Shown piece after piece: positions 1 through 64,000 of a stretch of 64,000 nucleotides of DNA. Origin of the DNA: Halogranum gelatinilyticum. GTDB lineage: Archaea > Halobacteriota > Halobacteria > Halobacteriales > Haloferacaceae. The notes under the pieces were generated by a model. That model worked only from the letters and a program-made list of their open reading frames with translations. It did not search any database and was not told the origin of the DNA. Every line of letters begins with the position of its first letter. Position 1 is the first letter of the stretch. Position numbers and translations under genes: made by a program. The stretch spans positions 372,001 through 436,000 of the forward strand of contig NZ_FNHL01000003.1 of assembly GCF_900103715.1 (NCBI RefSeq). The letters are read 5' to 3'.

Positions 1-1
1 A

Positions 2-715
2 GCAATGTCGCACGTCGCCGTCAAGAGCCACGCCAACGGCGCGAAGAACCCGCACGCGCATCTCCGCTTCACCTGCACCGTCGACGACGCCGAGTCGGGC
101 ACCGTCGTCGCCGACCCGCTCACGCTCTATCACTGCTGTCCGACCTCCGACGGTGCGGCCGCGGTCTTCGTCGCCAGCGAGGAGGTCGCCCAGTCGTACG
201 ACGACAAGGTGAAGATCACCGGTGTCGGCGCGGCGAGCGACCGTGTGGGGCTGTTCCAACGGGACTCCTACACGTCGGTCCCGGCCTCGAAAGCCGCGGG
301 CGACGAGGCCTACGAGATGGCCGGAATCAGCCCAGGCGACCTCGACTTCGCGGAGGTCCACGACTGCTTCTCCATCGCCGAACTGCTCGCCTACGAGGAC
401 CTCGGCTTCTGCGAGCGTGGCGAGGCGGGTGACCTCGCGCTCTCGGGGACGACCGCTATCGACGGCGAGTTGCCAGTGAACACCTCCGGCGGCCTCAAGT
501 CGAAGGGCCACCCCATCGGCGCGACGGGTGCGGGCCAGGCCGTCGAGGCGTTCAAGCAGTTGACGGGCGGGGCGGGCGAGCGACAGCTGGACGACCCCCA
601 GCGCGGGCTGACGCACAACGTCGGCGGCAGCGGCGGCGCGGCCGTCGTCCACGTCTTCGAGCGCGAGGACGCGGAGCCTGCTGGGAGCACGGACGGCGCG
701 GAGGGCGGAGAATGA
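2..715 (+). CDS. Thiolase family protein, C-terminal part (cut by left edge)
   Basis: This is the C-terminal part of a thiolase-superfamily enzyme. The frame is open to the first base, so the true start and the N-terminal nucleophilic cysteine region lie outside the window. HDCF (359-370) and GHPIGATG (506-529) are the active-site loops that position the catalytic histidine. The last loop is NVGGSGG instead of the CxGxG of classical bacterial thiolases, which is the pattern of archaeal and SCPx-like thiolases. Such enzymes condense or cleave acyl-CoAs. The stop codon overlaps the start of the next gene (ATGA at 712-715), so the two are probably translationally coupled. In archaea, thiolase, DUF35 protein and HMG-CoA-synthase-fold protein are known to form one complex, and this gene order fits that. 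The acyl substrate cannot be read from the sequence. Confidence 0.85.
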   Translation, partial: AMSHVAVKSHANGAKNPHAHLRFTCTVDDAESGTVVADPLTLYHCCPTSDGAAAVFVASEEVAQSYDDKVKITGVGAASDRVGLFQRDSYTSVPASKAAGDEAYEMAGISPGDLDFAEVHDCFSIAELLAYEDLGFCERGEAGDLALSGTTAIDGELPVNTSGGLKSKGHPIGATGAGQAVEAFKQLTGGAGERQLDDPQRGLTHNVGGSGGAAVVHVFEREDAEPAGSTDGAEGGE

Positions 716-2154
716 CCGACGGGCGCGGCAGCGCGGTCGGTATCGCGGGTATCGGGGTCTACCTCCCGCGGGCCCGTATCGACGCCGAGACCGTCCGCGA
801 GGCGTGGGGGCAGTTCTCGGCTGCAGGGGTGCAGTCGAAGGCCGTCGCCGGTGCGGACGAGGACAGCCTGACCATGGCCGCCGACGCGGCCGAACGGGCA
901 CTCGACGCTGCCGGTGTCGACGCGACCGCTCTCGAACAGCTCGTGCTCGCGACGACGACCCCGCCGTTGGCCGAGGAGGACCCGACGGCGCGACTCGGCG
1001 AGTTCCTCGGTGTCGACGCCGCGACACCGCGTCGCTTCTTCACCGGCAGTACCCGCGCCGGGACGCAGGCACTCGGGACGGCCGAACCGGGCGAGACGCC
1101 CGCGCTCGTCGTCGCCGCCGACTGCCCGCGGGGGGAGCCGAACAGCCCCGAGGACCACGCCGCCGGTGCGGGAGCGGCGGCGTTCGTCCTGAGCGAGGCT
1201 GGAGCGGCGAAGTTCGTCGACCACGCCGAGTACGCCGTCGACTATCCGGGGACGCGGTTCCGTAGACAGGGGAGCGAGCGGGTCGAAGGTCTCGGCGTGA
1301 GTGCCTACGACCGCCAGGCGTTCGTCGAGTGCGTCGCGGGGGCGGTCAGCGGTCTCGACAGCGACCCCAATCCGTCCGCCGTCGCCCTCCAGGCACCGGA
1401 CGGCAAGCTGCCGTACCGCGTGACCGGCGCGCTCGGCGTCGACGCGGAGGCTATCTCCTCCGTCACACCGATCCACGAGTTCGGCGACCTCGGGGCGGCC
1501 AGCCCGCTCGTCGCGCTCGCGACGGCACTCGACGCTGGCCACGAGCGCGTGTTGACCGTCGGCTACGGGGGCGGCGCGGGTGCTGACGCGCTGGTCGTCG
1601 CCTGTGAGGCCGACGGCCCCGACGACTTCCCGCCCGTCGAAACGAGCGACACCGAGGGAGTACAGGTCAGCTACGCTGAGTATCTGCGACTCCGGGGCGA
1701 ACTCACCGGCGAGCCACCGGCGGGCGGCGGGGCCGCGGTCTCTGTGCCCTCGTGGCGACGGACGCACGAGGCGCGGTACCGCCTCGTCGCGGGCAAGTGC
1801 GCCGAGTGCGGCGCGCTCACCTTCCCGCCGGAGGGTGCCTGTCGCGCGTGCCACGCGCTCGACGAGTTCGAGCGCGTCGAGTTGCCCCGAGAGGGAGAGA
1901 TAGAGACGGTGACGACCGTCTCGCCCGGTGGCGCGCCGCCGGAGTTCGCGCAGTTCGGCGCGCGCGGCGGCGACTTCGCGGTCGCGCTCGTCGCCTTCGA
2001 ACACGCGGGCGAGACGGTGAGTATGCCGCTACAGGTCGTCGACACCGACCCCGAGGCAGTCAGCGCGGGCGACGCTGTCGAGGCGACGAGACGGCGGATC
2101 TACACACAAGAGGGCGTGACGCGCTACGGGACCAAAGTCCGGCCGCTCGACTAA
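712..2154 (+). CDS. HMG-CoA-synthase-like protein fused to a DUF35 zinc-ribbon/OB domain
   Basis: A 480-residue fusion. Residues 1-320 have the thiolase-fold pattern of archaeal HMG-CoA synthase (GIAGIGVYLPRARI at the N-terminus; GDLGAASPL and a glycine-rich VGYGGGAGADAL late). Residues about 345-480 are a DUF35 unit with a zinc ribbon (C363, C366, C377, C380) and an OB-fold that in related complexes holds CoA. The motif RAGTQAL aligns with KAGTAGI of archaeal HMG-CoA synthase, but the catalytic Cys position is Thr114. The Glu position falls in the run TTT (T82) and the His position is Gln227. I therefore infer that the fold is kept but HMG-CoA synthesis is probably lost. It overlaps the thiolase gene by 4 nt and likely forms a complex with it, perhaps as a scaffold. 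Certainty is high for the domains and moderate for loss of activity. Confidence 0.8.
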   Translation: MTDGRGSAVGIAGIGVYLPRARIDAETVREAWGQFSAAGVQSKAVAGADEDSLTMAADAAERALDAAGVDATALEQLVLATTTPPLAEEDPTARLGEFLGVDAATPRRFFTGSTRAGTQALGTAEPGETPALVVAADCPRGEPNSPEDHAAGAGAAAFVLSEAGAAKFVDHAEYAVDYPGTRFRRQGSERVEGLGVSAYDRQAFVECVAGAVSGLDSDPNPSAVALQAPDGKLPYRVTGALGVDAEAISSVTPIHEFGDLGAASPLVALATALDAGHERVLTVGYGGGAGADALVVACEADGPDDFPPVETSDTEGVQVSYAEYLRLRGELTGEPPAGGGAAVSVPSWRRTHEARYRLVAGKCAECGALTFPPEGACRACHALDEFERVELPREGEIETVTTVSPGGAPPEFAQFGARGGDFAVALVAFEHAGETVSMPLQVVDTDPEAVSAGDAVEATRRRIYTQEGVTRYGTKVRPLD

Positions 2155-2168
2155 TTCGGCCAGTTTGA

Positions 2169-2576
2169 CTACTCGGAGAACCGCGCCAGCGACTCGCCCG
2201 CTTCCAGCGCGAGCAGTCGGCGTTTGAGGTCGGTCCCGGCCTCCGCGGAGAAGCCGCCGAGACCGTCGGCGGCGACGACGCGGTGACAGGGAACGACGAT
2301 GGGGACGGGGTTGGCTCCGCAGGCCTGCCCGACCGCCTGCGCCGAACTGCCGAGGTCGGCCGCGAGGTCGCCGTAGGTGCGCGTCTCGCCGTACGGAATC
2401 GCGGACATCAGCCGCATCACGTCGCCGAGGAGACCGTCGGGATAGTCGACGGGTACGTCGAACGCTTGCAGCTCACCGCGGCCGTAGGCGGCGAGTCGCG
2501 CCCGTAGCTCGTCTTCGTCGACGTCGAGATACGACTCGTCGAGACTCATCTCCGAGTCGAGCATATCGAAGCGCAT
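2169..2576 (-). CDS. ogt: Methylated-DNA--[protein]-cysteine S-methyltransferase
   Basis: A 135-residue DNA-repair protein that would transfer alkyl groups from O6-alkylguanine to its own cysteine. The active-site motif PCHRV carries the acceptor C97, and PYGETRTYGDLA (residues 61-72) is the DNA-binding helix region of the family. The protein is the Ada-C/Ogt core with little N-terminal domain, as in short archaeal versions. The usual RAVG of the recognition helix reads QAVG here (Q80), so the arginine finger that flips the base in characterised members is replaced. A second Met at residue 5 is an alternative start. The gene converges on the HMGCS-like gene with a 14-nt gap and lies in no clear operon. 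Confidence 0.9.
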   Translation of the reverse strand: MRFDMLDSEMSLDESYLDVDEDELRARLAAYGRGELQAFDVPVDYPDGLLGDVMRLMSAIPYGETRTYGDLAADLGSSAQAVGQACGANPVPIVVPCHRVVAADGLGGFSAEAGTDLKRRLLALEAGESLARFSE

Positions 2577-2636
2577 GGGACGCTGTAGGCGAGCGGGGGA
2601 TATGTAGCCCGCTGGTGTCGGGTAGCGAACTTCTGA

Positions 2637-3023
2637 CTACCACTCGGGCAGCGGCTCGATGCGGAACACGTAGTCGTCGTAGGCCGCGTCGAGTCGTGTC
2701 GGCCCCTCCTCCTCGGTGTGGCGGTGACAGAGGAGCGCGGCCGCCTCAACGGGGTCGTTGCTGGTCTCTTCGAGGTAGCGTTCGAGGACGACGAACGTCG
2801 CCGGTTCCGAACAGCCGCGGCGACGGCAGACCGGACGCTCGTCGGCCACGGGTTCGACCGCCTCGACGCCCAACTCCTCCTCGGACTCGTCGTCCAGCTC
2901 TTCGTCGAGCGATTCGGGTTCGGACTCGTCGAGCCGGTCCAGTGCTGTTTCGAGTTCCCGGCGTCGCTGGCGACGCTCTGCCTGCCGTGCCTGTTCGACT
3001 CGTCCGCGCTTCGTGTCGGCCAT
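2637..3023 (-). CDS. Conserved haloarchaeal hypothetical protein with Cys/His cluster
   Basis: A 128-residue protein. I chose the start MADTKRG because the frame further upstream crosses the promoter of the divergent dehydrogenase gene. The N-terminal third is charged and helical (arginine- and glutamate-rich, likely coiled coil), followed by a very acidic stretch of Glu, Asp and Ser. The C-terminal part has CRRRGCSEPA followed about 35 residues later by LCHRHTE, a set of Cys and His that could hold one zinc. The C-terminus ends in FRIEPLPEW. I do not recognise a named family. It is divergent from the 3-hydroxyacyl-CoA dehydrogenase gene, with about 93 nt between the starts. Confidence 0.7.
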   Translation of the reverse strand: MADTKRGRVEQARQAERRQRRRELETALDRLDESEPESLDEELDDESEEELGVEAVEPVADERPVCRRRGCSEPATFVVLERYLEETSNDPVEAAALLCHRHTEEEGPTRLDAAYDDYVFRIEPLPEW

Positions 3024-3116
3024 ACCCGTAAGACGCGGGAGGACGGGATAACACTGTGCCGCGCTCGACATCTCACGAAGAGAATGATTTACCTCCCCTG
3101 CGGCGAGCGTTTCTTC

Positions 3117-4001
3117 ATGAACGTTTGTGTGCTTGGTGCGGGCACGATGGGCCACGGCATCGCCCAGGTGAGCGCGATGGGTGGCCACGACGTGGTCCTC
3201 CGCGACATCAACCAGAACATCGTCGACGAGGGGCTAGAGCACATCCGCGAGAACCTCCAGGGCGGCGTCGACCGCGACAAGGTGACCGAGAGCGAGCGCG
3301 ACGCCGCACTCGACCGTATCGAGGGGACGACGGACCTCGCTGCGGCCGTCGCCGACGCGGACCTCCTCGTCGAGGCAGTCCCCGAGGACGAGGAACTGAA
3401 ACAGAAGGTGCTCGCGGAGGCCGAAGGGCACGCCCCCGCCGACTGCGTCGTCGCCAGCAACACCTCCTCCATCTCGGTGACGGGCATCGCGAGCGCGCTC
3501 TCGGACCCCTCGCGGGCCGTCGGCCTGCACTTCTTCAACCCCGTGCACATCATGGGGCTGGTCGAAGTCGTCGTCGCCGAACAGACAAGCGACGCGACGA
3601 GGGAGTTCGCCGAGGTGTTCGTCGAGAGCGTCGGCAAGACCGCCGTCGTCGTCGAGGACTCCCCCGGCTTTGCGACCTCGCGGCTCGGCGTCGCACTCGG
3701 CGTCGAGGCGATGCGGATGGTCCAGGAGGGCGTCGCCAGCCCCCGCGACATCGACGCGGCGATGGAACTCGGCTACAACCATCCGATGGGTCCTATTGAA
3801 CTCGGCGACGTGGTCGGACTCGACGTCCGTCTGGGCATCCTCGAACACCTTCGAGAAGAGCTCGGCGAGCGGTTCCGGCCGCCGACGATACTGCGAAAGA
3901 AGGTCCGGGCGGGGAAGCTGGGTAAGAAGTCGGGCGAAGGATTCTACGTCTGGGAGGACGGCGAGATCGTCGGTGTCTCTGGAGAGGTGGAGGATGAGTA
4001 A
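3117..4001 (+). CDS. 3-hydroxyacyl-CoA dehydrogenase family protein
   Basis: A 294-residue NAD-dependent dehydrogenase that oxidises 3-hydroxyacyl-CoA to 3-oxoacyl-CoA (or the reverse) in fatty-acid or hydroxybutyryl metabolism. The protein opens with the Rossmann motif GAGTMGHGIAQ, which fixes the start at MNVCVLG. Longer upstream reading frame is rejected because it reads through the divergent promoter. The catalytic histidine lies in HFFNPVHIM, and NHPMGPIEL is the conserved substrate-side motif of the C-terminal domain. The length matches bacterial 3-hydroxybutyryl-CoA dehydrogenases (about 280-290 residues). It overlaps the enoyl-CoA hydratase gene by 8 nt, so the pair forms a beta-oxidation module. 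Chain-length specificity cannot be read. Confidence 0.92.
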   Translation: MNVCVLGAGTMGHGIAQVSAMGGHDVVLRDINQNIVDEGLEHIRENLQGGVDRDKVTESERDAALDRIEGTTDLAAAVADADLLVEAVPEDEELKQKVLAEAEGHAPADCVVASNTSSISVTGIASALSDPSRAVGLHFFNPVHIMGLVEVVVAEQTSDATREFAEVFVESVGKTAVVVEDSPGFATSRLGVALGVEAMRMVQEGVASPRDIDAAMELGYNHPMGPIELGDVVGLDVRLGILEHLREELGERFRPPTILRKKVRAGKLGKKSGEGFYVWEDGEIVGVSGEVEDE

Positions 4002-4824
4002 CGACGACAGCTCATCGGTCCTCGATGTCGCCGCCGGCTGCGACCTCGTTCGCGTCGAAATCGACGCGCGCGCCGAGTACGTCGCCACTGTCACTATCGA
4101 CCGGCCGGAGGCCCGCAACGCGCTGAACGGCCAGATTCGCGACGAACTGAAGCGCGTCTTCGCGGCCGTCGCAGACGACGAGTCGGTTCGGGTGGTCGTC
4201 CTCACCGGAGCCGACGAGGCGAAGGCGTTCGTCGCCGGAGCGGACGTGAAAGAGCTGCGCGAGCGCGGCGTCGTCGAACAGCGCGAGGCGAGCGAGCGGC
4301 CGCGGGTCTACGAGGCCGTCGCCGACTGTCCCAAGCCGGTCATCGCGCGGGTCAACGGCCACGCCCTCGGCGGCGGCTGCGAACTCGCGCAGGCCTGCGA
4401 CGTCCGCATCGCCCGCGCAGACGCCAAACTGGGCCAACCCGAGATCAACCTCGGGCTGATTCCCGGCGGCGGCGGCACGCAACGGCTGACCCGTCTCGTC
4501 GGCCCGGGGCAGGCGATGCGGCTCGTGCTCTCGGGGGAACTCGTCGACGCGACAGAGGCGGCCGACATCGGTCTCGTCGAGGAGGCGGTCGCGCCCGACG
4601 AGTTGGACGCGCGCGTCGACGACCTCGCCAGAAAGATGGCGTCGAAGAGTCCGCTCGCGCTCCAGCGGGCGAAGGAGGCGGTGCAGGCGGCCTCGCGGCT
4701 GGACCTCGATGCGGGTCTCGACTACGAGAAGGAGCTGTTCGTCGGCCTGTTCGCGACCGAAGACAAGAACGAGGGCATCGACGCGTTCTTCGAGGACAGA
4801 GCTCCCGAGTGGCAGGGACGCTGA
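3994..4824 (+). CDS. Enoyl-CoA hydratase/isomerase family protein
   Basis: A 276-residue crotonase-fold enzyme that hydrates 2-enoyl-CoA to 3-hydroxyacyl-CoA. The oxyanion-hole segment AGADVKEL and the signature ALGGGCELAQACD followed by GQPEINLGLIPGGGG are complete. Both catalytic glutamates of true hydratases are present (GCELA and QPEIN). The start at 3994 lies inside the end of the dehydrogenase gene (8-nt overlap), which indicates translational coupling and a shared pathway. About 20 extra residues precede the crotonase core. Confidence 0.92.
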   Translation: MSNDDSSSVLDVAAGCDLVRVEIDARAEYVATVTIDRPEARNALNGQIRDELKRVFAAVADDESVRVVVLTGADEAKAFVAGADVKELRERGVVEQREASERPRVYEAVADCPKPVIARVNGHALGGGCELAQACDVRIARADAKLGQPEINLGLIPGGGGTQRLTRLVGPGQAMRLVLSGELVDATEAADIGLVEEAVAPDELDARVDDLARKMASKSPLALQRAKEAVQAASRLDLDAGLDYEKELFVGLFATEDKNEGIDAFFEDRAPEWQGR

Positions 4825-4884
4825 GTACGAAAGCCCGCACCGCCGTCGACGTGTCAGAGGCGTCGTCGACGGCAGCCCGGACAG

Positions 4885-4909
4885 TATATCTATATATTTT
4901 CCAGATATA
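4885..4909 (+). promoter_or_regulatory. AT-rich promoter region with perfect 7-bp inverted repeat
   Basis: TATATCT (4885-4891) and AGATATA (4903-4909) form a perfect inverted repeat with an 11-nt spacer that itself contains TATATTTT. The element is the only AT-rich stretch before the DUF2391 gene, which starts 60 nt further on. It probably combines a TATA box with a regulator site. Confidence 0.45.
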
Positions 4910-4968
4910 TCAACGCGGCGGCTACCACAGCGCGTACCCTTTTGTCGGTGGCTCCCAGAGCGAACGAC

Positions 4969-5580
4969 ATGAGCAGGGGAGAGCAGTCGACGGCCGACGA
5001 GACGTCGTCCGGAGCCGACGGGCCACGAGAGCGGCCGCGAGTCGACGACCTGCTCGACGAACTCGAACTCTTGGAGCAGCAGGTCCGAGCCCCCGAGGCC
5101 AAGGCACAGCTGGCGGAGACGATGCGGCTGGCCCGACGCCTCGACATCGACACGCGCGGGACCTTCGGCAACGTCGTTACGGGCGGCTTCGACCGGACCG
5201 ACGCTGCCGAGGCACTCGTCGGCAGCGTCGTCTTCGGCATCCCGATGCTCGTCGAGAGCGGAACGCTGGAGGTCGGTTCGTTCGTCGCCGGCAACGTCGC
5301 CTATCTCGTTGGGACGCTCGCGTTCACCGTCGTGCTCGTCCACGGGCTCATCTACGTCGCCGACTTCCAGGAGGTCGAGGTGGTCAACCCGGTCCTCGGC
5401 CTCGTCCCGCGCCGCATGGTCGGCGTGCTCTCCATCTCGGCGGCGACGGCGACGGCGTTGATGACGGTCTGGGGCCGCGTCGACTGGTCGACGCCGTGGG
5501 TCGCTGCCTGCCAGGTGAGCGTCTGTTTCGTCGCGATGGCCATCGGTGCGGCACTCGGTGACATCCTCCCCGGAAGCTAG
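4969..5580 (+). CDS. DUF2391 family integral membrane protein
   Basis: A 203-residue membrane protein. The first 90 or so residues are cytoplasmic and highly charged, with a short helical segment (LDELELLEQQVR). They are followed by about four hydrophobic helices from residue 85 onward, with a conserved TRGTFGN at the membrane entry. The pattern matches what I remember as DUF2391, whose function is unknown. The start MSRGEQ is preferred over an upstream Met nine codons earlier because it is closer to the family's N-terminus, and the difference is not certain. The gene stands alone behind an AT-rich inverted repeat. Confidence 0.75.
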   Translation: MSRGEQSTADETSSGADGPRERPRVDDLLDELELLEQQVRAPEAKAQLAETMRLARRLDIDTRGTFGNVVTGGFDRTDAAEALVGSVVFGIPMLVESGTLEVGSFVAGNVAYLVGTLAFTVVLVHGLIYVADFQEVEVVNPVLGLVPRRMVGVLSISAATATALMTVWGRVDWSTPWVAACQVSVCFVAMAIGAALGDILPGS

Positions 5581-5643
5581 CCCCACATCTCAACGAACCG
5601 GCCATACGGCTTATCTACGAGTCGCTGGTAGTCCCGAAGGAGC

Positions 5644-6282
5644 ATGACCACACGTCGGAGCGTACTCGCTGGGGTTCCCGGACTGCTTGCACTGAGCAGC
5701 GGCTGTGCGGGTCTCGGCGGGTCGGACGCGCTGACCTTCGAAGCGTCGACGGCTAGAACCGAAGCGAGCGTGGCCTCGGAGGCGAACTACGAACTCGACG
5801 GCGTCGAGGACCTCACCATCGAGCGTGAGTTCGCAGGCCAGACGGCCACGGCGATCAACCGCGTCGCGACGTACGAGAAATCGCTGTCGATTCCGCTCGT
5901 CGGGTCGGCGCGGCTGGGTGTCTTCGCCGCCATCGCCACCCCGGCCATCGAGATCGCGGGCGAGACGTTCAACCCCGTCGGTGACTACGACAACGACCAG
6001 CTCGTCCAGTTGCTTCAGAGCAACTACGAGGGGATCAGCAACGCCCAGGAGGTCTCCTCGCAGACCGTCGCCGTCCTCGGAACGGACACGTCCGTGACGA
6101 AGTTCCGGGCGACGGCGGACTTCAACGGGCAGGACGTCGACGTCAACATCCACGTCACGAAGGTCCGCAGCGGCGCGGACTTCGTGGCCTGTTTCGGCGT
6201 CTATCCGAGACGGCTGGACGAACAGGAGAACGTGCTGTCGATGATGACAGCGATGCAGCATCCGGTCGAGTCCAGTAGCTGA
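5644..6282 (+). CDS. DUF6517-type lipoprotein
   Basis: A 212-residue secreted lipoprotein. The N-terminus has the twin-arginine pattern TTRRSVLAG, a hydrophobic stretch, and a lipobox ending at C21 (LSSGC). It is therefore probably exported by Tat and anchored by a lipid on the outer face. The mature part is mostly beta-strand, with no Cys after the lipobox except one near the end (VACFGVY). It resembles the haloarchaeal family I know as DUF6517; its function is unknown. A TATA-like TTATCT lies about 32 nt upstream, consistent with a leaderless message. Confidence 0.8.
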   Translation: MTTRRSVLAGVPGLLALSSGCAGLGGSDALTFEASTARTEASVASEANYELDGVEDLTIEREFAGQTATAINRVATYEKSLSIPLVGSARLGVFAAIATPAIEIAGETFNPVGDYDNDQLVQLLQSNYEGISNAQEVSSQTVAVLGTDTSVTKFRATADFNGQDVDVNIHVTKVRSGADFVACFGVYPRRLDEQENVLSMMTAMQHPVESSS

Positions 6283-6323
6283 CGCCGGCAACGCTTTTCT
6301 CTCCGGGCCGCAAGCGCGATGAC

Positions 6324-6485
6324 ATGAACGCCGAACTCGTCGCAGGCGGGCTCCTCACCGGACTCGGTGTCGTCGGCTACCTCGTCGGTGCCGTCGCGCC
6401 GTATCCCGGACGCGCCTTCTCGTTGAGCGGCGTGATGGTCGGTATCACGCTCTTGGCCATCGGCTACGGGAGAGCCGGAGTATGA
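6324..6485 (+). CDS. Small membrane protein (53 aa) overlapping corA
   Basis: A 53-residue protein with two hydrophobic helices (residues about 5-25 and 32-49) separated by a short PYPGRAFS turn. It is supported by its position: its stop codon overlaps the start codon of corA by 4 nt (ATGA at 6482-6485), a typical coupled arrangement. It could be a small accessory subunit of the magnesium channel, but that is inference. I do not recognise the family. Confidence 0.65.
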   Translation: MNAELVAGGLLTGLGVVGYLVGAVAPYPGRAFSLSGVMVGITLLAIGYGRAGV

Positions 6486-7459
6486 CCCAGGCCATCGTCT
6501 ACACCGCCGACGGCATCGACCGCTACGACGACCTCGAACGCGCCAAGCGGGCTGCCGGGACGACGTGGGTCCGCGCCGAGACCGACGACCACGACGAACT
6601 CCAGCGCGTGGCGGACGTCTTCGGCATCCATCCGCTCTCTGTCGAGGACATCCACCGTGACGTCCGACCGAAGACCGAGCTGTTCCCGAACCACACTTTT
6701 GTCCTCGTGAAGACGGCCTCGCTGCGCCGCGGAGAGACGACGTTCGACGAAGAGCTTCGCACCAAGCAGGTCGGACTGTTCATCGGGTCGGACTGGCTCG
6801 TCACGCTCTCGGTCTCGGAGATGCCCGCGGTCGAGGTGGTCTGGGACAACATCGAAAACGGCGAGTCGCGCGCCCGGCGGTTCGGGCCGGACTTCGCGGC
6901 CTACCGCGTCGTCGACCGCGTCGTCGACGACTACTATCTGCTGCTCGACGACGTGGAGACGACCATCGAGGCCATCGAGGACGGCATCCTCGGCGGTCCC
7001 GACCAGACGATCCTCGAAGCGCTGAACGCGGTCCGTCGCGACCTGCTCTCGTTTCGGAAGGTCGTCTGGCCGACCCGCGAGGCGGTCAACGTCCTCGCTC
7101 GCGGCGACCCCGACGAGGTGCGCGACGCGACCGAGAAATACTACCGCGACGTTTACGACCATCTCGTCCAGCTGGCCGACCTCACGGAGACCTACCGCGA
7201 CCTCGCCCGTGGTGCACGGGACATCTACCAGAACGCCGTCGCCCAGTCGACCAACGAGGTGATGAAGACACTGACCGTCGTCGCCACCGTCATCCTGCCG
7301 CTGACGCTCGTCGTCGGCGTCTTCGGGATGAACTTCTCGGGCGGTCCGTTCAATATGCCCGAGCTGGGCTGGACGTACGGCTATCCGGCGATCATGCTTG
7401 GCATGGCGGCAGTCTCGTTCGTCTTGCTCGTCTACTTCCGACGGGAAGGCTGGCTCTGA
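6482..7459 (+). CDS. corA: CorA-family magnesium/cobalt channel
   Basis: A 325-residue CorA protein. The large N-terminal cytoplasmic alpha/beta domain (to about residue 255) is followed by two transmembrane helices at the C-terminus. The diagnostic GMN motif (FGMNFSGG) closes the first helix, and the protein ends on a short positively charged tail (YFRREGWL), as in the family. It should form a pentameric channel for Mg2+ and possibly Co2+ or Ni2+. It is translationally coupled to the 53-residue membrane protein upstream. Confidence 0.93.
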   Translation: MTQAIVYTADGIDRYDDLERAKRAAGTTWVRAETDDHDELQRVADVFGIHPLSVEDIHRDVRPKTELFPNHTFVLVKTASLRRGETTFDEELRTKQVGLFIGSDWLVTLSVSEMPAVEVVWDNIENGESRARRFGPDFAAYRVVDRVVDDYYLLLDDVETTIEAIEDGILGGPDQTILEALNAVRRDLLSFRKVVWPTREAVNVLARGDPDEVRDATEKYYRDVYDHLVQLADLTETYRDLARGARDIYQNAVAQSTNEVMKTLTVVATVILPLTLVVGVFGMNFSGGPFNMPELGWTYGYPAIMLGMAAVSFVLLVYFRREGWL

Positions 7460-7572
7460 ACCAGGAGCAACCGTTATATGTGTAGAATCGTTCTCTTTGC
7501 GGAACCGTTAAGTTACTCAACAACACGCACGTCGTAGCCGGTTTCCACCCCGAGATGGCGGCAAAGAGCGTT

Positions 7573-7620
7573 CTATCGCTTGGTTTACGGCGACACACAT
7601 CAGCGATAGCTTTATATACT
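7573..7620 (+). promoter_or_regulatory. tfb promoter with inverted repeat abutting TATA box
   Basis: A clear TATA box (TTTATATACT, 7611-7620) lies 86-95 nt before the TFB start. Directly upstream is a perfect 8-bp inverted repeat, CTATCGCT (7573-7580) and AGCGATAG (7602-7609), 21-nt spacer. The right arm sits exactly where the BRE would be, so a bound protein would compete with TFB. Autoregulation is possible but unproven. Confidence 0.55.
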
Positions 7621-7705
7621 TTTCGCGCTTACTACTGGTAACGGACGGTACCCGGGATATCTGTCTTTTCCCCCTCCCGACGAGGCAGTCGTCCGCCCAC
7701 CCATC

Positions 7706-8683
7706 ATGACCGAAACGAACATCAGACGATACAGCAGCAGCACAGCCGAGCAGGAGAGTGAGCGACAGACAGAGAGCGAGGAGATTCGACTCTGCCCCGA
7801 GTGTGAGGGCCGACTCGTCACCGACGAAGAACACGGCGAACTCGTCTGCGGTGACTGTGGTCTCGTCGTCGAGGAAGGCAACGTCGACCGCGGCCCGGAG
7901 TGGCGCGCGTTCGACAGTGCCGAGCGTGACTCGAAGTCCCGCGTCGGTGCCCCCACGACGAAGATGATGCACGACAAGGGACTGTCGACCAACATCGGCT
8001 GGCAGGACAAAGACGCCTACGGCAAGACCCTGTCGAGCCGCCAACGCCAGCAGATGCAGCGGCTCCGCACGTGGAACGAGCGGTTCCGCACTCGCGACTC
8101 CAAAGAGCGCAACCTCAAGCAGGCACTCGGCGAGATCGACCGCATGGCCTCCGCACTCGGCCTGCCGCAGGCCGTCCGCGAGACCGCGTCGGTCATCTAC
8201 CGCCGCGCGCTCGCCGAGGACCTCCTGCCGGGACGCTCCATCGAGGGCGTCGCCACCGCCGCGCTCTACGCGTCGGCCCGACAGGCCGGGACGCCCCGCT
8301 CGCTCGACGAGATCGCGAGCGTCTCCCGCGTCGAGAAGATGGAGCTGACCCGGACGTACCGCTACATCGTCCGCGAGCTCAAGCTGGAGATCCAGCCCGC
8401 CGACCCCGAGCAGTACGTCCCGCGGTTCGCGAGCGACCTCGGTCTCTCCGACGAGGCCGAACGCCGGGCGCGCGAACTGCTCCGCACGGCAAAGGAAGCA
8501 GGCATCCACAGCGGCAAGTCGCCGGTCGGTCTCGCCGCCGCCGCCGTCTACGCCGCGTCGCTCCTGACCAACGAGAAGGTCACACAGAACCAGGTGTCGA
8601 ACGTCGCCAACATCAGCGAAGTCACCATCCGAAACCGGTACAAGGAACTCCTCGAAGCCGAGGACCTCGGCCTGTTCGTCTGA
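7706..8683 (+). CDS. tfb: Transcription initiation factor IIB (TFB)
   Basis: A 325-residue general transcription factor that bridges TBP-TATA-BRE complexes and RNA polymerase. The N-terminal zinc ribbon uses C30, C33, C48 and C51. The B-finger/linker contains GRVGAPTTKMMHDKG-like sequence, followed by two cyclin-fold repeats (LPQAVRETASVIYRRA and SGKSPVGLAAAAVYAAS). Haloarchaea carry many TFB paralogues; the 26-residue Ser/Glu-rich leader before the zinc ribbon is typical of one of these classes. The long 5' leader (about 65 nt after the predicted transcription start) is unusual among the mostly leaderless genes here and leaves room for post-transcriptional control. Confidence 0.95.
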   Translation: MTETNIRRYSSSTAEQESERQTESEEIRLCPECEGRLVTDEEHGELVCGDCGLVVEEGNVDRGPEWRAFDSAERDSKSRVGAPTTKMMHDKGLSTNIGWQDKDAYGKTLSSRQRQQMQRLRTWNERFRTRDSKERNLKQALGEIDRMASALGLPQAVRETASVIYRRALAEDLLPGRSIEGVATAALYASARQAGTPRSLDEIASVSRVEKMELTRTYRYIVRELKLEIQPADPEQYVPRFASDLGLSDEAERRARELLRTAKEAGIHSGKSPVGLAAAAVYAASLLTNEKVTQNQVSNVANISEVTIRNRYKELLEAEDLGLFV

Positions 8684-8691
8684 TGGTGTGT

Positions 8692-8710
8692 GGCGGCCGG
8701 TCGCCTTTTT
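8692..8710 (+). terminator. Likely terminator of tfb
   Basis: A short GC stem (GGCG/CGCC, 8692-8705) is followed by T5 (8706-8710) nine nt after the tfb stop codon. T-runs are the main terminator signal in archaea. Confidence 0.4.
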
Positions 8711-8799
8711 ATCCCGTTTCTCCCCTGCGCCGACGAGGTAGGTCTCAAAAGTCTGTTGGCGCGCAAACTTTTATTGAGCCAGCAAGCGCACGAGTGAGT

Positions 8800-8979
8800 A
8801 TGGTCGAAGCGTTTGTCCGTCTTCTGTGCCCGGAGTGTGGGAAGGAGTGGGAGTCCACCCCCACGGATTTACCGGAGACACGGCAGAACTTCAGCTGTCC
8901 GAACTGTCACGCGACGCGGCGGCTGACGGAGTTCATGCGGACCGAACGCGATCTCGAAATCGTCCGGCAGTTCGAGTAG
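8800..8979 (+). CDS. Small zinc-ribbon protein (59 aa)
   Basis: A 59-residue protein with a single four-cysteine zinc ribbon: CPECG at residues 10-14 and CPNCH at 33-37, followed by a charged helix (TEFMRTERDLEIV). The start is fixed by a TATA-like CTTTTATT about 30 nt upstream. The size and layout match the haloarchaeal family I recall as DUF7836, a putative zinc-binding protein of unknown role. It is convergent with aIF2-beta, with only 1 nt between the stops. Nucleic-acid or protein binding is plausible. Confidence 0.75.
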   Translation: MVEAFVRLLCPECGKEWESTPTDLPETRQNFSCPNCHATRRLTEFMRTERDLEIVRQFE

Positions 8980-8980
8980 G

Positions 8981-9388
8981 CTACTGCTCTGCGACCGACG
9001 ACCGCGCGCCGCAGGCGTCGCACTTCAGCAGTGTCGCACCTTTTTCGGAGACGAGCTGTGTGTCCGGGAGTCCACACTCCGAACACAGGACGTACTGGTC
9101 GACGTAGTCGTCGAGCGCGTCAGCGAGCCGTCGCTGTTTGAACGAGCCGGTCAGCCGGGCGCGGCCACGGTCGTCGAGTTGGGCACTCGTCCCGAGGTCC
9201 GTCTGGAGGAAGCTGAGGAGCTGTCGGTCCTCGCGGTCCAGTCGGTCGAGCGTCTCCTGGAAGTTCTCGTAGATGGTGACGTTTCCCTCGGGACGGACCG
9301 CTGGCGTGGGGACCTCGAACCGGTCGTCCGTCGCTTCGACGTCCGGTGCCGCCTCCATCGCACGGTCGAGTTGGTCCTCGTATCCCAT
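8981..9388 (-). CDS. Translation initiation factor aIF2 subunit beta
   Basis: A 135-residue beta subunit of archaeal initiation factor 2, which with alpha and gamma delivers Met-tRNAi to the small ribosomal subunit. The first about 30 residues form the helix that docks on the gamma subunit. The central alpha/beta domain includes FLQTDLGTSAQLDDRGR, and the C-terminal zinc ribbon is CSECG and CDACG. The length is normal for haloarchaea. The stop is 1 nt from the convergent zinc-ribbon gene. Confidence 0.93.
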   Translation of the reverse strand: MGYEDQLDRAMEAAPDVEATDDRFEVPTPAVRPEGNVTIYENFQETLDRLDREDRQLLSFLQTDLGTSAQLDDRGRARLTGSFKQRRLADALDDYVDQYVLCSECGLPDTQLVSEKGATLLKCDACGARSSVAEQ

Positions 9389-9502
9389 GTCTCAACGGTG
9401 GACGTCCCGAGACAAAAAACGTTCAGGACTACTGTCGCTACGCGGTGATATCTGCCGCGTTAGCGGCTATCTACGCACTCGTGTGTTAACGAGACTCAAG
9501 AT

Positions 9503-9512
9503 AATAATATAA
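9503..9512 (+). promoter_or_regulatory. TATA box of UPF0058 gene
   Basis: AATAATATAA lies about 30 nt before the ATG at 9540, the spacing expected for a leaderless archaeal transcript. This supports the ATG over the in-frame TTG 12 nt upstream. Confidence 0.55.
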
Positions 9513-9539
9513 CCCTCCAGTGGTAACTTGGCGTTGCTC

Positions 9540-9776
9540 ATGAAGAAGCAGGAGCTCATCCACCTACACGGCCTGCTTGCAGAGGTACAGAACCAGTGCG
9601 AAAAATGGGAGGGCGATGAATTCCCAATGACCGAGTATCAGAACCTCGGCGTACGACCAACATCTATCCACAAATCGAAGACCGACCACAAAGCTGCTGT
9701 TTTCAAACTCGCCAAGGGAATCACGAAATCGGTGAGCGACGCCGAGACCGAACCCCTGGCTGCTCAGGCGGACTAA
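9540..9776 (+). CDS. UPF0058 family protein
   Basis: A 78-residue, mostly helical archaeal protein of unknown function. The opening MKKQELIHLHGLLAEV and the middle segment MTEYQNLGVRPTSIHKSKTD are characteristic of UPF0058. No cysteine cluster or membrane segment is present beyond one Cys at residue 20. It stands alone behind its own TATA box and is convergent with the DUF555 gene. Confidence 0.9.
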   Translation: MKKQELIHLHGLLAEVQNQCEKWEGDEFPMTEYQNLGVRPTSIHKSKTDHKAAVFKLAKGITKSVSDAETEPLAAQAD

Positions 9777-9813
9777 TCTCTCGTCATCTCCTCGCTGCTC
9801 TCAGACCGACCAG

Positions 9814-10176
9814 CTACGCGTCTTGCTCGTCGTCCACCGTTTCGGGGACGACCTCCGTCGAGAGGGTCTTCAGCGGAATGTTGTCGAGACGCATTCCGAT
9901 CTCCTTCCGAGCGATGCGACGGGCGTGTTCCTCACGCTCGACGTTGAACACGGTCATCTCCAGTTCGAGCGCGACGAGTGCCTCGTCGGCAGCGATGAAC
10001 GCCGGCGGGAGCTCCTCGCCGGACTCCGTCTCCCGGTGAGCCATGTCGATCTCGACGTGGTTGAGGTCTGGATTGAGCATCTCCCCCGTCTTCGAGATGG
10101 CGATACGGACGGCTTCGTCGGCCGTCTCTACGTCGTACACGGGGACTGCTGCCTCGACGACGACTCTGCAATCCAT
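9814..10176 (-). CDS. DUF555 (UPF0212) family protein
   Basis: A 120-residue archaeal protein of unknown function. It is recognised by the N-terminus MDCRVVVEAAVPVYDVETADEAV, which I quote only as its pattern of strand, helix and strand, and by the helix ARRIARKEIGMRL near the end. The fold looks like repeated alpha/beta halves (DEAVRIAISK and EEHARRIARKE occupy equivalent places). No catalytic motif is evident. The gene faces a 370-nt intergenic region with possible structured RNA. Confidence 0.85.
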   Translation of the reverse strand: MDCRVVVEAAVPVYDVETADEAVRIAISKTGEMLNPDLNHVEIDMAHRETESGEELPPAFIAADEALVALELEMTVFNVEREEHARRIARKEIGMRLDNIPLKTLSTEVVPETVDDEQDA

Positions 10177-10243
10177 ATGTCATGTTTGTCTGTCATCGTG
10201 TAAGAAGCTTCGGCCAAACACGCCGCTCGGTGGTCGAGAGAAA

Positions 10244-10366
10244 CGAGGGGAAACCCCTCGAAGAGGCGGACGGTCCGGGCAAGAGCCATCCACCCCGTAG
10301 AGATAGCGAAGGGAACGAGTTCCCTACCGCGGCTCTGTCAGTCCGGGCAAGGCCGACGGAGCCGCG
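10244..10366 (+). ncRNA. Candidate structured RNA in 370-nt intergenic region
   Basis: Three hairpins follow each other. The first is CGAGGGG-AAA-CCCCTCG (10244-10260). The second is AGGGAAC-GA-GTTCCCT (10310-10325). The third is a 12-bp stem pairing 10328-10339 with 10355-10366, with one G-U pair and a 15-nt loop. The 11-mer GTCCGGGCAAG occurs twice (10273-10283 and 10341-10351), the second time in the last loop. No protein frame of quality crosses the region. Strand and function are not established; the plus strand is a guess. I do not recognise RNase P or SRP RNA. Confidence 0.3.
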
Positions 10367-10487
10367 TTCGCTGCCGGTGTTGTGTCAGAGGCACCCCGGC
10401 ATCACTCTCTTTCTCCCCATCCATCTTTACCTCACGCCTCGGGTAGTTTCGTCAACTCCTGAAATTAGACATTTAAAACTTTCTCTG

Positions 10488-10523
10488 TTTTATATATAAT
10501 CGTCTCATCCGAACCCTTATAGT
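10488..10523 (+). promoter_or_regulatory. Promoter of HTH regulator gene
   Basis: Two AT-rich boxes precede the regulator: TTTTATATATAAT (about 10488-10500) and CTTATAGT (10515-10522). The second is about 28 nt from the ATG at 10547 and fits a leaderless start. The first, stronger box may serve another start or be part of an autoregulatory site. Confidence 0.5.
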
Positions 10524-10546
10524 CACTGTGCCGACTAAACTACCCG

Positions 10547-11356
10547 ATGACACGACCGGACCCCGCCGAAGTGATGGCCGTCATCGCACGCCGTGGGCGG
10601 GTGTTGCGAGCGGTCGACGCCGAGGGGGTCCGGAAGCGAACACTCGTCAGCGAGTTGGACGTTTCGCGGTCGACGGTCGACCGGAGTATCCGCGAACTGG
10701 AGTCGGTCGGCTTCATCGAACGCGCCGACGAAGGCGGCTACCGACGGACGCTTCCGGGGGAGCTTGCCCTCGAAGAGTACGACCGGTTCGCGTCCTGCAT
10801 CGACGGCGTCCTCTCGGGTATCGACGTGCTGTCCCTCCTACCCGCGGACGCGCCGTGTGACAGCCGGATTCTCGACGACGCGACGGTCGTCTTAGCAGAG
10901 CGGCACTCGCCGCACGTCCCGGTCAACCATATGAGCGATCTCGTTGCGCGGGCGACGAGGATCTGGTCGGTCGCCCCCGCAGTCCTGCCCCAGCAGGTGT
11001 CGATCTACCACGAACGGCTCACGACGAGCGACCTGTCGGCGCGGCTCACACTCACCGATGCGGTCGTCGAACATCTCGTCAGCCGTTACGAGACGGAGCT
11101 GCGCGAGGCACTCGCGACGGGGAACCTCGATATCAGACGGACGGACCAGTCGCTCCCGTACAGCCTCGTCGCGGCCGAGACGGCCGACGGGTCGGAAATG
11201 GGGCTGCTCGTCTACGCCGAGAGCGGCGTCAGGGGCTTCATCGGCAACGACGATCCCGACGCGTTCGAGTGGGCCAAACGACAGGTGAACACGTACTGGG
11301 ACGCGGCGACACCGCTCAACGGCGTCGCCGACGGTAGCGTGACCGACAACAGGTAG
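10547..11356 (+). CDS. Winged-HTH transcriptional regulator, FilR1-like sensor domain
   Basis: A 269-residue haloarchaeal regulator. Residues 10-70 form a winged helix-turn-helix (KRTLVSELDVSRSTVDRSIRELESVGF, given here as its helix pattern). The rest, about residues 130-260, matches the middle domain seen in methanogen FilR1-type regulators and in many haloarchaeal paralogues. That domain begins with a run of hydrophobic strands (TRIWSVAPAVLPQQV) and ends in FEWAKRQVNTYWDAA. It probably binds a small ligand or senses a signal. It precedes the aminotransferase gene by 31 nt, so it may control it. Confidence 0.8.
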   Translation: MTRPDPAEVMAVIARRGRVLRAVDAEGVRKRTLVSELDVSRSTVDRSIRELESVGFIERADEGGYRRTLPGELALEEYDRFASCIDGVLSGIDVLSLLPADAPCDSRILDDATVVLAERHSPHVPVNHMSDLVARATRIWSVAPAVLPQQVSIYHERLTTSDLSARLTLTDAVVEHLVSRYETELREALATGNLDIRRTDQSLPYSLVAAETADGSEMGLLVYAESGVRGFIGNDDPDAFEWAKRQVNTYWDAATPLNGVADGSVTDNR

Positions 11357-11387
11357 CTATTACCACCCGCGCCGGGATGTGAGTCTC

Positions 11388-12488
11388 ATGTTCCCGCCGA
11401 TACCGTACCTCGAATGGATCGAGGGTCGGCCCGAAGAAGCGACGTACGACCTCGGTTCGAGCGACCTCCGACAGGACGAACCGACAGATGACGTCGTTCC
11501 ACCTGCGCTCGTCGGACTCGCCCCACCCGAAGGCGACGTCACACTACGCACACAACTCGCGGCGTGCTACGACGTCGGCGAGTCGAACGTCCTCGTCACG
11601 GCGGGGGCGACACACGCGAACTTCCTCGCTGCAGCTGCAGCTATCGACCTCGCCGGAGGTGCCGACCTGGACGCGGCGGCCGGACCACAGCTACTCGTCG
11701 AGAAACCGGGATACCAGCCGCTCGTCGCGACACCCGAGGCACTCGGCGCACGCGTCGACCGGTTCTTCCGACCGGCCGAAGGCGACTATCCGCTGGTCCC
11801 CGAACGTGTCGCGAACGCGGCCGACGACGTCGCGCTGGTCAGTGTGACGAACCGCCACAATCCGAGCGGACGGCTGAGCAGTCGCGAGACGCTGGCCGAG
11901 CTGGCACGCGTCGTCGCCGACGACGGCGGCTACCTCCTCGTCGACGAGGTCTATGGTCCGTACGTCGAGACAGTCGACGACGGCCCGTTCGGGGGCGTCA
12001 CGGCTGCGGGGCTACCGAACACCGTCGTCACCAACTCGCTCACCAAGTTCCACGGACTGGGTGGGCTGCAAGTCGGCTGGCTCGTCGGGCCGGAGCGGTT
12101 CGTCGAGCGGGCGAGAAAGGTGATGCAGCACGTTCCGGCGGTCGCAGAGCCGAGCGTCGCACTGGCTCGGCGGGCACTCCACCACGAAGAACAGCTCACG
12201 ATGGACGCGCGAGCACTGCTCCGAACGAACCACGGGCAGCTGGCGTCGTTCGTCGAGGGACGTGGTGATCTGGCTGGTCCGCTCTTCGACGGGAGCACCT
12301 TCGGCTGTTTCGCACACGAGACCGCCGACGGCGACGCGGTTGCGACGGCGGCGTGGGACCGGGGCGTCCTCGTCGTCCCCGGTCGGTTCTTCGGCCAACC
12401 CGACGCGTTTCGGCTGTCGCTCGGCCGTTCGCCCGACGAGGTGGAGGCGGGGCTGTCGGTGTTGGGTGACGTCCTCGATTCGCTGTGA
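11388..12488 (+). CDS. Class I/II PLP-dependent aminotransferase
   Basis: A 366-residue fold-type I aminotransferase. The PLP-binding lysine is in NSLTKFHGL and is followed by a conserved glycine segment (GLQVGWLVGP). VDEVYGPY carries the Asp that pairs with the pyridine nitrogen and the stacking-side Tyr. NPSGRLS is the NPxG motif. The start at ATG 11388 is preferred over a GTG three codons upstream. The 31-nt spacing behind the HTH regulator suggests co-transcription or local control. The amino-acid substrate is not evident; the sequence is divergent from standard AspC. Confidence 0.85.
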   Translation: MFPPIPYLEWIEGRPEEATYDLGSSDLRQDEPTDDVVPPALVGLAPPEGDVTLRTQLAACYDVGESNVLVTAGATHANFLAAAAAIDLAGGADLDAAAGPQLLVEKPGYQPLVATPEALGARVDRFFRPAEGDYPLVPERVANAADDVALVSVTNRHNPSGRLSSRETLAELARVVADDGGYLLVDEVYGPYVETVDDGPFGGVTAAGLPNTVVTNSLTKFHGLGGLQVGWLVGPERFVERARKVMQHVPAVAEPSVALARRALHHEEQLTMDARALLRTNHGQLASFVEGRGDLAGPLFDGSTFGCFAHETADGDAVATAAWDRGVLVVPGRFFGQPDAFRLSLGRSPDEVEAGLSVLGDVLDSL

Positions 12489-12666
12489 GCGCGTGAGCGA
12501 AGCGACCGGAGCTATCGAGCGGCGGAACAGGGCGGAAGACAGACAATGCGGGCGGCGAGCAGACGACGCTGGTGGCGGTGACGGTCACGAGGGAGTGCGT
12601 CGTACGACGGCGGCGTCCCCCGCGGCGACGGTCAGTGCATGGGGTCGGTTGGCCGCCTCTCCGGAC

Positions 12667-12671
12667 AAAAA
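12667..12671 (-). terminator. T-run downstream of the FAD/Fe-S oxidoreductase gene
   Basis: On the minus strand T5 follows the stop codon of the large oxidoreductase gene by 14 nt. The remaining space back to 12489 shows no further gene. Confidence 0.4.
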
Positions 12672-12685
12672 GTCTCGCGTCGGTG

Positions 12686-15600
12686 CTACCGGAGCAGCGC
12701 GTCGACTTTCTCGATAGGATGTGGCGGGTCGCCCGTCTCGCCCGTCTTCTCGGCCAGCTGTGAGCGACAGGAGGCTCCGGGGGCGACGACCTCGTCGCCG
12801 GGGCTGTCGTCGACCTGGTCGTAGAGGATGCGGCCGATGGCCTTACTCATCGAGAGATGTTCGGTCTCGTAGCCGAAGGACCCGGCCATCCCACAGCAGG
12901 TCGAGTCCAGCGGGTCGACCTCGTAGCCGGCCCGGCGGAGCACGCCGACCGCGTGGTGGTCCTTCTTCGTCGACTTCTGGTGGCAGTGGCCGTGGTAGGT
13001 GAGCGACTCGGTCGGACTGTCGAAACGCAGGTCATCGGTCAGCCGGAAGATGTCGAGATACTCCATCACGCCGTAGCTGTTTGCTGCGACGGTCTCGACG
13101 TCGTCGCCGGAGAGCAGGTCGAGATAGTCCGACTGGAACATCACGGCGTCGGAGGGTTCGACGACGACGACGTCCCAGCCCGCTTCGACCTCGGGTGCGA
13201 GGGCGTCGACGTTCTGTCGGGCCTCGGCGCGGGACTTGTCGAGGAACCCCTTCGAGTGTGCCGGTCGGCCGCTCGAAGCGACGTCGCGCGGGACCCGGAT
13301 GTGGACGCCCGCGGCTTCGAGGACGCGGACGGCAGCCTTGCCAGCCTCTGGATGGTTGTAGGTGGTGTACGTGTCCGGAAACAGGAGGACCGTCCGCGTG
13401 GCCTGTGAGTACGGCACCTGCGCCCCGCCGCGGTCGCGGAACCAGTCGACGAAGCTCTCGCGGTGGAAGGTCGGCAGGTCCCGGTCGGCTGCGATGCCGA
13501 TTGTCGACTCCATCAGACTCCGGACGCCCGGAACCTTCGTCGCCCAGTTCGACAGCGGCGCGAACGCCGAGCCGAGTTTGGAGAACGTGTCGATGTTTGC
13601 AAAGAGGTGGTCGCGGGCACTGGCTCCGTTTCGTTCGTGGTGTTCGTGGGTCACCTCGGCTTTCAGCTTCGCCATGTCGACCTCGCTCGGGCAGTCCTTC
13701 GAACAGCCCTTACAGCCGACACAGAGGTCGAGCACCTCGTGGACGAACTCCTCGGAGAACTGTTCGTCCTCGGGGAGGTCGCCGCTCATCGCCTGCCGGA
13801 GCATATTGGCCCGGCCGCGCGTCGACTGAATCTCCTCTTCGGCCGCGCGGAAGGTCGGACACATCACCCCGCCCGTGGTGTCCTGCATCCCGCGACAGCC
13901 CGCACAGCCGTGACAGAGTTCGACCATCCCCTGCATCCCGTTCTCGTTGTCCCACTCCAGTGCCGGGTCGAACCCGGCGTCGAACTCGTACGCCGGCGAG
14001 AACCGGAGCTGTTCGGTCATGTCGTGGGCCGTCGTCGGGCCGGGCGTGTGTCCCGGTCCGTCGCCGACAGCGTCGGTCTCGGCGAGTTCGTCGGGTGCGT
14101 AGCCACAGATGTTGCCCGGATTGAGCAGCCACTGTGGGTCGAAGGCGGTCTTGAGGTCGCGAAAGGCCCGCCACAGCCGGTCGCCGTACAGCTTCCGGTT
14201 CCACTGGGTCCGGGCACGGCCGTCGCCGTGTTCCCCGGAGACCGAGCCGCCGTACTCGACGACGAGGTCCGTGGCGGCGTCGGCGATAGCCTCGAACGTC
14301 GCCAGTCCCTCGGCTGTCTTCGTGTTGACCAGCGGCCGGATGTGGAGCACGCCCGGCCCGGCGTGGGCGTAATAGGAGGCGAACGTGTCGTGCTCGTCGA
14401 GGATGGCTTGGAAGTCGGCGACGTAGTCCGGCAGGTTCTCCGCCGGGATGGCGGTGTCCTCGATGTAGGCGATATGTTTGGCGTCGGAGGTGCGCGAGAG
14501 GAGGATAGGCAGCCCGGACTTGCGCATCTTCCAGAACTTCGCGCGCGTGTCGGCGTCGTGGGCCTCCATCGCCGTGACGGCGTACCGGGCTTTGTCGGTC
14601 GCGACGCGGTCGTCGCTCGGGTCGGTTTCGGTGTCGACGTCCCCCACTCTGTCGGCGACGAGGTCGGCGACCTGCTGGCGACCGTGGTCGTCGTCTTCGG
14701 CGTAGAACTCGACGAGCAGCACCGAGTCGGTCCCCTCGGGGAGCAGCCCGACGACGTCGCGGAACTCCGCGGTCTCGCGGGCCAGATCGAGCAGCACGTC
14801 GTCCATGACTTCCACTGCTGCGGGGTCGTGTTCGAGGATGGGCGCGACGTCCTCCATCGCGTCGAGCACGTCGTCGTAGGTCAGGAGGGCGACGGCGGCC
14901 GTGTTCGGCACGGGTTCCAGCGAGACGGTCGCCTCGGTGACGATGCCAAGGGTTCCCTCGCTGCCCGCGAGCAAGCGGGCGAGGTTGACCGTCCCCGGTT
15001 CGCTGTCGGGGTCGACGGCCCTGTCGTCGGGCGTCCGACGCTCGCCACGGAACTCGTCAAGCAGCATATCGAGGTTGTAGCCCGAGACGTTGCGCTTGAG
15101 GTCCGGATAGCGCGCGTCGATCTCGTCGGCCTCTTCGTCGAGGATTCGGACGACTTCGGCGTAGATCCGTGGAAGGAGGTCGTCTGCGTCGGCGTCGGCC
15201 TCCTCGCGCAGCGTGTCGACGGCGACCTCGCCGAAGCGGGTGACCGTCCCGTCGGCGAGGACCACTTCGGCCTCCTCGAGGTAGTAGTCGGTCTTGCCGT
15301 ACTTCAGCGAGTGTGAGCCGGTGGAGTTGTTGCCGATGGCACCGCCGAGGGCGGACTTGTCGCCCCACGCAGGGTCGGGCGCGAACTTCAGTCCGTGCGC
15401 TTCGAGTTCTTTGTTGAGGTCGCCGAGGCGGACGCCGGTCTGAGCAGTAGCCGTCCGGGCGGCGGGGTCGACGTGCTCGACGTCGGCCATGTGCGTCATC
15501 AGGTCGAGGACGACCGCCTCGTTGACCGTCTGGCCCGCGAGGCTCGTGCCGCCGCCGCGTGGGAGGACCGGAATCCCGCGGTCGGCACAGTAGGAGACGA

Positions 15601-15841
15601 CGGCGACGACGTCGGCGGTCGAGGTGGGCATGACGACGCCGATGGGAGTCTGTTCGTAGGCCGATGCGTCGGTGGCGTAGAGCTGTCGCGAGTAGGAGTC
15701 GAACCGGACCTCGCCGTCGACGAGCCGTTCGAGGTCGGCGACGAGTCCGGGGCGAGCGACGTCGTCGCTCACGTAGTCGTAGTTCGCTCCCTCCGTCGCG
15801 GGGTCAGGGTCGGGAGCGTCGTCTGGGACGTGTGAGGCCAT
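12686..15841 (-). CDS. FAD-linked oxidase/Fe-S (GlpC-like) fusion, D-lactate-dehydrogenase-like
   Basis: A 1051-residue membrane-associated dehydrogenase of the DLD/GlpC fusion type. The FAD-binding (VAO/PCMH) domain lies at about 45-260 with RGGGTSLAGQ and NNSTGSHSLKYG. The FAD-oxidase C-terminal substrate domain lies at about 280-570, including SGEHGDGRAR. A ferredoxin-like region follows with CHGCAGC and CVGCKGCSKDCP. Two CCG-type domains end in CCGMAGSFG. Such proteins oxidise D-lactate or another 2-hydroxy acid and pass electrons through Fe-S centres to the respiratory chain. The start MASHVPDD is chosen because a TATA box sits 28-33 nt upstream. The exact substrate is inference. Confidence 0.87.
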   Translation of the reverse strand: MASHVPDDAPDPDPATEGANYDYVSDDVARPGLVADLERLVDGEVRFDSYSRQLYATDASAYEQTPIGVVMPTSTADVVAVVSYCADRGIPVLPRGGGTSLAGQTVNEAVVLDLMTHMADVEHVDPAARTATAQTGVRLGDLNKELEAHGLKFAPDPAWGDKSALGGAIGNNSTGSHSLKYGKTDYYLEEAEVVLADGTVTRFGEVAVDTLREEADADADDLLPRIYAEVVRILDEEADEIDARYPDLKRNVSGYNLDMLLDEFRGERRTPDDRAVDPDSEPGTVNLARLLAGSEGTLGIVTEATVSLEPVPNTAAVALLTYDDVLDAMEDVAPILEHDPAAVEVMDDVLLDLARETAEFRDVVGLLPEGTDSVLLVEFYAEDDDHGRQQVADLVADRVGDVDTETDPSDDRVATDKARYAVTAMEAHDADTRAKFWKMRKSGLPILLSRTSDAKHIAYIEDTAIPAENLPDYVADFQAILDEHDTFASYYAHAGPGVLHIRPLVNTKTAEGLATFEAIADAATDLVVEYGGSVSGEHGDGRARTQWNRKLYGDRLWRAFRDLKTAFDPQWLLNPGNICGYAPDELAETDAVGDGPGHTPGPTTAHDMTEQLRFSPAYEFDAGFDPALEWDNENGMQGMVELCHGCAGCRGMQDTTGGVMCPTFRAAEEEIQSTRGRANMLRQAMSGDLPEDEQFSEEFVHEVLDLCVGCKGCSKDCPSEVDMAKLKAEVTHEHHERNGASARDHLFANIDTFSKLGSAFAPLSNWATKVPGVRSLMESTIGIAADRDLPTFHRESFVDWFRDRGGAQVPYSQATRTVLLFPDTYTTYNHPEAGKAAVRVLEAAGVHIRVPRDVASSGRPAHSKGFLDKSRAEARQNVDALAPEVEAGWDVVVVEPSDAVMFQSDYLDLLSGDDVETVAANSYGVMEYLDIFRLTDDLRFDSPTESLTYHGHCHQKSTKKDHHAVGVLRRAGYEVDPLDSTCCGMAGSFGYETEHLSMSKAIGRILYDQVDDSPGDEVVAPGASCRSQLAEKTGETGDPPHPIEKVDALLR

Positions 15842-15866
15842 CTGTCCCACGCTTCGCGTGTAGCCG

Positions 15867-15921
15867 TCTAAAAACCGGGGCCTGCTGCAATCGAGGCTGT
15901 GACGGTCCGCTGCAATCGAGG
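15867..15921 (-). promoter_or_regulatory. Oxidoreductase promoter with tandem 13-bp direct repeats
   Basis: On the minus strand TTTTTAGA (15867-15874) is the TATA box for the gene starting at 15841. Just upstream, GCTGCAATCGAGG (plus-strand reading) occurs exactly twice, at 15884-15896 and 15909-15921, 25 nt apart. The placement behind TATA/BRE suits an activator site. Confidence 0.5.
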
Positions 15922-16079
15922 AGGTGAACGGTCGGTGCCGGGCGACGAGCACGGCCGCACTGCCACGGGAGCCGCGTCAGACAGCCGTCTGCCGTCCGCG
16001 TGCCGAGAGCGGCCAGAACGGCCGTCCAGGGCCAGCAGTGCTACGAACAATTAAGACGTGGGACTTCAACACAGTGCGT

Positions 16080-16370
16080 ATGGACGAGACACCACAAGAG
16101 ATTACCACGCTTGTCGGCCGGGAGGTCTACTCGAACAACGGCGTGTTCGTCGGTGAGGTCGAAGACGTCCGTCTCGACCTCGACCAAGAGGTGGTCACCG
16201 GGCTGGCACTGGGCGAACTGAACGGCGAACTGTTCAGCGGTCGTATCGACCGCGGGATGGGGGTCCTCCTGCCGTACCGCTGGGTTCGCGCCGTCGGCGA
16301 CGTCATCCTCGTCAACGACGTCATCGAGCGGCTCGAGTCGCCCGAACAGGACAACGAAGTCGTCGCCTGA
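16080..16370 (+). CDS. PRC-barrel domain protein
   Basis: A 96-residue single-domain PRC-barrel protein. The strand pattern ITTLVGREVYSNNGVFVGEV, followed by a second half ending in PYRWVRAVGDVILV, is the PRC fold. A short acidic tail follows. In Haloferax volcanii stand-alone PRC proteins of this size (CdpB1, CdpB2) bind SepF and shape the FtsZ division site; other PRC proteins act in RNA processing. The sequence alone does not tell which applies here. The start is set by a TATA-like AATTAAG about 30 nt upstream. The next gene, a RecA-like protein, follows after 55 nt on the same strand. Confidence 0.85.
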   Translation: MDETPQEITTLVGREVYSNNGVFVGEVEDVRLDLDQEVVTGLALGELNGELFSGRIDRGMGVLLPYRWVRAVGDVILVNDVIERLESPEQDNEVVA

Positions 16371-16425
16371 CCGAACACTCTCCTCGGCGAACAGGTTAAT
16401 CCGACGCGCGCCGTTCTATGATAGT

Positions 16426-17049
16426 ATGAGCGAACGACTACCAACCGGGCTCTCCGCGCTCGACTGGAAGCTCGGCGGTGGTCTCCTCACGAAGCAGCTC
16501 TACGCGTTCGTCTCACCGGCGGACAGTCAGAGCGAACTCCTCCTCGAACTCTTCGCGGCGACGAAGCCCACGCACATCGTCTCGACCCTGCGCCCGGCCG
16601 CGGAGATCCGGGACGAACTCGACTGGGTAGGTATCCCCGACGACGCCGTAACGGTCACCGACTGTTCGGCCGAAGAGCTCGCCGCGGACCCCGAACGGTG
16701 GCTGACACCACCCGAAGGGGGGTATCTCGTGCTTGACCCGTTCGACACGGTCGAAAACGAGGCCGGCCAGGCGTCGCTCCGCGTCCTCGACGCGATGCGG
16801 CGGGCCGTCGACGAGCGGAACGCAGTCGGTCTCGTCCACTGTCTCGAGGAACCGGCGCAGAGCTACCAACGTCGGCTGACGCTGAAGCGCGTCGACGGGG
16901 TGATGCGACTCGACGTGCGGACGACGACCCAATCCATCGAGACGCGGCTGCTCGTCACGAAATACCGGCGCGGTCGTGCCGAGATCGAGCCGATCAAACT
17001 GCGGCTGACCGACCACGTGACGCTCGACACGAGCCGCGATATCGCCTGA
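16426..17049 (+). CDS. RecA/KaiC-like superfamily protein with degenerate P-loop
   Basis: A 207-residue protein with the start of a RAD55/KaiC domain: LPTGLSALDWKLGGGL is the usual lead-in to Walker A. Where GxxGxGKT should follow, the sequence reads SPADSQSE, so ATP binding is probably lost. A Walker-B-like strand (GYLVLDPFD) and the later KaiC-like strands remain. I do not recognise a named family. Its neighbours are a PRC-barrel protein upstream and a TrkA-N/DHH protein that converges on it with 5 nt between stops. A structural or regulatory role is more likely than ATPase activity. Confidence 0.65.
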   Translation: MSERLPTGLSALDWKLGGGLLTKQLYAFVSPADSQSELLLELFAATKPTHIVSTLRPAAEIRDELDWVGIPDDAVTVTDCSAEELAADPERWLTPPEGGYLVLDPFDTVENEAGQASLRVLDAMRRAVDERNAVGLVHCLEEPAQSYQRRLTLKRVDGVMRLDVRTTTQSIETRLLVTKYRRGRAEIEPIKLRLTDHVTLDTSRDIA

Positions 17050-17054
17050 GTCGT

Positions 17055-18536
17055 TCAGTTGCCGTTTGAGGTCTCGCTCGCACCGCCGGTGCTGGTCCCG
17101 GAGCCGCTCTCGACGCCCATCGCCTGGAACAGCTTCCGGCGGACGGCCTCCTCGGTCAACGAGAGCAGCGTGTCGCGGTTGCCCTCGCTCGTCTCGATGC
17201 CGGTGAAGATACCGAGCGGAATCTCGACGCTGCCCTGCGTCGAGTGACCCCCGGCCTCGCCGATGCCCTGGAAGGCATCTTGGAGCACTTTGCCGATGTT
17301 CATCCGGATGTCCTTCGAGCGAGCCGCGAGGTAGATCTTGTCGTCGGCGATGCCGAAGACGGCGGTCGTCGTGATCCCCTCAAGGTTGAGGAGATGCGAG
17401 GCGGCCTGCGTGAGCGCGTCGCGGTCGCGGATGAAGCCCGCGTTCGAGACGAGATGGCTCCCCTGGACCTCGCGGTTCTGGATGGCTTCCGCGAGCACGT
17501 CGAGCGTCTCCGGCGACATCGACGGCGACTCGACCTGTTCGAGCGTGTCGTGGTTGGCGAAAGGGTAGAGATAGGCCGCGGCGGTCAGATCGGCGGGGGT
17601 CGTGTCGCGCTTGAAGTCAAGCGTCTCCGCGCGGATGCCGTAGAGAAGCGCGGTCGCGACGGTTTCGGTCGGACTGAGGTCGAACTCCTGGATATACTTC
17701 GTGAGGATAGTGGAGGTAGAGGAGACGTTGGGGCGGACGTCCATGAACGCGGCGTCGATGCCCTCGTCGGGTTCGAAGTGGTCGATGAAGATGTCGACGT
17801 CGACGTCGGCGTCGAAGCCGCCGGATTTCATGTGGTCGACGAGCGCGACCGCGCCGTACTCGGAGAGGTCACCCGCCTCGCTACGCGGGATGAGTTCGAT
17901 GCCGAGGAGGTTGACGAACGCGCGGTTCTCCTGGTGGCCGATGTCGCCACGGTAGAGGATGTCGGCGTCGATGTCGTACTCGTCGGCGATCATCTGGAGG
18001 GCGACGGCGGAGGCGATGGAGTCGGGGTCGGGGTTGTCGTGGGTGAGGATGGCCAGATTCTCGTCGGTCTCGCGGAGGACGTCCGCGAGCTGGCGGGCCT
18101 TGTACTCCAGCTCGCCGGATTCGAGCGTCCGGAGCGCGGAGTCGGCGATGACGGTGGAGGGGTTGATGACGATGTCGGCACCGAGGCTCTTCAGTTCGTC
18201 TTCGGAGACGGGGTCGGAGGCGCGGACGACGATGAACTGGTCGCCGCCGCGGTCGCGGATGGCCGAGACGGCGGCCTTGTTGGCGTCGACGTCGGAGGCG
18301 AGAATGAGGATGACGTCGCGGTCCGAGACGGCCTCGGCGACCTCGTCCTCGGAGATGTCCTGCTGTTGTGCGTTCAAGTCCTGGTCGCGAAGTGCCTCGA
18401 CCCGGCTGTCGTCCTTGTCGAGGATGAGGACGTCCTTCCCTTCGTCTGCCAGTTCCTCGGCGACGATGTGACCCACGCTGCCACACCCCAAAATCGCATA
18501 CGTCGACATCGAGGAAATGCTGACCCCAGTACTCAT
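17055..18536 (-). CDS. TrkA-N / DHH-DHHA1 family phosphoesterase
   Basis: A 493-residue three-part protein. Residues about 10-130 are a TrkA-N Rossmann domain (ILGCGSVGHIVAEEL) that would bind NAD(H) or another nucleotide. Residues about 150-340 are a DHH phosphoesterase domain with DNPDPDSIAS and the LVDHMKS signature. Residues about 370-470 are DHHA1 with GGHSTQGS. Family members hydrolyse small nucleic acids or cyclic dinucleotides, with two metal ions at the Asp/His cluster. A serine-, glycine- and threonine-rich tail follows. Two starts are possible: MSTGVSISSM (18536, used) and MSTYAILG (18509). Whether the Rossmann part gates the hydrolase is inference. Confidence 0.82.
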   Translation of the reverse strand: MSTGVSISSMSTYAILGCGSVGHIVAEELADEGKDVLILDKDDSRVEALRDQDLNAQQQDISEDEVAEAVSDRDVILILASDVDANKAAVSAIRDRGGDQFIVVRASDPVSEDELKSLGADIVINPSTVIADSALRTLESGELEYKARQLADVLRETDENLAILTHDNPDPDSIASAVALQMIADEYDIDADILYRGDIGHQENRAFVNLLGIELIPRSEAGDLSEYGAVALVDHMKSGGFDADVDVDIFIDHFEPDEGIDAAFMDVRPNVSSTSTILTKYIQEFDLSPTETVATALLYGIRAETLDFKRDTTPADLTAAAYLYPFANHDTLEQVESPSMSPETLDVLAEAIQNREVQGSHLVSNAGFIRDRDALTQAASHLLNLEGITTTAVFGIADDKIYLAARSKDIRMNIGKVLQDAFQGIGEAGGHSTQGSVEIPLGIFTGIETSEGNRDTLLSLTEEAVRRKLFQAMGVESGSGTSTGGASETSNGN

Positions 18537-18630
18537 CAGTACGGTTGGGTATCCACGGACGACACTTAACACCCACCGTTTGCCGTGATTATCGGTGTGA
18601 GACGGCGTACCGACGCTGCTCGAAAGGGAA

Positions 18631-18659
18631 ACGCCTTTTAATGTACCACCGAAAGGCGT
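18631..18659 (+). promoter_or_regulatory. tRNA-Lys promoter inside 8-bp inverted repeat
   Basis: TTTTAATG (18636-18643) lies about 31 nt before the tRNA and serves as its TATA box. It is flanked by a perfect 8-bp inverted repeat, ACGCCTTT (18631-18638) and AAAGGCGT (18652-18659). Confidence 0.5.
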
Positions 18660-18670
18660 GAGTGCACACA

Positions 18671-18744
18671 GGGCCGGTAGCTCAGTTAGGCAGAGCGTCT
18701 GACTCTTAATCAGACGGTCGCGTGTTCAAATCGCGCCCGGCCCG
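18671..18744 (+). tRNA. tRNA-Lys (anticodon CTT)
   Basis: The cloverleaf is complete. Acceptor arms GGGCCGG (18671-18677) and CCGGCCC (18737-18743) pair fully, and G18744 is the discriminator. The D-arm is GCTC/GAGC and the anticodon arm is TCTGA-CTCTTAA-TCAGA with anticodon CTT. The T-loop is TTCAAAT. CCA is not encoded and there is no intron. Confidence 0.95.
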
Positions 18745-18942
18745 CTTTCTTCGGTGAACCACACGGCGAGCACCTCGTGTGCTCGCGACTCGCGTTCTCG
18801 GCTGTGCGGGCATCGGAGCGATTTGAATCAGGGAACGAAACGAGCGTCACCGAGTGGAGTGACCGTGGTTCAAATCCTGCGTGTTTTTGCTGCTAACAGA
18901 ATGTCAGCGGAGTTTATGTTAGTATGACAAAAAGTCACGCAT
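18745..18942 (+). other. Gene-free stretch after tRNA-Lys
   Basis: About 200 nt without a gene. The 9-mer GTTCAAATC of the tRNA T-loop (18724-18732) recurs at 18868-18876, too short to be a convincing attachment site. Composition drops toward AT beyond 18885. Confidence 0.3.
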
Positions 18943-19428
18943 ATGCAGAGCGGAAGCCTCAGCGCCTTCGCCAAGGCTCGTGAAGAAATTCAGTTGTGGC
19001 CAGCTGCGACCGCAGCTTTCTATTTCACCGTCAATGACTCTCCGTGGGTTCTCATTCTATTTATGATGCTTACTGTGGCCGGTGCTATAACCTACAAGAT
19101 GCATGAGGCACTCCGTGAAGCACTGACGAACAGAAACCGCTTTTCTGATGTCAGGAACCGCAATTCTCGCAACAAAATAAAGAACGAGACCAATCCATTC
19201 GTTGTCGGATTTGAGGTATGGGACGCGACGCGACCAGATAATAAGGTAATACGTACTTTGGCAGTCGCAGGAATGGCAACGAATCTCGTGGCGGGGGGAT
19301 GTCTGTTTATTTGGTTATTTTTACGTTTAATCGGACCAGTTTCACCATCTATCACAGGTGTCGGGTTGCTCTCCCTCCCGTTGTTGATAGCCGCAATGAT
19401 GGCTTCATCAATTGTCTGGTCATCTTGA
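18943..19428 (+). CDS. Hypothetical membrane protein in AT-rich patch
   Basis: A 161-residue protein I do not recognise. It has hydrophobic helices near residues 22-45, 103-125 and 135-155, and between them a basic, asparagine-rich soluble segment (RNRNSRNKIKNE). Its base composition, codon use (many AAT, TTT and ATA codons) and basic character differ clearly from the GC-rich, acidic neighbours. It sits 200 nt downstream of tRNA-Lys, a common integration site. I therefore infer recent transfer or a remnant of an integrated element. The start ATG is the first in frame after a short AT-rich leader. Confidence 0.6.
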   Translation: MQSGSLSAFAKAREEIQLWPAATAAFYFTVNDSPWVLILFMMLTVAGAITYKMHEALREALTNRNRFSDVRNRNSRNKIKNETNPFVVGFEVWDATRPDNKVIRTLAVAGMATNLVAGGCLFIWLFLRLIGPVSPSITGVGLLSLPLLIAAMMASSIVWSS

Positions 19429-19541
19429 TTTCAAAAACCCCGCTGCAGTATCGAGAAGAGCACAGATTTAGCTGCCAGGTCAATCCTGCGTTGAAATTGT
19501 AGAGGCGAACGGCTACATGCCCTCCGCGCCATTGAGAAGTC

Positions 19542-19991
19542 ATGGCCAACCCGACGTTTCGCGAAGTACAACGCTTCCGTCAGCCGTGGCTCTGGGCGTT
19601 TCTCATCCTCGTACTCCTCCCGACAGCCATCGTCGGTGGGCCGTTCGGCGCGCTCGTCGGCGGGGCGGTCGCCCTCTTCGTGTGGTCGCTGCGGCTCACG
19701 ACCGAAGTCCGCGAGGACGCGCTGTACGTGCGGTTCTTCCCGTTTCACGTCTCGGAGAAGCGGATTCCGTGGAGCGACGTCGCTGCCGCCGAGGCGGTCC
19801 GGTACCGACCCCTCCGTGACTACGGCGGGTGGGGAATCCGCTTCGCGAAGGGTCGGCTGGCGTACAACGTGAGAGGCTCAGAGGGCGTGCGGTTGACCCG
19901 TCCGGGCGAGCGCGAACTGCTCGTCGGGAGTCAGGAGCCGTACGAGTTGGCGCGGGCGATCCGCGACGCGATGCGGAACACCGGGCACTGA
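19542..19991 (+). CDS. DUF6141-type membrane protein
   Basis: A 149-residue protein. Two closely spaced hydrophobic helices (residues about 16-48, WLWAFLILVLLPTAIVGGPF then ALVGGAVALFVWSL) are followed by a soluble, beta-rich domain. That domain reads like a PH/bacterial-PH-type module (LYVRFFPFHVSEKRIPW; GGWGIRF). It matches a haloarchaeal family I recall as DUF6141, function unknown. The GC content is back to the chromosomal norm, so the AT-rich patch ends before it. Confidence 0.75.
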   Translation: MANPTFREVQRFRQPWLWAFLILVLLPTAIVGGPFGALVGGAVALFVWSLRLTTEVREDALYVRFFPFHVSEKRIPWSDVAAAEAVRYRPLRDYGGWGIRFAKGRLAYNVRGSEGVRLTRPGERELLVGSQEPYELARAIRDAMRNTGH

Positions 19992-20039
19992 CGGCCTACG
20001 AACCGAAACCACTTTTCGCCGGGTTGGTGGATTCCCCCT

Positions 20040-21332
20040 GTGGACGACAGAAAGCTGCAGTTCTACGCACTCTACCTCACGCGGTTCGCGGGTGGCTTCG
20101 GGGTCGTCACGCTGTTGACGCTCCTACCGAAGTTCATCGACTATCTCGAACCGACGGCGGTGACGGTTCTCGGCGTCTCGCTCAGTGCCGGGTTCGTCAT
20201 CGGGATGTACACGACGGGCTTTACGCTGGCGCAGACGATTGCCGTCGTCCCGTTGGCGTGGGCGGGCGACCGGTTCGACAAACGGCTCGTCCTCGTCGGC
20301 TCGATGGGTCTCGGCGTCGTCGCCTACGCGCTGTTTCCGCTGGCCGACCTGAGCCTCTCGTTCATCCTCGCCCGCGGGTTGCAGGGCGTCGCCGTCACGG
20401 GTGCTGGGCTGATGTCGCTCGCGCTCGTCGGCGAAATCGCCGACACGGGCACCCGCGCGAACCGCATCGGAAAGGCGAACGCCTCGCGCTTCGCCGCCTC
20501 CATCATCGGCGCGGCCACAGCGGGCGGTCTCTACGACTACTTCGGTGCCGACGGCGACGCCTTCACCCCCATCTTCGCGCTCATCACGGCGATTCTGGCG
20601 GTCGCGACCCTGCTCGCGTGGCTCTCGCTCTCGCCCGACGAGACCCGAATTCAGGGCTTTCCCTTCTCGGATCTCGCGTTCAACCGCCGCATCATCTCGT
20701 TGACGAGCTTCCGCGCGCAGTACGCCGTCGCCGTCACGCTCGTGCGGACGTGGGTCCCCATCTACGCCGGTGTCACCGCCGCGTCCGGCGGGCTGGGCTA
20801 CGGCGCGCTCGCGGTCAGTCTGACCATCATCGCCGAGAAGTTCTGTAACATGGTGCTCCAGCCCCACACGGGCCGTATCTCCGACGGCCACGGGCGAGCG
20901 CTTTTCATCTTCTTCGGCGGCGGTCTCTACGGACTCGTCGCGCTCGCGGTCCCCTTCTCGCCCGCCATCGGGACGGCACTCGGCGTCCCGACGGCACTGC
21001 CGTTCCTCGGCCCACTCACGCCCGCGTTCCTCCCGCTCGTCGGACTCTCAGGACTGCTCGGCGTCGCCGACAGTTTCCGCGAACCCGCGAGTATGGCACT
21101 GTTCGCCGACGAGGGAACCGACGACGGCGGCGTCGCCAGTAGCTTCGGTATCCGCGAACTCGTCTGGCGGCCCGGCAGCGTCGTCGCACCTCTCCTCGGC
21201 GGCTATCTGATGACCGAGGTCGGCATGGAGTGGGTCTTCTACGTCGGCGGCGCGGCCGCGGTCACGGGCGTCGTCACGTTCCTCGGCGTGCTCTCGTACT
21301 TCCACGGGCCGACCGCGTTGACCGAGTGGTGA
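20040..21332 (+). CDS. MFS transporter
   Basis: A 430-residue major facilitator with about 12 hydrophobic helices. The loop between helices 2 and 3 carries AWAGDRFDKRLVLVGSMGLG, a clear version of the GxxxDRxGRR signature. A basic/polar central loop divides the two six-helix halves (near SPDETRIQGF). The start is GTG (20040); the protein begins close to helix 1. The substrate cannot be read; the family exports drugs or moves sugars and other small molecules. It follows the DUF6141 gene by 48 nt. Confidence 0.87.
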   Translation: MDDRKLQFYALYLTRFAGGFGVVTLLTLLPKFIDYLEPTAVTVLGVSLSAGFVIGMYTTGFTLAQTIAVVPLAWAGDRFDKRLVLVGSMGLGVVAYALFPLADLSLSFILARGLQGVAVTGAGLMSLALVGEIADTGTRANRIGKANASRFAASIIGAATAGGLYDYFGADGDAFTPIFALITAILAVATLLAWLSLSPDETRIQGFPFSDLAFNRRIISLTSFRAQYAVAVTLVRTWVPIYAGVTAASGGLGYGALAVSLTIIAEKFCNMVLQPHTGRISDGHGRALFIFFGGGLYGLVALAVPFSPAIGTALGVPTALPFLGPLTPAFLPLVGLSGLLGVADSFREPASMALFADEGTDDGGVASSFGIRELVWRPGSVVAPLLGGYLMTEVGMEWVFYVGGAAAVTGVVTFLGVLSYFHGPTALTEW

Positions 21333-21382
21333 GACGCCTCGCTGCGGGCTAGTGTCAATAGCTCGTCGACCGTATCACAGGT

Positions 21383-22843
21383 ATGGCACGTCCAGCGTCG
21401 CTCGAAACCCCCCGACTGCACCGCCTCCTCACCTCGCCGCTCGGACGGCTCTTGGAGACGGACGCCCTCGAACGGGTCGCCCTCGGTGGCGTCCGCCGTG
21501 AGTTCGGCATCAGCCGCGCCCGTTCGGCCGCCGACGTCTCGCTCGGCCACGGTCCCGCCGCGTTCCTCGACGCCGTCGGCGCGCCCCCCGCACCCGACCT
21601 CCATCCACGCATCGAACGGGCACTGGCCGCGTACGCGACGCGCCGCGAGGCGTTCGACGCGGCCAACGAACGCTGGGAGGAGGCCTTCTGGGGACCGGAA
21701 GACGCCGCCCCCGACGACCTCGTCGAAGTCGAGCGCGAGCGTCGCGCGGCCGCCGACCGCCGCGCACAGCCGACTCGGCTGTTTCGCTTCCTCGCGACCG
21801 ACCATCTCCTGCCGCCCGTGAAGTACGACGTGCCGACACCCGAGGAAGCGCGTCACCAGTGGGAGGGCTATCTCGCGACGCCCGAACGGCTCTACGGCTT
21901 CGACGGCCCGCTGCCGACGGTCGAACGCTCGCAAGAGGTTCGCGGTCCCGGCACCGTCGAGTCGTTCCTCCGGTTCGAGTCGCCCTCGCCGTACTTCGAG
22001 ACGGCGACAGCGCGAGTCTACGAGCCCGAGACGGCCGACCGGTCGGCGTTGCCGACGCTCGTCTTCAACCACGGCCTCGGCATGATGAACGACACGATGG
22101 CCTACTGGCCGCCGGAGGCCGCGCTGGCGCGGCCGCTCGCACGGGAGGGGTTCCGCGTGGTGCTGCCGGACGCGCCCTGGCACGGTCGCCGCGAGATGGT
22201 CGGCACCTACAGCGGCGAGCACTACCTCGCGAAGGGTCCCATCGGGATGTTCCAACTGTTCTCGGCCGCAGCCCTGGAGAACGGCGTCCTCGTCGACTGG
22301 GCGCGAACGGAGGGCGCGCCGGCCGTCGCCGTCGGCGGCCTGAGTCTCGGTGGCATCACGACGCTCCACGTCGTCGGCCACTGCGGTGCGTGGCCCGAAT
22401 CGACCCGCCCGGACCTCGCGTTCCCCGTCGCCGGCGCCGGTCTCGTCGACGAGACGGTCGTCCGGAGTGAGCTACTGGACGCGCTCGACACCGACAAGGC
22501 GCTACGGGCTGCCGGGTGGACGCCCGCGCTCCTCGGCGAGTTCGGGCCGCTCCTGAATCCGCCGACGACGTGCGGTATCGACCCCGAGCGGGTGGTTCCA
22601 GTCGCCGGCGTCCGCGACGAGGTCGTCCCCTACGACACGACGCGGTGGCTCCTCGACTCGTGGGGCGTGCCGGACGGAAACCGCGTCGAGTGGGACGTCG
22701 GCCACTTCGGCGTCCTGATGCAGATGCTCCGTCACGACGAGTTCCGAGAGCGAGTAAAGGCGGCGTTCGCGACGCTGGAGGAGTCGAACGGAGTCACAGA
22801 AACAGCGGACGTCGACGAGTCGACATCGGCGGCCGCGTCGTAG
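21383..22843 (+). CDS. Alpha/beta hydrolase
   Basis: A 486-residue hydrolase with a long N-terminal region (about 200 residues, helical and charged) before the alpha/beta core. The nucleophile elbow GGLSLGG gives S321. GVRDEVVP gives D412, and VGHFG gives H441, which together form a complete catalytic triad in the correct order. The oxyanion region NHGLGMMND precedes them. An esterase or a peptidase-like lipase is possible. The unusual N-terminal extension is larger than a normal lid and I do not recognise it. It stands alone between an MFS gene and convergent thrS. Confidence 0.75.
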   Translation: MARPASLETPRLHRLLTSPLGRLLETDALERVALGGVRREFGISRARSAADVSLGHGPAAFLDAVGAPPAPDLHPRIERALAAYATRREAFDAANERWEEAFWGPEDAAPDDLVEVERERRAAADRRAQPTRLFRFLATDHLLPPVKYDVPTPEEARHQWEGYLATPERLYGFDGPLPTVERSQEVRGPGTVESFLRFESPSPYFETATARVYEPETADRSALPTLVFNHGLGMMNDTMAYWPPEAALARPLAREGFRVVLPDAPWHGRREMVGTYSGEHYLAKGPIGMFQLFSAAALENGVLVDWARTEGAPAVAVGGLSLGGITTLHVVGHCGAWPESTRPDLAFPVAGAGLVDETVVRSELLDALDTDKALRAAGWTPALLGEFGPLLNPPTTCGIDPERVVPVAGVRDEVVPYDTTRWLLDSWGVPDGNRVEWDVGHFGVLMQMLRHDEFRERVKAAFATLEESNGVTETADVDESTSAAAS

Positions 22844-22882
22844 CAGCGGCGGCGGCGGCACCGTAAGCGTAGGTCGGTATCG

Positions 22883-24811
22883 CTACTCGTCGAGGAAGTC
22901 GGGTTCCTCGCGCTTCTCCTCGCGCTCGGCTTCGAGATGGGCGCGGAAGTCCTCGATCTCGACGTCCTTGGCCTCGCGTTCCTTGCGGTCGCGGACCGAG
23001 ATGGTCTGGGTCTCGGCCTCGTCGCCGCCGACGATGATCATGTACGGGACGCGGTCCTCCTGCGCCTCTCGGATTTTGCGGCCAAGCGTCCACGAGCGGT
23101 CCTCGATCTCGACGCGGAAGTCGCCGAAGTCGCGGTTCTTGAGCCGCTTTGCGTAGCCGAGTTGGTCGTCGCTGATGGGCAGGATACGGACCTGCTCGGG
23201 CGCGAGCCAGAACGGGAACTTGCCGTTGAAATGCTCGATGAGCACCATGAAGAACCGCTCGTAGCTGCCGTAGAGCGCGCGGTGGATCATGACCGGCTGG
23301 TGTTCCTCGTTGTCCTCGCCCGTGTAGCTCAGGTCGAAGCGGTCGGGCATGTTGAAGTCCAGCTGGACCGTCGGCCCGTCCCACTTGCGGCCGAGGGCGT
23401 CCTTGAACGCGAAGTCGATCTTCGGGCCGTAGAACGCGCCGTCGCCGGCTTCGATACCGTAGTCGATGCCGCTGTCGTCGAGGACAGCGCGAAGCTGCGT
23501 CTCGGCCTGCTCCCAGATCTCGTCGCTGCCGACGGACTTCTCCGGGCGCGTCGCGAGCGCGACCTCGGCGTCGAGACCGAACGTGTCGAAGACTTCGAGG
23601 ATGTTCTCGATGATGAGGTTGATCTCGTCTTCGATCTGGTCGGGTCGGACGAAGAGATGGCCGTCGTCGATGGTGAACGACCAGACGCGCGACAGACCCG
23701 AGAGTTCGCCGCGCTGCTCCTTGCGGTAGACTTTCCCGTCCTCGAAGTAGCGGACCGGCAGGTCGCGGTAGGACCACGACCGCTGGTCGAAGATGGTCGC
23801 GTGGCCGGGGCAGTTCATCGGCTTCAATCCATATTCCTCGTCGTTGACGTCGAGGAGGAACATGTCGTCGACGTAGTTCTCGTAGTGGCCCGACTTCTTC
23901 CAGAGTTCCGTCCGGAACAGATGTGGCGTCTCGACGGGGTCGTAGCCCGCATCGAGGTTGAGCTGCTTCGCGAAGTCGGCGAGTTCGTCGAGGATGCGCT
24001 TGCCGTTCGGATGGTAGAGCGGCAGCCCCGGCCCCGTCGTCTCGTCGATGGAGAACAGTTCGAGCTCCTGGCCGAGTTTGCGGTGGTCGCGCTCTTTGGC
24101 CTCCTCGCGCATCTCGAGGAAGTCGTGGAGGTCCGACTCGGAGGCGAAGGCCGTCCCGTAGACACGCGTCAGCGTCTCGTTCTCCTCGTCGCCGCGCCAG
24201 TAGGCGGAGGAGATGTTGAGCAGTTTGAACGCGCCGATTTCGCCCGTCGACTCGACGTGCGGGCCCTTACAGAGGTCCTCGAACTCGCCCTGTTTGTAGA
24301 ACGAGAGCTGGTCGTCGCCAGCGGCCTCGGTCTCCAGAATCTCGCGCTTGAACTCGTTGTCCTCGTACTTCGCGAGCGCGTCCTCGCGGTCGACGAGTTC
24401 GCGTTCGATGTCGAGGTCTTCCTCGATGATGGCGTCCATCTCCGCTTCGACGTCCTCGAGGTCGTCCATGTCGAGGTCGACGTTCGTCACGTCGTAGTAG
24501 AAGCCCTCGTCCGTCCACGGGCCGATGGTCAGTTTGGCCTCGGGATGGAGTCGCTGGAGTGCCTGGGCGAAGACGTGGGCGGCGGAGTGTCGGAGAACGT
24601 CCAGATACTCGTCTGACTGGTCGGTGACGATGACGAGATCGTCACCGTCGTGCAGTTCGGAGGCTTTGTCGACGAGTTCGCCGTTGACGACACCGGCGAC
24701 CGTGTCCTTTCCGAGACCCGGACCGATTTCGTAGGCGGCGTCCTCGACGGAGGCTCCGTCGGGGACGGAAAGCTCCGACCCGTCGGGGAGAATAACCACG
24801 ATGTCACTCAT
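22883..24811 (-). CDS. thrS: Threonine--tRNA ligase
   Basis: A 642-residue class II synthetase that charges tRNA-Thr. The TGS domain is at residues 1-60, the editing domain follows with [11 protein letters not shown] (HxxxH) and [11 protein letters not shown], and the catalytic core contains the class II motifs ([29 protein letters not shown]). The C-terminal anticodon domain ends the protein. This is the bacterial-type editing domain, which haloarchaea use instead of the D-Tyr-deacylase-like one of many archaea. The start [11 protein letters not shown] is supported by a TATA box (CTTATC near 24840) 28 nt upstream. Confidence 0.95.
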
Positions 24812-25313
24812 ACGAAAACGGAATCGGAGCGGCCGGATAAGTGTTGTTGAGACGCGCGACGGCGTGTCAATGCAGGGGAATCGCTTTGTCGGATGGCTCG
24901 GTGATGGTTTCGACTGGGCGACAGGTCGGGGGTGTCGTGAGAGACACAACGAAATCAATACTGAACCACCCCGACTACCGAGAGGACAACGAGACCGAGC
25001 CACCAGCCCACCATCGAAAGCCGAGAACACACCTCGTTTCCGCTGAAACGCCGATTCCGGAGAGATATATAGCTAACCGCAGGTTCTGACCCCGCAGTTT
25101 AGACGGATGACCGACGACCGAGACGTCTGAGCCAAGACGGGGAGACGGAGAGGTGGAGAAGGTCGTCCAGCGGGTAGAGCCGGTAGGCCACGTCAACGAC
25201 ACGGACGAACCGGGCGACCGAATCGACCCTGAACAGATTCCTCAACCGGCTCACGAGCTGTCACGTCTCCAGTGACCAAACCCTTCAAAGCCCCTCCACG
25301 ACATACCTCAGCC
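24812..25313 (+). other. 500-nt region without a supported gene
   Basis: Between thrS and malQ I see no protein frame with family-like sequence. A good TATA-like GATATATAGC (25061-25070) lies in the middle on the plus strand and is followed by about 240 nt of purine-rich sequence, so a short RNA is conceivable. The thrS promoter occupies the left end. Confidence 0.3.
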
Positions 25314-26804
25314 ATGCGATTCGACCGCCAAAGCGGCGTCTTCATGCACGTCACCTCTCTCCCCGGCCCGCACGGCATCGGCGACCTCGGCGACGGGGCC
25401 TACGCCTTCGTCGACTTTCTCGCCGAGGCCGACCAGTCACTCTGGCAGGTCTGTCCGCTCGGGCCGACCTCGTCGGCGATGGGCAACTCGCCGTATCAGG
25501 CCTACTCGGCCTTTGCGGGGAATCCGCTGCTTGTCAGTCTCGACCGCCTCGAAGAGCGCGGCTATCTGACCGACGACGACCTCGGACCCGTCCCCGACTT
25601 CGACCGCCACGAGACGGACTACGAGGCCGTCGGCGAGTACAAACGTCCCCTCCTCCGGACGGCCTTCGAGCGGTTCGAGGAGACCGCAAGCGACGAGGAG
25701 CGCGACGCCTTCGACGCCTTCCGCGAGCGCGAGGCCTCGTGGCTCGACGGCTACGCGCTGTTCATGAGCCTGAAGGAGGAGTTCGACGACGCGCTGTGGA
25801 CCGAGTGGCCCCACGACGTCAAGGTGCGTGAGGAGAGCGCGCTGGCCGAGTACCGTGAGAAACTGGCCGACGAAATCAAATACCGTGAGTTCGTCCAGTT
25901 CGTCTTCGACCGGCAGTGGCACGACGTCCTCGAATACGCCCACGAGAAGGGTGTCAAGCTCGTCGGCGACCTGCCCATCTACGTCGCGCTCGACAGTGCC
26001 GACGTATGGGCCGCGCCGGAGGCGTTCGACCTGAACGAGGCGCACGAACCCGCCGCCGTGGCGGGCGTCCCGCCGAACAACCACGACGACGGCCAGCGGT
26101 GGGGCAACCCGCTCTACGACTGGGACGAGCTGCAGGCGACGGGCTACCAGTGGTGGCTCGACCGCCTCGACCGCCTCTTCGAGATGGTCGACGTCACCCG
26201 GCTCGACCACTTCAAGGGCTTCGACGAATACTGGGCCATCCCGGCCGACGCCGACAGCCCCGCCGCGGGCGAGTGGCGCGACGCGCCCGGATACGACTTC
26301 TTCGAGACGATTCAAGCGAGATTCGGCGACCTGCCGTTCATCGCCGAAGACCTCGGCTTCATCGACCAGCAGCTCATCGACTTCCGCGAGGAGTTCGACC
26401 TGCCCGGGATGAAGGTGCCCCACTACGCCAACTGGTGTCAGGGGGGCGACCCGAACCAGCCGATGCACTACCCCGAGAACTCGGTGGCCTACTCGGCGAC
26501 CCACGACACGAACACGACCGTCGGCTACTACAACGACCTCCCCGAGGACCAGAAGGAGTGTCTGCACTACAACCTCGGCGTCGACGGCAGCGAGATCAAC
26601 TGGTCGATGATCGAGGCGGTCTGGAACTCCAACGCCGTCATCGCACTCGCACCGATGCAGGACCTCCTGGGTCTCGACAGCCACGCTCGGTTCAACACCC
26701 CCGGTACGGCCGAGGGCAACTGGGACTGGCGGTGTACCGAGGAAGGCTTCGACTCCGGCGTGGCCGACCATCTGGCGATGCTGACCGACATCAGTATCCG
26801 TTAG
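25314..26804 (+). CDS. malQ: 4-alpha-glucanotransferase (amylomaltase, GH77)
   Basis: A 496-residue GH77 enzyme that transfers alpha-1,4-glucan segments between maltodextrins. Family motifs occur in order: the N-terminal FMHVTSLPGPHGIGDLG, then LPIYVALDSADVWA, DHFKGFDEYW (with the nucleophile-side motif DxFxG), IAEDLGFI (acid/base glutamate region) and ATHDTNTT. Its length fits bacterial MalQ. I chose ATG 25314 because the family starts near MRFDRQSGVF. It is on its own, 18-27 kb from the other glucan genes in the window, with which it would cooperate in starch or glycogen breakdown. Confidence 0.93.
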   Translation: MRFDRQSGVFMHVTSLPGPHGIGDLGDGAYAFVDFLAEADQSLWQVCPLGPTSSAMGNSPYQAYSAFAGNPLLVSLDRLEERGYLTDDDLGPVPDFDRHETDYEAVGEYKRPLLRTAFERFEETASDEERDAFDAFREREASWLDGYALFMSLKEEFDDALWTEWPHDVKVREESALAEYREKLADEIKYREFVQFVFDRQWHDVLEYAHEKGVKLVGDLPIYVALDSADVWAAPEAFDLNEAHEPAAVAGVPPNNHDDGQRWGNPLYDWDELQATGYQWWLDRLDRLFEMVDVTRLDHFKGFDEYWAIPADADSPAAGEWRDAPGYDFFETIQARFGDLPFIAEDLGFIDQQLIDFREEFDLPGMKVPHYANWCQGGDPNQPMHYPENSVAYSATHDTNTTVGYYNDLPEDQKECLHYNLGVDGSEINWSMIEAVWNSNAVIALAPMQDLLGLDSHARFNTPGTAEGNWDWRCTEEGFDSGVADHLAMLTDISIR

Positions 26805-26844
26805 ACTGTCCACCGCATCACCGACGCGACGCCCGGTGCTGATG

Positions 26845-27906
26845 CTATTTTCCGCTCGGTCGCAGGTCCGTCAGCCCCACCGAGAGATAGAGCGAACTCG
26901 CGCCGCCGACGGCGACGACGAACCAGTAGGAGGCGAAGCGGTAGAGCAGGACGGCGGCGGCGACGACGTCGACGGTCGCACCAGTGAGGACGACGAGCAC
27001 CGCGGCCGTCCCGACCTCTGTCCCGCCGAGCCCGCCCGGCGTCGGGAGCAGCGTCGCCAGCCCGCCCGCGGGGACGAGGAGCAGCGAGAGTGCCAGCGGC
27101 ATGGTGTAGCCGACCGCCAAGAAGCCGAAGTACAGCGGCAGCGTGAACAGGACCCATCCGACGAGTGCGATGGCCGCGGCGCGGGCGACGACCGAGCGGT
27201 CCGCAGTGGCGCGGTCGAACGTCTCGAAGAAGCCGGCGACGCCGCGGTCGACGGCGTCGGCGGCGAGCCGCGGTCGGACGCTCGGGACGAGTCGGCCGAG
27301 CGTCACGCGGCCGACCGCCGCCAACAGCCGTGCGGTCCGCGAGAGTGTGCCGCGACCGTAGCGCGCCACGCCGACGAGACCGACGACGAGGCCCGCCGTG
27401 CCGACGACAACGACGGCACCCAGCCCGCTCCCGACGGGCGTCGTCAGGAGATACCAGCCGAAGCCGACGGCGGCGACGACGAGCGACGAACAGAAGATGA
27501 CCAACTCGCTGGCCGTCACGGCCGCGAACGTCTGGCGGTAGTCGAGCTTGAGGTCCGAGGAGAAGACGTAGGCGAGCAGCGGGACGCCGCCGGCGTGGCC
27601 GAAGGGGAGCACCTGTTTGGCGAAGGTGCCCGCGAGGTAGCCGAAGCCGACGCGTTCGGAGGAGACATCCTCGTCGAGCGTCCGGAGGAAGAGCCACGAG
27701 ACGGCTGCCCACGCGAGCTGGGCGACGAGACTCGCGACGAGTGCGAGCGCGAGATACCGCGGGTCGGCGGCCGCGAGCTGGGCGAGAATCGCGCCGAGTT
27801 GGACGTCGGCGACGACGACGAGACCGACGAGTGCCGCGAGGACGACGACGCCGAGGCCGACGCGGCGTCCGGCACTCGTCTTCGGCTCGACGGGGGAGTC
27901 AGTCAT
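26845..27906 (-). CDS. Flippase-like / LPG-synthase transmembrane domain protein
   Basis: A 353-residue polytopic membrane protein with seven to eight hydrophobic helices. The features LPFGHAGGVPLLAYVFS and LLPTPGGLGGTEVG match the UPF0104/LPG_synthase_TM (AglD-like, COG0392) superfamily. Members move or assemble lipid-linked sugars or act in lipid modification. The start MTDSPVEP has a TATA box (GATATC, minus strand, near 27934) about 28 nt away. It diverges from the MscS gene; its 3' end converges on malQ. Confidence 0.82.
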   Translation of the reverse strand: MTDSPVEPKTSAGRRVGLGVVVLAALVGLVVVADVQLGAILAQLAAADPRYLALALVASLVAQLAWAAVSWLFLRTLDEDVSSERVGFGYLAGTFAKQVLPFGHAGGVPLLAYVFSSDLKLDYRQTFAAVTASELVIFCSSLVVAAVGFGWYLLTTPVGSGLGAVVVVGTAGLVVGLVGVARYGRGTLSRTARLLAAVGRVTLGRLVPSVRPRLAADAVDRGVAGFFETFDRATADRSVVARAAAIALVGWVLFTLPLYFGFLAVGYTMPLALSLLLVPAGGLATLLPTPGGLGGTEVGTAAVLVVLTGATVDVVAAAVLLYRFASYWFVVAVGGASSLYLSVGLTDLRPSGK

Positions 27907-28003
27907 GCCAGGACAGACGACAGCGGGGGATATCAGTCTGTTTCCGCGGCCAGTCCGGAGGTGGGGTCGTCCGGAGACAGGGGAAGTCCTGCTGGCCGAC
28001 GGG

Positions 28004-28036
28004 GGACACGCAGCCGGGGCGGGAGGACACGCAGCC
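28004..28036 (+). repeat. Direct repeat GGACACGCAGCC in divergent promoter region
   Basis: Exact copies at 28004-28015 and 28025-28036 are 21 bp apart, about two helical turns, upstream of mscS and on the promoter side of the flippase-like gene. A cooperative regulator site is possible. Confidence 0.45.
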
Positions 28037-28084
28037 ATGGCTGGAGGGCACAACGGCTTTGGCACGCCGCCACAACGGGCGAGT

Positions 28085-29044
28085 GTGAAACGGCCAATCG
28101 GATACGTCTCGCTCGTTCTCGCGGCGGCCGCCGCGCTGCTCGGTGGGCTCGTACAGGCGGGCCAGCCGTTCGGAGCGTTGCCCGACATCAACGGTGTCCC
28201 AATCGACATCGCCGTCGGCAAGGGCTTGCTCGCCGCTGCGGTCATCTTCGGGCTGAACGGACTCTATCTCCTCGTCACCCAGGCGTTGATGAACCGGAGC
28301 ACGAGCAAGCGTCGGGCGCACGACGTCCGGAACGTGCTCAGACTCGTCTTCGGCACCGTCGCCATCTTCGGCGTCCTCGGCGTCGTCACCGAGCAGTGGG
28401 TCGGAGTGCTGTTCTCGCTGGGTATCGTCGGCTTCGCGATCACCTTCGCGCTCCAACAGCCGCTGCTCTCGCTGCTCGGCTGGGTCTACATCATGGTCAA
28501 ACGGCCCTACGGCGTCGGCGACCGCGTCAAGATCGAAGACACGAAGGGCGACGTCATCGCCGTCGACTTCCTCGTGACGACGCTCTGGGAGATCAACGGC
28601 GACCTCGTCTCCTCGAACCAGCCCTCCGGCCGCGTGGTGACGGTTCCGAACAGCGTCGTCCTCTCCTCGCAGGTCGTCAACTTCGGCGGCGAAGGCTTCC
28701 CGTTCGTCTGGAACGAGGTCTCCTTTCAGGTGTCCTACGAGACGGATCTCGAGTTCGCGGTCGAGTTGCTGGCCGACGAGGCCGACGACTTCCTCGGCGA
28801 CGAGATGGCGGCCAACATCGCCCGCTACCGCGAACGGCTCGCCGAGACGGCCGTCGAGTTGGAGGTCCAAGACCGTCCCACGGTCAACGTCACGCAGGGC
28901 GAGTCGTGGGTCGAGCTACGGGTCCGCTATCTCGTCCGTCCGCGCCGCGGCCAACGGACGAAAAACGAGCTGTACCGCCGCGGTCTCGCCCGGTTCAACG
29001 AGCATCCCGACCGCGTCGGCTTCCCGGTCGGCCGGAACCGCTGA
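28085..29044 (+). CDS. MscS-type mechanosensitive channel
   Basis: About 319 residues. Three hydrophobic helices in the first 150 residues end in the pore helix region (FSLGIVGFAITFALQQPLLS). They are followed by the MscS beta domain (YIMVKRPYGVGDRVKIEDTKGDV) and the alpha/beta C-terminal cage. It should release solutes at hypo-osmotic shock, which matters in a halophile. The start is uncertain: I use GTG 28085, because the 60 codons before it are glycine/histidine-rich and lie over the promoter repeats. ATG 28037 is the alternative. Confidence 0.83.
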   Translation: MKRPIGYVSLVLAAAAALLGGLVQAGQPFGALPDINGVPIDIAVGKGLLAAAVIFGLNGLYLLVTQALMNRSTSKRRAHDVRNVLRLVFGTVAIFGVLGVVTEQWVGVLFSLGIVGFAITFALQQPLLSLLGWVYIMVKRPYGVGDRVKIEDTKGDVIAVDFLVTTLWEINGDLVSSNQPSGRVVTVPNSVVLSSQVVNFGGEGFPFVWNEVSFQVSYETDLEFAVELLADEADDFLGDEMAANIARYRERLAETAVELEVQDRPTVNVTQGESWVELRVRYLVRPRRGQRTKNELYRRGLARFNEHPDRVGFPVGRNR

Positions 29045-29147
29045 GTTCCAGGGCCACTCTGTCGGCCGCACCGACACCGCCGCGACGGCACGGCGACGCA
29101 TTCACCGACCGAAACCCCGAAACCCGCGTACTCCCTCCTCTCGGACG

Positions 29148-30062
29148 ATGGAACAGGGAGCCATTCCGCTCGGAGAGCTCGCCGGGGAGTTCGACCTGCA
29201 AGCGACCGTCGAGAGCGGGCAGAGCTATCTCTGGGACCGCGCCGACGGCGGGATGTACGAGGAGATGAGCGTCCACGGCGGCGACCACTGGTACGAGACG
29301 GTCGTCCCGCCACTGGACGGCGTCTCCGACGAGCAGGCCGTCGTCCGGGTGCGCCAGACCGACGGCGTGCTGGAGTGGGAGTCGACGACCGACGCTGTGC
29401 CGATTCTGACGCATTTGCTCCGGCTCGACGACGACCTCGACGCGATTCTCGACGCGACGCCCGACGACGGCCTGCTCGAACGGGCCTACGCGGCCTATCC
29501 GGGGATGCGCCTCGTCCGCGACCCGCCCTTCGCCTGCCTGATCTCGTTCATCTGCTCGGCGCAGATGCGCGTTTCGCGTATCCACGGGATGCAGATGGCT
29601 CTCGCCCAAGAATTCGGCGACACGGTCGAGTTGGATGGCGAGACGTACCACGCTTTTCCCACACCCGAACAGCTCGCGGCGCGGACCGAAGAGGAACTGC
29701 GAGAGCTGAAACTCGGCTACCGTGCGCCCTACGTCCAGCGGACGGCCGAGATGGTCGCCGAGGGCGAGGCCCACCCGAACGAGGCCCTCGGGCTGGAGTA
29801 CGAAGACGCCCGGAAGTCGCTGACGCGGTTCGTCGGCGTCGGCGACAAGGTGGCCGACTGCGTGCTGCTCTTCTCGCTGGGCTTTCTGGAGGCGGTCCCA
29901 CTGGACACCTGGATTCAGACGGCCATCGCGGAGTATTACCCCGAGTGCGAGCAGGGTGGCTACGCGACGACGTCGCGGGCGATTCGGGAGGCTCTCGGCG
30001 GCGACTACGCGGGCTACGCACAGACCTACGTCTTCTACTACCTCCGCGCTGGCGGCGAGTAG
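29148..30062 (+). CDS. ogg: 8-oxoguanine DNA glycosylase/AP lyase (OGG1-like)
   Basis: A 304-residue base-excision-repair enzyme. The N-terminal domain (FDLQATVESGQSYLWDR) has the OGG_N pattern, including the residues after FDL and SGQS(Y/F)-W. The HhH-GPD motif follows, with GVGDKVADC holding the Schiff-base K234 and LDTW holding the catalytic D253. The CLISFICSAQMRVSRI segment fits the OGG core helix. The enzyme would remove 8-oxoguanine and cut the abasic site. It starts 104 nt after mscS and is probably transcribed on its own. Confidence 0.93.
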   Translation: MEQGAIPLGELAGEFDLQATVESGQSYLWDRADGGMYEEMSVHGGDHWYETVVPPLDGVSDEQAVVRVRQTDGVLEWESTTDAVPILTHLLRLDDDLDAILDATPDDGLLERAYAAYPGMRLVRDPPFACLISFICSAQMRVSRIHGMQMALAQEFGDTVELDGETYHAFPTPEQLAARTEEELRELKLGYRAPYVQRTAEMVAEGEAHPNEALGLEYEDARKSLTRFVGVGDKVADCVLLFSLGFLEAVPLDTWIQTAIAEYYPECEQGGYATTSRAIREALGGDYAGYAQTYVFYYLRAGGE

Positions 30063-30069
30063 CCGGGCA

Positions 30070-30228
30070 CTACCGCGCCGACGCCCACGAAACGAGCGCG
30101 CCGACGCCGAGACCGGCGAAGAGCGGGGCGTCGGACGGCTGGAGATACGGACCGATTCTCAGGAGAGCCAGTGCTGCGACGGCAACGGAGAGCGACGCAC
30201 AGCCGAGGTAGACGGTCGGGGAAGTCAC
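30070..30228 (-). CDS. Possible small membrane protein (52 aa)
   Basis: A short frame from GTG 30228 (GTG 30231 is the alternative) encoding two hydrophobic helices with the turn RIGPYLQPSDAP between them. The hydrophobic character, which would be unlikely by chance in this GC-rich sequence, supports it. No RBS or TATA is clear. It converges on ogg with 7 nt between the stops. I do not recognise the family. Confidence 0.4.
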   Translation of the reverse strand: MTSPTVYLGCASLSVAVAALALLRIGPYLQPSDAPLFAGLGVGALVSWASAR

Positions 30229-30332
30229 CACAGACGCCCGTACCGACCGGTGACCGATAGGAGTGTCGTCGATACAGATTGTTGTAGGCCGGTGCCGATA
30301 GCGCGCAGAGCGGACGCGCCCAGCGGTGACGG

Positions 30333-30382
30333 CACACCCGACCACGCCCGGCCACATCCCGCCACACCCTGCCGCATCCCCG
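30333..30382 (+). repeat. Five degenerate 10-bp units (CACacCCcgc-like)
   Basis: CACACCCGAC, CACGCCCGGC, CACATCCCGC, CACACCCTGC and CGCATCCCCG follow without gaps. The unit equals about one helical turn. It ends 29 nt before the TATA box of the 90-residue membrane protein gene. Confidence 0.6.
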
Positions 30383-30411
30383 TACCTTGACACAGCCCGA
30401 CACACCCGAGC

Positions 30412-30418
30412 GTATATG
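30412..30418 (+). promoter_or_regulatory. TATA box for 30443 gene
   Basis: GTATATG centred at 30415 is 28 nt from the ATG at 30443, the spacing expected for leaderless transcription. It supports the Met at 30443 rather than the Met at 30416, which lies within the TATA box itself. Confidence 0.6.
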
Positions 30419-30442
30419 TCGTTTGCCGTGGGAGTTTCAGGT

Positions 30443-30715
30443 ATGGCCCCCGACAGCCCGCTCGACTCGGTGAGCGCGACCGACCTCGTCGGCGCGCTGC
30501 TCGTGCTCTGGGTGGTCGCACTCGCGACGCTGCTCACGAGCGGGAGCGACCCGACGACACCGCCCGTCTGGTGGGCACCGCTGGGTCTCGTCGTCCTGCT
30601 CGCGAGCAGCGTCGTCGCCTACGCGCTCCTCCGCCGAGCGGAGACGCGCGGCGAGCGACTGGGACAGGTCTGGGAGACCAGTCCCGAGTGCCAACACGAC
30701 GACCGCGAACGCTGA
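30443..30715 (+). CDS. Small two-helix membrane protein (90 aa)
   Basis: A 90-residue protein with two hydrophobic helices (about residues 13-33 and 43-62) and a hydrophilic tail of Arg, Glu and Gln. I do not recognise a family. The start is fixed by a TATA box at the expected distance. It is followed by another small membrane protein 54 nt on, so the two may be co-expressed. Confidence 0.65.
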   Translation: MAPDSPLDSVSATDLVGALLVLWVVALATLLTSGSDPTTPPVWWAPLGLVVLLASSVVAYALLRRAETRGERLGQVWETSPECQHDDRER

Positions 30716-30769
30716 CTCGGTCCACGACGCGGCCCAAGCTACTTGTTCTGTCGCAGACAACTCCGGAAT

Positions 30770-31129
30770 ATGTCCTCCACTCCGTCGCTCCCGAGAGCCC
30801 TCCTCACCGGCGTCGCCGTCGCCGCCCTCGTCCTCCCGTTCGTCGTCGGCGTGAGCGCGCTCACCCCTCTGCCGCTGTGGGGGACGCTCGTCGTCGACGC
30901 GGTCATCGCGCTGCTCGTCGCCACAGCGGTGGTCGCTCGGCACCGTGACGGCGACAGCGAGGACGACACGGACGACGGTGACTCCGTCTGGGACCTCATC
31001 CCCGACTGGCAGTACGACGGCCGTCACGTCGAATCCGGCGGTCTCTCGCGCGGCGAGCAGGAGAAGGCACTGCGTGAGATGCAAGAGCGCGCCGAGGGTA
31101 GCGGGCAGCAGGAACGACAGCAGTCGTGA
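30770..31129 (+). CDS. Small membrane protein with SHOCT-like tail (119 aa)
   Basis: A 119-residue protein. Two hydrophobic helices (about 12-33 and 38-57) precede an acidic spacer (DGDSEDDTDDGDS). The C-terminal segment WDLIPDWQYDGRHVESGGLSRGEQEKALREMQ resembles short C-terminal motifs of many haloarchaeal proteins, close to SHOCT (written here only as pattern: IPxWQYxGRHVxxGG-x-E-Q-E-x-A). SHOCT-like tails are thought to mediate oligomerisation. Function unknown. Confidence 0.7.
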   Translation: MSSTPSLPRALLTGVAVAALVLPFVVGVSALTPLPLWGTLVVDAVIALLVATAVVARHRDGDSEDDTDDGDSVWDLIPDWQYDGRHVESGGLSRGEQEKALREMQERAEGSGQQERQQS

Positions 31130-31208
31130 GTCTCACGCCCACCGCCTATGAGAGCCAGTGTCACACTACCGAGAGATACAATAGCAGTACGGAAACATAG
31201 CTTCGAGT

Positions 31209-31982
31209 GTGAAGAACGCCGACCCCCGCATCAGTGAGCATTACGACGAGCTGGCCGAATACTGGGCAGAGGTCGTCAACACACCCGAACGGCGAGAGCT
31301 CCTGTGGGCGACGCTCGAAGCGATGCTGGCACCCGTCGACGGCCGCCGTGTGCTGGACGCTGGCTGTGGCTCCGGTGTCTTTTCGGAGGCCCTCGCGACG
31401 AACGGTGCCGAGGTCGTCGGCGTCGACGTAAGCGAACAGATGGTCCAGCAAGCAAGAGAGCGGGTCCCGGACGCGACGTTCGTTCAGGGTGACCTCGGCG
31501 AACCGCTCGTATTCCTCGACGACGACAGCGTCGACGCCGTGCTCTGTCAGCACGTCTTTTCGCACCTCGAAACGTTGACCACACCGCTCGACGAGTTCGC
31601 TCGGGTGCTCCGTGACGGCGGCACGCTCGTTGTTTCGACACACAATCCGGTCCACGACTACCTCGTCGTGCGCGATGGAGCGTATCCAACCGAGGACGAG
31701 CAGACACCCGAGTCGGCTGTCGAGACCGCTGACAGTGAGCCGTCGTACGCCGACACGGAACGGTACGACGTCCACTGGGGCTCTGGAGACGAGGTGAACC
31801 GCGGCACCTACTACCGCCGCTCCATCGAGGGAATCTTGACTCCGCTTCTGGACGCAGGGTTCACCCTCGAATCGGTCGTCGAACCGGTCCCGGACGACGC
31901 GTTCAGGCGCGACCATCCCGCGGCCGCCGAGAAGTATAAGAACGGACTGGCACACTCCATCTGCCTCTGCTTGACCGCGTAG
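31209..31982 (+). CDS. Class I SAM-dependent methyltransferase
   Basis: A 257-residue methyltransferase. Motif I is VLDAGCGSGVFS (SAM-binding glycine loop), followed by an acidic residue two strands later (VVGVDVSEQM) and the motif II region DAVLCQHVFSHL. The N-terminal helix segment YDELAEYWAEVVN and the C-terminal beta meander complete a UbiE-like fold. The target substrate cannot be read. It starts with GTG 30 nt after a TATA-like GATACAATA and stands alone. Confidence 0.85.
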   Translation: MKNADPRISEHYDELAEYWAEVVNTPERRELLWATLEAMLAPVDGRRVLDAGCGSGVFSEALATNGAEVVGVDVSEQMVQQARERVPDATFVQGDLGEPLVFLDDDSVDAVLCQHVFSHLETLTTPLDEFARVLRDGGTLVVSTHNPVHDYLVVRDGAYPTEDEQTPESAVETADSEPSYADTERYDVHWGSGDEVNRGTYYRRSIEGILTPLLDAGFTLESVVEPVPDDAFRRDHPAAAEKYKNGLAHSICLCLTA

Positions 31983-32116
31983 TTCGACGTAGTCGAAGGT
32001 CGCGGGAAGGCTGCAGTTCCGGGGTGGTCGCGAAGTCGCCTCCCGAGCGCGTCCGCGGCTCACCGTATTATCTGCCTGACCACAACGGTTACCCACACCG
32101 ACTCCGCAGACGAACC

Positions 32117-34444
32117 GTGGACGACATCGTCGAGTGGCTGCGGAGCAGGCCGTACTACGAGGGACAGATCAGCGAGCACCGTGCGATTCCCGCCCGCGAC
32201 CCGACCTTCGTCGACGTCGACCTCGAACCGCGGCTCGCGTCGACCCTCGAAAAAGAGGGCATCACGCGCCTCTACCGCCACCAGGCGGAGGCTATCGAGG
32301 CCGTCCGCGACGGCGGGAACGTCGTCCTCGCCACCGAGACGGCGAGTGGCAAGAGCCTCGCCTACACCGTCCCCGCCTTCGAGCGGGCGATGGACCACGG
32401 CGGGCGGACGCTCTATCTCGGCCCGCAGAACGCCCTCATCGCCGACCAGGAGGAGACACTTTCAGAACTTGCCCGCGGTCTCGGCTTCGGCAGTCGCGTC
32501 TCGGTCGCCCAATACACCGGCCGCCTCTCGAAGTCCGAAAAGCGCGACGTGCGCGACCGGATGCCAACCGTCCTGCTCTCGAATCCCGATATGCTGCACT
32601 ACGCGCTGCTCCCGCACAACCACCGGCTGTGGGACTGGTTCTTCTCCTCCTTGGAGACCGTCGTCATCGACGAGATCCACGGCTACCGCGGCGTCTTCGG
32701 CAGTCAGGTCGCCCTGACGCTCCGGCGGCTGCGGCGTATCTGCGACCGCTATGGGTCTCAGCCGCAGTTCGTCTGCTGTTCGGCGACCATCGGCAACCCC
32801 GTCGAGCACGCCGCCCGAGTCACCGGCGAATCGGAGTCGTCGTTCAGCCTCGTCGACGAGGACGCGAGTAAGACCGGGCCGCGCCACTGGGTGCTGTGGA
32901 ACCCGCCGGAGTACGAGGGTGGCGGCGGCGGAAGTGGTCGCCGTCGGTCCAGCCACGTCGAGACGAAGAACCTCTTCGTCGACCTCGTCGCCGAGGGCTA
33001 CCAGACGCTCGCCTTCACCCGCGCCCGGCAGGCCGCCGAGCGGTACGCGACCGACAGCGCGAAGGAACTGCGACAGCGCGGCGAACACGACGCTGCGGGT
33101 GGCATCGAGGCGTATCAGGCCGCCCTGCGGCACGAACGCCGCCGCGACATCGAAGGAGGACTCCACTCCGGCGACGTCCGCGGCGTCTGGAGCACGAACG
33201 CCTTGGAACTCGGTGTCGACGTGGGCGGACTCGACGCCGTCCTGCTGGACGGTTACCCCGGCACGCGGATGTCGGCGTTCCAGCAGGCTGGCCGCGCGGG
33301 CCGCGGCGACGACCCCGCGCTCGTGGTCATGGTCGGCGGCGAAGACCAACTGGACCAGTATCTGATGCGCAATCCCACGGACTTCTTCGAGGCCGACCCC
33401 GAGGAGGCCATCTCGAACCCCGAAAACACCGAACTCATGCCCGGCCACGTCCGCTCAGCCGCGAGCGAGAACTGGCTATCGACCGACGACGAGCGGTACT
33501 TCGGCCCGCCGTTCCCCGAAATCGTGGGCGACCTCGAAGCCGCCGGAAAACTGGACCGGCGCGACACGGAGGGCGGAATCCGGTGGACGAACGCGGGCGG
33601 CAGTCCGCAACACGAGATGAACCTCCGGACCATCGACGACCGGGAGATCGACCTGCTCGATAGGCGGAAAAACGAAATCATCGGCTCGCTCTCCTTCTCG
33701 GATGGCCTGCGAGACGCCCATCCCGGTGCCGTCTACCATCACCAGGGGCAGTCCTACGAAGTAGTCGAGTTGGACCTGGACCGCGACGTCGCCGAACTCC
33801 AGCCGACGTGGGCCGACTACTACACCCGCATCCTCAGCGACAAGGACATGGTCGTCAACGCGGATTTGGCCGAAAAGCCGCTGTCGGCGCGGCCGGACGT
33901 TCTCGTCAGATTTGCCGACGTGACCGTGACGACGCAGATTACGGGCTTCGAGCGTCGCGACCCCAAGCGCGGCGAGGCCATCGGCCGCGAGTCGCTCGAC
34001 CTGCCGGAGACGACGCTGCGGACGAAGGCACTCTACTACACCGTTCCTCCCGATGTGGAGGCGGAGATGCGCGAGGAGTGGGGCGAGTGGGCGTTCAACG
34101 GCGGCATCCACGCCGCCGAACACGGCACCATCTCGCTGATGCCGCTGTCACTGCTCTGTGACCGCGGCGACATCGGCGGCATCTCGACGCCCTATCACGA
34201 ACACACGGACCGAAGTACGATCTTCATCTACGACGGCTACCCCGGCGGCGTCGGCATCACCCGCGGCGGCTACGGACAGATAGAGGAGCTCATGAAGCGG
34301 ACGGCGCGGCTCATCGACCAGTGTGACTGCGCGGACGGCTGTCCGGCCTGCGTCCAGTCGCCGCAGTGTGGCAACGCCAACGAACCGCTGTCGAAGGCCC
34401 CGGCAGTATATCTCTTGGAGTCGCTGACGGGCCAACGCGAGTGA
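32117..34444 (+). CDS. DEAD/DEAH-box helicase with DUF1998 zinc domain (MrfA/YprA-like)
   Basis: A 775-residue superfamily 2 helicase. Walker A TETASGKS is at about residues 73-80, motif II is DEIH, motif III is SATIGNP, and motif VI (QQAGRAGRG) is complete. A beta-rich middle domain is followed by the C-terminal DUF1998/MZB module with a tight cysteine cluster (CDCADGCPACVQSPQCG) that binds zinc. Bacterial MrfA and YprA of this type act in DNA repair. The start is GTG 32117 (VDDIVEWLRSRPYYEGQ), with a longer GTG at 32024 less likely. It seems to be monocistronic. Confidence 0.85.
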   Translation: MDDIVEWLRSRPYYEGQISEHRAIPARDPTFVDVDLEPRLASTLEKEGITRLYRHQAEAIEAVRDGGNVVLATETASGKSLAYTVPAFERAMDHGGRTLYLGPQNALIADQEETLSELARGLGFGSRVSVAQYTGRLSKSEKRDVRDRMPTVLLSNPDMLHYALLPHNHRLWDWFFSSLETVVIDEIHGYRGVFGSQVALTLRRLRRICDRYGSQPQFVCCSATIGNPVEHAARVTGESESSFSLVDEDASKTGPRHWVLWNPPEYEGGGGGSGRRRSSHVETKNLFVDLVAEGYQTLAFTRARQAAERYATDSAKELRQRGEHDAAGGIEAYQAALRHERRRDIEGGLHSGDVRGVWSTNALELGVDVGGLDAVLLDGYPGTRMSAFQQAGRAGRGDDPALVVMVGGEDQLDQYLMRNPTDFFEADPEEAISNPENTELMPGHVRSAASENWLSTDDERYFGPPFPEIVGDLEAAGKLDRRDTEGGIRWTNAGGSPQHEMNLRTIDDREIDLLDRRKNEIIGSLSFSDGLRDAHPGAVYHHQGQSYEVVELDLDRDVAELQPTWADYYTRILSDKDMVVNADLAEKPLSARPDVLVRFADVTVTTQITGFERRDPKRGEAIGRESLDLPETTLRTKALYYTVPPDVEAEMREEWGEWAFNGGIHAAEHGTISLMPLSLLCDRGDIGGISTPYHEHTDRSTIFIYDGYPGGVGITRGGYGQIEELMKRTARLIDQCDCADGCPACVQSPQCGNANEPLSKAPAVYLLESLTGQRE

Positions 34445-34531
34445 GCGAAGAACGGTGACGGGCCAGGGCGAGAGAACGGAGAAGTAAACGGAGAAGTGAG
34501 CGTCTGCGAGACCCTGGCGACGCTTGTACGA

Positions 34532-34567
34532 CGCTGGCGACGACACTGGCGACGAAGCTAGCGACTA
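34532..34567 (+). repeat. Three 12-bp tandem units at convergent gene ends
   Basis: CGCTGGCGACGA, CACTGGCGACGA and AGCTAGCGACTA follow in tandem, and a further partial copy lies at 34511-34522. They fill the gap between the helicase and the kinase and run into the kinase stop codon (34565-34567). Confidence 0.55.
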
Positions 34568-35740
34568 CGCCGGTGTCGTCCGCTGGAGTCGGAGCGTCAC
34601 GGTCGAGCCGCTGTCGTCTTTTTCGAAGCCGAGGACGCCCTCCGAGGCGTCAGCGACGGCCTTGACGAGCCAGAGCCCGAGTCCGCTGCCGTGTTGGAGC
34701 TGGGTGAGTTCGGTGTCACCGGTCAGGACGCCTGTCTCGTGGTCCGGGATGCCCGGGCCGTCGTCGTGCACGCTGACCGTGACCCACTCGTCGTCGCCAG
34801 TGAGCGAGAGACCGACCTCGGGGTTATCGGCCGGGTTGTGCTCGACGGCGTTCTCGACGAGTTCGGTCAGTGCCAGCCCGAGGTCCGAGTCGACGGCGGC
34901 CCAGTGGGCGTCGTTGTCGTTGCTGTCGTCGATGTCGACGGTTACCCGTGCGTCGGGATGTGCGTCGGCCGCGTCGTCGGCCGCCTGCCGGACGATGGCA
35001 CCGACGTCACGGGGACGGCGGTCGTCGGTTCCACGCTCGTGGATCTGCATGACGTGCTTGGCGTTGTCGGCGAGACTGCCGACGGCCGCCGCGCGGGCAC
35101 TGACGGCCTCGGCCGACTTCACCAACTGGGGGTCGTCGACGTTGGCCGCGAGGATGTCGGCGTGACCCTGGAGGACCGTCGCGCTGTTGCGGAGGTTGTG
35201 GCGGATGACCCGGTTCAGGACGGCGATTCGCTGACGTTCGCGGGCGAGCTGTTCGGCGCGGACACGGCGGGCGTCGTGGAAGCCGATGATGACGTGGGCG
35301 GCCGCGCCGAGTGCCAGGAGATTCGCGACGGTGAAACCCGGATTACTGAGCATCGACCCGAGCTGACTCTGGTAGGCGATGTTGGCGACCATCACCGAGC
35401 CGAGGACGACCACCCCGAGCAGGTTCCAGACGGCGATACGGACGGCGTTCGTCGTCGAGAAGCCACTGCGGTAGAGCGCGACGCCGACGAGACACAGTCC
35501 GACAGAGACTGCGGCACCGACGGCCGAGAGGGCGGTGCCGACGGCTGGCGGCCCGGTCGAGAGATGGACCAGATGCAGGACGAGAAGCCCGAGACCGGTC
35601 AGACTCACCGACCCGCTGGCGAGGAGTCGGTTCGGGCTGCTATCGGACCGTCGTGTGGGCATCTCGGTCGGTTCGTCTAAGCTATCGAGCATCAGTGTGT
35701 CGCGGACGACAGCACGGACACTCCGAACGAAATCACTCAT
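34565..35740 (-). CDS. Membrane sensor histidine kinase
   Basis: A 391-residue haloarchaeal kinase. About four to five hydrophobic helices occupy residues 38-155 and there is no extracytoplasmic sensor domain. The H-box is RVIRHNLRNS with phospho-acceptor H181. The ATP domain shows the N-box ELVENAVEHN, the G1 box DDGPGIP and the G2 box GSGLGLWLVKAV. No response regulator is next door, so it is an orphan kinase, as is usual in haloarchaea. The helix-only input suggests a signal in or at the membrane. It diverges from the glucan-protein-synthase-like gene. Confidence 0.87.
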   Translation of the reverse strand: MSDFVRSVRAVVRDTLMLDSLDEPTEMPTRRSDSSPNRLLASGSVSLTGLGLLVLHLVHLSTGPPAVGTALSAVGAAVSVGLCLVGVALYRSGFSTTNAVRIAVWNLLGVVVLGSVMVANIAYQSQLGSMLSNPGFTVANLLALGAAAHVIIGFHDARRVRAEQLARERQRIAVLNRVIRHNLRNSATVLQGHADILAANVDDPQLVKSAEAVSARAAAVGSLADNAKHVMQIHERGTDDRRPRDVGAIVRQAADDAADAHPDARVTVDIDDSNDNDAHWAAVDSDLGLALTELVENAVEHNPADNPEVGLSLTGDDEWVTVSVHDDGPGIPDHETGVLTGDTELTQLQHGSGLGLWLVKAVADASEGVLGFEKDDSGSTVTLRLQRTTPA

Positions 35741-35799
35741 CAGGAGCTACTGTGGCGGCTAGAATATGTATCTATGTGATAAATTATTTGCTGCGAGAA

Positions 35800-35843
35800 T
35801 TAGGCCGACCAAAGAACCAACAGGTATTTTTGGCAGGCCTAAA
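35800..35843 (+). promoter_or_regulatory. Iron-box-like operator over the promoter of the GT75-like gene
   Basis: TTTTGGC-AG-GCCTAAA (35828-35843) is a 7-2-7 inverted repeat with one mismatch to the perfect copy at 37052. It overlaps the TATA-like TATTTTT at 35825-35831, 28 nt before the ATG. A weaker half-matching copy, TTAGGC-CG-ACCAAA, lies at 35800-35813. The type matches DtxR-family (metal-dependent) operators, in which TTAGG and CCTAA are the conserved arms. Confidence 0.6.
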
Positions 35844-35855
35844 AACGAGGGAGCA

Positions 35856-37013
35856 ATGAGTCAGGACATCTGTGTCGTCGTACCGACGATTCGGGAGTAC
35901 GAGTGTATGCGCTCGTACTTCGCAAACGCCCGGAAGCACGGCTTCGACCTCGACCGGCTGTTCGTTCTCTTGGTTACGGAGGATTTCTGCGACACCGACG
36001 AGATGCAGGCGATGCTGGACGACGAGGGCGTCGACGGCGCGGTCTTCGACGGCAGCCGTCGCGAAGAGTGGTACGACGAGCAGGGTGTGAGCGAGTTCGA
36101 ACATATCGTCCCGGCCGCCAGCCACGCCGAGACGAGTTTCGGCCTGCTCTACATGTGGGCGCACGACCGCTTCGACTACGGCGTCTTCATCGACGACGAC
36201 ACGCTCCCGCACGACGAGTGGGACTTCTTCGGCCGTCACATGGAGAACCTCCACTACGAGGGCGAGATCGAGTCCGTTCGCTCCGACGAGCAGTGGGTCA
36301 ACGTGCTCTATCAGAACGCCGACGACCACGGTCTCTATCCGCGCGGCTACCCCTACGGCGCGATGCACGAAACCGTCGAGACCGGTTCGACGGCGGTCTC
36401 GGACGTCGTCGCCTCCCAGGGTCTCTGGACGAACGTGCCGGACCTCGACGCCGTCCGCATCCTGATGGACGGCGATCTCCAGGGGCAGGCCCAGACGCGC
36501 ACGGACTTCGAGGACTTCGACGGCGACTTCGTCGCCGAGCGCGGCCAGTATCTCACCGTCTGCTCGATGAACCTCGCGTTCAAGCGCGAGGTCATCCCGG
36601 CGTTCTACCAGCTGCCGATGGACGACAACGAGTGGGACGTCGGCCGGTTCGACGACATCTGGTCGGGTGTCTTCCTGAAGCGCGCGGCCGACGTCCTCGA
36701 CAAGGACATCGTCAACGGCTACCCGCTCTGTGAGCACAACAAGGCCCCGCGGCCGACGTTCGACGACCTGAACAACGAGGTGCCCGGTCTCGAACTCAAC
36801 GAACATCTCTGGGAGGAGATCGACGACGTCGGCGGCGACGCCGACAGCTACGCGGCGGTCTTCGAGGCGATGGCCGACACGCTCGCCGAGGGCGACTGGG
36901 ACGAGTACACCAACGGAGACTTCTTCACCTTCGTCGGCGAACATATGCACGACTGGCTGGCGTGTCTCGACGCGCTGGAAACCGAGAAGCAAGCCGTCGT
37001 CGCCGACGACTGA
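35856..37013 (+). CDS. GT75-like alpha-1,4-glucan-protein synthase / reversibly glycosylated polypeptide
   Basis: A 385-residue cytoplasmic glycosyltransferase-like protein. The N-terminus ICVVVPTIREYECM starts the nucleotide-sugar-binding fold, and FIDDDTLPHDEW carries the DDD/DxD metal motif. The CSMNLAFKRE and WDVGRFDDIWSG segments are typical of reversibly glycosylated polypeptides (GT75). In plants these proteins auto-glycosylate or mutate UDP-sugars; the archaeal function is not settled. The start is fixed by the TATA box and overlapping operator. It stands between the histidine kinase (divergent) and the Fe(III)-type ABC operon, and shares the operator type with that operon, so expression may respond to iron or manganese. 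Confidence 0.8.
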   Translation: MSQDICVVVPTIREYECMRSYFANARKHGFDLDRLFVLLVTEDFCDTDEMQAMLDDEGVDGAVFDGSRREEWYDEQGVSEFEHIVPAASHAETSFGLLYMWAHDRFDYGVFIDDDTLPHDEWDFFGRHMENLHYEGEIESVRSDEQWVNVLYQNADDHGLYPRGYPYGAMHETVETGSTAVSDVVASQGLWTNVPDLDAVRILMDGDLQGQAQTRTDFEDFDGDFVAERGQYLTVCSMNLAFKREVIPAFYQLPMDDNEWDVGRFDDIWSGVFLKRAADVLDKDIVNGYPLCEHNKAPRPTFDDLNNEVPGLELNEHLWEEIDDVGGDADSYAAVFEAMADTLAEGDWDEYTNGDFFTFVGEHMHDWLACLDALETEKQAVVADD

Positions 37014-37041
37014 TTCTGAAGCCGGATTCGCGAACCGGCAG

Positions 37042-37067
37042 TTATATATGTTTTAGGCAGGCCTAAA
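37042..37067 (+). promoter_or_regulatory. TATA box and perfect iron-box-like operator of the Fe(III)-type ABC operon
   Basis: TTATATAT (37042-37049) is the TATA box, 28 nt before ATG 37074. Immediately after it sits the perfect 7-2-7 inverted repeat TTTAGGC-AG-GCCTAAA (37052-37067), covering the expected transcription start region. A DtxR/SirR-type repressor bound there would block polymerase. Confidence 0.7.
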
Positions 37068-37073
37068 TCATGT

Positions 37074-38243
37074 ATGGAAGACGACGACGGAGAGCCGCGG
37101 CTGCATAGTCGGCGGCGTATCCTCGGTGCGAGTGGGCTGGTCGGTGCGACCGCACTGGCTGGCTGTAGTAGTTTCCTGCCATCCTCCGGCGGCGACGGTG
37201 GCGACGGCGGGAGCGGCAGCGAACCCGTCGGACAGATCGGTTCCGGACGCTCCCCGTTCGGCGACCGCGACATCTCCGGCGGGGTCTCGATGGCGGAGAT
37301 GCCCGACCTCGAAGGCGAGTTGACCCTCTACTCCGGCCGCGGCGAGCCGCTCGTCGGCACGCTCCTGGAGTACATCGAGGACCTCTACCCCGACTTCACC
37401 ATCCAGCCGCGCTACGGCTCGGCTATCGAGCTCGTCAACCTCATCCAGACCGAGGGCGACAACAGCCCGGCCGACGTGTTCTACTCGGTCAACGCGGGCG
37501 CGCTGGGCCAGCTCGACCAGACCGGTCGCACGCAGACGCTCCCCGACGAAGTGCTCGACTTCGTCCCGGAGAGCTTCCGCGACCCCGACGGTGGCTGGGT
37601 CGGGACCTCCGGCCGCGCGCGGTCGGTCCCGTTCAACACCAACGAGTTTTCGGAGTCGGACATCCCGGACAGCGTTATGGACTTCCCCGGCACGGAGGCA
37701 CTCCGCGACAACGTCGGCTGGGCACCGACGTACTCCTCGTTCCAGGCGTTCGTCACGGCGATGCGCATCCTCGAAGGCGAGGAGGCGACCCGCGAGTGGC
37801 TCCAGGGGATGCAGGACCTCGGCGTCGAGAGTTACAACGACGAGTTCCTCGTCTCGCAGGCCGTCGCCGACGGCGAACTCGGTGCGGGCTTCGCGAACCA
37901 CTACTACACGCTGCGCGTGCAAGCTGGCCGCGCCGATCCGCCCATCTCGCTTGCGTTCACCGAGAACGACGCGGGCGCGATCTTCAACGTCGCCGGCGCG
38001 TCCATCGTCGACACCGCCGAAGACACCGAGCTGGCCGCGAACTTCGTCCGTCACCTGCTCTCGGCGGAGGCACAGGACTACTTCGCCCGCGAGACGTTCG
38101 AGTATCCGCTCGTCCCCGAGGTCGAGCCGCTCGCGGAGCTACCGAGTATCGATGAATTGAACCCGCCCGAGGGGTTAGACCTCACTCAGCTCTCGGACTT
38201 ACAGGGGACCGTCGAACTCCTCCGGGACGTCGGCGTCCTCTAG
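37074..38243 (+). CDS. Fe(III)-type ABC transporter substrate-binding lipoprotein
   Basis: A 389-residue extracytoplasmic binding protein. The N-terminus has a Tat-like SRRRILGAS and a lipobox ending at C31 (LAGC), followed by a Ser/Gly-rich linker. The mature part has the FbpA/IdiA class pattern: LTLYSGRGEPLV opens the first lobe, and FANHYYTLRV gives the two adjacent tyrosines that bind ferric ion in FbpA. The protein ends without a second domain. It is the first gene of a four-gene unit and is directly behind the operator. Iron is the likely cargo, by family and context. Confidence 0.85.
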   Translation: MEDDDGEPRLHSRRRILGASGLVGATALAGCSSFLPSSGGDGGDGGSGSEPVGQIGSGRSPFGDRDISGGVSMAEMPDLEGELTLYSGRGEPLVGTLLEYIEDLYPDFTIQPRYGSAIELVNLIQTEGDNSPADVFYSVNAGALGQLDQTGRTQTLPDEVLDFVPESFRDPDGGWVGTSGRARSVPFNTNEFSESDIPDSVMDFPGTEALRDNVGWAPTYSSFQAFVTAMRILEGEEATREWLQGMQDLGVESYNDEFLVSQAVADGELGAGFANHYYTLRVQAGRADPPISLAFTENDAGAIFNVAGASIVDTAEDTELAANFVRHLLSAEAQDYFARETFEYPLVPEVEPLAELPSIDELNPPEGLDLTQLSDLQGTVELLRDVGVL

Positions 38244-38258
38244 GGCTCACAGACCACC

Positions 38259-39887
38259 ATGGCGACAGACCAGCAGACACAGACGACGGCCGCGGGCGAC
38301 AGCCGAGCGGAGGGCCTACCGTTGGCACCGACCGTCGCGAGTGCCGCCGTCGCCGCTGCCGTGCTACTTCCCTTAGTCTGGCTGGTCAAGACCTCGCTCG
38401 AAGTCGGCTTCAGTGAGGCGTTCTCGCTTCTCACCCGTCCCCGGACGCTCGAAGTGTTCGTCAACAGCGCGCTGCTCGTGACCGCCGTCACGGCCGCGTC
38501 GGTACTGGTCGGCGTCCCGCTGGCGTATCTGACGGTGCGGACGGACCTGCCGTTCAAGAAGTTCTGGACGGTCGCCGTCTCCTTGCCGCTCGTCATCCCG
38601 AGCTACATCGGGGCGTTCGCCTTCGTCTCCGCGCTCGGCCCGCGCGGGACGTTCCAGCGACTGCTCGCGCCGTTCGGCGTCGAACGTCTGCCGGAGATCT
38701 ACGGCTTCGTCGGCGCGAGTCTCGTGCTCACGCTCTACACCTATCCGTACGTCTACATCACGACCCGAGCCGCGCTAAAGTCGATGGACACGACACTCAT
38801 CGACGCCGCTCGGACGCTCGACCACACCCGCTGGGAGGCGTTCAAGCGCGTCACGGTCCCGCAGATTCGCCCCGCCGTCGCCGCCGGGGCTCTCTTGGTC
38901 GCGCTCTACGCGCTCTCGGACTTCGGGACGCCCGCGATCATGCGGTTCGACGCCTTCACGCGGGTCATCTACGTCGAGTTCAACAGCTTCAACCGGAATC
39001 TCGCCTCGTTGCTCTCGCTGCAACTCGTCGGCGTGACGTTTCTCATCCTCGCACTGGAGTCGCGCGTCCGCGGCGACGAACCGCTGCACTCCGGGCGGCA
39101 GGGTGGCCGCACCGGCGACGTGGCCAGACTCGGCGGCTGGAAACTCCCCGCGCTCGGCTTCTGTGCCGCGGTCTCGGGACTCGCGCTCGTCGTCCCCATC
39201 GGCGTCCTCCTCACGTGGTTCGGCCGCGGGACGGCGTCGACGGGTGGCGCGCTGGCCTTCGACCTCTCGTTCGTGCTGAACTCGGTCGGCGTCTCCACCG
39301 CCGCGGCAGTCGTGGCGACGCTCGCCGGGCTTCCGGTGGCGTTCCTCGCCGCTCGCCACCGCTCGAAGCTCTCGAACGTCTTCGAGCGGGCGACCTACGT
39401 CGGCTACGCGGTGCCGGGCGTCGTGCTCGGGCTGGCACTGGTATACGTGGGAACCCAACTCGAGATCGGTGGCGAAGTTCCCCTCTATCAGACGGTCTAT
39501 CTGCTCGTCTTCGCCTACATCGTCCGCTTCCTGCCGCAGGCGGTCGGGTCGATGCGCGCCTCGTTCCTGCGCGTCAACCCGGCACTGCCGGAGGCGGCGC
39601 GGACGCTCGGCCGTACGTCGGCAGGTGCGTTCCGCGAGGTCACGATGCCGCTCATCGCACCCGGCGTCGTCGGCGGCGCGGCACTCGTCTTTCTCACGAC
39701 GATGAAGGAACTCCCGGCGACACTCCTGCTCTCGCCGCCGGGCTTCAGAACGCTCGTCACGCAGGTGTGGGCGGCGTACGAGCAGGGCTACTTCGGGCAG
39801 GCAGCGGTTCCGGCACTCATCCTGCTGTTCGTGTCGGGGCTGTCGATGCTCGTCATCCTCTCACAGGAGGGCTACGATGTCAAGTAA
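38259..39887 (+). CDS. Fe(III)-type ABC transporter permease (two-domain, FbpB-like)
   Basis: A 542-residue permease that contains two fused permease halves, each with about six helices. The EAA loops are DAARTLDHTRWEAFKRVTVP (first half) and EAARTLGRTSAGAFREVTMP (second half), which are the contact points for the ATPase. This fused layout matches FbpB/AfuB of bacterial ferric transporters. It starts 15 nt after the binding-protein gene and overlaps the ATPase gene by 11 nt. Confidence 0.9.
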   Translation: MATDQQTQTTAAGDSRAEGLPLAPTVASAAVAAAVLLPLVWLVKTSLEVGFSEAFSLLTRPRTLEVFVNSALLVTAVTAASVLVGVPLAYLTVRTDLPFKKFWTVAVSLPLVIPSYIGAFAFVSALGPRGTFQRLLAPFGVERLPEIYGFVGASLVLTLYTYPYVYITTRAALKSMDTTLIDAARTLDHTRWEAFKRVTVPQIRPAVAAGALLVALYALSDFGTPAIMRFDAFTRVIYVEFNSFNRNLASLLSLQLVGVTFLILALESRVRGDEPLHSGRQGGRTGDVARLGGWKLPALGFCAAVSGLALVVPIGVLLTWFGRGTASTGGALAFDLSFVLNSVGVSTAAAVVATLAGLPVAFLAARHRSKLSNVFERATYVGYAVPGVVLGLALVYVGTQLEIGGEVPLYQTVYLLVFAYIVRFLPQAVGSMRASFLRVNPALPEAARTLGRTSAGAFREVTMPLIAPGVVGGAALVFLTTMKELPATLLLSPPGFRTLVTQVWAAYEQGYFGQAAVPALILLFVSGLSMLVILSQEGYDVK

Positions 39888-41019
39888 ACTGCAACAACAG
39901 ACGGACGTACTGGGAGACGAATCGGTGACCGACGCAGTCCTCGAACTGGACGACGTGCAGAAACGGTACGGGACGGAGACGGTGATCGACGACCTCTCGC
40001 TGTCCGTGCAGGAGGGCGAAATCCTGACGCTGCTCGGTCCCTCGGGCTGTGGGAAGACGACGACGCTCCGACTCATCTCCGGACTCGAACGGCCCGACGG
40101 CGGCGAGATCCGGCTCAACGGCGACCCGGTCGCCCGTGAGGGGACGTTCGTCCCGCCCGAACAGCGCGGCATCGGCGTCGTCTTCCAGGAGTTTGCGCTC
40201 TTCCCGCATCTCACGGCCCGCGAGAACATCGCCTTCGGACTCAACGAGTGGTCGAAACAGGAGCGCGAGCAGCGTGTCGACGAGATGCTCGACCTCGTCG
40301 GTCTCGCCGACCAGGGCGAGTCGTATCCCGACCAACTGTCGGGCGGCCAACAACAGCGGGTCGCCCTCGCCCGCTCGCTCGCGCCCGAGCCGGAGATGAT
40401 TCTGCTCGACGAACCCTTCTCGAACCTCGACGTCGACCTCCGCGTCCAGATGCGCGAGGAAGTGCGGCGCATCCTCAAGGAGGCGGGCGTCACCGCCGTC
40501 TCCGTCACCCACGACCAGGAGGAGGCGATGTCCATCTCCGACCGCGTCGCCGTCGTCAACGAGGGCCGTATCGAACAGGTCGGCGACCCCGAGGCGGTGT
40601 TCCAACATCCCGAATCGCGCTTCGTCGCCTCCTTCCTCGGCCACGCGAGTTTCCTCTCGGGCTACGTCACCGGCGACGCCGTCGAGACCGACCTCGGAAG
40701 CGTCCCGCGCGAGCAGATCCACGGGCTGGCTCCCGAGTACGACATGACCCGCATCGACATCCTGCTGCGGCCGGACGACGTGAGTGCCCGGATCGCGACA
40801 AACGGCGACGCCCACGGCCACGTCGTCCAGCGGCGGTATCTGGGTCCCACCATCCTCTACGAGGTCCAGTTGGACAACGGCGACACCGTCCAATGTATGC
40901 ACAACCACGACGATACGGTCCCGCTCGACACGGACGTCTCGGTCGCTGTCGACGCGGGCCACGAGCTGTCGTGGTTCCCGCACGGCCAGCGGACGAGTGT
41001 AATGGCCGACGACGACTGA
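39877..41019 (+). CDS. Fe(III)-type ABC transporter ATP-binding protein (FbpC-like)
   Basis: A 380-residue ATPase. Walker A GPSGCGKT lies at residues 54-61, the signature is LSGGQQQRVALARSLA, and Walker B with the D-loop is MILLDEPFSNLD. The H-loop histidine is in SVTHDQEEA. After about residue 240 comes a TOBE-type C-terminal domain, as in FbpC and PotA. It overlaps the permease gene, and the next gene begins 3 nt after its stop. It powers the uptake system with the two preceding proteins. Confidence 0.93.
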   Translation: MSSKLQQQTDVLGDESVTDAVLELDDVQKRYGTETVIDDLSLSVQEGEILTLLGPSGCGKTTTLRLISGLERPDGGEIRLNGDPVAREGTFVPPEQRGIGVVFQEFALFPHLTARENIAFGLNEWSKQEREQRVDEMLDLVGLADQGESYPDQLSGGQQQRVALARSLAPEPEMILLDEPFSNLDVDLRVQMREEVRRILKEAGVTAVSVTHDQEEAMSISDRVAVVNEGRIEQVGDPEAVFQHPESRFVASFLGHASFLSGYVTGDAVETDLGSVPREQIHGLAPEYDMTRIDILLRPDDVSARIATNGDAHGHVVQRRYLGPTILYEVQLDNGDTVQCMHNHDDTVPLDTDVSVAVDAGHELSWFPHGQRTSVMADDD

Positions 41020-41022
41020 GGA

Positions 41023-43287
41023 ATGGACCGAGCCCTCCGAAACCGGCTGTTCTCCGTCCTCGGCCTCGTCGTCGCCCTCCTCGCGGGCGTCGCAGTCTAC
41101 GCGCTCGCGACGAACCTCTTTCCGTACCACTCGGTCAACGACGACGAGGGCGTCTACCTCCTCCAGGCCGCGATGCTGCTGGAGGGACAGCTGTTCATCT
41201 ACCCCGGCCAACTGGCCGAGGTCGTCCGGCCGTGGTTCTTCGTCGTCGCCGACGCGCCAGCCGAGGTCGGCGGCGTCAAGATGTACGGCAAGTATTCGCC
41301 CGTCGCCCCCGCGGTGTTCGCGCTGTCGAAACTGCTCACGGGCGACTTCAACGTCGTCCTCGGCGTTCTCGCAGCCGGGAGTGCCGCGCTCGTCTACGCG
41401 CTGACAGCCGAGGCGTTCGACCGCAAGACGGGCGTTCTGGCGGGACTCGTCTTGCTCGGGTCGCCACTCTTCTTGGTCACCTCCTCGACCTTCCTCGCCT
41501 ACGCGCCGACGACGTTCTTCAACCTCCTCTTCGCCTTCGCCTACGTCCGCTCCCGACGGAGTGGGGAAAACCTGGCCCTGGCGTGGGGCGCGCTTGCGGG
41601 TACTGCCATCGGCGTCGCGTTCTTCGCACGGTCGTATACGGCAGTGCTGTTCGCCCTCCCGTTCATCGGCCACGCGCTCGTCTCGCTGGCCCGGACGTGG
41701 GGGAAGGACGCGTTCGAGCCGACGCTGCGGAATCTACTCGCTGTCGCGCTACCTGGCCTTGCCTTCGTGGTCCTGACGCTCGCGTACAATCTCGTCGTGA
41801 CGGGCGACCCGCTGGTGTTCCCCTACGCCGCGTTCGCGCCACGGGACGGTCTCGGCTTCGGTCCCCACGAGATCCTCGGCTACGAGGAGAACTACACGCC
41901 GACGCTGGCGGCCGAGACGACCGTCCGCCTGCTCGTCCTCTTCGCGACCGAGTGGACGACTGCAGGGCTGTTCGGGACGGCCGCCTTCCTCGTCGGCTTC
42001 GGGGTCGTACTCTGGCGGGCGGTCGTCCCGACCGGGGCGGTGCAGGCGCGACTGTCGCAGTTCGGTGGCGGTCGGAAGAGACGCGGTGGGCGCGGGAGCC
42101 GAACGAAGACGTCGCTGTCGAAGGGCGGGAAGAAGCGACGTCGGACGCGACAGCAGTCACGCCGCTCGCCGCTCTCGAAGGCCGGGCGCGTGACGAACCG
42201 GCTGTCCGACCGGGAGCTCCGGCTCGTCCTCGCCGGGCTCGTTCCGAGCGTCGTCCTCGGCAACGCCTACTTCTGGGGGACGCACAACGGCCTCCGAAAC
42301 GACCTCATCGAGCTCTTGGGTCCCTTCTACCACTTCGACCTCCTGCTGCCGCTCTCCGCGTTCGGAGCCTACGGCGTCCTCGTGACGGCCCGGACGCTGG
42401 CGCGGGAGTCCCGAGCGCGCTTTTCGGCCTCCGAAGTCCGGGGGGTGCTCCTGCTCGCGCTCGTCGTCACGGCACCGCTCGCGGCGACGGCGGAGATGCA
42501 GGTGCTCTCGGAGCCGTTCGAGGAGAACGGCCAGCGTACGGCCAACCTGGCGACGACCTACGAACCCATCGTGGAGACCGAGTTCGACGACGCGCTCGTC
42601 TACGTGCCCGACCCCTACGGCGACTGGCAACAGCATCCGTTCCAGTATCTCCGGAACGACCCCGGCTTCGACGGCGACGTCGTCTACGCGCTCGACGAAG
42701 GGCCGGACAGAGACATCGAGACGCTGGACGCCGTCGGCGACAGGACGCCCTACCGCTTTACCTACCGCGGGGAGTGGTCCGGCGCGGTCGAACCGGTGAC
42801 GCCCGCGCTGGTGCCGCTGGAAGTGTTGGAGGGCGACCGCGTCGAGGCGACGTCGACGCTCGGAACTCCGGCACAGGCGTCGGCGGCGACGGTCCGACTG
42901 GAGACCGAGGAGGACTACGCCCGCTACACGGTCGACGACGTTGGGGAGTCGGTTCGCGTCGACTGGGCCATCACGGCCGACAGCGCGCGTGTGAGTAACC
43001 TCCCGCGGGCCGGGGGTGCGGCGGAACTCGCCGTCCCCGACGGTGCGAGCGAGGTCGACCTCGTCGTCACGTTCGTCACCGAGTCGGGCGCGACCGTGAC
43101 CTACCGGCAGGAGGCGACCGTCGACAGCCGAGGCGACGAGGTTCGCGCCCTCTGGCCGCCGGAGACGCGGGTCTGTCGGCTGACGACCGAGTGCGGGATG
43201 GACCGCACCTACGTCGGTCCCGACGGGGACTATCTCTCGGGCGTCTCCGTCGAGACGGACGCCCGCGCCGTGAACGAGACGGCCTAA
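41023..43287 (+). CDS. GT-C type membrane glycosyltransferase (PMT/ArnT-like) with polybasic loop
   Basis: A 754-residue protein with about ten to eleven hydrophobic helices in residues 1-480 and a soluble C-terminal domain of about 260 residues. The first extracytoplasmic loop has HSVNDDEGVYLLQAA, the acidic motif of the GT-C superfamily (GT39/GT83), which uses lipid-linked sugars. A cytoplasmic loop near residues 350-391 is extremely basic (RKRR, KKRRR, RRSP), which is very unusual for a haloarchaeal protein. The gene starts 3 nt after the ABC ATPase and must share its mRNA. It would transfer sugars to proteins or lipids at the outer face. The linkage to iron uptake is observed; its meaning is inference. 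Confidence 0.75.
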   Translation: MDRALRNRLFSVLGLVVALLAGVAVYALATNLFPYHSVNDDEGVYLLQAAMLLEGQLFIYPGQLAEVVRPWFFVVADAPAEVGGVKMYGKYSPVAPAVFALSKLLTGDFNVVLGVLAAGSAALVYALTAEAFDRKTGVLAGLVLLGSPLFLVTSSTFLAYAPTTFFNLLFAFAYVRSRRSGENLALAWGALAGTAIGVAFFARSYTAVLFALPFIGHALVSLARTWGKDAFEPTLRNLLAVALPGLAFVVLTLAYNLVVTGDPLVFPYAAFAPRDGLGFGPHEILGYEENYTPTLAAETTVRLLVLFATEWTTAGLFGTAAFLVGFGVVLWRAVVPTGAVQARLSQFGGGRKRRGGRGSRTKTSLSKGGKKRRRTRQQSRRSPLSKAGRVTNRLSDRELRLVLAGLVPSVVLGNAYFWGTHNGLRNDLIELLGPFYHFDLLLPLSAFGAYGVLVTARTLARESRARFSASEVRGVLLLALVVTAPLAATAEMQVLSEPFEENGQRTANLATTYEPIVETEFDDALVYVPDPYGDWQQHPFQYLRNDPGFDGDVVYALDEGPDRDIETLDAVGDRTPYRFTYRGEWSGAVEPVTPALVPLEVLEGDRVEATSTLGTPAQASAATVRLETEEDYARYTVDDVGESVRVDWAITADSARVSNLPRAGGAAELAVPDGASEVDLVVTFVTESGATVTYRQEATVDSRGDEVRALWPPETRVCRLTTECGMDRTYVGPDGDYLSGVSVETDARAVNETA

Positions 43288-43787
43288 AATTCTACCTGGG
43301 CGACGAGTTCCGCGAGCCGCGGGAAGGCGGCGATGCCGACGGCACCGACGAGCAGGGAGAAACTGGCCGAGAGCAGCGGCGTAACCGAACCCAAGAAGCC
43401 ACCGCCGTAGCCGGCGACGAGGAGGACGAGATTGTAGTAGCCGAGACGGAACGCGACGAGTTCCGGCGTCAGCGACACCCAGCCGCGGACGTCGCTGCCG
43501 AGGGGCTTCAGCCAGCCGCCGCGGAGCAACGCGCCGACGAGGACCATCGCCATCCACGCGATCATCGTCGACCCCTTGATGCCGCCGTAGCTGATGCCCG
43601 TCGTCGTCAGGACGTGGTAGAGCGCGGGCAGCGAGAGGACCGACAGCTCGGCGAAGACGAAGACGACGTCGTCGATGAACTGGCCGTAGCTGTCCTTCTC
43701 GGTGAACCCACCCGTGCCGTGGCCGCCCCACGTCCAGCGACGGCTACTCTCTGCGGCTTCCGTGTCTCGACCGGGGACGTTGGACAT
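43284..43787 (-). CDS. Hypothetical membrane protein (167 aa)
   Basis: A 167-residue protein. A charged N-terminus with tryptophans (RRWTWGGHG) is followed by about four hydrophobic helices. The phrase FTEKDSYGQFIDDVVF joins the soluble and membrane parts. I do not recognise the family, though it reads like a conserved haloarchaeal protein. Its stop codon overlaps that of the convergent glycosyltransferase gene by 4 nt (43284-43287). Confidence 0.7.
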   Translation of the reverse strand: MSNVPGRDTEAAESSRRWTWGGHGTGGFTEKDSYGQFIDDVVFVFAELSVLSLPALYHVLTTTGISYGGIKGSTMIAWMAMVLVGALLRGGWLKPLGSDVRGWVSLTPELVAFRLGYYNLVLLVAGYGGGFLGSVTPLLSASFSLLVGAVGIAAFPRLAELVAQVEF

Positions 43788-43885
43788 GACTGGCTTCGAC
43801 TGCGAGGCGAAGGCTCAAAAACGTTCGTTCAGACGACACGAGTCGGTGCTGAGAGCACGGAGGCGGACGGAGCGGTCTCGAACTC

Positions 43886-46294
43886 CTACAGCTCGCGCGT
43901 CCAGACGACGGCCTGATTGTTCGCGAGTTCGAAGTCGTCGGTTGCGTCGTCGACGCCCGGAGCCGCGAGTTCGACCTCCCAGCCCTCGGTCGCCAGCGGG
44001 ACCTCCAGCTCCTCACGGAGGAACGCCGGCGACACCTCGACCGGGACGCCCTCCATGTTGGCCGCGAACAGCACCTGCTCGTCGCCGTCGGGCGACTCGC
44101 GCAGGCCGTAGTAGAGGACCGTCCCCTCCGTCGGATGGACGTAGCCGAAGTCCTCGCGGTCGTAGTCAAGGTCGTCTAGAAGCCACTCGCGCTCCTGGCG
44201 GAACTCCCGTACCGAGAGGTCGAAGGCGGTCCGCTCGTCGTCCTGCGAGTCGTGCCAGTGAGAGAGGTTCGCGAAGTCGTGGACGTCCTGCATCCACGCG
44301 TAGGCGTAGGCTTCGAGGTCGGCCGCCGAGAGGTCGTCGCCGAACGGCTGGTCCATCGCCGACAGCATATCGGCCATCACGTCGAGGTCGTAGTCCGTCG
44401 CCTTGACCGTCGACGACAGTGCTTCCATGAACGTCTGGAGGCCGTCACGGCTCTCGAAGCCGAGGTCTTTGATACGCTGGAAGTGCGCGGGGTTCTCGAA
44501 GTCCTCGTCGCGCACCTGCCAGTAGAGGAACTTCGACTCGTCGGAGACGACCTTGACGTTCCACACTGAGTCGGTGTCGCGGACGAAGCCCCACGGGGCG
44601 CGCATGTTGGCGTGGACGAAGTCCATCGGGACGCCGGGCAGCATACAGTGGAACAGCATCGACGACGCCGGGTTGTTGTAGGCCTCGTCGAGCGTCTCGG
44701 GGTAGTCGTCGCCGAGGTAGGGATTCACCGGCGACTGGTTGAATTCGACCGTCGGGTCGATCTGCGTGCCGCGCCGGATGGTGTCGTGGTTGGCGACGCC
44801 GGTCAGCCAGTTGCCGCCGAAGTCCGCGACCTCGCGGACGCGCCACCACTTCGTCGCCCAGAAGGTGAGGAGCGCGGGCGTGTTGTGCGCGAAGGTGATG
44901 GGCGACCACTGGAACGAGTGGGGATGCTGTTCGATGAGCGCGCGATACGTGGAGGCGAGTTCCCAGTCCTCGCGCGGCCACGGGCGGCCGTCCTCGTAGA
45001 TCATCCACGGGCGGTACTCCTGGCCCGCGACCTCCTGGACGATGTGGTCCATCTCGGCCAGATAGTCGTCGTCGTGGATGCTCTCCTCCAACTCGGGGTC
45101 CCAGTTCGTGAAGTCCTGCGCGCCGTCGACGCGGATGCCGTCGGCACCGAAGTCCATCTTGCGGCGCTGCATTTCGAGGAGCACCGCGCGGACGACGGGG
45201 TGGGGATACTCCAGCTCCTGGCCGTACATCCCCGGACCCTCGAAGTAGTAGTCGTTGAGCAGCTGCAGACCGCCGTTGTCGGAGTGGCCGAGGGCGATGT
45301 CGAAGACGATGCGGATCGGTTCGGGGAGGTTGTGGCACGTCGCGATGAAGTCGACAAGTTCGTCGGGACGGCCCGTCTCGAGGATGGCGGGGTTCGTCGC
45401 CGAGAACGCCGAGATGACGATGTCGTAGCCCCAGTTGATCATATCCGGCCGGTCGACGCTGACCTCGATTTTCTCGGCCTCGTCGTCGTCGGTCTCCACG
45501 GACCAGAAGTCGTGGATGTCCTCGTTCTCGGTGATGGGTTCGACCGGCATCACCTGGATGGCGTCGTAGCCGACGAAGTTGCGCTCGGCGGGTGTGAGGT
45601 CCTCGCCCGCGCGGAGCGTCTCGCCGATGTCCTCGTACTGGCGGGCGAGGCCGCCGAGCGACCCTGATTCGGTCGCGGTGCCGGGGTGAATCTCGACCAT
45701 GCTCGTCGCCGGGTCGACGCGCGGCACGCCGTCGTCCTCGGTCGTCGAGATACGCTCCTCGTCGGTACCGAAGGCCTGGAAGTAGTCGCGGTCCGCGCGC
45801 TCCTCGTCCAGTTTCTCCATGTCGTAGAGTTCGGCGGGCGCGAACGCGCCGAACGGCACCGAGTAGGCGACGGGGTCGGGAACGGTGTGCCACTCGCCGT
45901 CGTGCTCGTAGGCGAGTTGGTAGAGCGACCCGAGTGCCTCGCGGGTCCCGGGCTTCATGCCCTCGACGACGCCCCAGTGGAACTCGCCGTTTCGCTGCAG
46001 GGGGACGCGCTCGCGGTGGAACGACAGGGAGTCGTGGCCGTAGGGGTCGACGTCCTCGGTCGGCGTGAGGATTTCGAGGTAGACGTCCGAGTCAGGGACG
46101 TCCGCGTCGAGCAGTTCGGGCGTCCAGAAGCCGACTTCGGCGCGGCCGTCGGTGTAGTGCGCGCCGAGTCGCTGGACGATCTCTTTCATCGCCTCAAATC
46201 TGTCGTCGTGTTCGGCGAGGGTCTCGTCGTGCCAGTCGACGAGGTCCTGCGTCTGGGCTTCGAGTAGGGTGGGTTCTCCGTAGGTTTGGCTCAT
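43886..46294 (-). CDS. GH13-like glycosidase, probably glucosylglycerol-hydrolase-like
   Basis: An 802-residue intracellular protein (no signal). A catalytic (beta/alpha)8 portion is visible in IVFDIALGHSDNGG, ADGIRVDGAQDF (nucleophile Asp) and PWMIYEDGRPW (acid Glu region), and GVANHDTIRR (transition-state Asp region). These are GH13 regions I-IV in degenerate form. The N-terminal 150 residues and the long inserts are unlike alpha-amylases. The overall pattern recalls proteins annotated as glucosylglycerol hydrolase (GghA), but I cannot check this. It lies 114 nt downstream of the amylase gene on the same strand and is probably in its operon. Confidence 0.6.
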   Translation of the reverse strand: MSQTYGEPTLLEAQTQDLVDWHDETLAEHDDRFEAMKEIVQRLGAHYTDGRAEVGFWTPELLDADVPDSDVYLEILTPTEDVDPYGHDSLSFHRERVPLQRNGEFHWGVVEGMKPGTREALGSLYQLAYEHDGEWHTVPDPVAYSVPFGAFAPAELYDMEKLDEERADRDYFQAFGTDEERISTTEDDGVPRVDPATSMVEIHPGTATESGSLGGLARQYEDIGETLRAGEDLTPAERNFVGYDAIQVMPVEPITENEDIHDFWSVETDDDEAEKIEVSVDRPDMINWGYDIVISAFSATNPAILETGRPDELVDFIATCHNLPEPIRIVFDIALGHSDNGGLQLLNDYYFEGPGMYGQELEYPHPVVRAVLLEMQRRKMDFGADGIRVDGAQDFTNWDPELEESIHDDDYLAEMDHIVQEVAGQEYRPWMIYEDGRPWPREDWELASTYRALIEQHPHSFQWSPITFAHNTPALLTFWATKWWRVREVADFGGNWLTGVANHDTIRRGTQIDPTVEFNQSPVNPYLGDDYPETLDEAYNNPASSMLFHCMLPGVPMDFVHANMRAPWGFVRDTDSVWNVKVVSDESKFLYWQVRDEDFENPAHFQRIKDLGFESRDGLQTFMEALSSTVKATDYDLDVMADMLSAMDQPFGDDLSAADLEAYAYAWMQDVHDFANLSHWHDSQDDERTAFDLSVREFRQEREWLLDDLDYDREDFGYVHPTEGTVLYYGLRESPDGDEQVLFAANMEGVPVEVSPAFLREELEVPLATEGWEVELAAPGVDDATDDFELANNQAVVWTREL

Positions 46295-46370
46295 GTGGTA
46301 GTGTCTGTGGCTGTGAATGTGGTCTGTCGGCGATGCAGTACCGGGCGAGGCGTCGCCAGCGACGGATGAC

Positions 46371-46392
46371 CGGCCGTCGTCGTCGACGGCCG
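46371..46392 (-). other. Strong hairpin between amylase and GghA-like genes
   Basis: CGGCCGTCG (46371-46379) and CGACGGCCG (46384-46392) pair over 9 bp with a TCGT loop, 17 nt after the amylase stop on the minus strand. There is no T-run, so an mRNA-processing or stabilising role, or attenuation between the two genes, is more likely than termination. Confidence 0.5.
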
Positions 46393-46408
46393 TGACACCG
46401 GCGACGGC

Positions 46409-48367
46409 TCAGTCCTGAATCGGCAGGACGGCGACGTCCTCGACCGTGAGTTCGCCGTCGACGAGGACGTCCTCGCCGGAGACGGCGTCGCGCGTCAGGA
46501 CGGACTCGGCGACCGAGAAGGTCGCGGGCTCGGAACCGAAGTTGAGTGCGACGACGTAGCCTTCGCCACCGTTCTGTCTGACGAAGGTCGTCACGCGGTC
46601 GGAGTCGGACTGGTAGTCGACGCGACGGAACTCGCCTTCGAAGCCGAGGGCGTCGACCTCGTTGCGCGTCTCGACGAGCGTCTCGTAGTGGTCGCGCAGT
46701 CCCTCGTTGGCGTGCTCCCACGCGAGGGCGTCACGGCGGCCGCGCTGGCCGAGTTCCTGGCCGCCGTAGAGCATCGGGACGCCGGGGAGCGTGAACAGCG
46801 CGCCCGCGGACGCCATCGCCTCGGACTCGCCGCACTCGACGATGTATCGCGTCTCATCGTGGTTCTCCTGGTAGAGCATGAACGACGCGTGGTCCGGGAA
46901 GCCGACCTCGGCGCGCTGCTCGATAGCGTCGAGGATGGCGTCGGCGTCCTCGTGGCCGTTGCCGACCTGCCGGAGCGTGAAGTAGAGCGTCGTGTCGAAG
47001 TGCATATCGAACATCCCGTTGTGGAAGTCCGCGATGTACGGGATAGTCTCGTCGAGGAGCAGGAAGTCGCGGTCGTAGGACTTCACACGGTCGCGCAGTT
47101 CCTGCCAGAAGGCGTTGGGGACGGCCCACGCCATGTCGCAGCGGAAGCCGTCGGCGACCTGCATCCACTCGTCGACCGCGTCGAGGAGATACCGCCGGAC
47201 CTTCGTGTTCTCGAAGTTCCAGTTGGCGATGAGTTCCCAGTCGAAGTAGGTGCCCGGCTCGCCGTTGTCCTGCCATTCGTACCAGTCGTAGTACTCGGAG
47301 TCCGGATTCTGGTAGGCGTCCTCGAAGTACGGATGTTCGCGCGCGGAGTGGTTCATCACGAGGTCGAAAAGCACCTTCATCCCGCGGTCGTGGGCGGCGT
47401 CGACGAAGGCTTCGTAGTCCTCGCGGGTGCCGAGGTCCTCGGCGATGTCGAAGAAGTCGACGATGTTGTAGCCGTGCGGCGGGTCGTCGTTCTGGAGCAC
47501 GGGCGTCAGCCAGAGACAGTCGACGCCGAGCTCTTCGAGATAGTCGAGCCGCTTCGTCAGTGCCTCGAAGGTGTTGTCGGCCTCGTCGTCGTCGGAGGCG
47601 AAGCCGCGGACGTAGATCTCGTAGAGCGTGACTTCCTTCGACCACTCCGGCGGGTCGTTGAGACGGACGACCGAGACGGACTCGCCGGCCTTCTCGACGG
47701 AGACGGAGTCCGGAACCGAGTACGACTCGCCGATGGCGACGCCGTGGACGCGGATCCGCTCGTCGAACGCCGAGATCGGGATGTGGACCTCGCGGCCCTC
47801 GATGGTGACCTCGCTGCGGTCGACCGCGTCGCGGTCGTCGAGCAGGAACTCGACGTCGAGGTCGTCGGGCGAGAGCTTGCTGTGGGGGTGCGGCTGCGGA
47901 TGGGCCTCGACGACGACGGTGTCGCCCTCGACGCGGCCGTGCAGCTGGACGCGCGGACGGCCGCCTTCGCCTTCCTTCTCGGCACCACGTGCCCCGCTGC
48001 CGGAGCCGCTGATGCCGGAGAGACCGGAGATGCCCGAGACACCGGAGACGCCCGAGACGCCGCTCCAGCCACTCATGCCGCTCATGCCGCTGGCACCGAG
48101 ACCGGTGCCGCCGACGGGGCGGAGCGAGCCGGGGAACGCGCGGACGGTGAGTTCGTGGACGCCGTCGGGGGCGTCGAGTTCGATGACGTAAGTACCGGGT
48201 GCGTCAGGGGTGAACTCCTCGACGTCGTCGGTGCCGAGAGTCGCCTGACTGGTTACGGGTGCACTTTTGACGTGCCAACTGTACGTCGCGCCGGGGTCCG
48301 GGTCCCGCGGCGCGAGTTCAAGCGTGTCGCCCACGGCAGCGAACCGGGGCGGACCAGGGTGATGCAT
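46409..48367 (-). CDS. malA: Alpha-amylase family protein (GH13) with xSG-repeat linker
   Basis: A 652-residue amylase without a signal peptide. Residues 1-85 form a PKD-like beta domain and residues 92-125 an xSG tripeptide-repeat linker. A further beta domain (about 135-225) is followed by the GH13 barrel from about residue 235. Region I DLVMNHS, region II GFRCDMAW (Asp nucleophile), region III LLLDETIPY (Glu acid) and region IV YQENHDETR (Asp) are all present. The C-terminal beta domain ends at PIQD. It should hydrolyse internal alpha-1,4 bonds of maltodextrins or glycogen. Gene name by homology to haloarchaeal MalA. An inverted repeat upstream may bind a regulator. Confidence 0.85.
   Translation of the reverse strand: MHHPGPPRFAAVGDTLELAPRDPDPGATYSWHVKSAPVTSQATLGTDDVEEFTPDAPGTYVIELDAPDGVHELTVRAFPGSLRPVGGTGLGASGMSGMSGWSGVSGVSGVSGISGLSGISGSGSGARGAEKEGEGGRPRVQLHGRVEGDTVVVEAHPQPHPHSKLSPDDLDVEFLLDDRDAVDRSEVTIEGREVHIPISAFDERIRVHGVAIGESYSVPDSVSVEKAGESVSVVRLNDPPEWSKEVTLYEIYVRGFASDDDEADNTFEALTKRLDYLEELGVDCLWLTPVLQNDDPPHGYNIVDFFDIAEDLGTREDYEAFVDAAHDRGMKVLFDLVMNHSAREHPYFEDAYQNPDSEYYDWYEWQDNGEPGTYFDWELIANWNFENTKVRRYLLDAVDEWMQVADGFRCDMAWAVPNAFWQELRDRVKSYDRDFLLLDETIPYIADFHNGMFDMHFDTTLYFTLRQVGNGHEDADAILDAIEQRAEVGFPDHASFMLYQENHDETRYIVECGESEAMASAGALFTLPGVPMLYGGQELGQRGRRDALAWEHANEGLRDHYETLVETRNEVDALGFEGEFRRVDYQSDSDRVTTFVRQNGGEGYVVALNFGSEPATFSVAESVLTRDAVSGEDVLVDGELTVEDVAVLPIQD
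48005..48094 (-). repeat. Nine-nucleotide repeats encoding ten xSG units in the amylase
   Basis: Ten consecutive tripeptides of the form x-S-G (x = A, M, W, V, I or L) occupy residues 92-121. The codons differ between units, so selection on the peptide pattern, not DNA slippage alone, is likely. Confidence 0.75.
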
Positions 48368-48389
48368 ACTGGAACACTACCATCAACGC

Positions 48390-48417
48390 TACTTTGGTTT
48401 TTCTCCTTTGCAAAGTA
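48390..48417 (-). promoter_or_regulatory. Inverted repeat TACTTTG-N14-CAAAGTA before the amylase gene
   Basis: Perfect 7-bp arms at 48390-48396 and 48411-48417 lie 23-50 nt upstream of the amylase start and overlap the AT-rich core promoter (TATACAATAC on the minus strand). An operator for a sugar-responsive regulator is plausible. Confidence 0.5.
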
Positions 48418-48570
48418 TTGTATACACCTGTAGTCAACGACGGGTGAACACCTTTATACGAAAAGCAGACACACCCCGACAAATACCGGCGGGAAAACCG
48501 ACCGACTGAACCGGGGTGAAGCCGCTCTGTCGGCTGATTTCGCGCTGCTCATCTTGCGGATTCCGGCAGG

Positions 48571-48577
48571 ATTTAAG
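48571..48577 (+). promoter_or_regulatory. TATA box of the GH15 fusion gene
   Basis: ATTTAAG is 27 nt before ATG 48601, fitting leaderless transcription. It favours this ATG over the in-frame GTG at 48580. A second TATA-like TTTATACG at 48453-48460 could start a longer message. Confidence 0.55.
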
Positions 48578-48600
48578 TAGTGGAACCCGCCAGTGCGTCT

Positions 48601-51600
48601 ATGCGACTGCGAACCGCGCTGAACGAATACAAACGGATGCGGGGGGCACGCTTCCCCGAAGAGTGCCCGACCGCAGCGGGCGCGTTCTCCGGCCACGGGG
48701 ACCGGCTTGTCTACGTCGACCCCGGTGGCTACATCCGCGACTACTCCTCCTCGTTGTCGGGGCTGTACGGCATCGACCGCTCACGGTTTGGCATCGAAAC
48801 CGACGACGAGACCTACTGGTTCGACGAACTCGACTCGGTGCGCCAACACTACTACCGCGAGACCAACGTCGTCGAGACGGAGTACGACGCCGGTGGCTTC
48901 ACCGTCCACCAGTACGACCTCACGCTCGGCCGCGCACACGTCACCCACGTCGAACTGCGCGGCGCGATCCCGGCCGACGCCCATCTGACGGCCTTTCTCA
49001 CCTTCGCCCCCGAGGGCCGTGAGACGCAGGTCGGCCGCCTCATCCACGAGAACGGCGGTCCCAACGGGACGAAAGCCGTCGAGGTCTTCCACCGCAACGA
49101 ACACGACTACGTCACCGCCTCGACCGGTCTCGACGACGTCCGCGGGCAGATCCCCGAACGGTTCGACGAGATGCTCTCGGACGGCTACTTCGACTTCCCG
49201 CGCGACGCCGTCCTCAACCGCTACGAGGACACCCACCTCAGCGGCGACGTCGTCGTCAGTGCCCCGCTCGAACGCGAGGGGCGGGCCGCCCAGACGACGC
49301 TCGTCACCCAACTCTCCGACCACCAGTCGATCAGCCGCGAGGACGCCCTCGCGGACCTCCGTCACTGTGCGGACCACCACGCCAACGCCGACGCCCTGCG
49401 ACGGGCGGGCCGCCAGCGGACGGAGGTGAACGTCCCCGAGAACGCGCCGCGTTCGGACCTCGTCCGCGCCGACCTGCGGGTGCTCTCCTTGCTCACCGCG
49501 CCGACCGGCGCGCATATCGCCGGACCGGAGTTCGACCCCTTCTTCACCAACTCCGGCGGCTACGGCTTCACCTGGTTCCGCGACGACGCGGAGGTCGCCA
49601 CGTATCTGATGGAGGTCGACCACCTCCTCGACCTGCGGGTCGACGAGGACCTCCAGACGAGCGCGCAGTTCTACTGCGACACCCAACAGCCCGACGGGAC
49701 GTGGCCTCACCGCGTCTGGGCCGTCGACGGAAGTCTCGCCCCCGGCTGGGCACACGCCCGCGTCGAGGGGGCCGACAGCCCCGAGTACCAGGCCGACCAG
49801 ACGGCGAGCGTCCTCGCCTATCTCGCCCGCCTGCTCCGCGAACGCGGCAACGGACTCTCCCACGACCTGACGAGCGAGATCCGCGAGACGATCCGTACGG
49901 GAATCACCGGTCTCGACGACTCGCTGGAAGACGACGGGCTTCCCGAGCGGTGTCAGAACCTCTGGGAGAACATGAACGGCCGCTTCAGCCACACGGCTGC
50001 CACCTTCCTGAAGGCGTACACCGCGGTCGCTCGTGCCCCTGTCGACGAGAACCTCCGAACACACGCCCACGAGCAGGCGAAGACGGTCTACGAGGCACTC
50101 GACGAGTTCTGGGTCGAGGACAAGGAGATATACGGTCTCCGACTCGACGGCGGTCATCTCGACGACCGCTACGACTCGGCGACGTTCGCCTTCGTGGAGG
50201 CGATCGCCGGCTACGACTCGCTGGAAGGCATCACCGGCGACGACCTCGACCGGCTGACGACACACGTCGAGAACGTCATCGACGGGCTGTTCCGTGACCC
50301 GCGGGGGACGCCGGTCGCCGGACTTGCCCGCTTCGAAGAGGACTACTGGCGGAGTCAGGGACAGGACGACGAGAAGGTCTGGTCGGTCTCGACCGGCTGG
50401 GGAGCCAACGCGGCGGCCCAACTCGGCGTGCTTCTCGAGGAGTTCGGTCGCGACGCGAAAGCCGAGACGCTGTTCGAGCGCGCGGGCGAACTGTACGAAC
50501 TCATCGACCGCGACGGACCGCTGTGTACGACGGCGGGCTATCTCGCCGAACAGGTGTTCGACGACGGGACGCCGGACAGCGCGGCCCCGCTCGGCTGGTC
50601 GCACGCCATCCGCCTGCACACGACCGCGCTCCTCCGCGAGTACGACGCACTACCGTCGGCGAAGCAGTCGCCGTCCGGCCCCGCGGAGCATCCGCGGTGG
50701 ACGACCGGCGAGAAGTACGGCGTCGGCACCGTCGCCGACCACGGCGACGAGGACCCCTCGCGGGTCTGGTTCACCCTCACCGAGGGCGCGCTGACGGAGG
50801 TCCGGTTCCCGCGGGTCGACCTGATGAACCTGCGGACGATGGACTTCCTCGTCGTCGACACGGACCCGAAGGCCGAGTACACGGCCCGGACGCACAACGA
50901 GACCCGCCGTGACGACGACGCCGACACCATCGAGCGGCGCGCGGAGATGGCCGACGACGACGCGCTGCTCTTCCGGCAGACGACGAGCGAGCAGGGCGAC
51001 GGCCGTGGCCACGAGTGGACGCTCCAGGTCGAGTACGCCGTCGACCCCGAACACGACGCGCTGCTCACTGAACTCCAGTTCGAGGCCCACGACGACAACG
51101 AGTACGAGGTCTACGTCATCGGCGACACGGCGTTGACGAATACCGGGACGAAGGACCGCGGTCTCCGGCTGGGCCAGCCCGGTCGCCACCATCTCGTCGC
51201 CCGCGACGCCACCGCCTACGACAAAGGGAAAGAGGACGACCCGCTGCTCATCGACGAGGACGGCGAGCCGTACAGTATCGCCGTCGCGCTCACGGCCACG
51301 GAGCGGTTCGACTGGGCCACCGTCGGCGTCGCTGGCTCGGAGTATCTCGCACAGCTGTTCAGCGAGGGCGAACTGCCCGACTCCCGCGAGCGCGTCGACG
51401 ACGAGAACGTCGTGCTCGTGGGACGCGTCGGCGGCGGGACGGAGGTCCAAGAGACGCTCGCGCTCGGCTTCGCGGAGAACGCCGACACCGCCGCCGCACT
51501 CGGTGAGGCCGTCGGGGCACTCACTCGCAGCTACGAGACGGTGCGGACCGCGTATCTCGACTCGTGGGCGTCGTTCCTCGCGGACAAGCCGCTCCCCGAG

Positions 51601-53142
51601 GCCATCGAGGGAGAGGACGCGCTCGCGAACCAGTACAAGGCCGCGCTGATGGGGCTGCGTGCCGTCGAGGACAAGACGTTCCTCGGGGCGGGCATCGCCT
51701 CGCCGTCGGTCCCCTGGGGCGAGGCCGTCTCCGCCGACGAGTCGAAGGGGTACGGCTACAACTTCGTCTGGTCGCGCGACCTCTATCAGGTCTTTACGGT
51801 CTTCTGGGCCATCGGCGACCTGAAGACCGCGACCGACGCCCTGGAGTATATCTACACCCTCCAGCAGGACGACGAGGGCTTCATCCCGCAGAACACCTAC
51901 CTCAACGGGCGGACCCGCTGGGGTGGCGAGCAGATGGACAACATCTCCTTCCCACAGGTGATGGCCTACATGCTCAAAGAGTCGGGCGTCGACTTCGAGG
52001 ACACGAGCTACGACTTCCAGAACGTCAAAGCCAGTGCCGACTACGTCGCCCGCAACGGGCCTGAGACCGCCCAAGAGCGGTGGGAGGAGGAGGCGGGCTA
52101 CTCGCCCTCCTCTATCGCCGCCGAGATCGCCGGACTCGCGTGTGCGGCGGCCATCGGTCTCGACGACGGTCACGAGGCCGACGCGCTCATCTGGCTCGCA
52201 CTCGCCGACGAGTGGACGGCCAACATCGAAGAGTGGACCGCGACCGAGACCGGCACCGAACTGCACGACAACACTCCCTACTACGTCCGCGTCACCCGCG
52301 ACGGCGATCCCGAGGCGGGCCATCTGCGGACGCTCGCCAACGCCGGGCCGACGCTCGACGAACGCGAGATCATCGACGGCGGCTTCCTCGAACTCACGCG
52401 ACTGGGAATCAAGCCGTACGACGACGACGTCATCCTGAACACTATCACGGAGTACGACGAGACCATCCGCATCGATACGCCGTACGGGCCCGCGTGGTAC
52501 CGCTACAACGGCGACGGCTACGGCGAGCAGGGCGTCGGTGCCGAAGGTGCCCCGTGGACCGTCGAGACGAAGGGCAAGGGTCGGCTGTGGCCCATCTTCA
52601 CCGGCGAGCGCGGCGAGTACGAACTGCTCGCCGGGACTGACGAGGGCGACCTTGACCCGACGAACCTCCTGCGGACGATGGAGGGCTTCGCCAACTCCGG
52701 ACGGATGCTCGCCGAGCAGGTCTGGGACCGCCAGCACGCCACCGAGTACAACTGGGAGTTCGGCGAGGGGACCGGGTCGGCGACGCCGCTGGCCTGGAGT
52801 ATGGCGCAGTACGTCCGACTCGCCCACGGCATCGACGCCGGGAAGCCGGTCGAGATGCCCGCGTTCGTCTACGACCGCTACGTCGAGCGCGACCGCCCCG
52901 ACGGGCCGTCGCTCCGCGTCGACACGCGCTTCAGCGGCGACCATCTCGAAGTGATGGGCGAGACTGACGGCGCGGTCGTCTCGATTCGCACGCCGTCCGA
53001 GACGGTACTCGTCGAACCCGACGACGGCGAGTTCGAGGCCGTTGTCCGCATCGAACACGGCGAGAACCAGGTCACCGTCGCCGCCGCCAGCGACGCGGAC
53101 CTGCGCGAAGCCGGGACGACGGTCCGACGCTTCACGCTCTAG
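48601..53142 (+). CDS. Tandem GH15-type glucoamylase/glucodextranase fusion (1513 aa)
   Basis: A 1513-residue intracellular protein with two related halves. Module 1 (residues 1 to about 685) has an N-terminal beta domain and an (alpha/alpha)6 barrel with FTWFRDDAEV and, at the end, APLGWSHA. Module 2 (about 700-1513) opens with WTTGEKYGVGTV, has its own beta domain, then YNFVWSRDLYQVF and TPLAWSMA in corresponding places. WxRD and P-L-x-W-S are the usual GH15 barrel marks, so each half seems to be a full enzyme of about 700 residues. GH15 members remove glucose from the non-reducing ends of alpha-glucans. The two halves may have different specificities. It is divergent from the amylase operon. 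Confidence 0.85.
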   Translation: MRLRTALNEYKRMRGARFPEECPTAAGAFSGHGDRLVYVDPGGYIRDYSSSLSGLYGIDRSRFGIETDDETYWFDELDSVRQHYYRETNVVETEYDAGGFTVHQYDLTLGRAHVTHVELRGAIPADAHLTAFLTFAPEGRETQVGRLIHENGGPNGTKAVEVFHRNEHDYVTASTGLDDVRGQIPERFDEMLSDGYFDFPRDAVLNRYEDTHLSGDVVVSAPLEREGRAAQTTLVTQLSDHQSISREDALADLRHCADHHANADALRRAGRQRTEVNVPENAPRSDLVRADLRVLSLLTAPTGAHIAGPEFDPFFTNSGGYGFTWFRDDAEVATYLMEVDHLLDLRVDEDLQTSAQFYCDTQQPDGTWPHRVWAVDGSLAPGWAHARVEGADSPEYQADQTASVLAYLARLLRERGNGLSHDLTSEIRETIRTGITGLDDSLEDDGLPERCQNLWENMNGRFSHTAATFLKAYTAVARAPVDENLRTHAHEQAKTVYEALDEFWVEDKEIYGLRLDGGHLDDRYDSATFAFVEAIAGYDSLEGITGDDLDRLTTHVENVIDGLFRDPRGTPVAGLARFEEDYWRSQGQDDEKVWSVSTGWGANAAAQLGVLLEEFGRDAKAETLFERAGELYELIDRDGPLCTTAGYLAEQVFDDGTPDSAAPLGWSHAIRLHTTALLREYDALPSAKQSPSGPAEHPRWTTGEKYGVGTVADHGDEDPSRVWFTLTEGALTEVRFPRVDLMNLRTMDFLVVDTDPKAEYTARTHNETRRDDDADTIERRAEMADDDALLFRQTTSEQGDGRGHEWTLQVEYAVDPEHDALLTELQFEAHDDNEYEVYVIGDTALTNTGTKDRGLRLGQPGRHHLVARDATAYDKGKEDDPLLIDEDGEPYSIAVALTATERFDWATVGVAGSEYLAQLFSEGELPDSRERVDDENVVLVGRVGGGTEVQETLALGFAENADTAAALGEAVGALTRSYETVRTAYLDSWASFLADKPLPEAIEGEDALANQYKAALMGLRAVEDKTFLGAGIASPSVPWGEAVSADESKGYGYNFVWSRDLYQVFTVFWAIGDLKTATDALEYIYTLQQDDEGFIPQNTYLNGRTRWGGEQMDNISFPQVMAYMLKESGVDFEDTSYDFQNVKASADYVARNGPETAQERWEEEAGYSPSSIAAEIAGLACAAAIGLDDGHEADALIWLALADEWTANIEEWTATETGTELHDNTPYYVRVTRDGDPEAGHLRTLANAGPTLDEREIIDGGFLELTRLGIKPYDDDVILNTITEYDETIRIDTPYGPAWYRYNGDGYGEQGVGAEGAPWTVETKGKGRLWPIFTGERGEYELLAGTDEGDLDPTNLLRTMEGFANSGRMLAEQVWDRQHATEYNWEFGEGTGSATPLAWSMAQYVRLAHGIDAGKPVEMPAFVYDRYVERDRPDGPSLRVDTRFSGDHLEVMGETDGAVVSIRTPSETVLVEPDDGEFEAVVRIEHGENQVTVAAASDADLREAGTTVRRFTL

Positions 53143-53155
53143 ACAGAGCGGCGTC

Positions 53156-53170
53156 AAAAGCAGCTTTTTT
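53156..53170 (+). terminator. T-rich terminator after the GH15 gene
   Basis: AAAAGC-A-GCTTTT followed by T6 (53165-53170) lies 14-28 nt after the stop codon, and on the other strand supplies T4 after the convergent gene's end. Confidence 0.5.
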
Positions 53171-53188
53171 CAGCGGTCGAGAGTCGGA

Positions 53189-53449
53189 CTACGCGACGGA
53201 AGCCTGACCGGCCAGTTCCTCGCGCATATAGAGGTAGACCGCCAGCGCGAGCAGGCCGGGGATGAAGCCCGCGAAGAACAGCGCGACGGTGCCGACGGCC
53301 CACGCCGGGGCGTAGGGGACGCCGCGACCCTTGGCGTCGCGGTAGATCCAGAAGCCGACCGCCGCGCCGAGGACTGGCACGAGCAGGAAGACGAGGAAGA
53401 TGATGAGCAGTTCTGGACCGCCAGGGATGGAACCGAACAGCGGGACCAT
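53189..53449 (-). CDS. Small membrane protein with YRDAKGRG motif (86 aa)
   Basis: An 86-residue protein with three hydrophobic helices. The first follows a short PGGPELL segment reminiscent of TatA, but the amphipathic TatA helix is missing. YRDAKGRGVPYAPAW between helices 1 and 2 is a motif seen in several small membrane proteins of unknown function (PLDc-N-like). I chose the Met at 53449 (MVPLFGS). The function is unknown. Confidence 0.7.
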   Translation of the reverse strand: MVPLFGSIPGGPELLIIFLVFLLVPVLGAAVGFWIYRDAKGRGVPYAPAWAVGTVALFFAGFIPGLLALAVYLYMREELAGQASVA

Positions 53450-53552
53450 ACCGGAAAGTCGACGTGCGGCTGACAAATTTCTTTGGGCGGGTGAATCGGC
53501 ACGGACCGCCGGGGCGGGTGGGCTTTTGCCGTCGGCGTCCCTTCCCCTACTT

Positions 53553-54032
53553 ATGCCGACCTACCACCGACAGGTGCGCGTCGACGCGCCGCTGGCCGAG
53601 GTGTGGGACTTCCACTCGCGTATCGAGGGGCTGGAGGCCCTGACGCCCGGTTGGATGAACCTCCGCGTCGAGGCCGTCCGCGGTCCCGACGGCGAGGCCG
53701 ACCCCGAGCTGCTCGAACAGGGCGCGCAGGTGCGGATGTCGATGCGACCCTTCGGCGTCGGCCCGCGACAGACGTGGACGTCGCGCATCATCTCCCGTGA
53801 CGAGGGCGACGAGCACGCGGTCTTCCGCGACGACATGCAGGGCGGGCCGTTCGAGACGTGGGTCCACACCCACGAGTTCACTGCCGACGGCGACGGCACC
53901 GTCGTCGACGACACCGTCGAGTACGACCTGCCGCTCGGCGGACTGGGCGACCTCGCCGGACCGTTCGCCGTCGTCGGCTTCGAGCCGATGTTCCGCTACC
54001 GCCACCGCGAGACGAAGCGGCTGCTCGAATAG
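53553..54032 (+). CDS. SRPBCC family protein
   Basis: A 159-residue START/Bet v 1-like protein. The first strand-helix RQVRVDAPLAEVWDFHSRIEGLEALTPGW, described here as pattern, is the typical entry (VxAPxxxVWxF). The repeated beta strands and the final helix (FRYRHRETKRLLE) complete the hydrophobic-cavity fold. Such proteins bind or transport lipids, polyketides or similar ligands. No enzymatic residues are evident. It starts after a TATA-like GCTTTTG and has no obvious operon partner. Confidence 0.85.
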   Translation: MPTYHRQVRVDAPLAEVWDFHSRIEGLEALTPGWMNLRVEAVRGPDGEADPELLEQGAQVRMSMRPFGVGPRQTWTSRIISRDEGDEHAVFRDDMQGGPFETWVHTHEFTADGDGTVVDDTVEYDLPLGGLGDLAGPFAVVGFEPMFRYRHRETKRLLE

Positions 54033-54104
54033 GCGAGTGTGGGCGTCCGTGCCGCCTCCCGTCGCTTCTCCTGACGCTGTCGGCGTGGCGTCCCGTTCAA
54101 CCCT

Positions 54105-55058
54105 TCAACTCTCCCCCGAGACCTCCGTCGACGGCGAGCGCTCCGGGGGAGACGGCTCGTTCCGACTGCCCGCAGTCACGTAGATGCCGCCGAGGACGAC
54201 CGCGCCGCCGACGACGGTCGCGAGCGTGGGGACCTGCCCGAGGAGGACGAGCGCGAGCAACGTGCTGCCGACCGGCTCGCCGAGCAGCGAGACGCTGACG
54301 ACGCTGGATTCGAGATGGGCGAGTGCCCAGTTGATGACCGTGTGGCCGAACAGCCCCGGTCCGACCGCCATGCCGAGAAAGAGCAGCCACTCCCGGAGTG
54401 GATAGCCGAGCAGGGCGTGGCCTTCGGCGACGGTGAGCACGAGGAGGACGAGCGCGCAGACGCTGTAGACGACCGTGACGTAGGGGAGGAGCGCGATCCG
54501 CTGGCGGAGCGACCGCCCCGCGAGCACGTAGCCCGCGGCGGTGACCGCGCCGACGACGGCGAGGGCGTTGCCGTAGAGCGGTCGGGGGGCGGCGACGGCG
54601 ACACCGGAGAGCAGGTCGCCGACGGACATGACGACCATCCCGGCGACGGCGACGAGGATGCCGACGACGGTGCGGCCCGTCACGCGCTCGTCGAGCAGTG
54701 CCCACGCGCCGACGGCGACGAAGAGCGGCTGGGCCTGCACGAGCGTCACGCTCGCGGCGACGGTGGTCCAGTTGAGGCTCTCGAACCACGTCGCGAAGTG
54801 CAGTGCGAGCGCGACACCCGAGGCGACGGCGACGAGCACGTCGCGTCGCCGGATGCGGGCGAAGTCGCCCGCGTGCCGGGAGAACGCAAAGGGCGCGAGG
54901 AGGAGCGTCGTGAAGAGCACGCGGTAGAAGGCCTTGACGAGGCTCGGAGCCTCGCTCCACGTGACGAGGATGGCACTCGTGCTCACCGCGAGGACCGCGA
55001 CGGCGAGACCGACGAGCGGGGCGGTCGGATGGTCAAGCCGAGTCGAGAGCGACGACAC
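54105..55058 (-). CDS. EamA/DMT-family transporter
   Basis: A 317-residue protein with ten hydrophobic helices arranged as two EamA repeats. Recognisable marks are LVQAQPLFVAVGAWALLDERV at the end of the first repeat and SVSLLGEPVGSTLLALVLLGQ in the second. Family members export amino acids, nucleotide precursors or other metabolites. It diverges from a second, different EamA transporter with about 100 nt between them; both might be controlled from the shared region. Confidence 0.87.
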   Translation of the reverse strand: MSSLSTRLDHPTAPLVGLAVAVLAVSTSAILVTWSEAPSLVKAFYRVLFTTLLLAPFAFSRHAGDFARIRRRDVLVAVASGVALALHFATWFESLNWTTVAASVTLVQAQPLFVAVGAWALLDERVTGRTVVGILVAVAGMVVMSVGDLLSGVAVAAPRPLYGNALAVVGAVTAAGYVLAGRSLRQRIALLPYVTVVYSVCALVLLVLTVAEGHALLGYPLREWLLFLGMAVGPGLFGHTVINWALAHLESSVVSVSLLGEPVGSTLLALVLLGQVPTLATVVGGAVVLGGIYVTAGSRNEPSPPERSPSTEVSGES

Positions 55059-55160
55059 AGCCGTATCTCGGCAGTCGGGCGTTTACCGTTTGCGACTCGG
55101 TGGCAGGCAACCGAAGGGAGAGATGCGAGCGGTTTTCTCCCTGTCTCCGAGAGAGCCGGT

Positions 55161-56087
55161 ATGAGCGACCGGACGGGAGTCGGCTTGGTGCTCCTCTCGG
55201 CGACGGGCTTCGGGACGCTCGGCATCTTCGGCAAGCTCGCCGCCGACGCCGGGCTGTCGATTCCGACCGTCCTCGCCTTCCGCTTTCTCGTGGCCACGGC
55301 CGCCGTCTGGGGCTGGCTCGGGCTGCGTGGTGACCTCCGAGTCCTGACGGGCCGGAACCTCGCGGTCGGTCTCGGTCTCGGCGCGCTCGGTTACGCCGCC
55401 GTCAGCGGGCTGTACTTCTGGGGCTTGGCGTATCTGACAGCCGGCCTCGCGGGCATCGTCCTCTTCACCTATCCCGTCGTAGTCGTCGGTCTCGCCGTCG
55501 TCGCGCTCGACGAACGGGTGACCCGCCGGACGGTCGCCGCGCTGGGGCTGGCACTGGGTGGCGTCGTGCTCATCACTGGCGGCGACGCCGCCGGGGTCGA
55601 TCTGCGGGGCGTCGCGGTGGTCCTCGGTGCAGCCGTCGTCTACGCAGGCTACATCACCGTCAGTCGGACAGCCCTCGAGACGGTCGACTCGCCGACGCTC
55701 ACGGCCCACGTCGTCCCCGCGGCCGCCGTGAGTTTTCTCGGGTACGGGAGCCTCACGGGGACGCTCTCACTCCCGACAGGAGTGACCGAGTGGGCACTCG
55801 TCGTCGGCGTCGGCCTCGTTGCGACCGCGGTGCCCATCTTCACTTTCTTCGCCGGGATGCGCCGTATCGGCGCGAGTCGGGCAAGCATCGTCAGCACCGT
55901 CGAACCGGCGATGACGCTCGTGCTCGGTGCCGCGCTGCTCGGCGAGCCGGTGACGTCCGTGACCGTCGTGGGCGGCCTGCTCGTCGTCACGGGCGTCGTG
56001 CTGGTGGAGTCCGAGACCGAGACTGAGACCAAGACCGAACCCGAACCTGAATCTGAATCTGAGTCTGAATCCGAACCCGCGGCTTAG
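55161..56087 (+). CDS. EamA/DMT-family transporter with acidic repeat tail
   Basis: A 308-residue protein with ten hydrophobic helices in two EamA repeats (GIVLFTYPVVVVGLAVVALDERVTRR in repeat 1; STVEPAMTLVLGAALLGEPV in repeat 2). From residue about 283 a tail follows that is almost only Glu with Ser, Thr, Lys and Pro in alternation (ETETETKTEPEPESESESESEP). The tail is cytoplasmic or periplasmic and coded by 6-nt repeats of the GARWCN type. Its length is likely variable among strains. Substrate unknown. The stop overlaps the convergent methyltransferase by 4 nt. Confidence 0.87.
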   Translation: MSDRTGVGLVLLSATGFGTLGIFGKLAADAGLSIPTVLAFRFLVATAAVWGWLGLRGDLRVLTGRNLAVGLGLGALGYAAVSGLYFWGLAYLTAGLAGIVLFTYPVVVVGLAVVALDERVTRRTVAALGLALGGVVLITGGDAAGVDLRGVAVVLGAAVVYAGYITVSRTALETVDSPTLTAHVVPAAAVSFLGYGSLTGTLSLPTGVTEWALVVGVGLVATAVPIFTFFAGMRRIGASRASIVSTVEPAMTLVLGAALLGEPVTSVTVVGGLLVVTGVVLVESETETETKTEPEPESESESESEPAA

Positions 56088-56842
56088 TCGACCTTCCGCG
56101 CCCGAATCAGTGCCTTCGGGTTAGCGAACGACACGACGTCTCCCTCGTCGTCGAAGGCGACCGAGAACCGCTCGTGTGCGCCGTCGGGTGCCTCGCGGAA
56201 GCGACGGCGGAGTTCGGCTTTATCCGCCTCGGAGACGTTCGTCCGTGCCGTCCAGTCCTCGAAGTCGAGGGTGATGGCCGCCGTCTCGACCGCCTCGACT
56301 GCGAGTCCCTCGCGCTCGAACCAGTCGCGCCACTGCGCGACCGAGTAGAGTTCGACGTGCGTCGGGTCCCGCAGTTTCTCGACACCGTTGAGAAAGGTCG
56401 CCAGCTCGTCGTCCGCGGGGGCGACGTTGTCCTCGAAGGCGAGGACGCCGCCGGGTTCGAGCACCCGGGCGGTCTCCGCGACGAAGGCTTCGGGGTCGGG
56501 GAAATGGTGGGCGGCGATGCGACAGGCGACGGCGTCGAACGAGGCGTCGGCGAAGGGGAGGTCTTCGGCGTCGGCCAGTGCTCCCTGAACGGGATATTCG
56601 CGGGTCGCCACGGCGAGCATCTCCGGCGAGAGGTCGCTCGCGACGACGTTCGGGACGCCCGCCGCGGCGATGGCACCCGCGGTGTGGCCGCCGCCGGTGG
56701 CGACGTCGAGCGCGCGGTCGGCGTCGGCACACCACGAGGCGAGCACCCGGAGATCGTCACTCTCGCGGTGGACGGCACTCTCGAAGTAGTCCTCGGCCGC
56801 GCCGCCGAAACTCGCAGCTGTGTCGCGTTTCTCGTCGCTCAT
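56084..56842 (-). CDS. Class I SAM-dependent methyltransferase
   Basis: A 252-residue methyltransferase of the UbiE/BioC type. Motif I is ALDVATGGGHTAGA, the following strand carries VASDLSPEML, and IAAHHFPDPEAF and LEPGGVLAFEDN correspond to motifs II and III. The region FEREGLAVEAVETA carries the substrate side. Neither the substrate nor a partner can be read. It is 64 nt downstream of queC on the same strand and could be transcribed with it, though the function need not be linked. Confidence 0.85.
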   Translation of the reverse strand: MSDEKRDTAASFGGAAEDYFESAVHRESDDLRVLASWCADADRALDVATGGGHTAGAIAAAGVPNVVASDLSPEMLAVATREYPVQGALADAEDLPFADASFDAVACRIAAHHFPDPEAFVAETARVLEPGGVLAFEDNVAPADDELATFLNGVEKLRDPTHVELYSVAQWRDWFEREGLAVEAVETAAITLDFEDWTARTNVSEADKAELRRRFREAPDGAHERFSVAFDDEGDVVSFANPKALIRARKVD

Positions 56843-56906
56843 GGACTGCCGTTCGCAGGCCAGGGAGAAAAGTGGTGCTCGGCTGGTAAACTCGACGAGT
56901 CGGAGT

Positions 56907-57635
56907 TTACTCGGCGTCGACGTACTGCGGCCGTTCCTCGTAGGCGATGGGATCGCGGACGCCGATATTCTGGAACGCCTGCAGGCGGAAGGCACAGGAA
57001 TCGCAGGTGCCGCACGCTGGCTCCTCGGCGCGGTAGCAGGACCACGTGTGCTCGAAGGGGACGCCGAGGTCGACGCCATGTCGCGCGATTTCGGTCTTCG
57101 AGTCGTGGACGAATGGCACTTCCAGTGAGATGCTCGTCTCGGGCTTCGTGCCGACGTCGACCATCGCCTCGAAGGCCTCGAAGAACTCGGGGCGGCAGTC
57201 CGGATAGCCCGAGTAGTCCTCGCTGTGCGCGCCGATAAAGACGGCGTCGCAGTCGTTGGCCTCGGCGTAGGAGACGGCCATCGAGAGCAGGTTGGCGTTG
57301 CGGAACGGGACGTAGGAGGTGGGCACCTCGTCGCTCTCCAAGTCGGCGTCCTCGACGGCCATCTCGTCATCGGTGAGGCTCGATGCTCCGATAGCCGAGA
57401 GATGGCTCGTCTCGATGTGGAGGAAGTCCTTCGCGCCGAGGTCGTCGGCGAGTTTCTCGGCGCAGGCGAGTTCCTTGGCCTCGGTCTTCTGGCCGTAGGA
57501 GGTGTGCAGCGCGTAGATGTCGTAGCCGTTCGCCTTGGCCTCGTAGGCGGCGGTGGCACTGTCCATACCGCCCGAGAGAAGGACGACGGCGCGTTTCTGT
57601 GCGGTCTCGTCGGTCGTGTTGGTCGTGTCGGTCAT
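56907..57635 (-). CDS. queC: 7-cyano-7-deazaguanine synthase (preQ0 synthase)
   Basis: A 242-residue ATP-dependent ligase that turns 7-carboxy-7-deazaguanine and ammonia into preQ0, the precursor of archaeosine in archaeal tRNA. The PP-loop is SGGMDS (residues 21-26). The zinc site is a Cys cluster, CYRAEEPACGTCDSC. VPFRNANLL and IGAHSEDYSGYPDCR are family motifs. The gene is last of queD-queE-queC on this strand, 22 nt after queE. Confidence 0.95.
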   Translation of the reverse strand: MTDTTNTTDETAQKRAVVLLSGGMDSATAAYEAKANGYDIYALHTSYGQKTEAKELACAEKLADDLGAKDFLHIETSHLSAIGASSLTDDEMAVEDADLESDEVPTSYVPFRNANLLSMAVSYAEANDCDAVFIGAHSEDYSGYPDCRPEFFEAFEAMVDVGTKPETSISLEVPFVHDSKTEIARHGVDLGVPFEHTWSCYRAEEPACGTCDSCAFRLQAFQNIGVRDPIAYEERPQYVDAE

Positions 57636-57657
57636 TGTGAGTGGGTCGTGGGTCGAA

Positions 57658-58431
57658 TCAGGTTTCGGGGGCGTCGTTCCACAGGTCGACGTGGAGGCGG
57701 GGGGTGTAGCGGTAGCCGTGTTCGAGGGCGAGTTCGGCGACGACAGTTCTGGTCTCAGCGAGCCGCTCGCGGGTTTGTCCCTCGGGCATGAGCAGGACGT
57801 CCGTATCCGGAATCTCGACGTGGGCGGCGGCGCGGACGTCGGCGAGCACGGACTCGATCTCATCCATGTCGTCGGGACCGGTGACGACGAACTTGAACTG
57901 CCGGTCGTAGCGCTCGGCCAGGGTTGCCAGCGCGTCGATGTCGATGCGACGTTCCTCGTGGCGGTCGGCCCACTCGCCCTCGCCCTTCGGGTCTTTCTCG
58001 ACGGTGGGCGTCGACGAGGCCAGTTTCGGGCTGACGCTGGCGAGGTCGAGAGGGGTTTCGGCGTCGGGGACGACCGTTCCGTTCGTCTCGACGGTGGTGT
58101 GGTAGCCGAGGGCGTCGAGCTGCCGCAGGAGCTTTTGTGCCGAGTCGTGGACGAGCGGCTCGCCGCCCGTGAGGACGACGTGGTCGGCGTCGAAGGAACC
58201 GATTTCCGCGACGATCTCGTCGAGGGTCATCCAGGCGTGCGTCGGCTCCCAGGAGGTGTGATAGGAGTCGCAGAACCAGCATCTGAGGTTGCAGCCGCTG
58301 GTACGGACGAAGACGCTCGGGACACCGGCCAAGGTTCCCTCGCCCTGCAACGAGACGAACAGCTCGTTGATGGGGAGGGCGTCGCCCTCGGGGGCACTGT
58401 CGGGTCGGTCGACGGAGGAGGTGACGGGCAT
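57658..58431 (-). CDS. queE: 7-carboxy-7-deazaguanine synthase (radical SAM)
   Basis: A 257-residue radical SAM enzyme that converts 6-carboxy-tetrahydropterin to 7-carboxy-7-deazaguanine. The [4Fe-4S] cluster motif is CNLRCWFC (C47, C51, C54; CxxxCxxC). The N-terminal SLQGEGTLAGVPSVFVR and the glycine motif VLTGGEPLVH fit the family. It overlaps queD by 1 nt and is followed by queC after 22 nt, so the archaeosine precursor pathway from 6-carboxypterin to preQ0 is complete here. GTP cyclohydrolase and ArcTGT are outside the window. Confidence 0.94.
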   Translation of the reverse strand: MPVTSSVDRPDSAPEGDALPINELFVSLQGEGTLAGVPSVFVRTSGCNLRCWFCDSYHTSWEPTHAWMTLDEIVAEIGSFDADHVVLTGGEPLVHDSAQKLLRQLDALGYHTTVETNGTVVPDAETPLDLASVSPKLASSTPTVEKDPKGEGEWADRHEERRIDIDALATLAERYDRQFKFVVTGPDDMDEIESVLADVRAAAHVEIPDTDVLLMPEGQTRERLAETRTVVAELALEHGYRYTPRLHVDLWNDAPET

Positions 58432-58892
58432 CAGAACGCGCCGCCACAGAGTTCGCTCGTCTCCGACACCTGTACCGAGACGTCGCGGACGTTGTCCGGA
58501 AGTTCCTCGGCGAGACGCCGTTCGAGCACGACGCTCATCACCTCGGCTGTCGGCGGGGCCTCGAACAGAACGACGGCGTCGCCGTCGCCGGCCGACTCGA
58601 AGGCGTCGACCAGCGGGTCGCCCTCTTCGAGGAGGAACCGGTGGTCCCAGCGGTCGATGATACTCGTGACGTCACCCTTGTCGACGACCCAGCCCTCCTC
58701 GGTGAGGTCGCCGACGACGCGGACGGAGATCTCGTAGTTGTGGCCGTGCGGCCTGCTACACTTGCCGTCGTGGTGCATGAGTCGGTGGCCCGAACTAATG
58801 CGGATGGGTCGGTCCCGACCGATGTGGAGGACGCGCTCGCTCCCTTCGACGAGCGTCGTCTCGGGAGTTTCTTCGAGTATTCCCGGAGTCAT
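58431..58892 (-). CDS. queD: 6-carboxytetrahydropterin synthase
   Basis: A 153-residue enzyme of the PTPS fold that makes 6-carboxy-5,6,7,8-tetrahydropterin from dihydroneopterin triphosphate. Zinc ligands are H36 (SSGHRL), H49 and H51 (PHGHNYE), and the catalytic Cys is C45 (GKCSRPHGH). The N-terminal about 20 residues precede the fold. It is first in the que operon; the TATA box TTTTATAC lies 26 nt upstream, consistent with a leaderless mRNA. Confidence 0.94.
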   Translation of the reverse strand: MTPGILEETPETTLVEGSERVLHIGRDRPIRISSGHRLMHHDGKCSRPHGHNYEISVRVVGDLTEEGWVVDKGDVTSIIDRWDHRFLLEEGDPLVDAFESAGDGDAVVLFEAPPTAEVMSVVLERRLAEELPDNVRDVSVQVSETSELCGGAF

Positions 58893-58913
58893 ATCCGGAG
58901 AATACCGTAGCGA

Positions 58914-58921
58914 GTATAAAA
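58914..58921 (-). promoter_or_regulatory. TATA box of queDEC operon
   Basis: TTTTATAC on the minus strand, centred 26 nt before the queD ATG. No transcript for the divergent direction is apparent. I see no preQ1-type riboswitch between it and queD, since the message is leaderless. Confidence 0.6.
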
Positions 58922-59080
58922 CAGTGTCCACCGGCTGCCGCTGTGGGAGGGAGTGGCGAAGAAAACCCGGAGAGGGCGGAACGGTAGAGACGAAGGAAAT
59001 GACGGAAACGGTGCGGGCGACCGAAAGGATGCAGGCGACGGAGCACAACGTGGGTGACGGAAAACGGCTGGAGTGAACGC

Positions 59081-59485
59081 TCAGTCGAGACCTTCGAACG
59101 CGGCGAGGGTCTCGCGGTGGGCGTCGTCCATCGGCGTCGGGCGGCCCGTCTCGCGGTCCATGACGACCTGCGTCGTCTCGGCGGTCGCGGCCACGTCGTC
59201 GCCGACGCGGACCTCGTAGGTCATCGTGTAACTCGACGTACCGAGGTTCGAGACACCCATCGCGACAGTCACGTCGTCGTCGATGGTGATCGACTGCTCG
59301 TAGTCGATTTCCAGATTCGCGACGACGACGTCGATGTCTTCGAGTTCGACGTCGAGGACGGCGTCGAGGTAGTCGACGCGGGCGTGTTCGAGATAGGTGA
59401 CGTAGACGGCGTTGTTGACGTGGCCCCACGGGTCGAGGTCGCGATAGCGGACGGTGATGTCCACCTCGTGGTTGAACTCGCTCAT
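59081..59485 (-). CDS. Acyl-CoA thioesterase (hotdog fold, 4HBT-like)
   Basis: A 134-residue single hotdog-fold thioesterase. RYRDLDPWGHVNNAVYVTYLEHAR is the classical motif (D of DxxGHVNN; here DLDPWGHVNN, the catalytic Asp), shown as pattern. The long helix and later beta strands are typical. Such enzymes hydrolyse acyl-CoA. The Met at 59485 (MSEFNHEV) is chosen; a longer, arginine-rich frame upstream is not protein-like. It may take part in the acyl-CoA metabolism seen in the 1-5 kb region, but not by context here. Confidence 0.9.
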   Translation of the reverse strand: MSEFNHEVDITVRYRDLDPWGHVNNAVYVTYLEHARVDYLDAVLDVELEDIDVVVANLEIDYEQSITIDDDVTVAMGVSNLGTSSYTMTYEVRVGDDVAATAETTQVVMDRETGRPTPMDDAHRETLAAFEGLD

Positions 59486-59544
59486 ACGGAGGGGGAACGT
59501 CCAAGCCGTGAAAACGCGCGGGTCGGTGCGGGGATTGCCGCGAC

Positions 59545-59660
59545 TTCGAGCGGTCAATCGGCGAGCGGTCCGTCGACGAGTGGTCGACAAGCGGTCGGTC
59601 AGCGAGCGATCGGTCGACGGCGGTCAGCGACCGGTCAGTCGACGAGCGGCGTCGGCGACC
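59545..59660 (+). repeat. Array of degenerate GAGCGGTC-like units
   Basis: About eight variants of GAGCGGTC (GAGCGGTCAA, GAGCGGTCCG, GAGTGGTCGA, AAGCGGTCGG, GAGCGATCGG, GGCGGTCAGC and so on) follow every 12-16 nt in the gap between two minus-strand genes and into the end of the left one. No protein coding is evident in it. Confidence 0.5.
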
Positions 59661-59904
59661 CCGCCGAGGGTGACGCCGACGGTTCGGCGGTCAGTCGGGT
59701 CGCACGCCAGACGTTCGCCCGCGTCCCGAGCGGTTCGAGGACCAGCGGGACCGTCGCGCCGACCGGGAGGGCCGCGAGCGTCCGCCGGAGCGTCGGCGAT
59801 GCGTACTCGACGACGTGGCGCGTCGCGTTGGTCTCGACGGTCTCGACCGTCATCGCGCCGTGGTCGTTCATCTGACGGATGACCCGTACCTGCTGCACCG
59901 CCAT
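59635..59904 (-). CDS. DUF7999-type small protein (89 aa)
   Basis: An 89-residue soluble protein with mixed beta strands and one helix (ASPTLRRTLAALP) and a Ser/Pro-rich tail. I use the Met at 59904 because a strong TATA box (ATATATG, 59932-59938) lies about 31 nt away; the Met at 59925 is only 10 nt from it. It resembles a haloarchaeal family I recall as DUF7999 (function unknown). It contains no cysteines. Confidence 0.65.
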   Translation of the reverse strand: MAVQQVRVIRQMNDHGAMTVETVETNATRHVVEYASPTLRRTLAALPVGATVPLVLEPLGTRANVWRATRLTAEPSASPSAGSPTPLVD

Positions 59905-59931
59905 CCGGGGGCTGGCGTGTGGCATGGTACC

Positions 59932-59978
59932 ATATATGAAACAGAGCTTCTTAATTCCTCAGATGTATAGGATATCCT
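59932..59978 (-). promoter_or_regulatory. Promoter of 89-aa gene and 10-bp palindrome
   Basis: The TATA box CATATATG on the minus strand spans 59931-59938. A perfect palindrome AGGATATCCT (59969-59978) lies upstream, between this gene and the divergent ferredoxin gene, and could bind a shared regulator. Confidence 0.45.
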
Positions 59979-60064
59979 TACCGGTTCTGCCGGGAATCCG
60001 ACGGCTGCGGGGGGCAAGCCGAGTGCCAACACGGTGAAGTGTACGCGAGCCGAGAGTTCAGTCG

Positions 60065-60415
60065 ATGAGCGAGTCAGACGGGTCTTCGGGCGACGAGTCG
60101 ACGGTGACGGTCACCGTCGTCGACGGCGACACGACGACCGCCCTCACCGCGACCCGTGGGACGGTCCTCCGTGACCTCCTGCTCGACCACGGACTCTCGC
60201 CGTATTCGGCACTCACCGAGCGGCTCAACTGTGGAGGTCGGGGGCTGTGTGCCACCTGCGGCGTTCGTCTCCACGACGGGCCGGAAGCCGACCACTGGCA
60301 CGACCGCCTCGCCGACCGCTTCGGCTATCCGCGGCTCTCCTGTCAGGTGACTATCGACGGCGACATGACGGTCAGGCTCGTCGAAGACAAGCGTGTCTGG
60401 GGCGGCCGCGAGTAG
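60065..60415 (+). CDS. 2Fe-2S ferredoxin
   Basis: A 116-residue plant-type ferredoxin-like protein. The iron ligands are C56, C62, C65 (CGGRGLCATC, Cx5Cx2C) and C93 (LSCQV), about 27 residues on. The acidic N-terminus and the beta-grasp strand pattern fit. It is smaller and less acidic than the main haloarchaeal ferredoxin (about 128 residues with an inserted acidic domain), so it is a paralogue with a dedicated partner. It stands alone and is divergent from the 89-residue gene. Confidence 0.85.
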   Translation: MSESDGSSGDESTVTVTVVDGDTTTALTATRGTVLRDLLLDHGLSPYSALTERLNCGGRGLCATCGVRLHDGPEADHWHDRLADRFGYPRLSCQVTIDGDMTVRLVEDKRVWGGRE

Positions 60416-60500
60416 CGCGCGGTGACAGCTAGTTTAAGCTTCTGGCGAACCATCCTGTTTGAATGGTCTATTCACTCGTCAGTACCGTCGGTGATCGCTC

Positions 60501-61199
60501 GTGAAACTCCAGCGTGGCACGTGGCGCGTCGTCGGCCGCAGCGACGCCCGCGGCGAACTGCTCGTCCGACCAACCGGTGAGGACGTCGACATCCCGGCGG
60601 ACGTCACGGTCGGCCACACGCTCACCGTCTCCTCGCAGGAGTACGGTGGGGACCTCCAGCACGTCGTCGACGCCGTCGAACCGGGGAACCTGCTCAAGGC
60701 GAGTCTCCACCCGGGACAGCCCGGCCGGTTCGTCGATCTCGACATCGTCGACCCGCTCCGACTCGTCCTCGTGACGGGCGTCGAACGCTCGCCCGACTTC
60801 GCGGTCGACCTCTGGCGGCGCGCCGTCGCCGACGAGGAGTGGGACGGCCCGGTCGTCGCCAGTATGCCGCTCGACGTGGCCGAGGCGACGGCGGAGATAC
60901 AGGTCGTCCAGTCGACGCAACACCAGGAGGACGACCTCTGGTGGTCGTTCGTCGGCGGCGACCTCGGCGAGGACGTGTACGGGTCGTTCGTCCACGGCGA
61001 CGGGTCGCCCGCGGAAGTCGTCGCTGTCAACCCGACGAACCAGCCGTTCTTCTACGTGATGAAGTTCGGCACCGTCGACACCGCCGCCGCGGCGGAGTTG
61101 GTCGACAACCTCAGCGGGTCGGCTGTCGACGTCGAGCGCACGATTCGGACGGCGGTCGAACGCGCCGGTCTCGACGCAGAAGTCAGTATCCAAGGCTGA
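60501..61199 (+). CDS. DUF6663-type haloarchaeal protein
   Basis: A 232-residue protein with a GTG start (60501). The N-terminus WRVVGRSDARGELLV and the C-terminal half with DLWWSFVGGDLGEDVYGS and VVAVNPTNQPFFYVMKFGTVD are beta-rich with two helices. No membrane segment, signal or cysteine is present. I recall haloarchaeal proteins of this kind as DUF6663; no function is known. It is located just before a tRNA-Tyr and its duplicated end. Confidence 0.65.
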   Translation: MKLQRGTWRVVGRSDARGELLVRPTGEDVDIPADVTVGHTLTVSSQEYGGDLQHVVDAVEPGNLLKASLHPGQPGRFVDLDIVDPLRLVLVTGVERSPDFAVDLWRRAVADEEWDGPVVASMPLDVAEATAEIQVVQSTQHQEDDLWWSFVGGDLGEDVYGSFVHGDGSPAEVVAVNPTNQPFFYVMKFGTVDTAAAAELVDNLSGSAVDVERTIRTAVERAGLDAEVSIQG

Positions 61200-61230
61200 G
61201 GAGCTCGTTCACGTTGCGCCGAGAGAATCG

Positions 61231-61255
61231 AGTCCGCTCTCCCCGATTTGAACGG
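61231..61255 (+). repeat. Duplicated 3' end of tRNA-Tyr (attachment-like), distal copy
   Basis: A 25-bp exact copy of positions 61429-61453, which contain the 3' part of tRNA-Tyr (discriminator, acceptor strand, T-arm). Direct repeats of tRNA 3' ends are the standard scar of tyrosine-integrase elements (attL/attR). Flanking bases differ on both sides. Confidence 0.7.
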
Positions 61256-61386
61256 AGCAAGACATTCCTGCTCGCCTCGCTCCGCTCGGCTCCGCGGGCT
61301 GTGACTTGCAGGCTCAAATCGGTGCGAGGAGTCCTTCACATTCAACACCGCTCGCTGTCGTCGCCGGCGCACAGCACCGGCTGCCA

Positions 61387-61405
61387 GCGGAACCTTCGGT
61401 TCCGC
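61387..61405 (+). other. Hairpin GCGGAACC-TTC-GGTTCCGC
   Basis: A perfect 8-bp stem with a 3-nt loop in the space between the two tRNA-end copies. A 9-bp inverted pair TTCAACACC / GGTGTTGAA also flanks that space. It could be a remnant of an excised element or a structured RNA. Confidence 0.4.
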
Positions 61406-61428
61406 GTTGCTCGCTGGTGTTGAAGTTC

Positions 61429-61453
61429 AGTCCGCTCTCCCCGATTTGAACGG
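61429..61453 (+). repeat. tRNA-Tyr-proximal copy of the 25-bp repeat
   Basis: This copy lies within and just past the tRNA-Tyr gene, so the gene remains intact. The two copies start 198 bp apart, with only 173 nt between them, too short for a mobile element with its integrase. Confidence 0.7.
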
Positions 61454-61504
61454 GGGGCAAGCCGATCTACAGTCGGCTGCTCTGCCAGGCTGAGCTAAGA
61501 GCGG
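61431..61504 (-). tRNA. tRNA-Tyr (anticodon GTA)
   Basis: On the minus strand the cloverleaf is complete: acceptor CCGCTCT with AGAGCGG, discriminator A, D-arm GCTC/GAGC, anticodon arm GCCGA-CTGTAGA-TCGGC with anticodon GTA, and T-loop TTCAAAT. No intron is present. CCA is not encoded. A TATA-like TTCTTAAG (minus strand, near 61533) lies 29 nt upstream. Confidence 0.95.
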
Positions 61505-61624
61505 CTACCGAAACAGAGTCCGGTCCGAAACTTAAGAATTCTCATTCGGTCGCTCGGTGTCCCCGGTTTTCACGGAGCGAGCGAGGCCACAGCCGATTTA
61601 TCCGGGGCTGTCGTCGACTCGGGC

Positions 61625-62392
61625 ATGGGCGAGGACCGACAGGCCACGTTCGGCAACGACGGGGAGCTGCAGACCGACACGCCGCCGGAGGCGACGGGTG
61701 AAAACGACTTCGGCGAGGAGAAAGACGGCGACGAGACGAACGGCGGCTACAGCCGCTACGTCGTCTCCAGCCTGCTCCAGAAGGCCGTCCGTCGCAGCGA
61801 CGACGAGGTGGCCGCATGGGCCGCGTGGGAACTCGCCCGCTCGGGCTTCGGCTGGAACCTCTGGGACCGGCTGAATCTCTACGTCGTCGAAGACCTCCGT
61901 GCCGGGCAGGACGTCGCGCTTCACATCGCCCACTACGAGGAACTCGCCGAGGAGTGGGGGATGGACACGTGGCGTGGCCGACTCTGCGGGATTCAGGGCG
62001 CGCTCGCCGCGTCGCGGGCGCAGTCGTCGCGGGAGGCGTCGAACGCCGACGCGTACTTCGGTGCGGTCGCCGAGAAGCGCGCCGAAGCCTTCGAGCGCGG
62101 CGAGACGCCGACGCACGACTTCCCGGTCGGTGACCTCGACGTCGGCGGCGAGTTCGACGCGGTCTTCGACGGTCACACCGGCGAAGGCAAGCGAAAGGGT
62201 CGCGGCACCGAGTTCTTCAAGACCCGCGGTGCCCGCGTCGGCCCGGAGGGCGAGGGCGAGACGAGTGCGCGCTGGCAACGGCTGGCGATGGTGCTCAGCG
62301 ACGTCGACTACACCGAAGAACAGATCCGTCACGCGCTGGAGCCAGTCGACGAAAACGCGAAGTGGGACGAGCCGTCGGAAGACGAGCTCTGA
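61625..62392 (+). CDS. RarA/MgsA C-terminal-like helical protein
   Basis: A 255-residue protein. After an acidic N-terminus, residues 43-100 (YVVSSLLQKAVRRSDDEVAAWAAWEL then SGFGWNLWDRLNLYVVEDL, given as pattern) resemble the helical segment after the AAA+ module of RarA/MgsA-type ATPases (LxKSxRGSDxDAAxxWxARM). The AAA+ part itself is absent: there is no Walker A or B. A positively charged strand (GKRKGRGTEFFKTRG) follows. It might be a stand-alone oligomerisation domain of a replication-linked protein. The family assignment is inference. Confidence 0.5.
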   Translation: MGEDRQATFGNDGELQTDTPPEATGENDFGEEKDGDETNGGYSRYVVSSLLQKAVRRSDDEVAAWAAWELARSGFGWNLWDRLNLYVVEDLRAGQDVALHIAHYEELAEEWGMDTWRGRLCGIQGALAASRAQSSREASNADAYFGAVAEKRAEAFERGETPTHDFPVGDLDVGGEFDAVFDGHTGEGKRKGRGTEFFKTRGARVGPEGEGETSARWQRLAMVLSDVDYTEEQIRHALEPVDENAKWDEPSEDEL

Positions 62393-62401
62393 GTTCCCGC
62401 G

Positions 62402-63385
62402 CTACTCCCAGAGGTCGTACATATCGTCGCGGACGCCACCCGTGTACTGCTGGCCGTCGTAGACCACACAGCCCTCGCTCGCACCGTCTGCCGCGCTCTC
62501 CTCGACCGTCGCGACGACGGTCGCCTCGATTCCTTCCGCGTCGAGGGCCGAGACTGCCTCGGCCGCGGCGTCGGCGGGCACCGTCGCGAGCAACGCCCCC
62601 GAGCCGAGGATTCGCATCGGGTCGACCCCCATCGCGTCACAGAGCGTCCGCGTCTCGGAGCGGACGGGGACGTCGTCCGCGGCCAGCGAGATACGGACCC
62701 CCGAGGCACAGGCGAGTTCGACCAGTCCGTTGAGCACGCCGCCCTCCGTCGGGTCGTGCATCGCGGTGGCGACGGGTGCGAGGACGACAGACTCGGGAAG
62801 GACGCTGATGTCGTCGAAGAAACCCGCCGCGCGGTCGACGGTGTCGGCGTCGACGCCGCTGGCTTCGAGGTCCGCCCGGAAGTCCGTCGCGAGGACGGCT
62901 GTCCCCTCGATGCCCGCACCCTCCGTCAGAAGGACCGCGTCGCCCGGTTCTGCCCCGGACGTCGGGACGTAGCGGTCGGCCGGTCCCATGCACGTCAGCG
63001 AAAGTAAGGGCCGGGCGAGGCCGGCGACGGTCTCGGTGTGGCCGCCGACGATGGTGATGCCGAGTCGCTCGGCTTCGGCGTCGAGCTGTCGCGTGATCTC
63101 GTCGAGGCTTTCGACGTCCGGTTCGGGCAGGAGGATTGTACTCACCAGCCACTCGGGAACCCCGCCGCAGGCGGCGACGTCGTTGCTCGCGATGGCGACG
63201 CCGAGCGTGCCGATGCGTTCGGCGGCGAGCGAGATGGGGTCGGTGCTGACGACCATCGTTCCCTCGTCGACGGCGACGGCGGCGGCGTCCTCGCCGTAGC
63301 CGGGACCGACGAGCAGGTCGTCGCTGGCCGCGCCCGTCCGCGAGAAGATGTAGCGGTCGAGGTCCGCGGGCGAGAGTTTGCTCAT
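62402..63385 (-). CDS. AIR-synthase-related protein (HypE/PurM-like)
   Basis: A 327-residue enzyme of the PurM/HypE/ThiL ATP-binding superfamily. GPGYGEDAAAVAV is the N-terminal glycine motif with the phosphate-binding Asp. IASNDVAACGGVPEW contains the ATP-site motif with DVAACG. VGGHTETV is the conserved histidine motif and MHDPTEGGVLNGLVEL is the C-terminal signature. No C-terminal Cys tail typical of HypE is present, so hydrogenase maturation is unlikely, and it is most like the HypE-related paralogues of unknown role in haloarchaea. The start MSKLSPADLD is the first Met within the conserved region. Confidence 0.8.
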   Translation of the reverse strand: MSKLSPADLDRYIFSRTGAASDDLLVGPGYGEDAAAVAVDEGTMVVSTDPISLAAERIGTLGVAIASNDVAACGGVPEWLVSTILLPEPDVESLDEITRQLDAEAERLGITIVGGHTETVAGLARPLLSLTCMGPADRYVPTSGAEPGDAVLLTEGAGIEGTAVLATDFRADLEASGVDADTVDRAAGFFDDISVLPESVVLAPVATAMHDPTEGGVLNGLVELACASGVRISLAADDVPVRSETRTLCDAMGVDPMRILGSGALLATVPADAAAEAVSALDAEGIEATVVATVEESAADGASEGCVVYDGQQYTGGVRDDMYDLWE

Positions 63386-63514
63386 GGGGATGGTGAGGGA
63401 TAGCGGGCTTTTGTGCCTTCCCGTCTGAGAGTCGTCGCCGACGACGGGCGACGAAGTCGACAGCAGAGCCGACAGACCCCCCACGGCTAAGCCGTCCGCC
63501 ACGCAAGCGCGACC

Positions 63515-64000
63515 ATGCAGATGACACCCGGCCCGACGGCGGTGCCGTCGCGGGTCCGCGAGCGGATGAGCGAACCGATGCCGAACCCTGACGTCGAACA
63601 GGCCTTCTTCGATACCTACGACGACGTCTGCGAGAACCTCCAGCGCGTCTACGACACCGACGACGACGTCATCGTCATGGGCGGAGAGGGCATCCTCGGT
63701 CTCGAAGCCGCCATTGCCTCGACCGTCGCTCCGGGCGACGAGGTGCTGTGTGTCTCGAACGGTCTCTACGGCGATGGTTTCGCCGACTTCGTCGAGAGCT
63801 ACGGCGGCGAACCGACGCTCGTCGGCGCGGACTATACCGACCCACTGGACGTGGCGGGCGTCGAGGCAGCACTCGAAGACGGCGACTACAAGCTCGCCAC
63901 GATGGTCCACTGCGAGACGCCGACGGGAACGCTCAACGACATCGAACCGGTGCTCGAACGCTGTCACGAGCACGACGTACTGACCGTCGTCGACGCCGTC
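63515..64000 (+). CDS. Class V aminotransferase, N-terminal part (cut by right edge)
   Basis: The first 162 codons of a class V PLP-dependent enzyme. The N-terminus MQMTPGPTAVPSRV is typical of alanine/serine-glyoxylate and related aminotransferases (TPGPTxVP). GGEGILGLEAAIAS is the PLP-phosphate loop (GSGTxAxEA). HCETPTGTLNDI precedes the VVDAV strand with the PLP-binding Asp at the window edge. The Schiff-base lysine is outside. It may interconvert glyoxylate or serine with alanine. Confidence 0.85.
   Translation, partial: MQMTPGPTAVPSRVRERMSEPMPNPDVEQAFFDTYDDVCENLQRVYDTDDDVIVMGGEGILGLEAAIASTVAPGDEVLCVSNGLYGDGFADFVESYGGEPTLVGADYTDPLDVAGVEAALEDGDYKLATMVHCETPTGTLNDIEPVLERCHEHDVLTVVDAV

Follow-up and report, generated by a model that had tools for sequence, protein, structure and literature searches.

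A putative GT-C glycosyltransferase encoded with ferric iron uptake genes and co-inherited with two sugar enzymes in Halobacteriales

In a 64-kb stretch of Halogranum gelatinilyticum DNA (the window), an operon for ferric iron uptake ends in a gene for a membrane glycosyltransferase (GT), which we think probably acts in the membrane as the last step of a pathway devoted to surface glycosylation, within the haloarchaeal iron-starvation regulon. GT is inherited, lost and, judging by operator-like palindromes, regulated together with iron uptake and two sugar enzymes, a GT75 protein (RGP) and a GT2 enzyme, implying that cells probably alter their surface sugars when iron is short. The initial annotation had suggested that cell-surface glycan changes follow iron state, an idea favoured by the conserved synteny, the operators before RGP and the ferric-binding lipoprotein gene (SBP), and the lack of a promoter-like sequence of its own before GT. 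Features of the locus are listed in Table 1.

Table 1. Features of the locus, with positions in the window.
Feature	Position	Strand	Basis or remark
Operator-like palindrome TTTTGGCAGGCCTAAA, 1 mismatch	35828..35843	.	12 nt before RGP start
RGP / GT75-like protein, predicted NDP-pyranose mutase	35856..37013	+	Pfam RGP 3.5e-15; PDB profile matches; invariant catalytic residues
TATA-like box TTATATAT of SBP promoter	37042..37049	+	Sequence; AT-rich box in relatives
Operator-like palindrome TTTAGGCAGGCCTAAA, perfect	37052..37067	.	Between TATA-like box and SBP start, 6 nt before start
Ferric-binding (FbpA-like) lipoprotein, SBP	37074..38243	+	Pfam, PDB profile, NHYY invariant
ABC permease, two fused BPD_transp_1 domains	38259..39887	+	Pfam; an orthologue carries the annotation 'iron ABC transporter permease'
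ABC ATPase with TOBE domain	39877..41019	+	Pfam
Predicted GT-C membrane glycosyltransferase (GT), C-terminal extracytoplasmic DUF7846	41023..43287	+	Pfam, AlphaFold, Foldseek, invariant D41/E42
Polybasic loop (residues 350-394), disordered and cytoplasmic by prediction; lineage-specific expansion	42070..42204	+	Alignment, AlphaFold, charge count
DUF7846 domain, residues 524-698	42592..43116	+	Mostly beta, C-terminal to last membrane helix

The membrane glycosyltransferase and its polybasic loop

GT (754 aa) is present as a single copy in the genome, and its nearest named relatives are from Halogranum amylolyticum and H. rubrum. The reading-frame coordinates and Pfam agree with the initial annotation of a membrane glycosyltransferase starting 3 nt after the TGA that ends the ATPase gene, with matches to PMT_2 (28.8 bits against a cut-off of 26.1) and DUF7846 (190 bits against 26.3). 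Sequence similarity to characterised GT-C enzymes was weak, PMT_2 being just over its cut-off, and a PDB sequence search with the GT profile gave no useful match, so the fold was predicted by model. The AlphaFold model (mean pLDDT 90, pTM 0.89) has a multi-helix GT-C membrane fold, which Foldseek matched with probability 1.0 to AglB, OST, ArnT, Pmt4 and AftA, and also to ALG9; one of the best of these matches was ArnT, with a TM-score of 0.55 on the target. Within the first extracytoplasmic loop, D41 and E42 correspond to the acidic D/E motif of GT-C enzymes and were invariant in 56 homologues. Going by the modelled fold, this motif and the PMT_2 match, GT is a member of the GT-C superfamily (PMT/ArnT/OST-like). 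Lipid-linked sugars are the donors of PMT/ArnT-type GT-C enzymes. Identity as an AglB/STT3 oligosaccharyltransferase was rejected, as inspection found no WWDXG motif (and no WWD anywhere in the protein) and the C-terminal domain is DUF7846. A survey of the phylum (295 genomes) detected DUF7846 in 40, all within Halobacteriales.

Basic runs such as KKRRR near residues 350-391, in an acidic setting, had been pointed out in the initial annotation, and the protein bears this out: the loop contains RKRR and KKRRR, residues 335-395 include 20 K+R and zero D/E, and residues 350-394 have a net charge of +19, the highest of all 45-aa stretches in the nine ORFs compared. Acidic residues outnumbered basic ones more than twofold in 6 of 8 neighbouring proteins (all but the permease and that of the small ORF downstream). 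A helix count starting at the N-terminus and the charge suggest that the loop lies on the cytoplasmic side, where the positive-inside rule leads one to expect a few basic residues beside a membrane helix. The first reading of this stretch was that the loop could bind acidic phospholipids or RNA, and a strongly charged segment free of acidic residues and probably cytoplasmic would suit such a role, even one central to the enzyme. We nevertheless regard this as extremely improbable, given that the loop varies in length, sequence and charge even among the closest relatives and is predicted to be disordered. Across 61 homologues (own sequence included) the segment had a median of 25 aa and a net charge of +2, compared with 72 aa and +21 here, and in two Halogranum congeners it had 34 aa and charges of +7 and +9. 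GT alignments from whole-genome searches mostly broke at the loop, and pLDDT was below 50 over most of it, against an average of about 90 for the rest of GT. In the alignment, the large expansion is confined to this species. A loop that is not conserved was named in the initial annotation as grounds for giving up its proposal, and this is what the alignment shows. Because the loop is short and weakly charged in nearly all homologues, predicted disordered and expanded only locally, we rejected a general loop function, and the alignment of the 61 homologues rules it out as a conserved functional element.

Iron uptake genes and partner sugar enzymes

Iron uptake, as annotated initially, is backed by the SBP profile, which matched ferric-binding proteins in the PDB (best E 1.4e-80), and by the NHYY sequence with its adjacent tyrosine pair, a trait of FbpA-type proteins that was invariant in homologues. 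Ferric ABC transporters of the FbpABC kind that are controlled by DtxR-family regulators likewise combine an FbpA-like SBP, the tyrosine dyad and a palindromic operator over the promoter; unlike them, the operon here ends in a GT-C gene and has a GT75 gene as its neighbour.

The nearby gene previously described as GT75-like encodes a genuine RGP/GT75 protein by Pfam. A profile search of the PDB retrieved the GT75 enzyme MtdL (1.4e-29; the entry is named 'Transglycosylse', PMC9937993) and a UDP-arabinopyranose mutase (1.3e-5). The metal-binding and catalytic residues of MtdL are Asp109-111, Arg159, Asp195, Ser228, Arg257, Asp260 and His287 (PMC9937993). In RGP, the DDD metal motif D112-D114 and the His ligand H293 (numbering from the Ser after Met) were invariant in 24 sequences, and R162, D195, S236, R263 and D266, the equivalents of MtdL Arg159, Asp195, Ser228, Arg257 and Asp260, were all invariant as well. 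Like the NDP-pyranose mutases MtdL and plant UAM (PMC9937993), RGP has the DDD motif, the acceptor Arg, the metal-binding His and the catalytic Arg/Asp pair, and mutase activity on an NDP-sugar is predicted; the MtdL substrate/phosphate contacts Asp87, Gln229, Arg289 and His292 are His, Met, Lys and Arg in RGP, and its substrate is not predictable. RGP relatives are usually annotated as alpha-1,4-glucan-protein synthase. GT75 mutases produce NDP-furanoses.

The third enzyme, GT2, is encoded outside the window, 93 kb from RGP in the same genome (G000:C3:314421-315101; loci L114 and L198), with an operator upstream. It resembles archaeal dolichyl-phosphate mannose synthase and scores 406.9 bits with the NCBIfam model NF041391 for haloarchaeal dolichyl-phosphate hexose transferase (cut-off 375) and 142.6 bits with the AglJ model TIGR04182, below the cut-off of 325.

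Operators, gene order and co-occurrence

The pattern TTTAGGNNNNCCTAAA had two matches in the window (before SBP and, with one mismatch, before RGP), compared with 0.01 expected by chance. Genome-wide there were 16 sites, and 0 for a reversed control pattern. Regulon content was taken from the loci around these genome-wide matches, and the products encoded behind other sites include three lipoproteins with Peripla_BP_2 domains, one FecCD permease and one protein of the GSDH family. Judged by such content (siderophore/iron transport genes), the TTTAGGNNNNCCTAAA sites mark an iron regulon. Among individual sites, a perfect operator precedes a glucose/sorbosone dehydrogenase-family lipoprotein, which one would not expect in an iron regulon (L102, G000:C1:506798), an operator with one mismatch immediately precedes a small acidic ORF (MAATDGSEEPDF...; L110, G000:C1:1118045), and paired operators about 36 bp apart precede siderophore-type binding proteins (L105-L107 and L112, on G000:C4 and C2).

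A signal for FerR, of the DtxR family, before the fhu genes of Haloferax and a FerR regulon (Leyn and Rodionov 2015) are both cited in passages of PMC11349517. Because haloarchaea have several DtxR-type regulators, we infer the regulator and even the metal; the TTTAGGNNNNCCTAAA motif would be the FerR operator. The palindrome is conserved, as expected of a DtxR-family (FerR/Idr) regulon, and regulator binding and iron-dependent expression are predicted. RGP, SBP, GT and GT2 are not named in Table 1 or the text passages of an iron-starvation proteome (PMC11349517) that we consulted.

Among relatives, operators of this type (at most one mismatch) were found before SBP in 58/58 loci and before RGP in 57/57, and directly before GT in 0/60. 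With up to two mismatches in the named loci, a set partly overlapping the 60 relatives' loci, the counts were 72/73 for RGP, 66/74 for SBP and 0/79 for GT. An AT-rich box preceded the SBP operator in 55 of 58 relatives, and A/T content just upstream was 0.30 for GT versus 0.54 for SBP. The initial annotation had offered a separate promoter as grounds for abandoning its proposal, but nothing promoter-like precedes GT; we rejected such a promoter on the operator missing in 60 loci and the GC-rich upstream sequence, which leaves room for a weak internal one. GT2 lay downstream of GT on the opposite strand (convergent) in 32 of the 60 relatives, always with an operator (32/32). When 30 loci with GT2, linked or not, were fetched, the operator was within 150 bp in 27 and at -158 to -224 in the other three, and seven GT2 copies out of 48, from Halocatena and a few MAG lineages, had no recognisable operator.

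Gene order in the 60 relatives' loci was RGP-SBP-permease-ATPase-GT, RGP-SBP-GT or RGP-SBP-permease-GT with few exceptions, and 80 named loci gave the same picture. Synteny of GT with SBP was kept in nearly all loci across Halobacteriales, which makes the linkage to iron uptake stronger than originally claimed. In H. rubrum (L118; G001:C6/C14), GT is apart from the ABC genes and RGP and GT2 are carried by a different contig, a natural rearrangement in which none of the three enzymes is lost. In Halocatena (L192, L193), RGP adjoins GT, no SBP was detected and GT2 is without a recognisable operator; this is possibly a lineage with changed regulation. Beyond the operon, a small ORF on the opposite strand (43284-43787, -) overlaps the GT stop codon by 4 nt; it had no Pfam or NCBIfam match, and a homologue near GT in just one of 60 relatives (L090). 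Large carbohydrate-enzyme-like ORFs follow (43886-46294, -; 46409-48367, -; 48580-53142, +), and since only some relatives have them behind the operon, we see no tie between them and the iron cluster.

SBP was followed directly by GT, with permease and ATPase elsewhere, in 15/60 loci (and in many named loci), and in 11/11 tested genomes lacking the three sugar enzymes a close SBP orthologue was absent or at most 46% identical, compared with at least 55% where GT was present. Both observations would fit an iron-uptake accessory, with GT specifically modifying the neighbouring ferric-binding lipoprotein or its complex instead of serving as a general surface-glycan enzyme. We consider this unlikely: three loci (L118, L192, L193) retain GT without a neighbouring SBP, and co-regulation alone would be enough to explain the adjacency of the two genes.

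Presence of GT and RGP was identical genome by genome (both in 117/147, neither in 30/147), and GT2 agreed with them in 60/60 genomes tested. Together with RGP's own iron-type operator, the match in 147/147 genomes makes the suggested link between GT and the GT75 gene firmer than it was first stated. The three genes are unlinked in several genomes (the present one, G001, G008 and G022), and since co-occurrence holds there too, linkage alone is not the explanation. Absences are spread over many families and include at least five genera with other, gene-bearing members, which implies repeated losses, and absence from 30 of 147 genomes indicates that GT is not a housekeeping gene. The same patterns bear on whether GT could be a mere passenger, sitting last in an iron operon and engaged in housekeeping glycosylation, its place there devoid of regulatory meaning. 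As the last gene, with no operator of its own, GT could look like one, but its linkage is kept across many families, RGP and GT2 have their own iron-type operators and the same presence pattern even when unlinked, and 30 of the 147 genomes do without GT, so we judge a passenger role very unlikely.

A candidate iron-responsive glycosylation pathway

In the pathway we favour, low iron would release a DtxR-family repressor from the TTTAGGNNNNCCTAAA operators, and derepression would switch on three units: RGP, the SBP-permease-ATPase-GT operon and the unlinked or neighbouring GT2. RGP would supply an NDP-furanose, the GT2 product would load a hexose onto dolichyl phosphate, and GT would pass the sugar from its lipid, outside the cell, to a surface acceptor. 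The sequences show the joint inheritance, synteny, operators, folds and catalytic residues; that iron is the signal, what chemistry each enzyme performs and that all three work in one pathway we infer. Co-inheritance does not prove a single pathway; RGP could have a different use for furanoses, or may act at a different step (for example on a further sugar) from the sugar loaded by GT2. The three enzymes might even belong to separate surface or storage-sugar pathways that are all simply iron-repressed, in keeping with the presence of other non-transport genes in the regulon (the GSDH-family lipoprotein) and with the common annotation of RGP as a glucan-protein synthase. The identical presence patterns (147 genomes for GT and RGP, 60 for GT2) and the frequent convergent adjacency of GT and GT2 argue against this, and we think it rather improbable.

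The single pathway would have the same layout as bacterial ArnC-ArnT (lipid A aminoarabinose), in which a GT2 polyprenyl-phosphate sugar synthase is paired with a GT-C transferase; there the acceptor is lipid A, the sugar is different and DUF7846 is lacking. Our working model is AglD-AglS (with AglR) of Haloferax volcanii, a dolichyl-phosphate mannose synthase and a dolichyl-phosphate-mannose mannosyltransferase according to passages of PMC5867893 and PMC3871713, where a single sugar is first attached to dolichyl phosphate by a glycosyltransferase in the cytoplasm, and its transfer on the outside then falls to a membrane enzyme. The likeness to this pair is one of scheme, and the same passages describe neither an NDP-pyranose mutase nor iron regulation for it. 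New relative to both schemes would be the iron-type regulation, the GT75 partner and DUF7846. In the open literature we found no description of this combination and nothing direct on GT75 or iron-dependent glycosylation in haloarchaea, although these genes could be among those listed for the DtxR regulon in 2015.

Salinity switches Haloferax between two N-glycans, and whether other cues change haloarchaeal N-glycans is asked in the same review (passages of PMC3871713). That switch is likewise a change of surface glycosylation on an environmental cue in a haloarchaeon; here, the cue would be iron, acting via DNA operators, and the enzymes differ. More tentatively, and at somewhat less than even odds, we propose an order-wide pathway induced by iron starvation (GT75 mutase, dolichyl-phosphate sugar synthase and DUF7846 GT-C enzyme) that places a furanose-containing glycan on surface proteins and is functionally tied to ferric-ion capture, such that iron, like salinity, rewrites the archaeal surface.

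Operators and shared presence bind three glycosylation enzymes and an iron transporter together in an order that includes the genetically tractable Haloferax, and they offer a likely role for DUF7846 and for those archaeal GT75 proteins that carry the annotation glucan-protein synthase. If the proposal is true, an iron-dependent surface could have consequences for the capture of metals, the attachment of viruses and cell recognition.

Follow-up and report, generated by a model that had tools for sequence, protein, structure and literature searches.

Structured duplicates of the tRNA 3′ end recur downstream of tRNA genes in Halobacteriales

Introduction

The nearest known arrangement to the one analyzed here is found in Escherichia coli, where the rtT (rttR) repeats form tandem units downstream of the tyrT/tyrV tRNA genes, each unit closing with an exact duplicate of the 3′ terminus of the tRNA. 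In strain MG1655, perfect copies (19/19) of the 19 nt that end tyrV are found at +160, +338 and +516, with a spacing of 178 nt. The rtT units are proposed to be transcribed with the tRNA, the hairpin being a regulatory or processing RNA, and the Rfam family for these RNAs is named RtT. A tRNA 3′ end duplicated in direct orientation is also characteristic of the attL/attR attachment sites of integrated elements. According to the relevant sections of a review of archaeal recombinases (PMC8371274), the T-arm and the 3′ ends of tRNAs serve as attachment sites, and the genome paper on Haloquadratum (PMC3119063), in the passages concerned, takes partial tRNA copies as signs of prophages. Another partial parallel is the integron attC site, an imperfect palindrome with mismatches that belongs to permutable units; the main text of a paper on archaeal integrons (PMC9668308) contains neither 'Halobacter' nor 'haloarchaea'.

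Here we analyze a duplicated tRNA-Tyr end in a 64,000-nt stretch of the Halogranum gelatinilyticum genome (contig NZ_FNHL01000003.1, positions 372,001 to 436,000), hereafter the window. The duplicate belongs to a module that resembles each of these systems and departs from each. The E. coli repeats are confined to one operon, whereas about half of all tRNA genes are involved here; this comparison covers the 3′-end copies. Unlike attL/attR pairs, the repeats here are only about 100-200 bp apart, enclose no integrase or cargo, occur at many tRNA isotypes at once and contain a conserved internal palindrome. The outer boxes of the module end in GTT, which we take to be a recombination-like motif resembling that of attC; unlike attC sites and CALIN elements, however, the modules come without cassette genes or an integron integrase scoring above the cut-off, and their outer arms follow the adjacent tRNA. 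As with REP/BIME and MITE-like hairpin repeats, the inner hairpin is also found away from tRNA genes, but near them it is strictly oriented and embedded in tRNA-specific arms. No description of genome-wide haloarchaeal tRNA-tail modules was found in the literature searched, the coverage of which was limited and included few subscription journals.

Anatomy of the duplicated tRNA-Tyr end

The window contains a 25-nt exact direct repeat (61231-61255 and 61429-61453), the copies being offset by 198 bp; shuffling the 1,200 nt around it 200 times at the mononucleotide level gave exact direct repeats of at most 13 nt. Because tRNA-Tyr is placed at 61430-61504 by ARAGORN and at 61431-61504 by Rfam, the repeat corresponds to the tRNA 3′ end plus one base, and since the gene is on the minus strand, its second copy is located downstream of it. 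The locus consists of the following features, in order along the tRNA strand:

61430..61504, minus strand: tRNA-Tyr, anticodon GTA (ARAGORN; Rfam RF00005, 58.5 bits at 61431-61504)
61429..61453, minus strand: core copy 1, comprising the tRNA-Tyr T-loop, the 3′ strands of its T-stem and acceptor, and 1 further nt
61341..61424, minus strand: P1 trailer palindrome, with 9-bp arms at 61341-61349 and 61416-61424
61348..61415, no strand assigned: dispersed repeat B, within the P1 palindrome, including the perfect 8-bp hairpin
61233..61324, minus strand: P2 module (contig coordinates C3:433233-433324; covariance model R1, 83.3 bits, E 2e-16, this sequence being one of the 35 on which the model was trained)
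61314..61322, minus strand: inverted arm R″, complementary to the T-loop and the start of the T-stem 3′ strand
61231..61255, minus strand: core copy 2 (R′ arm and acceptor 3′ strand)
61201..61230, minus strand: P1b, truncated start of a second module, from comparison of this locus (L001) with L002 and L032

The initial annotation had identified the repeated 25 nt as the 3′ end of tRNA-Tyr and had found in the gap no integrase gene but a perfect 8-bp hairpin (61387-61394/61398-61405) and a 9-bp inverted pair. All of this is confirmed by the tRNA placements and by our own reading of the sequence. It had overlooked that the gap also contains two dispersed haloarchaeal repeats and, at 61314-61322, a T-arm copy in inverted orientation. 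Along the tRNA strand, the P1 pair with its inner repeat is followed by the inverted T-arm, the hairpin and the copied T-arm and acceptor, and it is these last three that make up P2, an imperfect palindrome built from an inverted T-arm, a conserved inner hairpin (class A) and a T-arm/acceptor copy.

The gap sequences in related genomes

A search for the gap sequence elsewhere, as the initial annotation had suggested, returned matches among 60 related genomes and showed that the gap consists of two dispersed repeats. P2 was matched in 27 and repeat B in 19 of the 60 genomes (the genome of origin included in both counts), the latter being multicopy in several. Among 30 fetched loci with P2-like matches, 27 contain a tRNA gene, and 12 isotypes are represented. 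The matches inspected lie 3′ of the tRNA and in the same orientation, and most come with a duplicate of its 3′ end; at L054, by contrast, the closest predicted tRNA is not the partner, and a few other copies are degenerate or interrupted. Considering tRNA-Tyr loci only, a copy matching at least 16 of 19 nt is present in 16 of 31. At four loci (L003, L005, L006 and L048), another kind of hairpin lies between the T-loop and the acceptor strand of the downstream copy, so that the acceptor part stands alone.

In relatives (e.g., L003, L004, L009 and L011), the P1 arms close a short loop. In the tRNA-Tyr trailers of genomes G001 and G029, too, the P1 arms enclose a short loop that lacks repeat B, which suggests that B entered the loop later. 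Repeat B itself is a dispersed hairpin family in its own right: G034 has four matches of equal score, and G028 and G015 have several.

Copied tRNA tails across haloarchaeal genomes

We counted tRNA genes followed, within 330 nt downstream, by a copy matching at least 16 of the 19 nt from the T-loop onward, with neighbouring tRNAs masked. Such copies follow 23 of the 50 tRNA genes identified by Rfam in the genome of origin (G000), 19 of 44 in a genome from another family (G059) and 23 of 65 in G001, where the count includes the tRNA cluster on contig C13, an apparently mobile tRNA array mostly without modules; in all groups, a single copy behind tandem tRNAs may be counted for more than one gene. 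This cluster (G001:C13:160615-164451; L168, L169) packs more than a dozen tRNA genes into about 4 kb and resembles the tRNA arrays of viruses and plasmids. Copies were also found for 2 of 11 tRNA genes from miscellaneous other Halobacteria, and for none of 75 tRNAs from non-halobacterial genomes of the same phylum, the latter being best-scoring matches, one or few per genome, rather than a complete census. A reversed-core control gave no copies in any group. Copied tRNA tails are thus a real, recurrent and lineage-specific feature.

Most copies lie 80-240 nt downstream of the tRNA. An inverted arm matching at 8 or more of 10 positions is located upstream of the copy in 18 of 23 cases in the genome of origin, 16 of 23 in G001, 17 of 19 in G059 and both cases from the miscellaneous Halobacteria, compared with none in a reversed-arm control. 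A link between modules and the T-loop variants TTCAA and TTCG (early p = 0.02 in G000 and 0.20 in G001) was dropped after the improved census yielded p values of 0.12, 0.12 and 1.

Copies follow the adjacent tRNA

At positions differing between tRNAs of the same anticodon in G000, G001 and G059, the copy follows its own tRNA 175 times and the other tRNA 3 times, and the inverted arm does so in a ratio of 50:11; these figures come from 86 comparisons that are not independent and in part involve non-orthologous tRNAs of the same anticodon, and they are somewhat inflated because copies were chosen by their similarity to the own tRNA (at least 15/19). The T-stem part of the inverted arm scored 3.27 of 5 against its own tRNA and 2.43 against permuted tRNAs (56 modules; 0/2000 permutations). 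The copy and the inverted arm thus co-vary with the tRNA that they follow.

Such tracking could reflect selection instead of conversion. The copies might, for example, be selected as decoy attachment sites that draw tRNA-directed viruses and plasmids off the tRNA gene. They reproduce the T-arm and acceptor, a usual archaeal attachment segment according to the relevant sections of the recombinase review (PMC8371274), and they track the tRNA, but a decoy leaves the inner hairpin unexplained, and we regard this explanation as very improbable.

Structure of the module

The inverted arm and the copy pair across positions 1-12, which comprise the T-loop and the 3′ strand of the T-stem, and pairing drops to chance level in the acceptor strand, as determined from the 57 of 65 modules with an arm matching at 7 or more of 10 positions. 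Between the arms lie inner hairpins of a few recurrent kinds that are common to different tRNAs. Their mean identity is 0.41 between different tRNAs within a genome and 0.35 between families, which is only suggestive of genome-specific hairpin types.

For the class-A hairpin, we aligned 35 tRNA-adjacent modules out of 50 non-redundant ones available. The 25-pair structure is satisfied in 87.7% of cells, compared with 76.5% in shuffles, and the covariation score is 0.323 versus 0.139 (0/500 shuffles), with slid versions of the structure reaching at most 0.110. Compensatory variation in the stem is also evident among 145 non-redundant hairpins, in which two stem positions are Watson-Crick paired in 89% of cases versus an expected 39-40%. 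Of these 145 hairpins, 112 retain a T-T mismatch; for both counts, the search pattern fixed several of the adjacent letters. The imperfect hairpin is thus conserved in structure more than in sequence.

The folded form could in principle be RNA: the trailer would be transcribed with the tRNA, the hairpin would act as a regulatory or processing RNA, and the inverted arm would be able to pair with the tRNA's own T-arm. Fragments of tRNA 3′ trailers have been reported in Haloferax volcanii, as mentioned, with reference to other work, in a passage of PMC3544259. The tRNA with its trailer has a folding energy of z = -5.59 relative to shuffles, to which the tRNA itself contributes, and the outer arms of the 35-sequence alignment show a G-T:A-C ratio of 25:6, a bias that would fit folding as RNA or as a single strand. 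The remaining strand tests conflict with this. The inner stems of the same alignment contain no G-T in 385 cells and one A-C, whereas tRNA acceptor stems, used as a control, contain 35 G-T and no A-C in 875 cells; G-T and A-C counts are unbiased across the 145 hairpins (16:22, inner) and in the outer arms of 57 modules (30:23). Moreover, the antisense strand folds at least as well (the sense strand is lower in 23 of 80 cases), and in the window no Rfam family other than tRNA, the RtT family included, reaches its gathering score. An RNA function thus appears unlikely, and we read the hairpin pairing as a structure at the DNA level, although the strand tests disagree.

We also considered a tRNA intron: the fold allows the module to loop out, with the distal copy then completing the tRNA. 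No bulge-helix-bulge motif was seen by eye, and this candidate was set aside.

Distribution of modules and inner hairpins

The module covariance model matched 37 of 40 Halobacteriales genomes and none of 156 other genomes of the phylum, so that in these samples the module is restricted to Halobacteriales. In the genome of origin, 9 of the 11 model matches are located within 200 nt 3′ of a tRNA on the same strand. A scan of named genomes with the hairpin pattern returned at least 118 stretches, and the 80 titles listed all belong to haloarchaea or haloarchaeal MAGs. Among the 86 pattern matches listed, 26 are located up to 450 nt away on the 3′ side of a tRNA on their own strand (1.1% expected at random), none lies 5′ on the same strand and one lies near a tRNA on the opposite strand; the T-loop motif is present in 19 of these 26. 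The other 60 of the 86 listed matches, many of them in Halorubrum, are located away from tRNA genes, and the inner hairpin is therefore a broader family, multicopy across the genome and independent of any one locus, as is typical of REP- or MITE-like repeats.

Away from tRNA genes, class-A hairpins were seen near the apparent start-codon junction of protein genes (L443, at C2:160781-160862, where the gene is ABC-transporter-like by eye, as well as L230, L238 and L248), again between inverted copies of local sequence. L222, L250, L268 and other Halorubrum loci contain a multicopy repeat, in places arranged in tandem, in which the class-A hairpin is flanked by the arms GAGCAC and GTGC.

Integrases, integrated elements and module order

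The module can be compared with a classical element in the same genome. An 8.5-kb integrative element occupies tRNA-Glu(TTC) (L144, G000:C2:135000-146500; approximately 137069-145612 in contig coordinates), with a tyrosine integrase adjoining the tRNA; it also carries an Eco57I-type restriction-modification gene of 1293 aa. Its core is longer than the module core, neither P1 nor P2 is found at its ends, and past its distal end there is a collapsed module. The genome encodes three Phage_integrase genes, which score 15.9, 20.9 and 18.2 bits against the integron-integrase model TIGR02249, for which the cut-off is 265. Three Y1_Tnp genes are also present; as candidate ends of a Y1 transposase, class-A hairpins were looked for, and none occurs within the fetched flanks of these genes.

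The initial annotation had interpreted the repeat pair as the scar of an integrated element that was nearly completely deleted. Integration does leave a direct repeat of the tRNA 3′ end, as observed here. However, an attachment scar should be sporadic and locus-specific and should retain remains of an integrase or cargo, or else share its ends with an intact element. Instead, roughly every second tRNA gene in three haloarchaeal genomes shows the same anatomy, no integrase gene or recognisable cargo lies between the repeats, and their content is a conserved, covarying core. Since the tRNA-Glu element, the one classical element examined, lacks P1 and P2, derivation of the module by deletion from an integrase-bearing element was rejected, and we consider a classical scar highly unlikely. 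The initial annotation itself had named recurrence of the same repeats with the same gap in many unrelated haloarchaea, at non-integration sites, as evidence against its proposal, and this is close to what we find: the arrangement does recur in many of them.

The order of modules within arrays differs between loci. In the same-genus genome G002, listed with 11% contamination, the same two module types stand in opposite order (a-b and b-a) at two tRNA-Tyr loci, in arrays of core-bounded units with a similar tail after each. The window locus corresponds to the first unit of such an array, and its second unit breaks off after about 30 nt; the counterpart of this P1b remnant in G002 opens a complete further unit. 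Either repeated unequal exchange or site-specific recombination could have produced the permuted order. At locus L236 (approximately 3900-4130, minus strand), the 3′ half of a tRNA-Tyr without its 5′ half is followed by a module; the half tRNA could be the distal boundary of an integrated element.

The initial annotation had offered, as an alternative, a small satellite using an integrase supplied in trans. In such a scheme, a tyrosine recombinase would insert the non-autonomous module at the T-arm and restore the tRNA each time. The core-bounded, gene-free units, their permuted order with the same kind of tail, and the inner hairpins common to tRNAs of many kinds are consistent with a satellite, and the T-arm, according to the relevant part of the recombinase review (PMC8371274), has the dyad form that such enzymes use. 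The copies, however, match the adjacent tRNA 175:3 in the biased comparison above, and hence give no sign of jumping between isotypes. No class-A stretch was found in the plasmids or phages searched and no module in the viral contigs of IMG/VR, the genome of origin has only the three integrase genes, none of which attains the integron-integrase cut-off, and the classical tRNA-Glu element has no P1 or P2 at its ends. We consider a satellite improbable.

Still more doubtful, in our estimation, is the idea that the tRNA genes of Halobacteriales anchor an unrecognised form of DNA-hairpin recombination. T-arm-mirrored hairpins, attC-like and folded as single strands, would be recombined at the T-loop by a putative enzyme, with short units being captured, permuted and re-matched genome-wide to the individual tRNAs and the tRNA restored every time.

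Discussion

The explanation that we favour, and to which we give about an even chance, is that the repeat pair is one unit of a Halobacteriales-specific 'tRNA-tail module' that is generated and homogenised locally, in step with the tRNA. The copy is the right half of an imperfect DNA palindrome of which the inverted T-arm is the left half and a member of a recurrent hairpin family the middle. We infer that copies arise locally at each tRNA gene by tandem copying of the tRNA end and trailer, probably through replication template switching or recombination at the T-arm. Gene conversion between nearby copies would then keep them identical to the tRNA, correction within the palindrome would maintain the match between the arms, and the inner hairpins would spread as a separate hairpin family. 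The module in the window would be the first of probably two units, the second cut off after about 30 nt, with repeat B inserted in the P1 loop. No newly forming module was seen in the genome comparisons, which were made at the genus level and above. By analogy, the tRNA-tail module is best read as a counterpart of the E. coli rtT repeats that is genome-wide and T-arm-mirrored. A plausible predicted consequence is that the modules provide tRNA-directed integrases with spare attachment sites.

Around half of the tRNA genes in the haloarchaeal genomes counted are thus accompanied by a duplicate of their own 3′ end, which is structured, specific to the tRNA concerned and co-evolving with it. Three ideas about it, a decoy site, a recombination platform and a trailer RNA, are made testable in Haloferax. 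If general, the finding would bear on annotation, because partial tRNA copies are easily read as integration scars, on how polyploid archaea keep nearby repeats identical, and on the interplay of tRNA genes with integrating viruses and plasmids.
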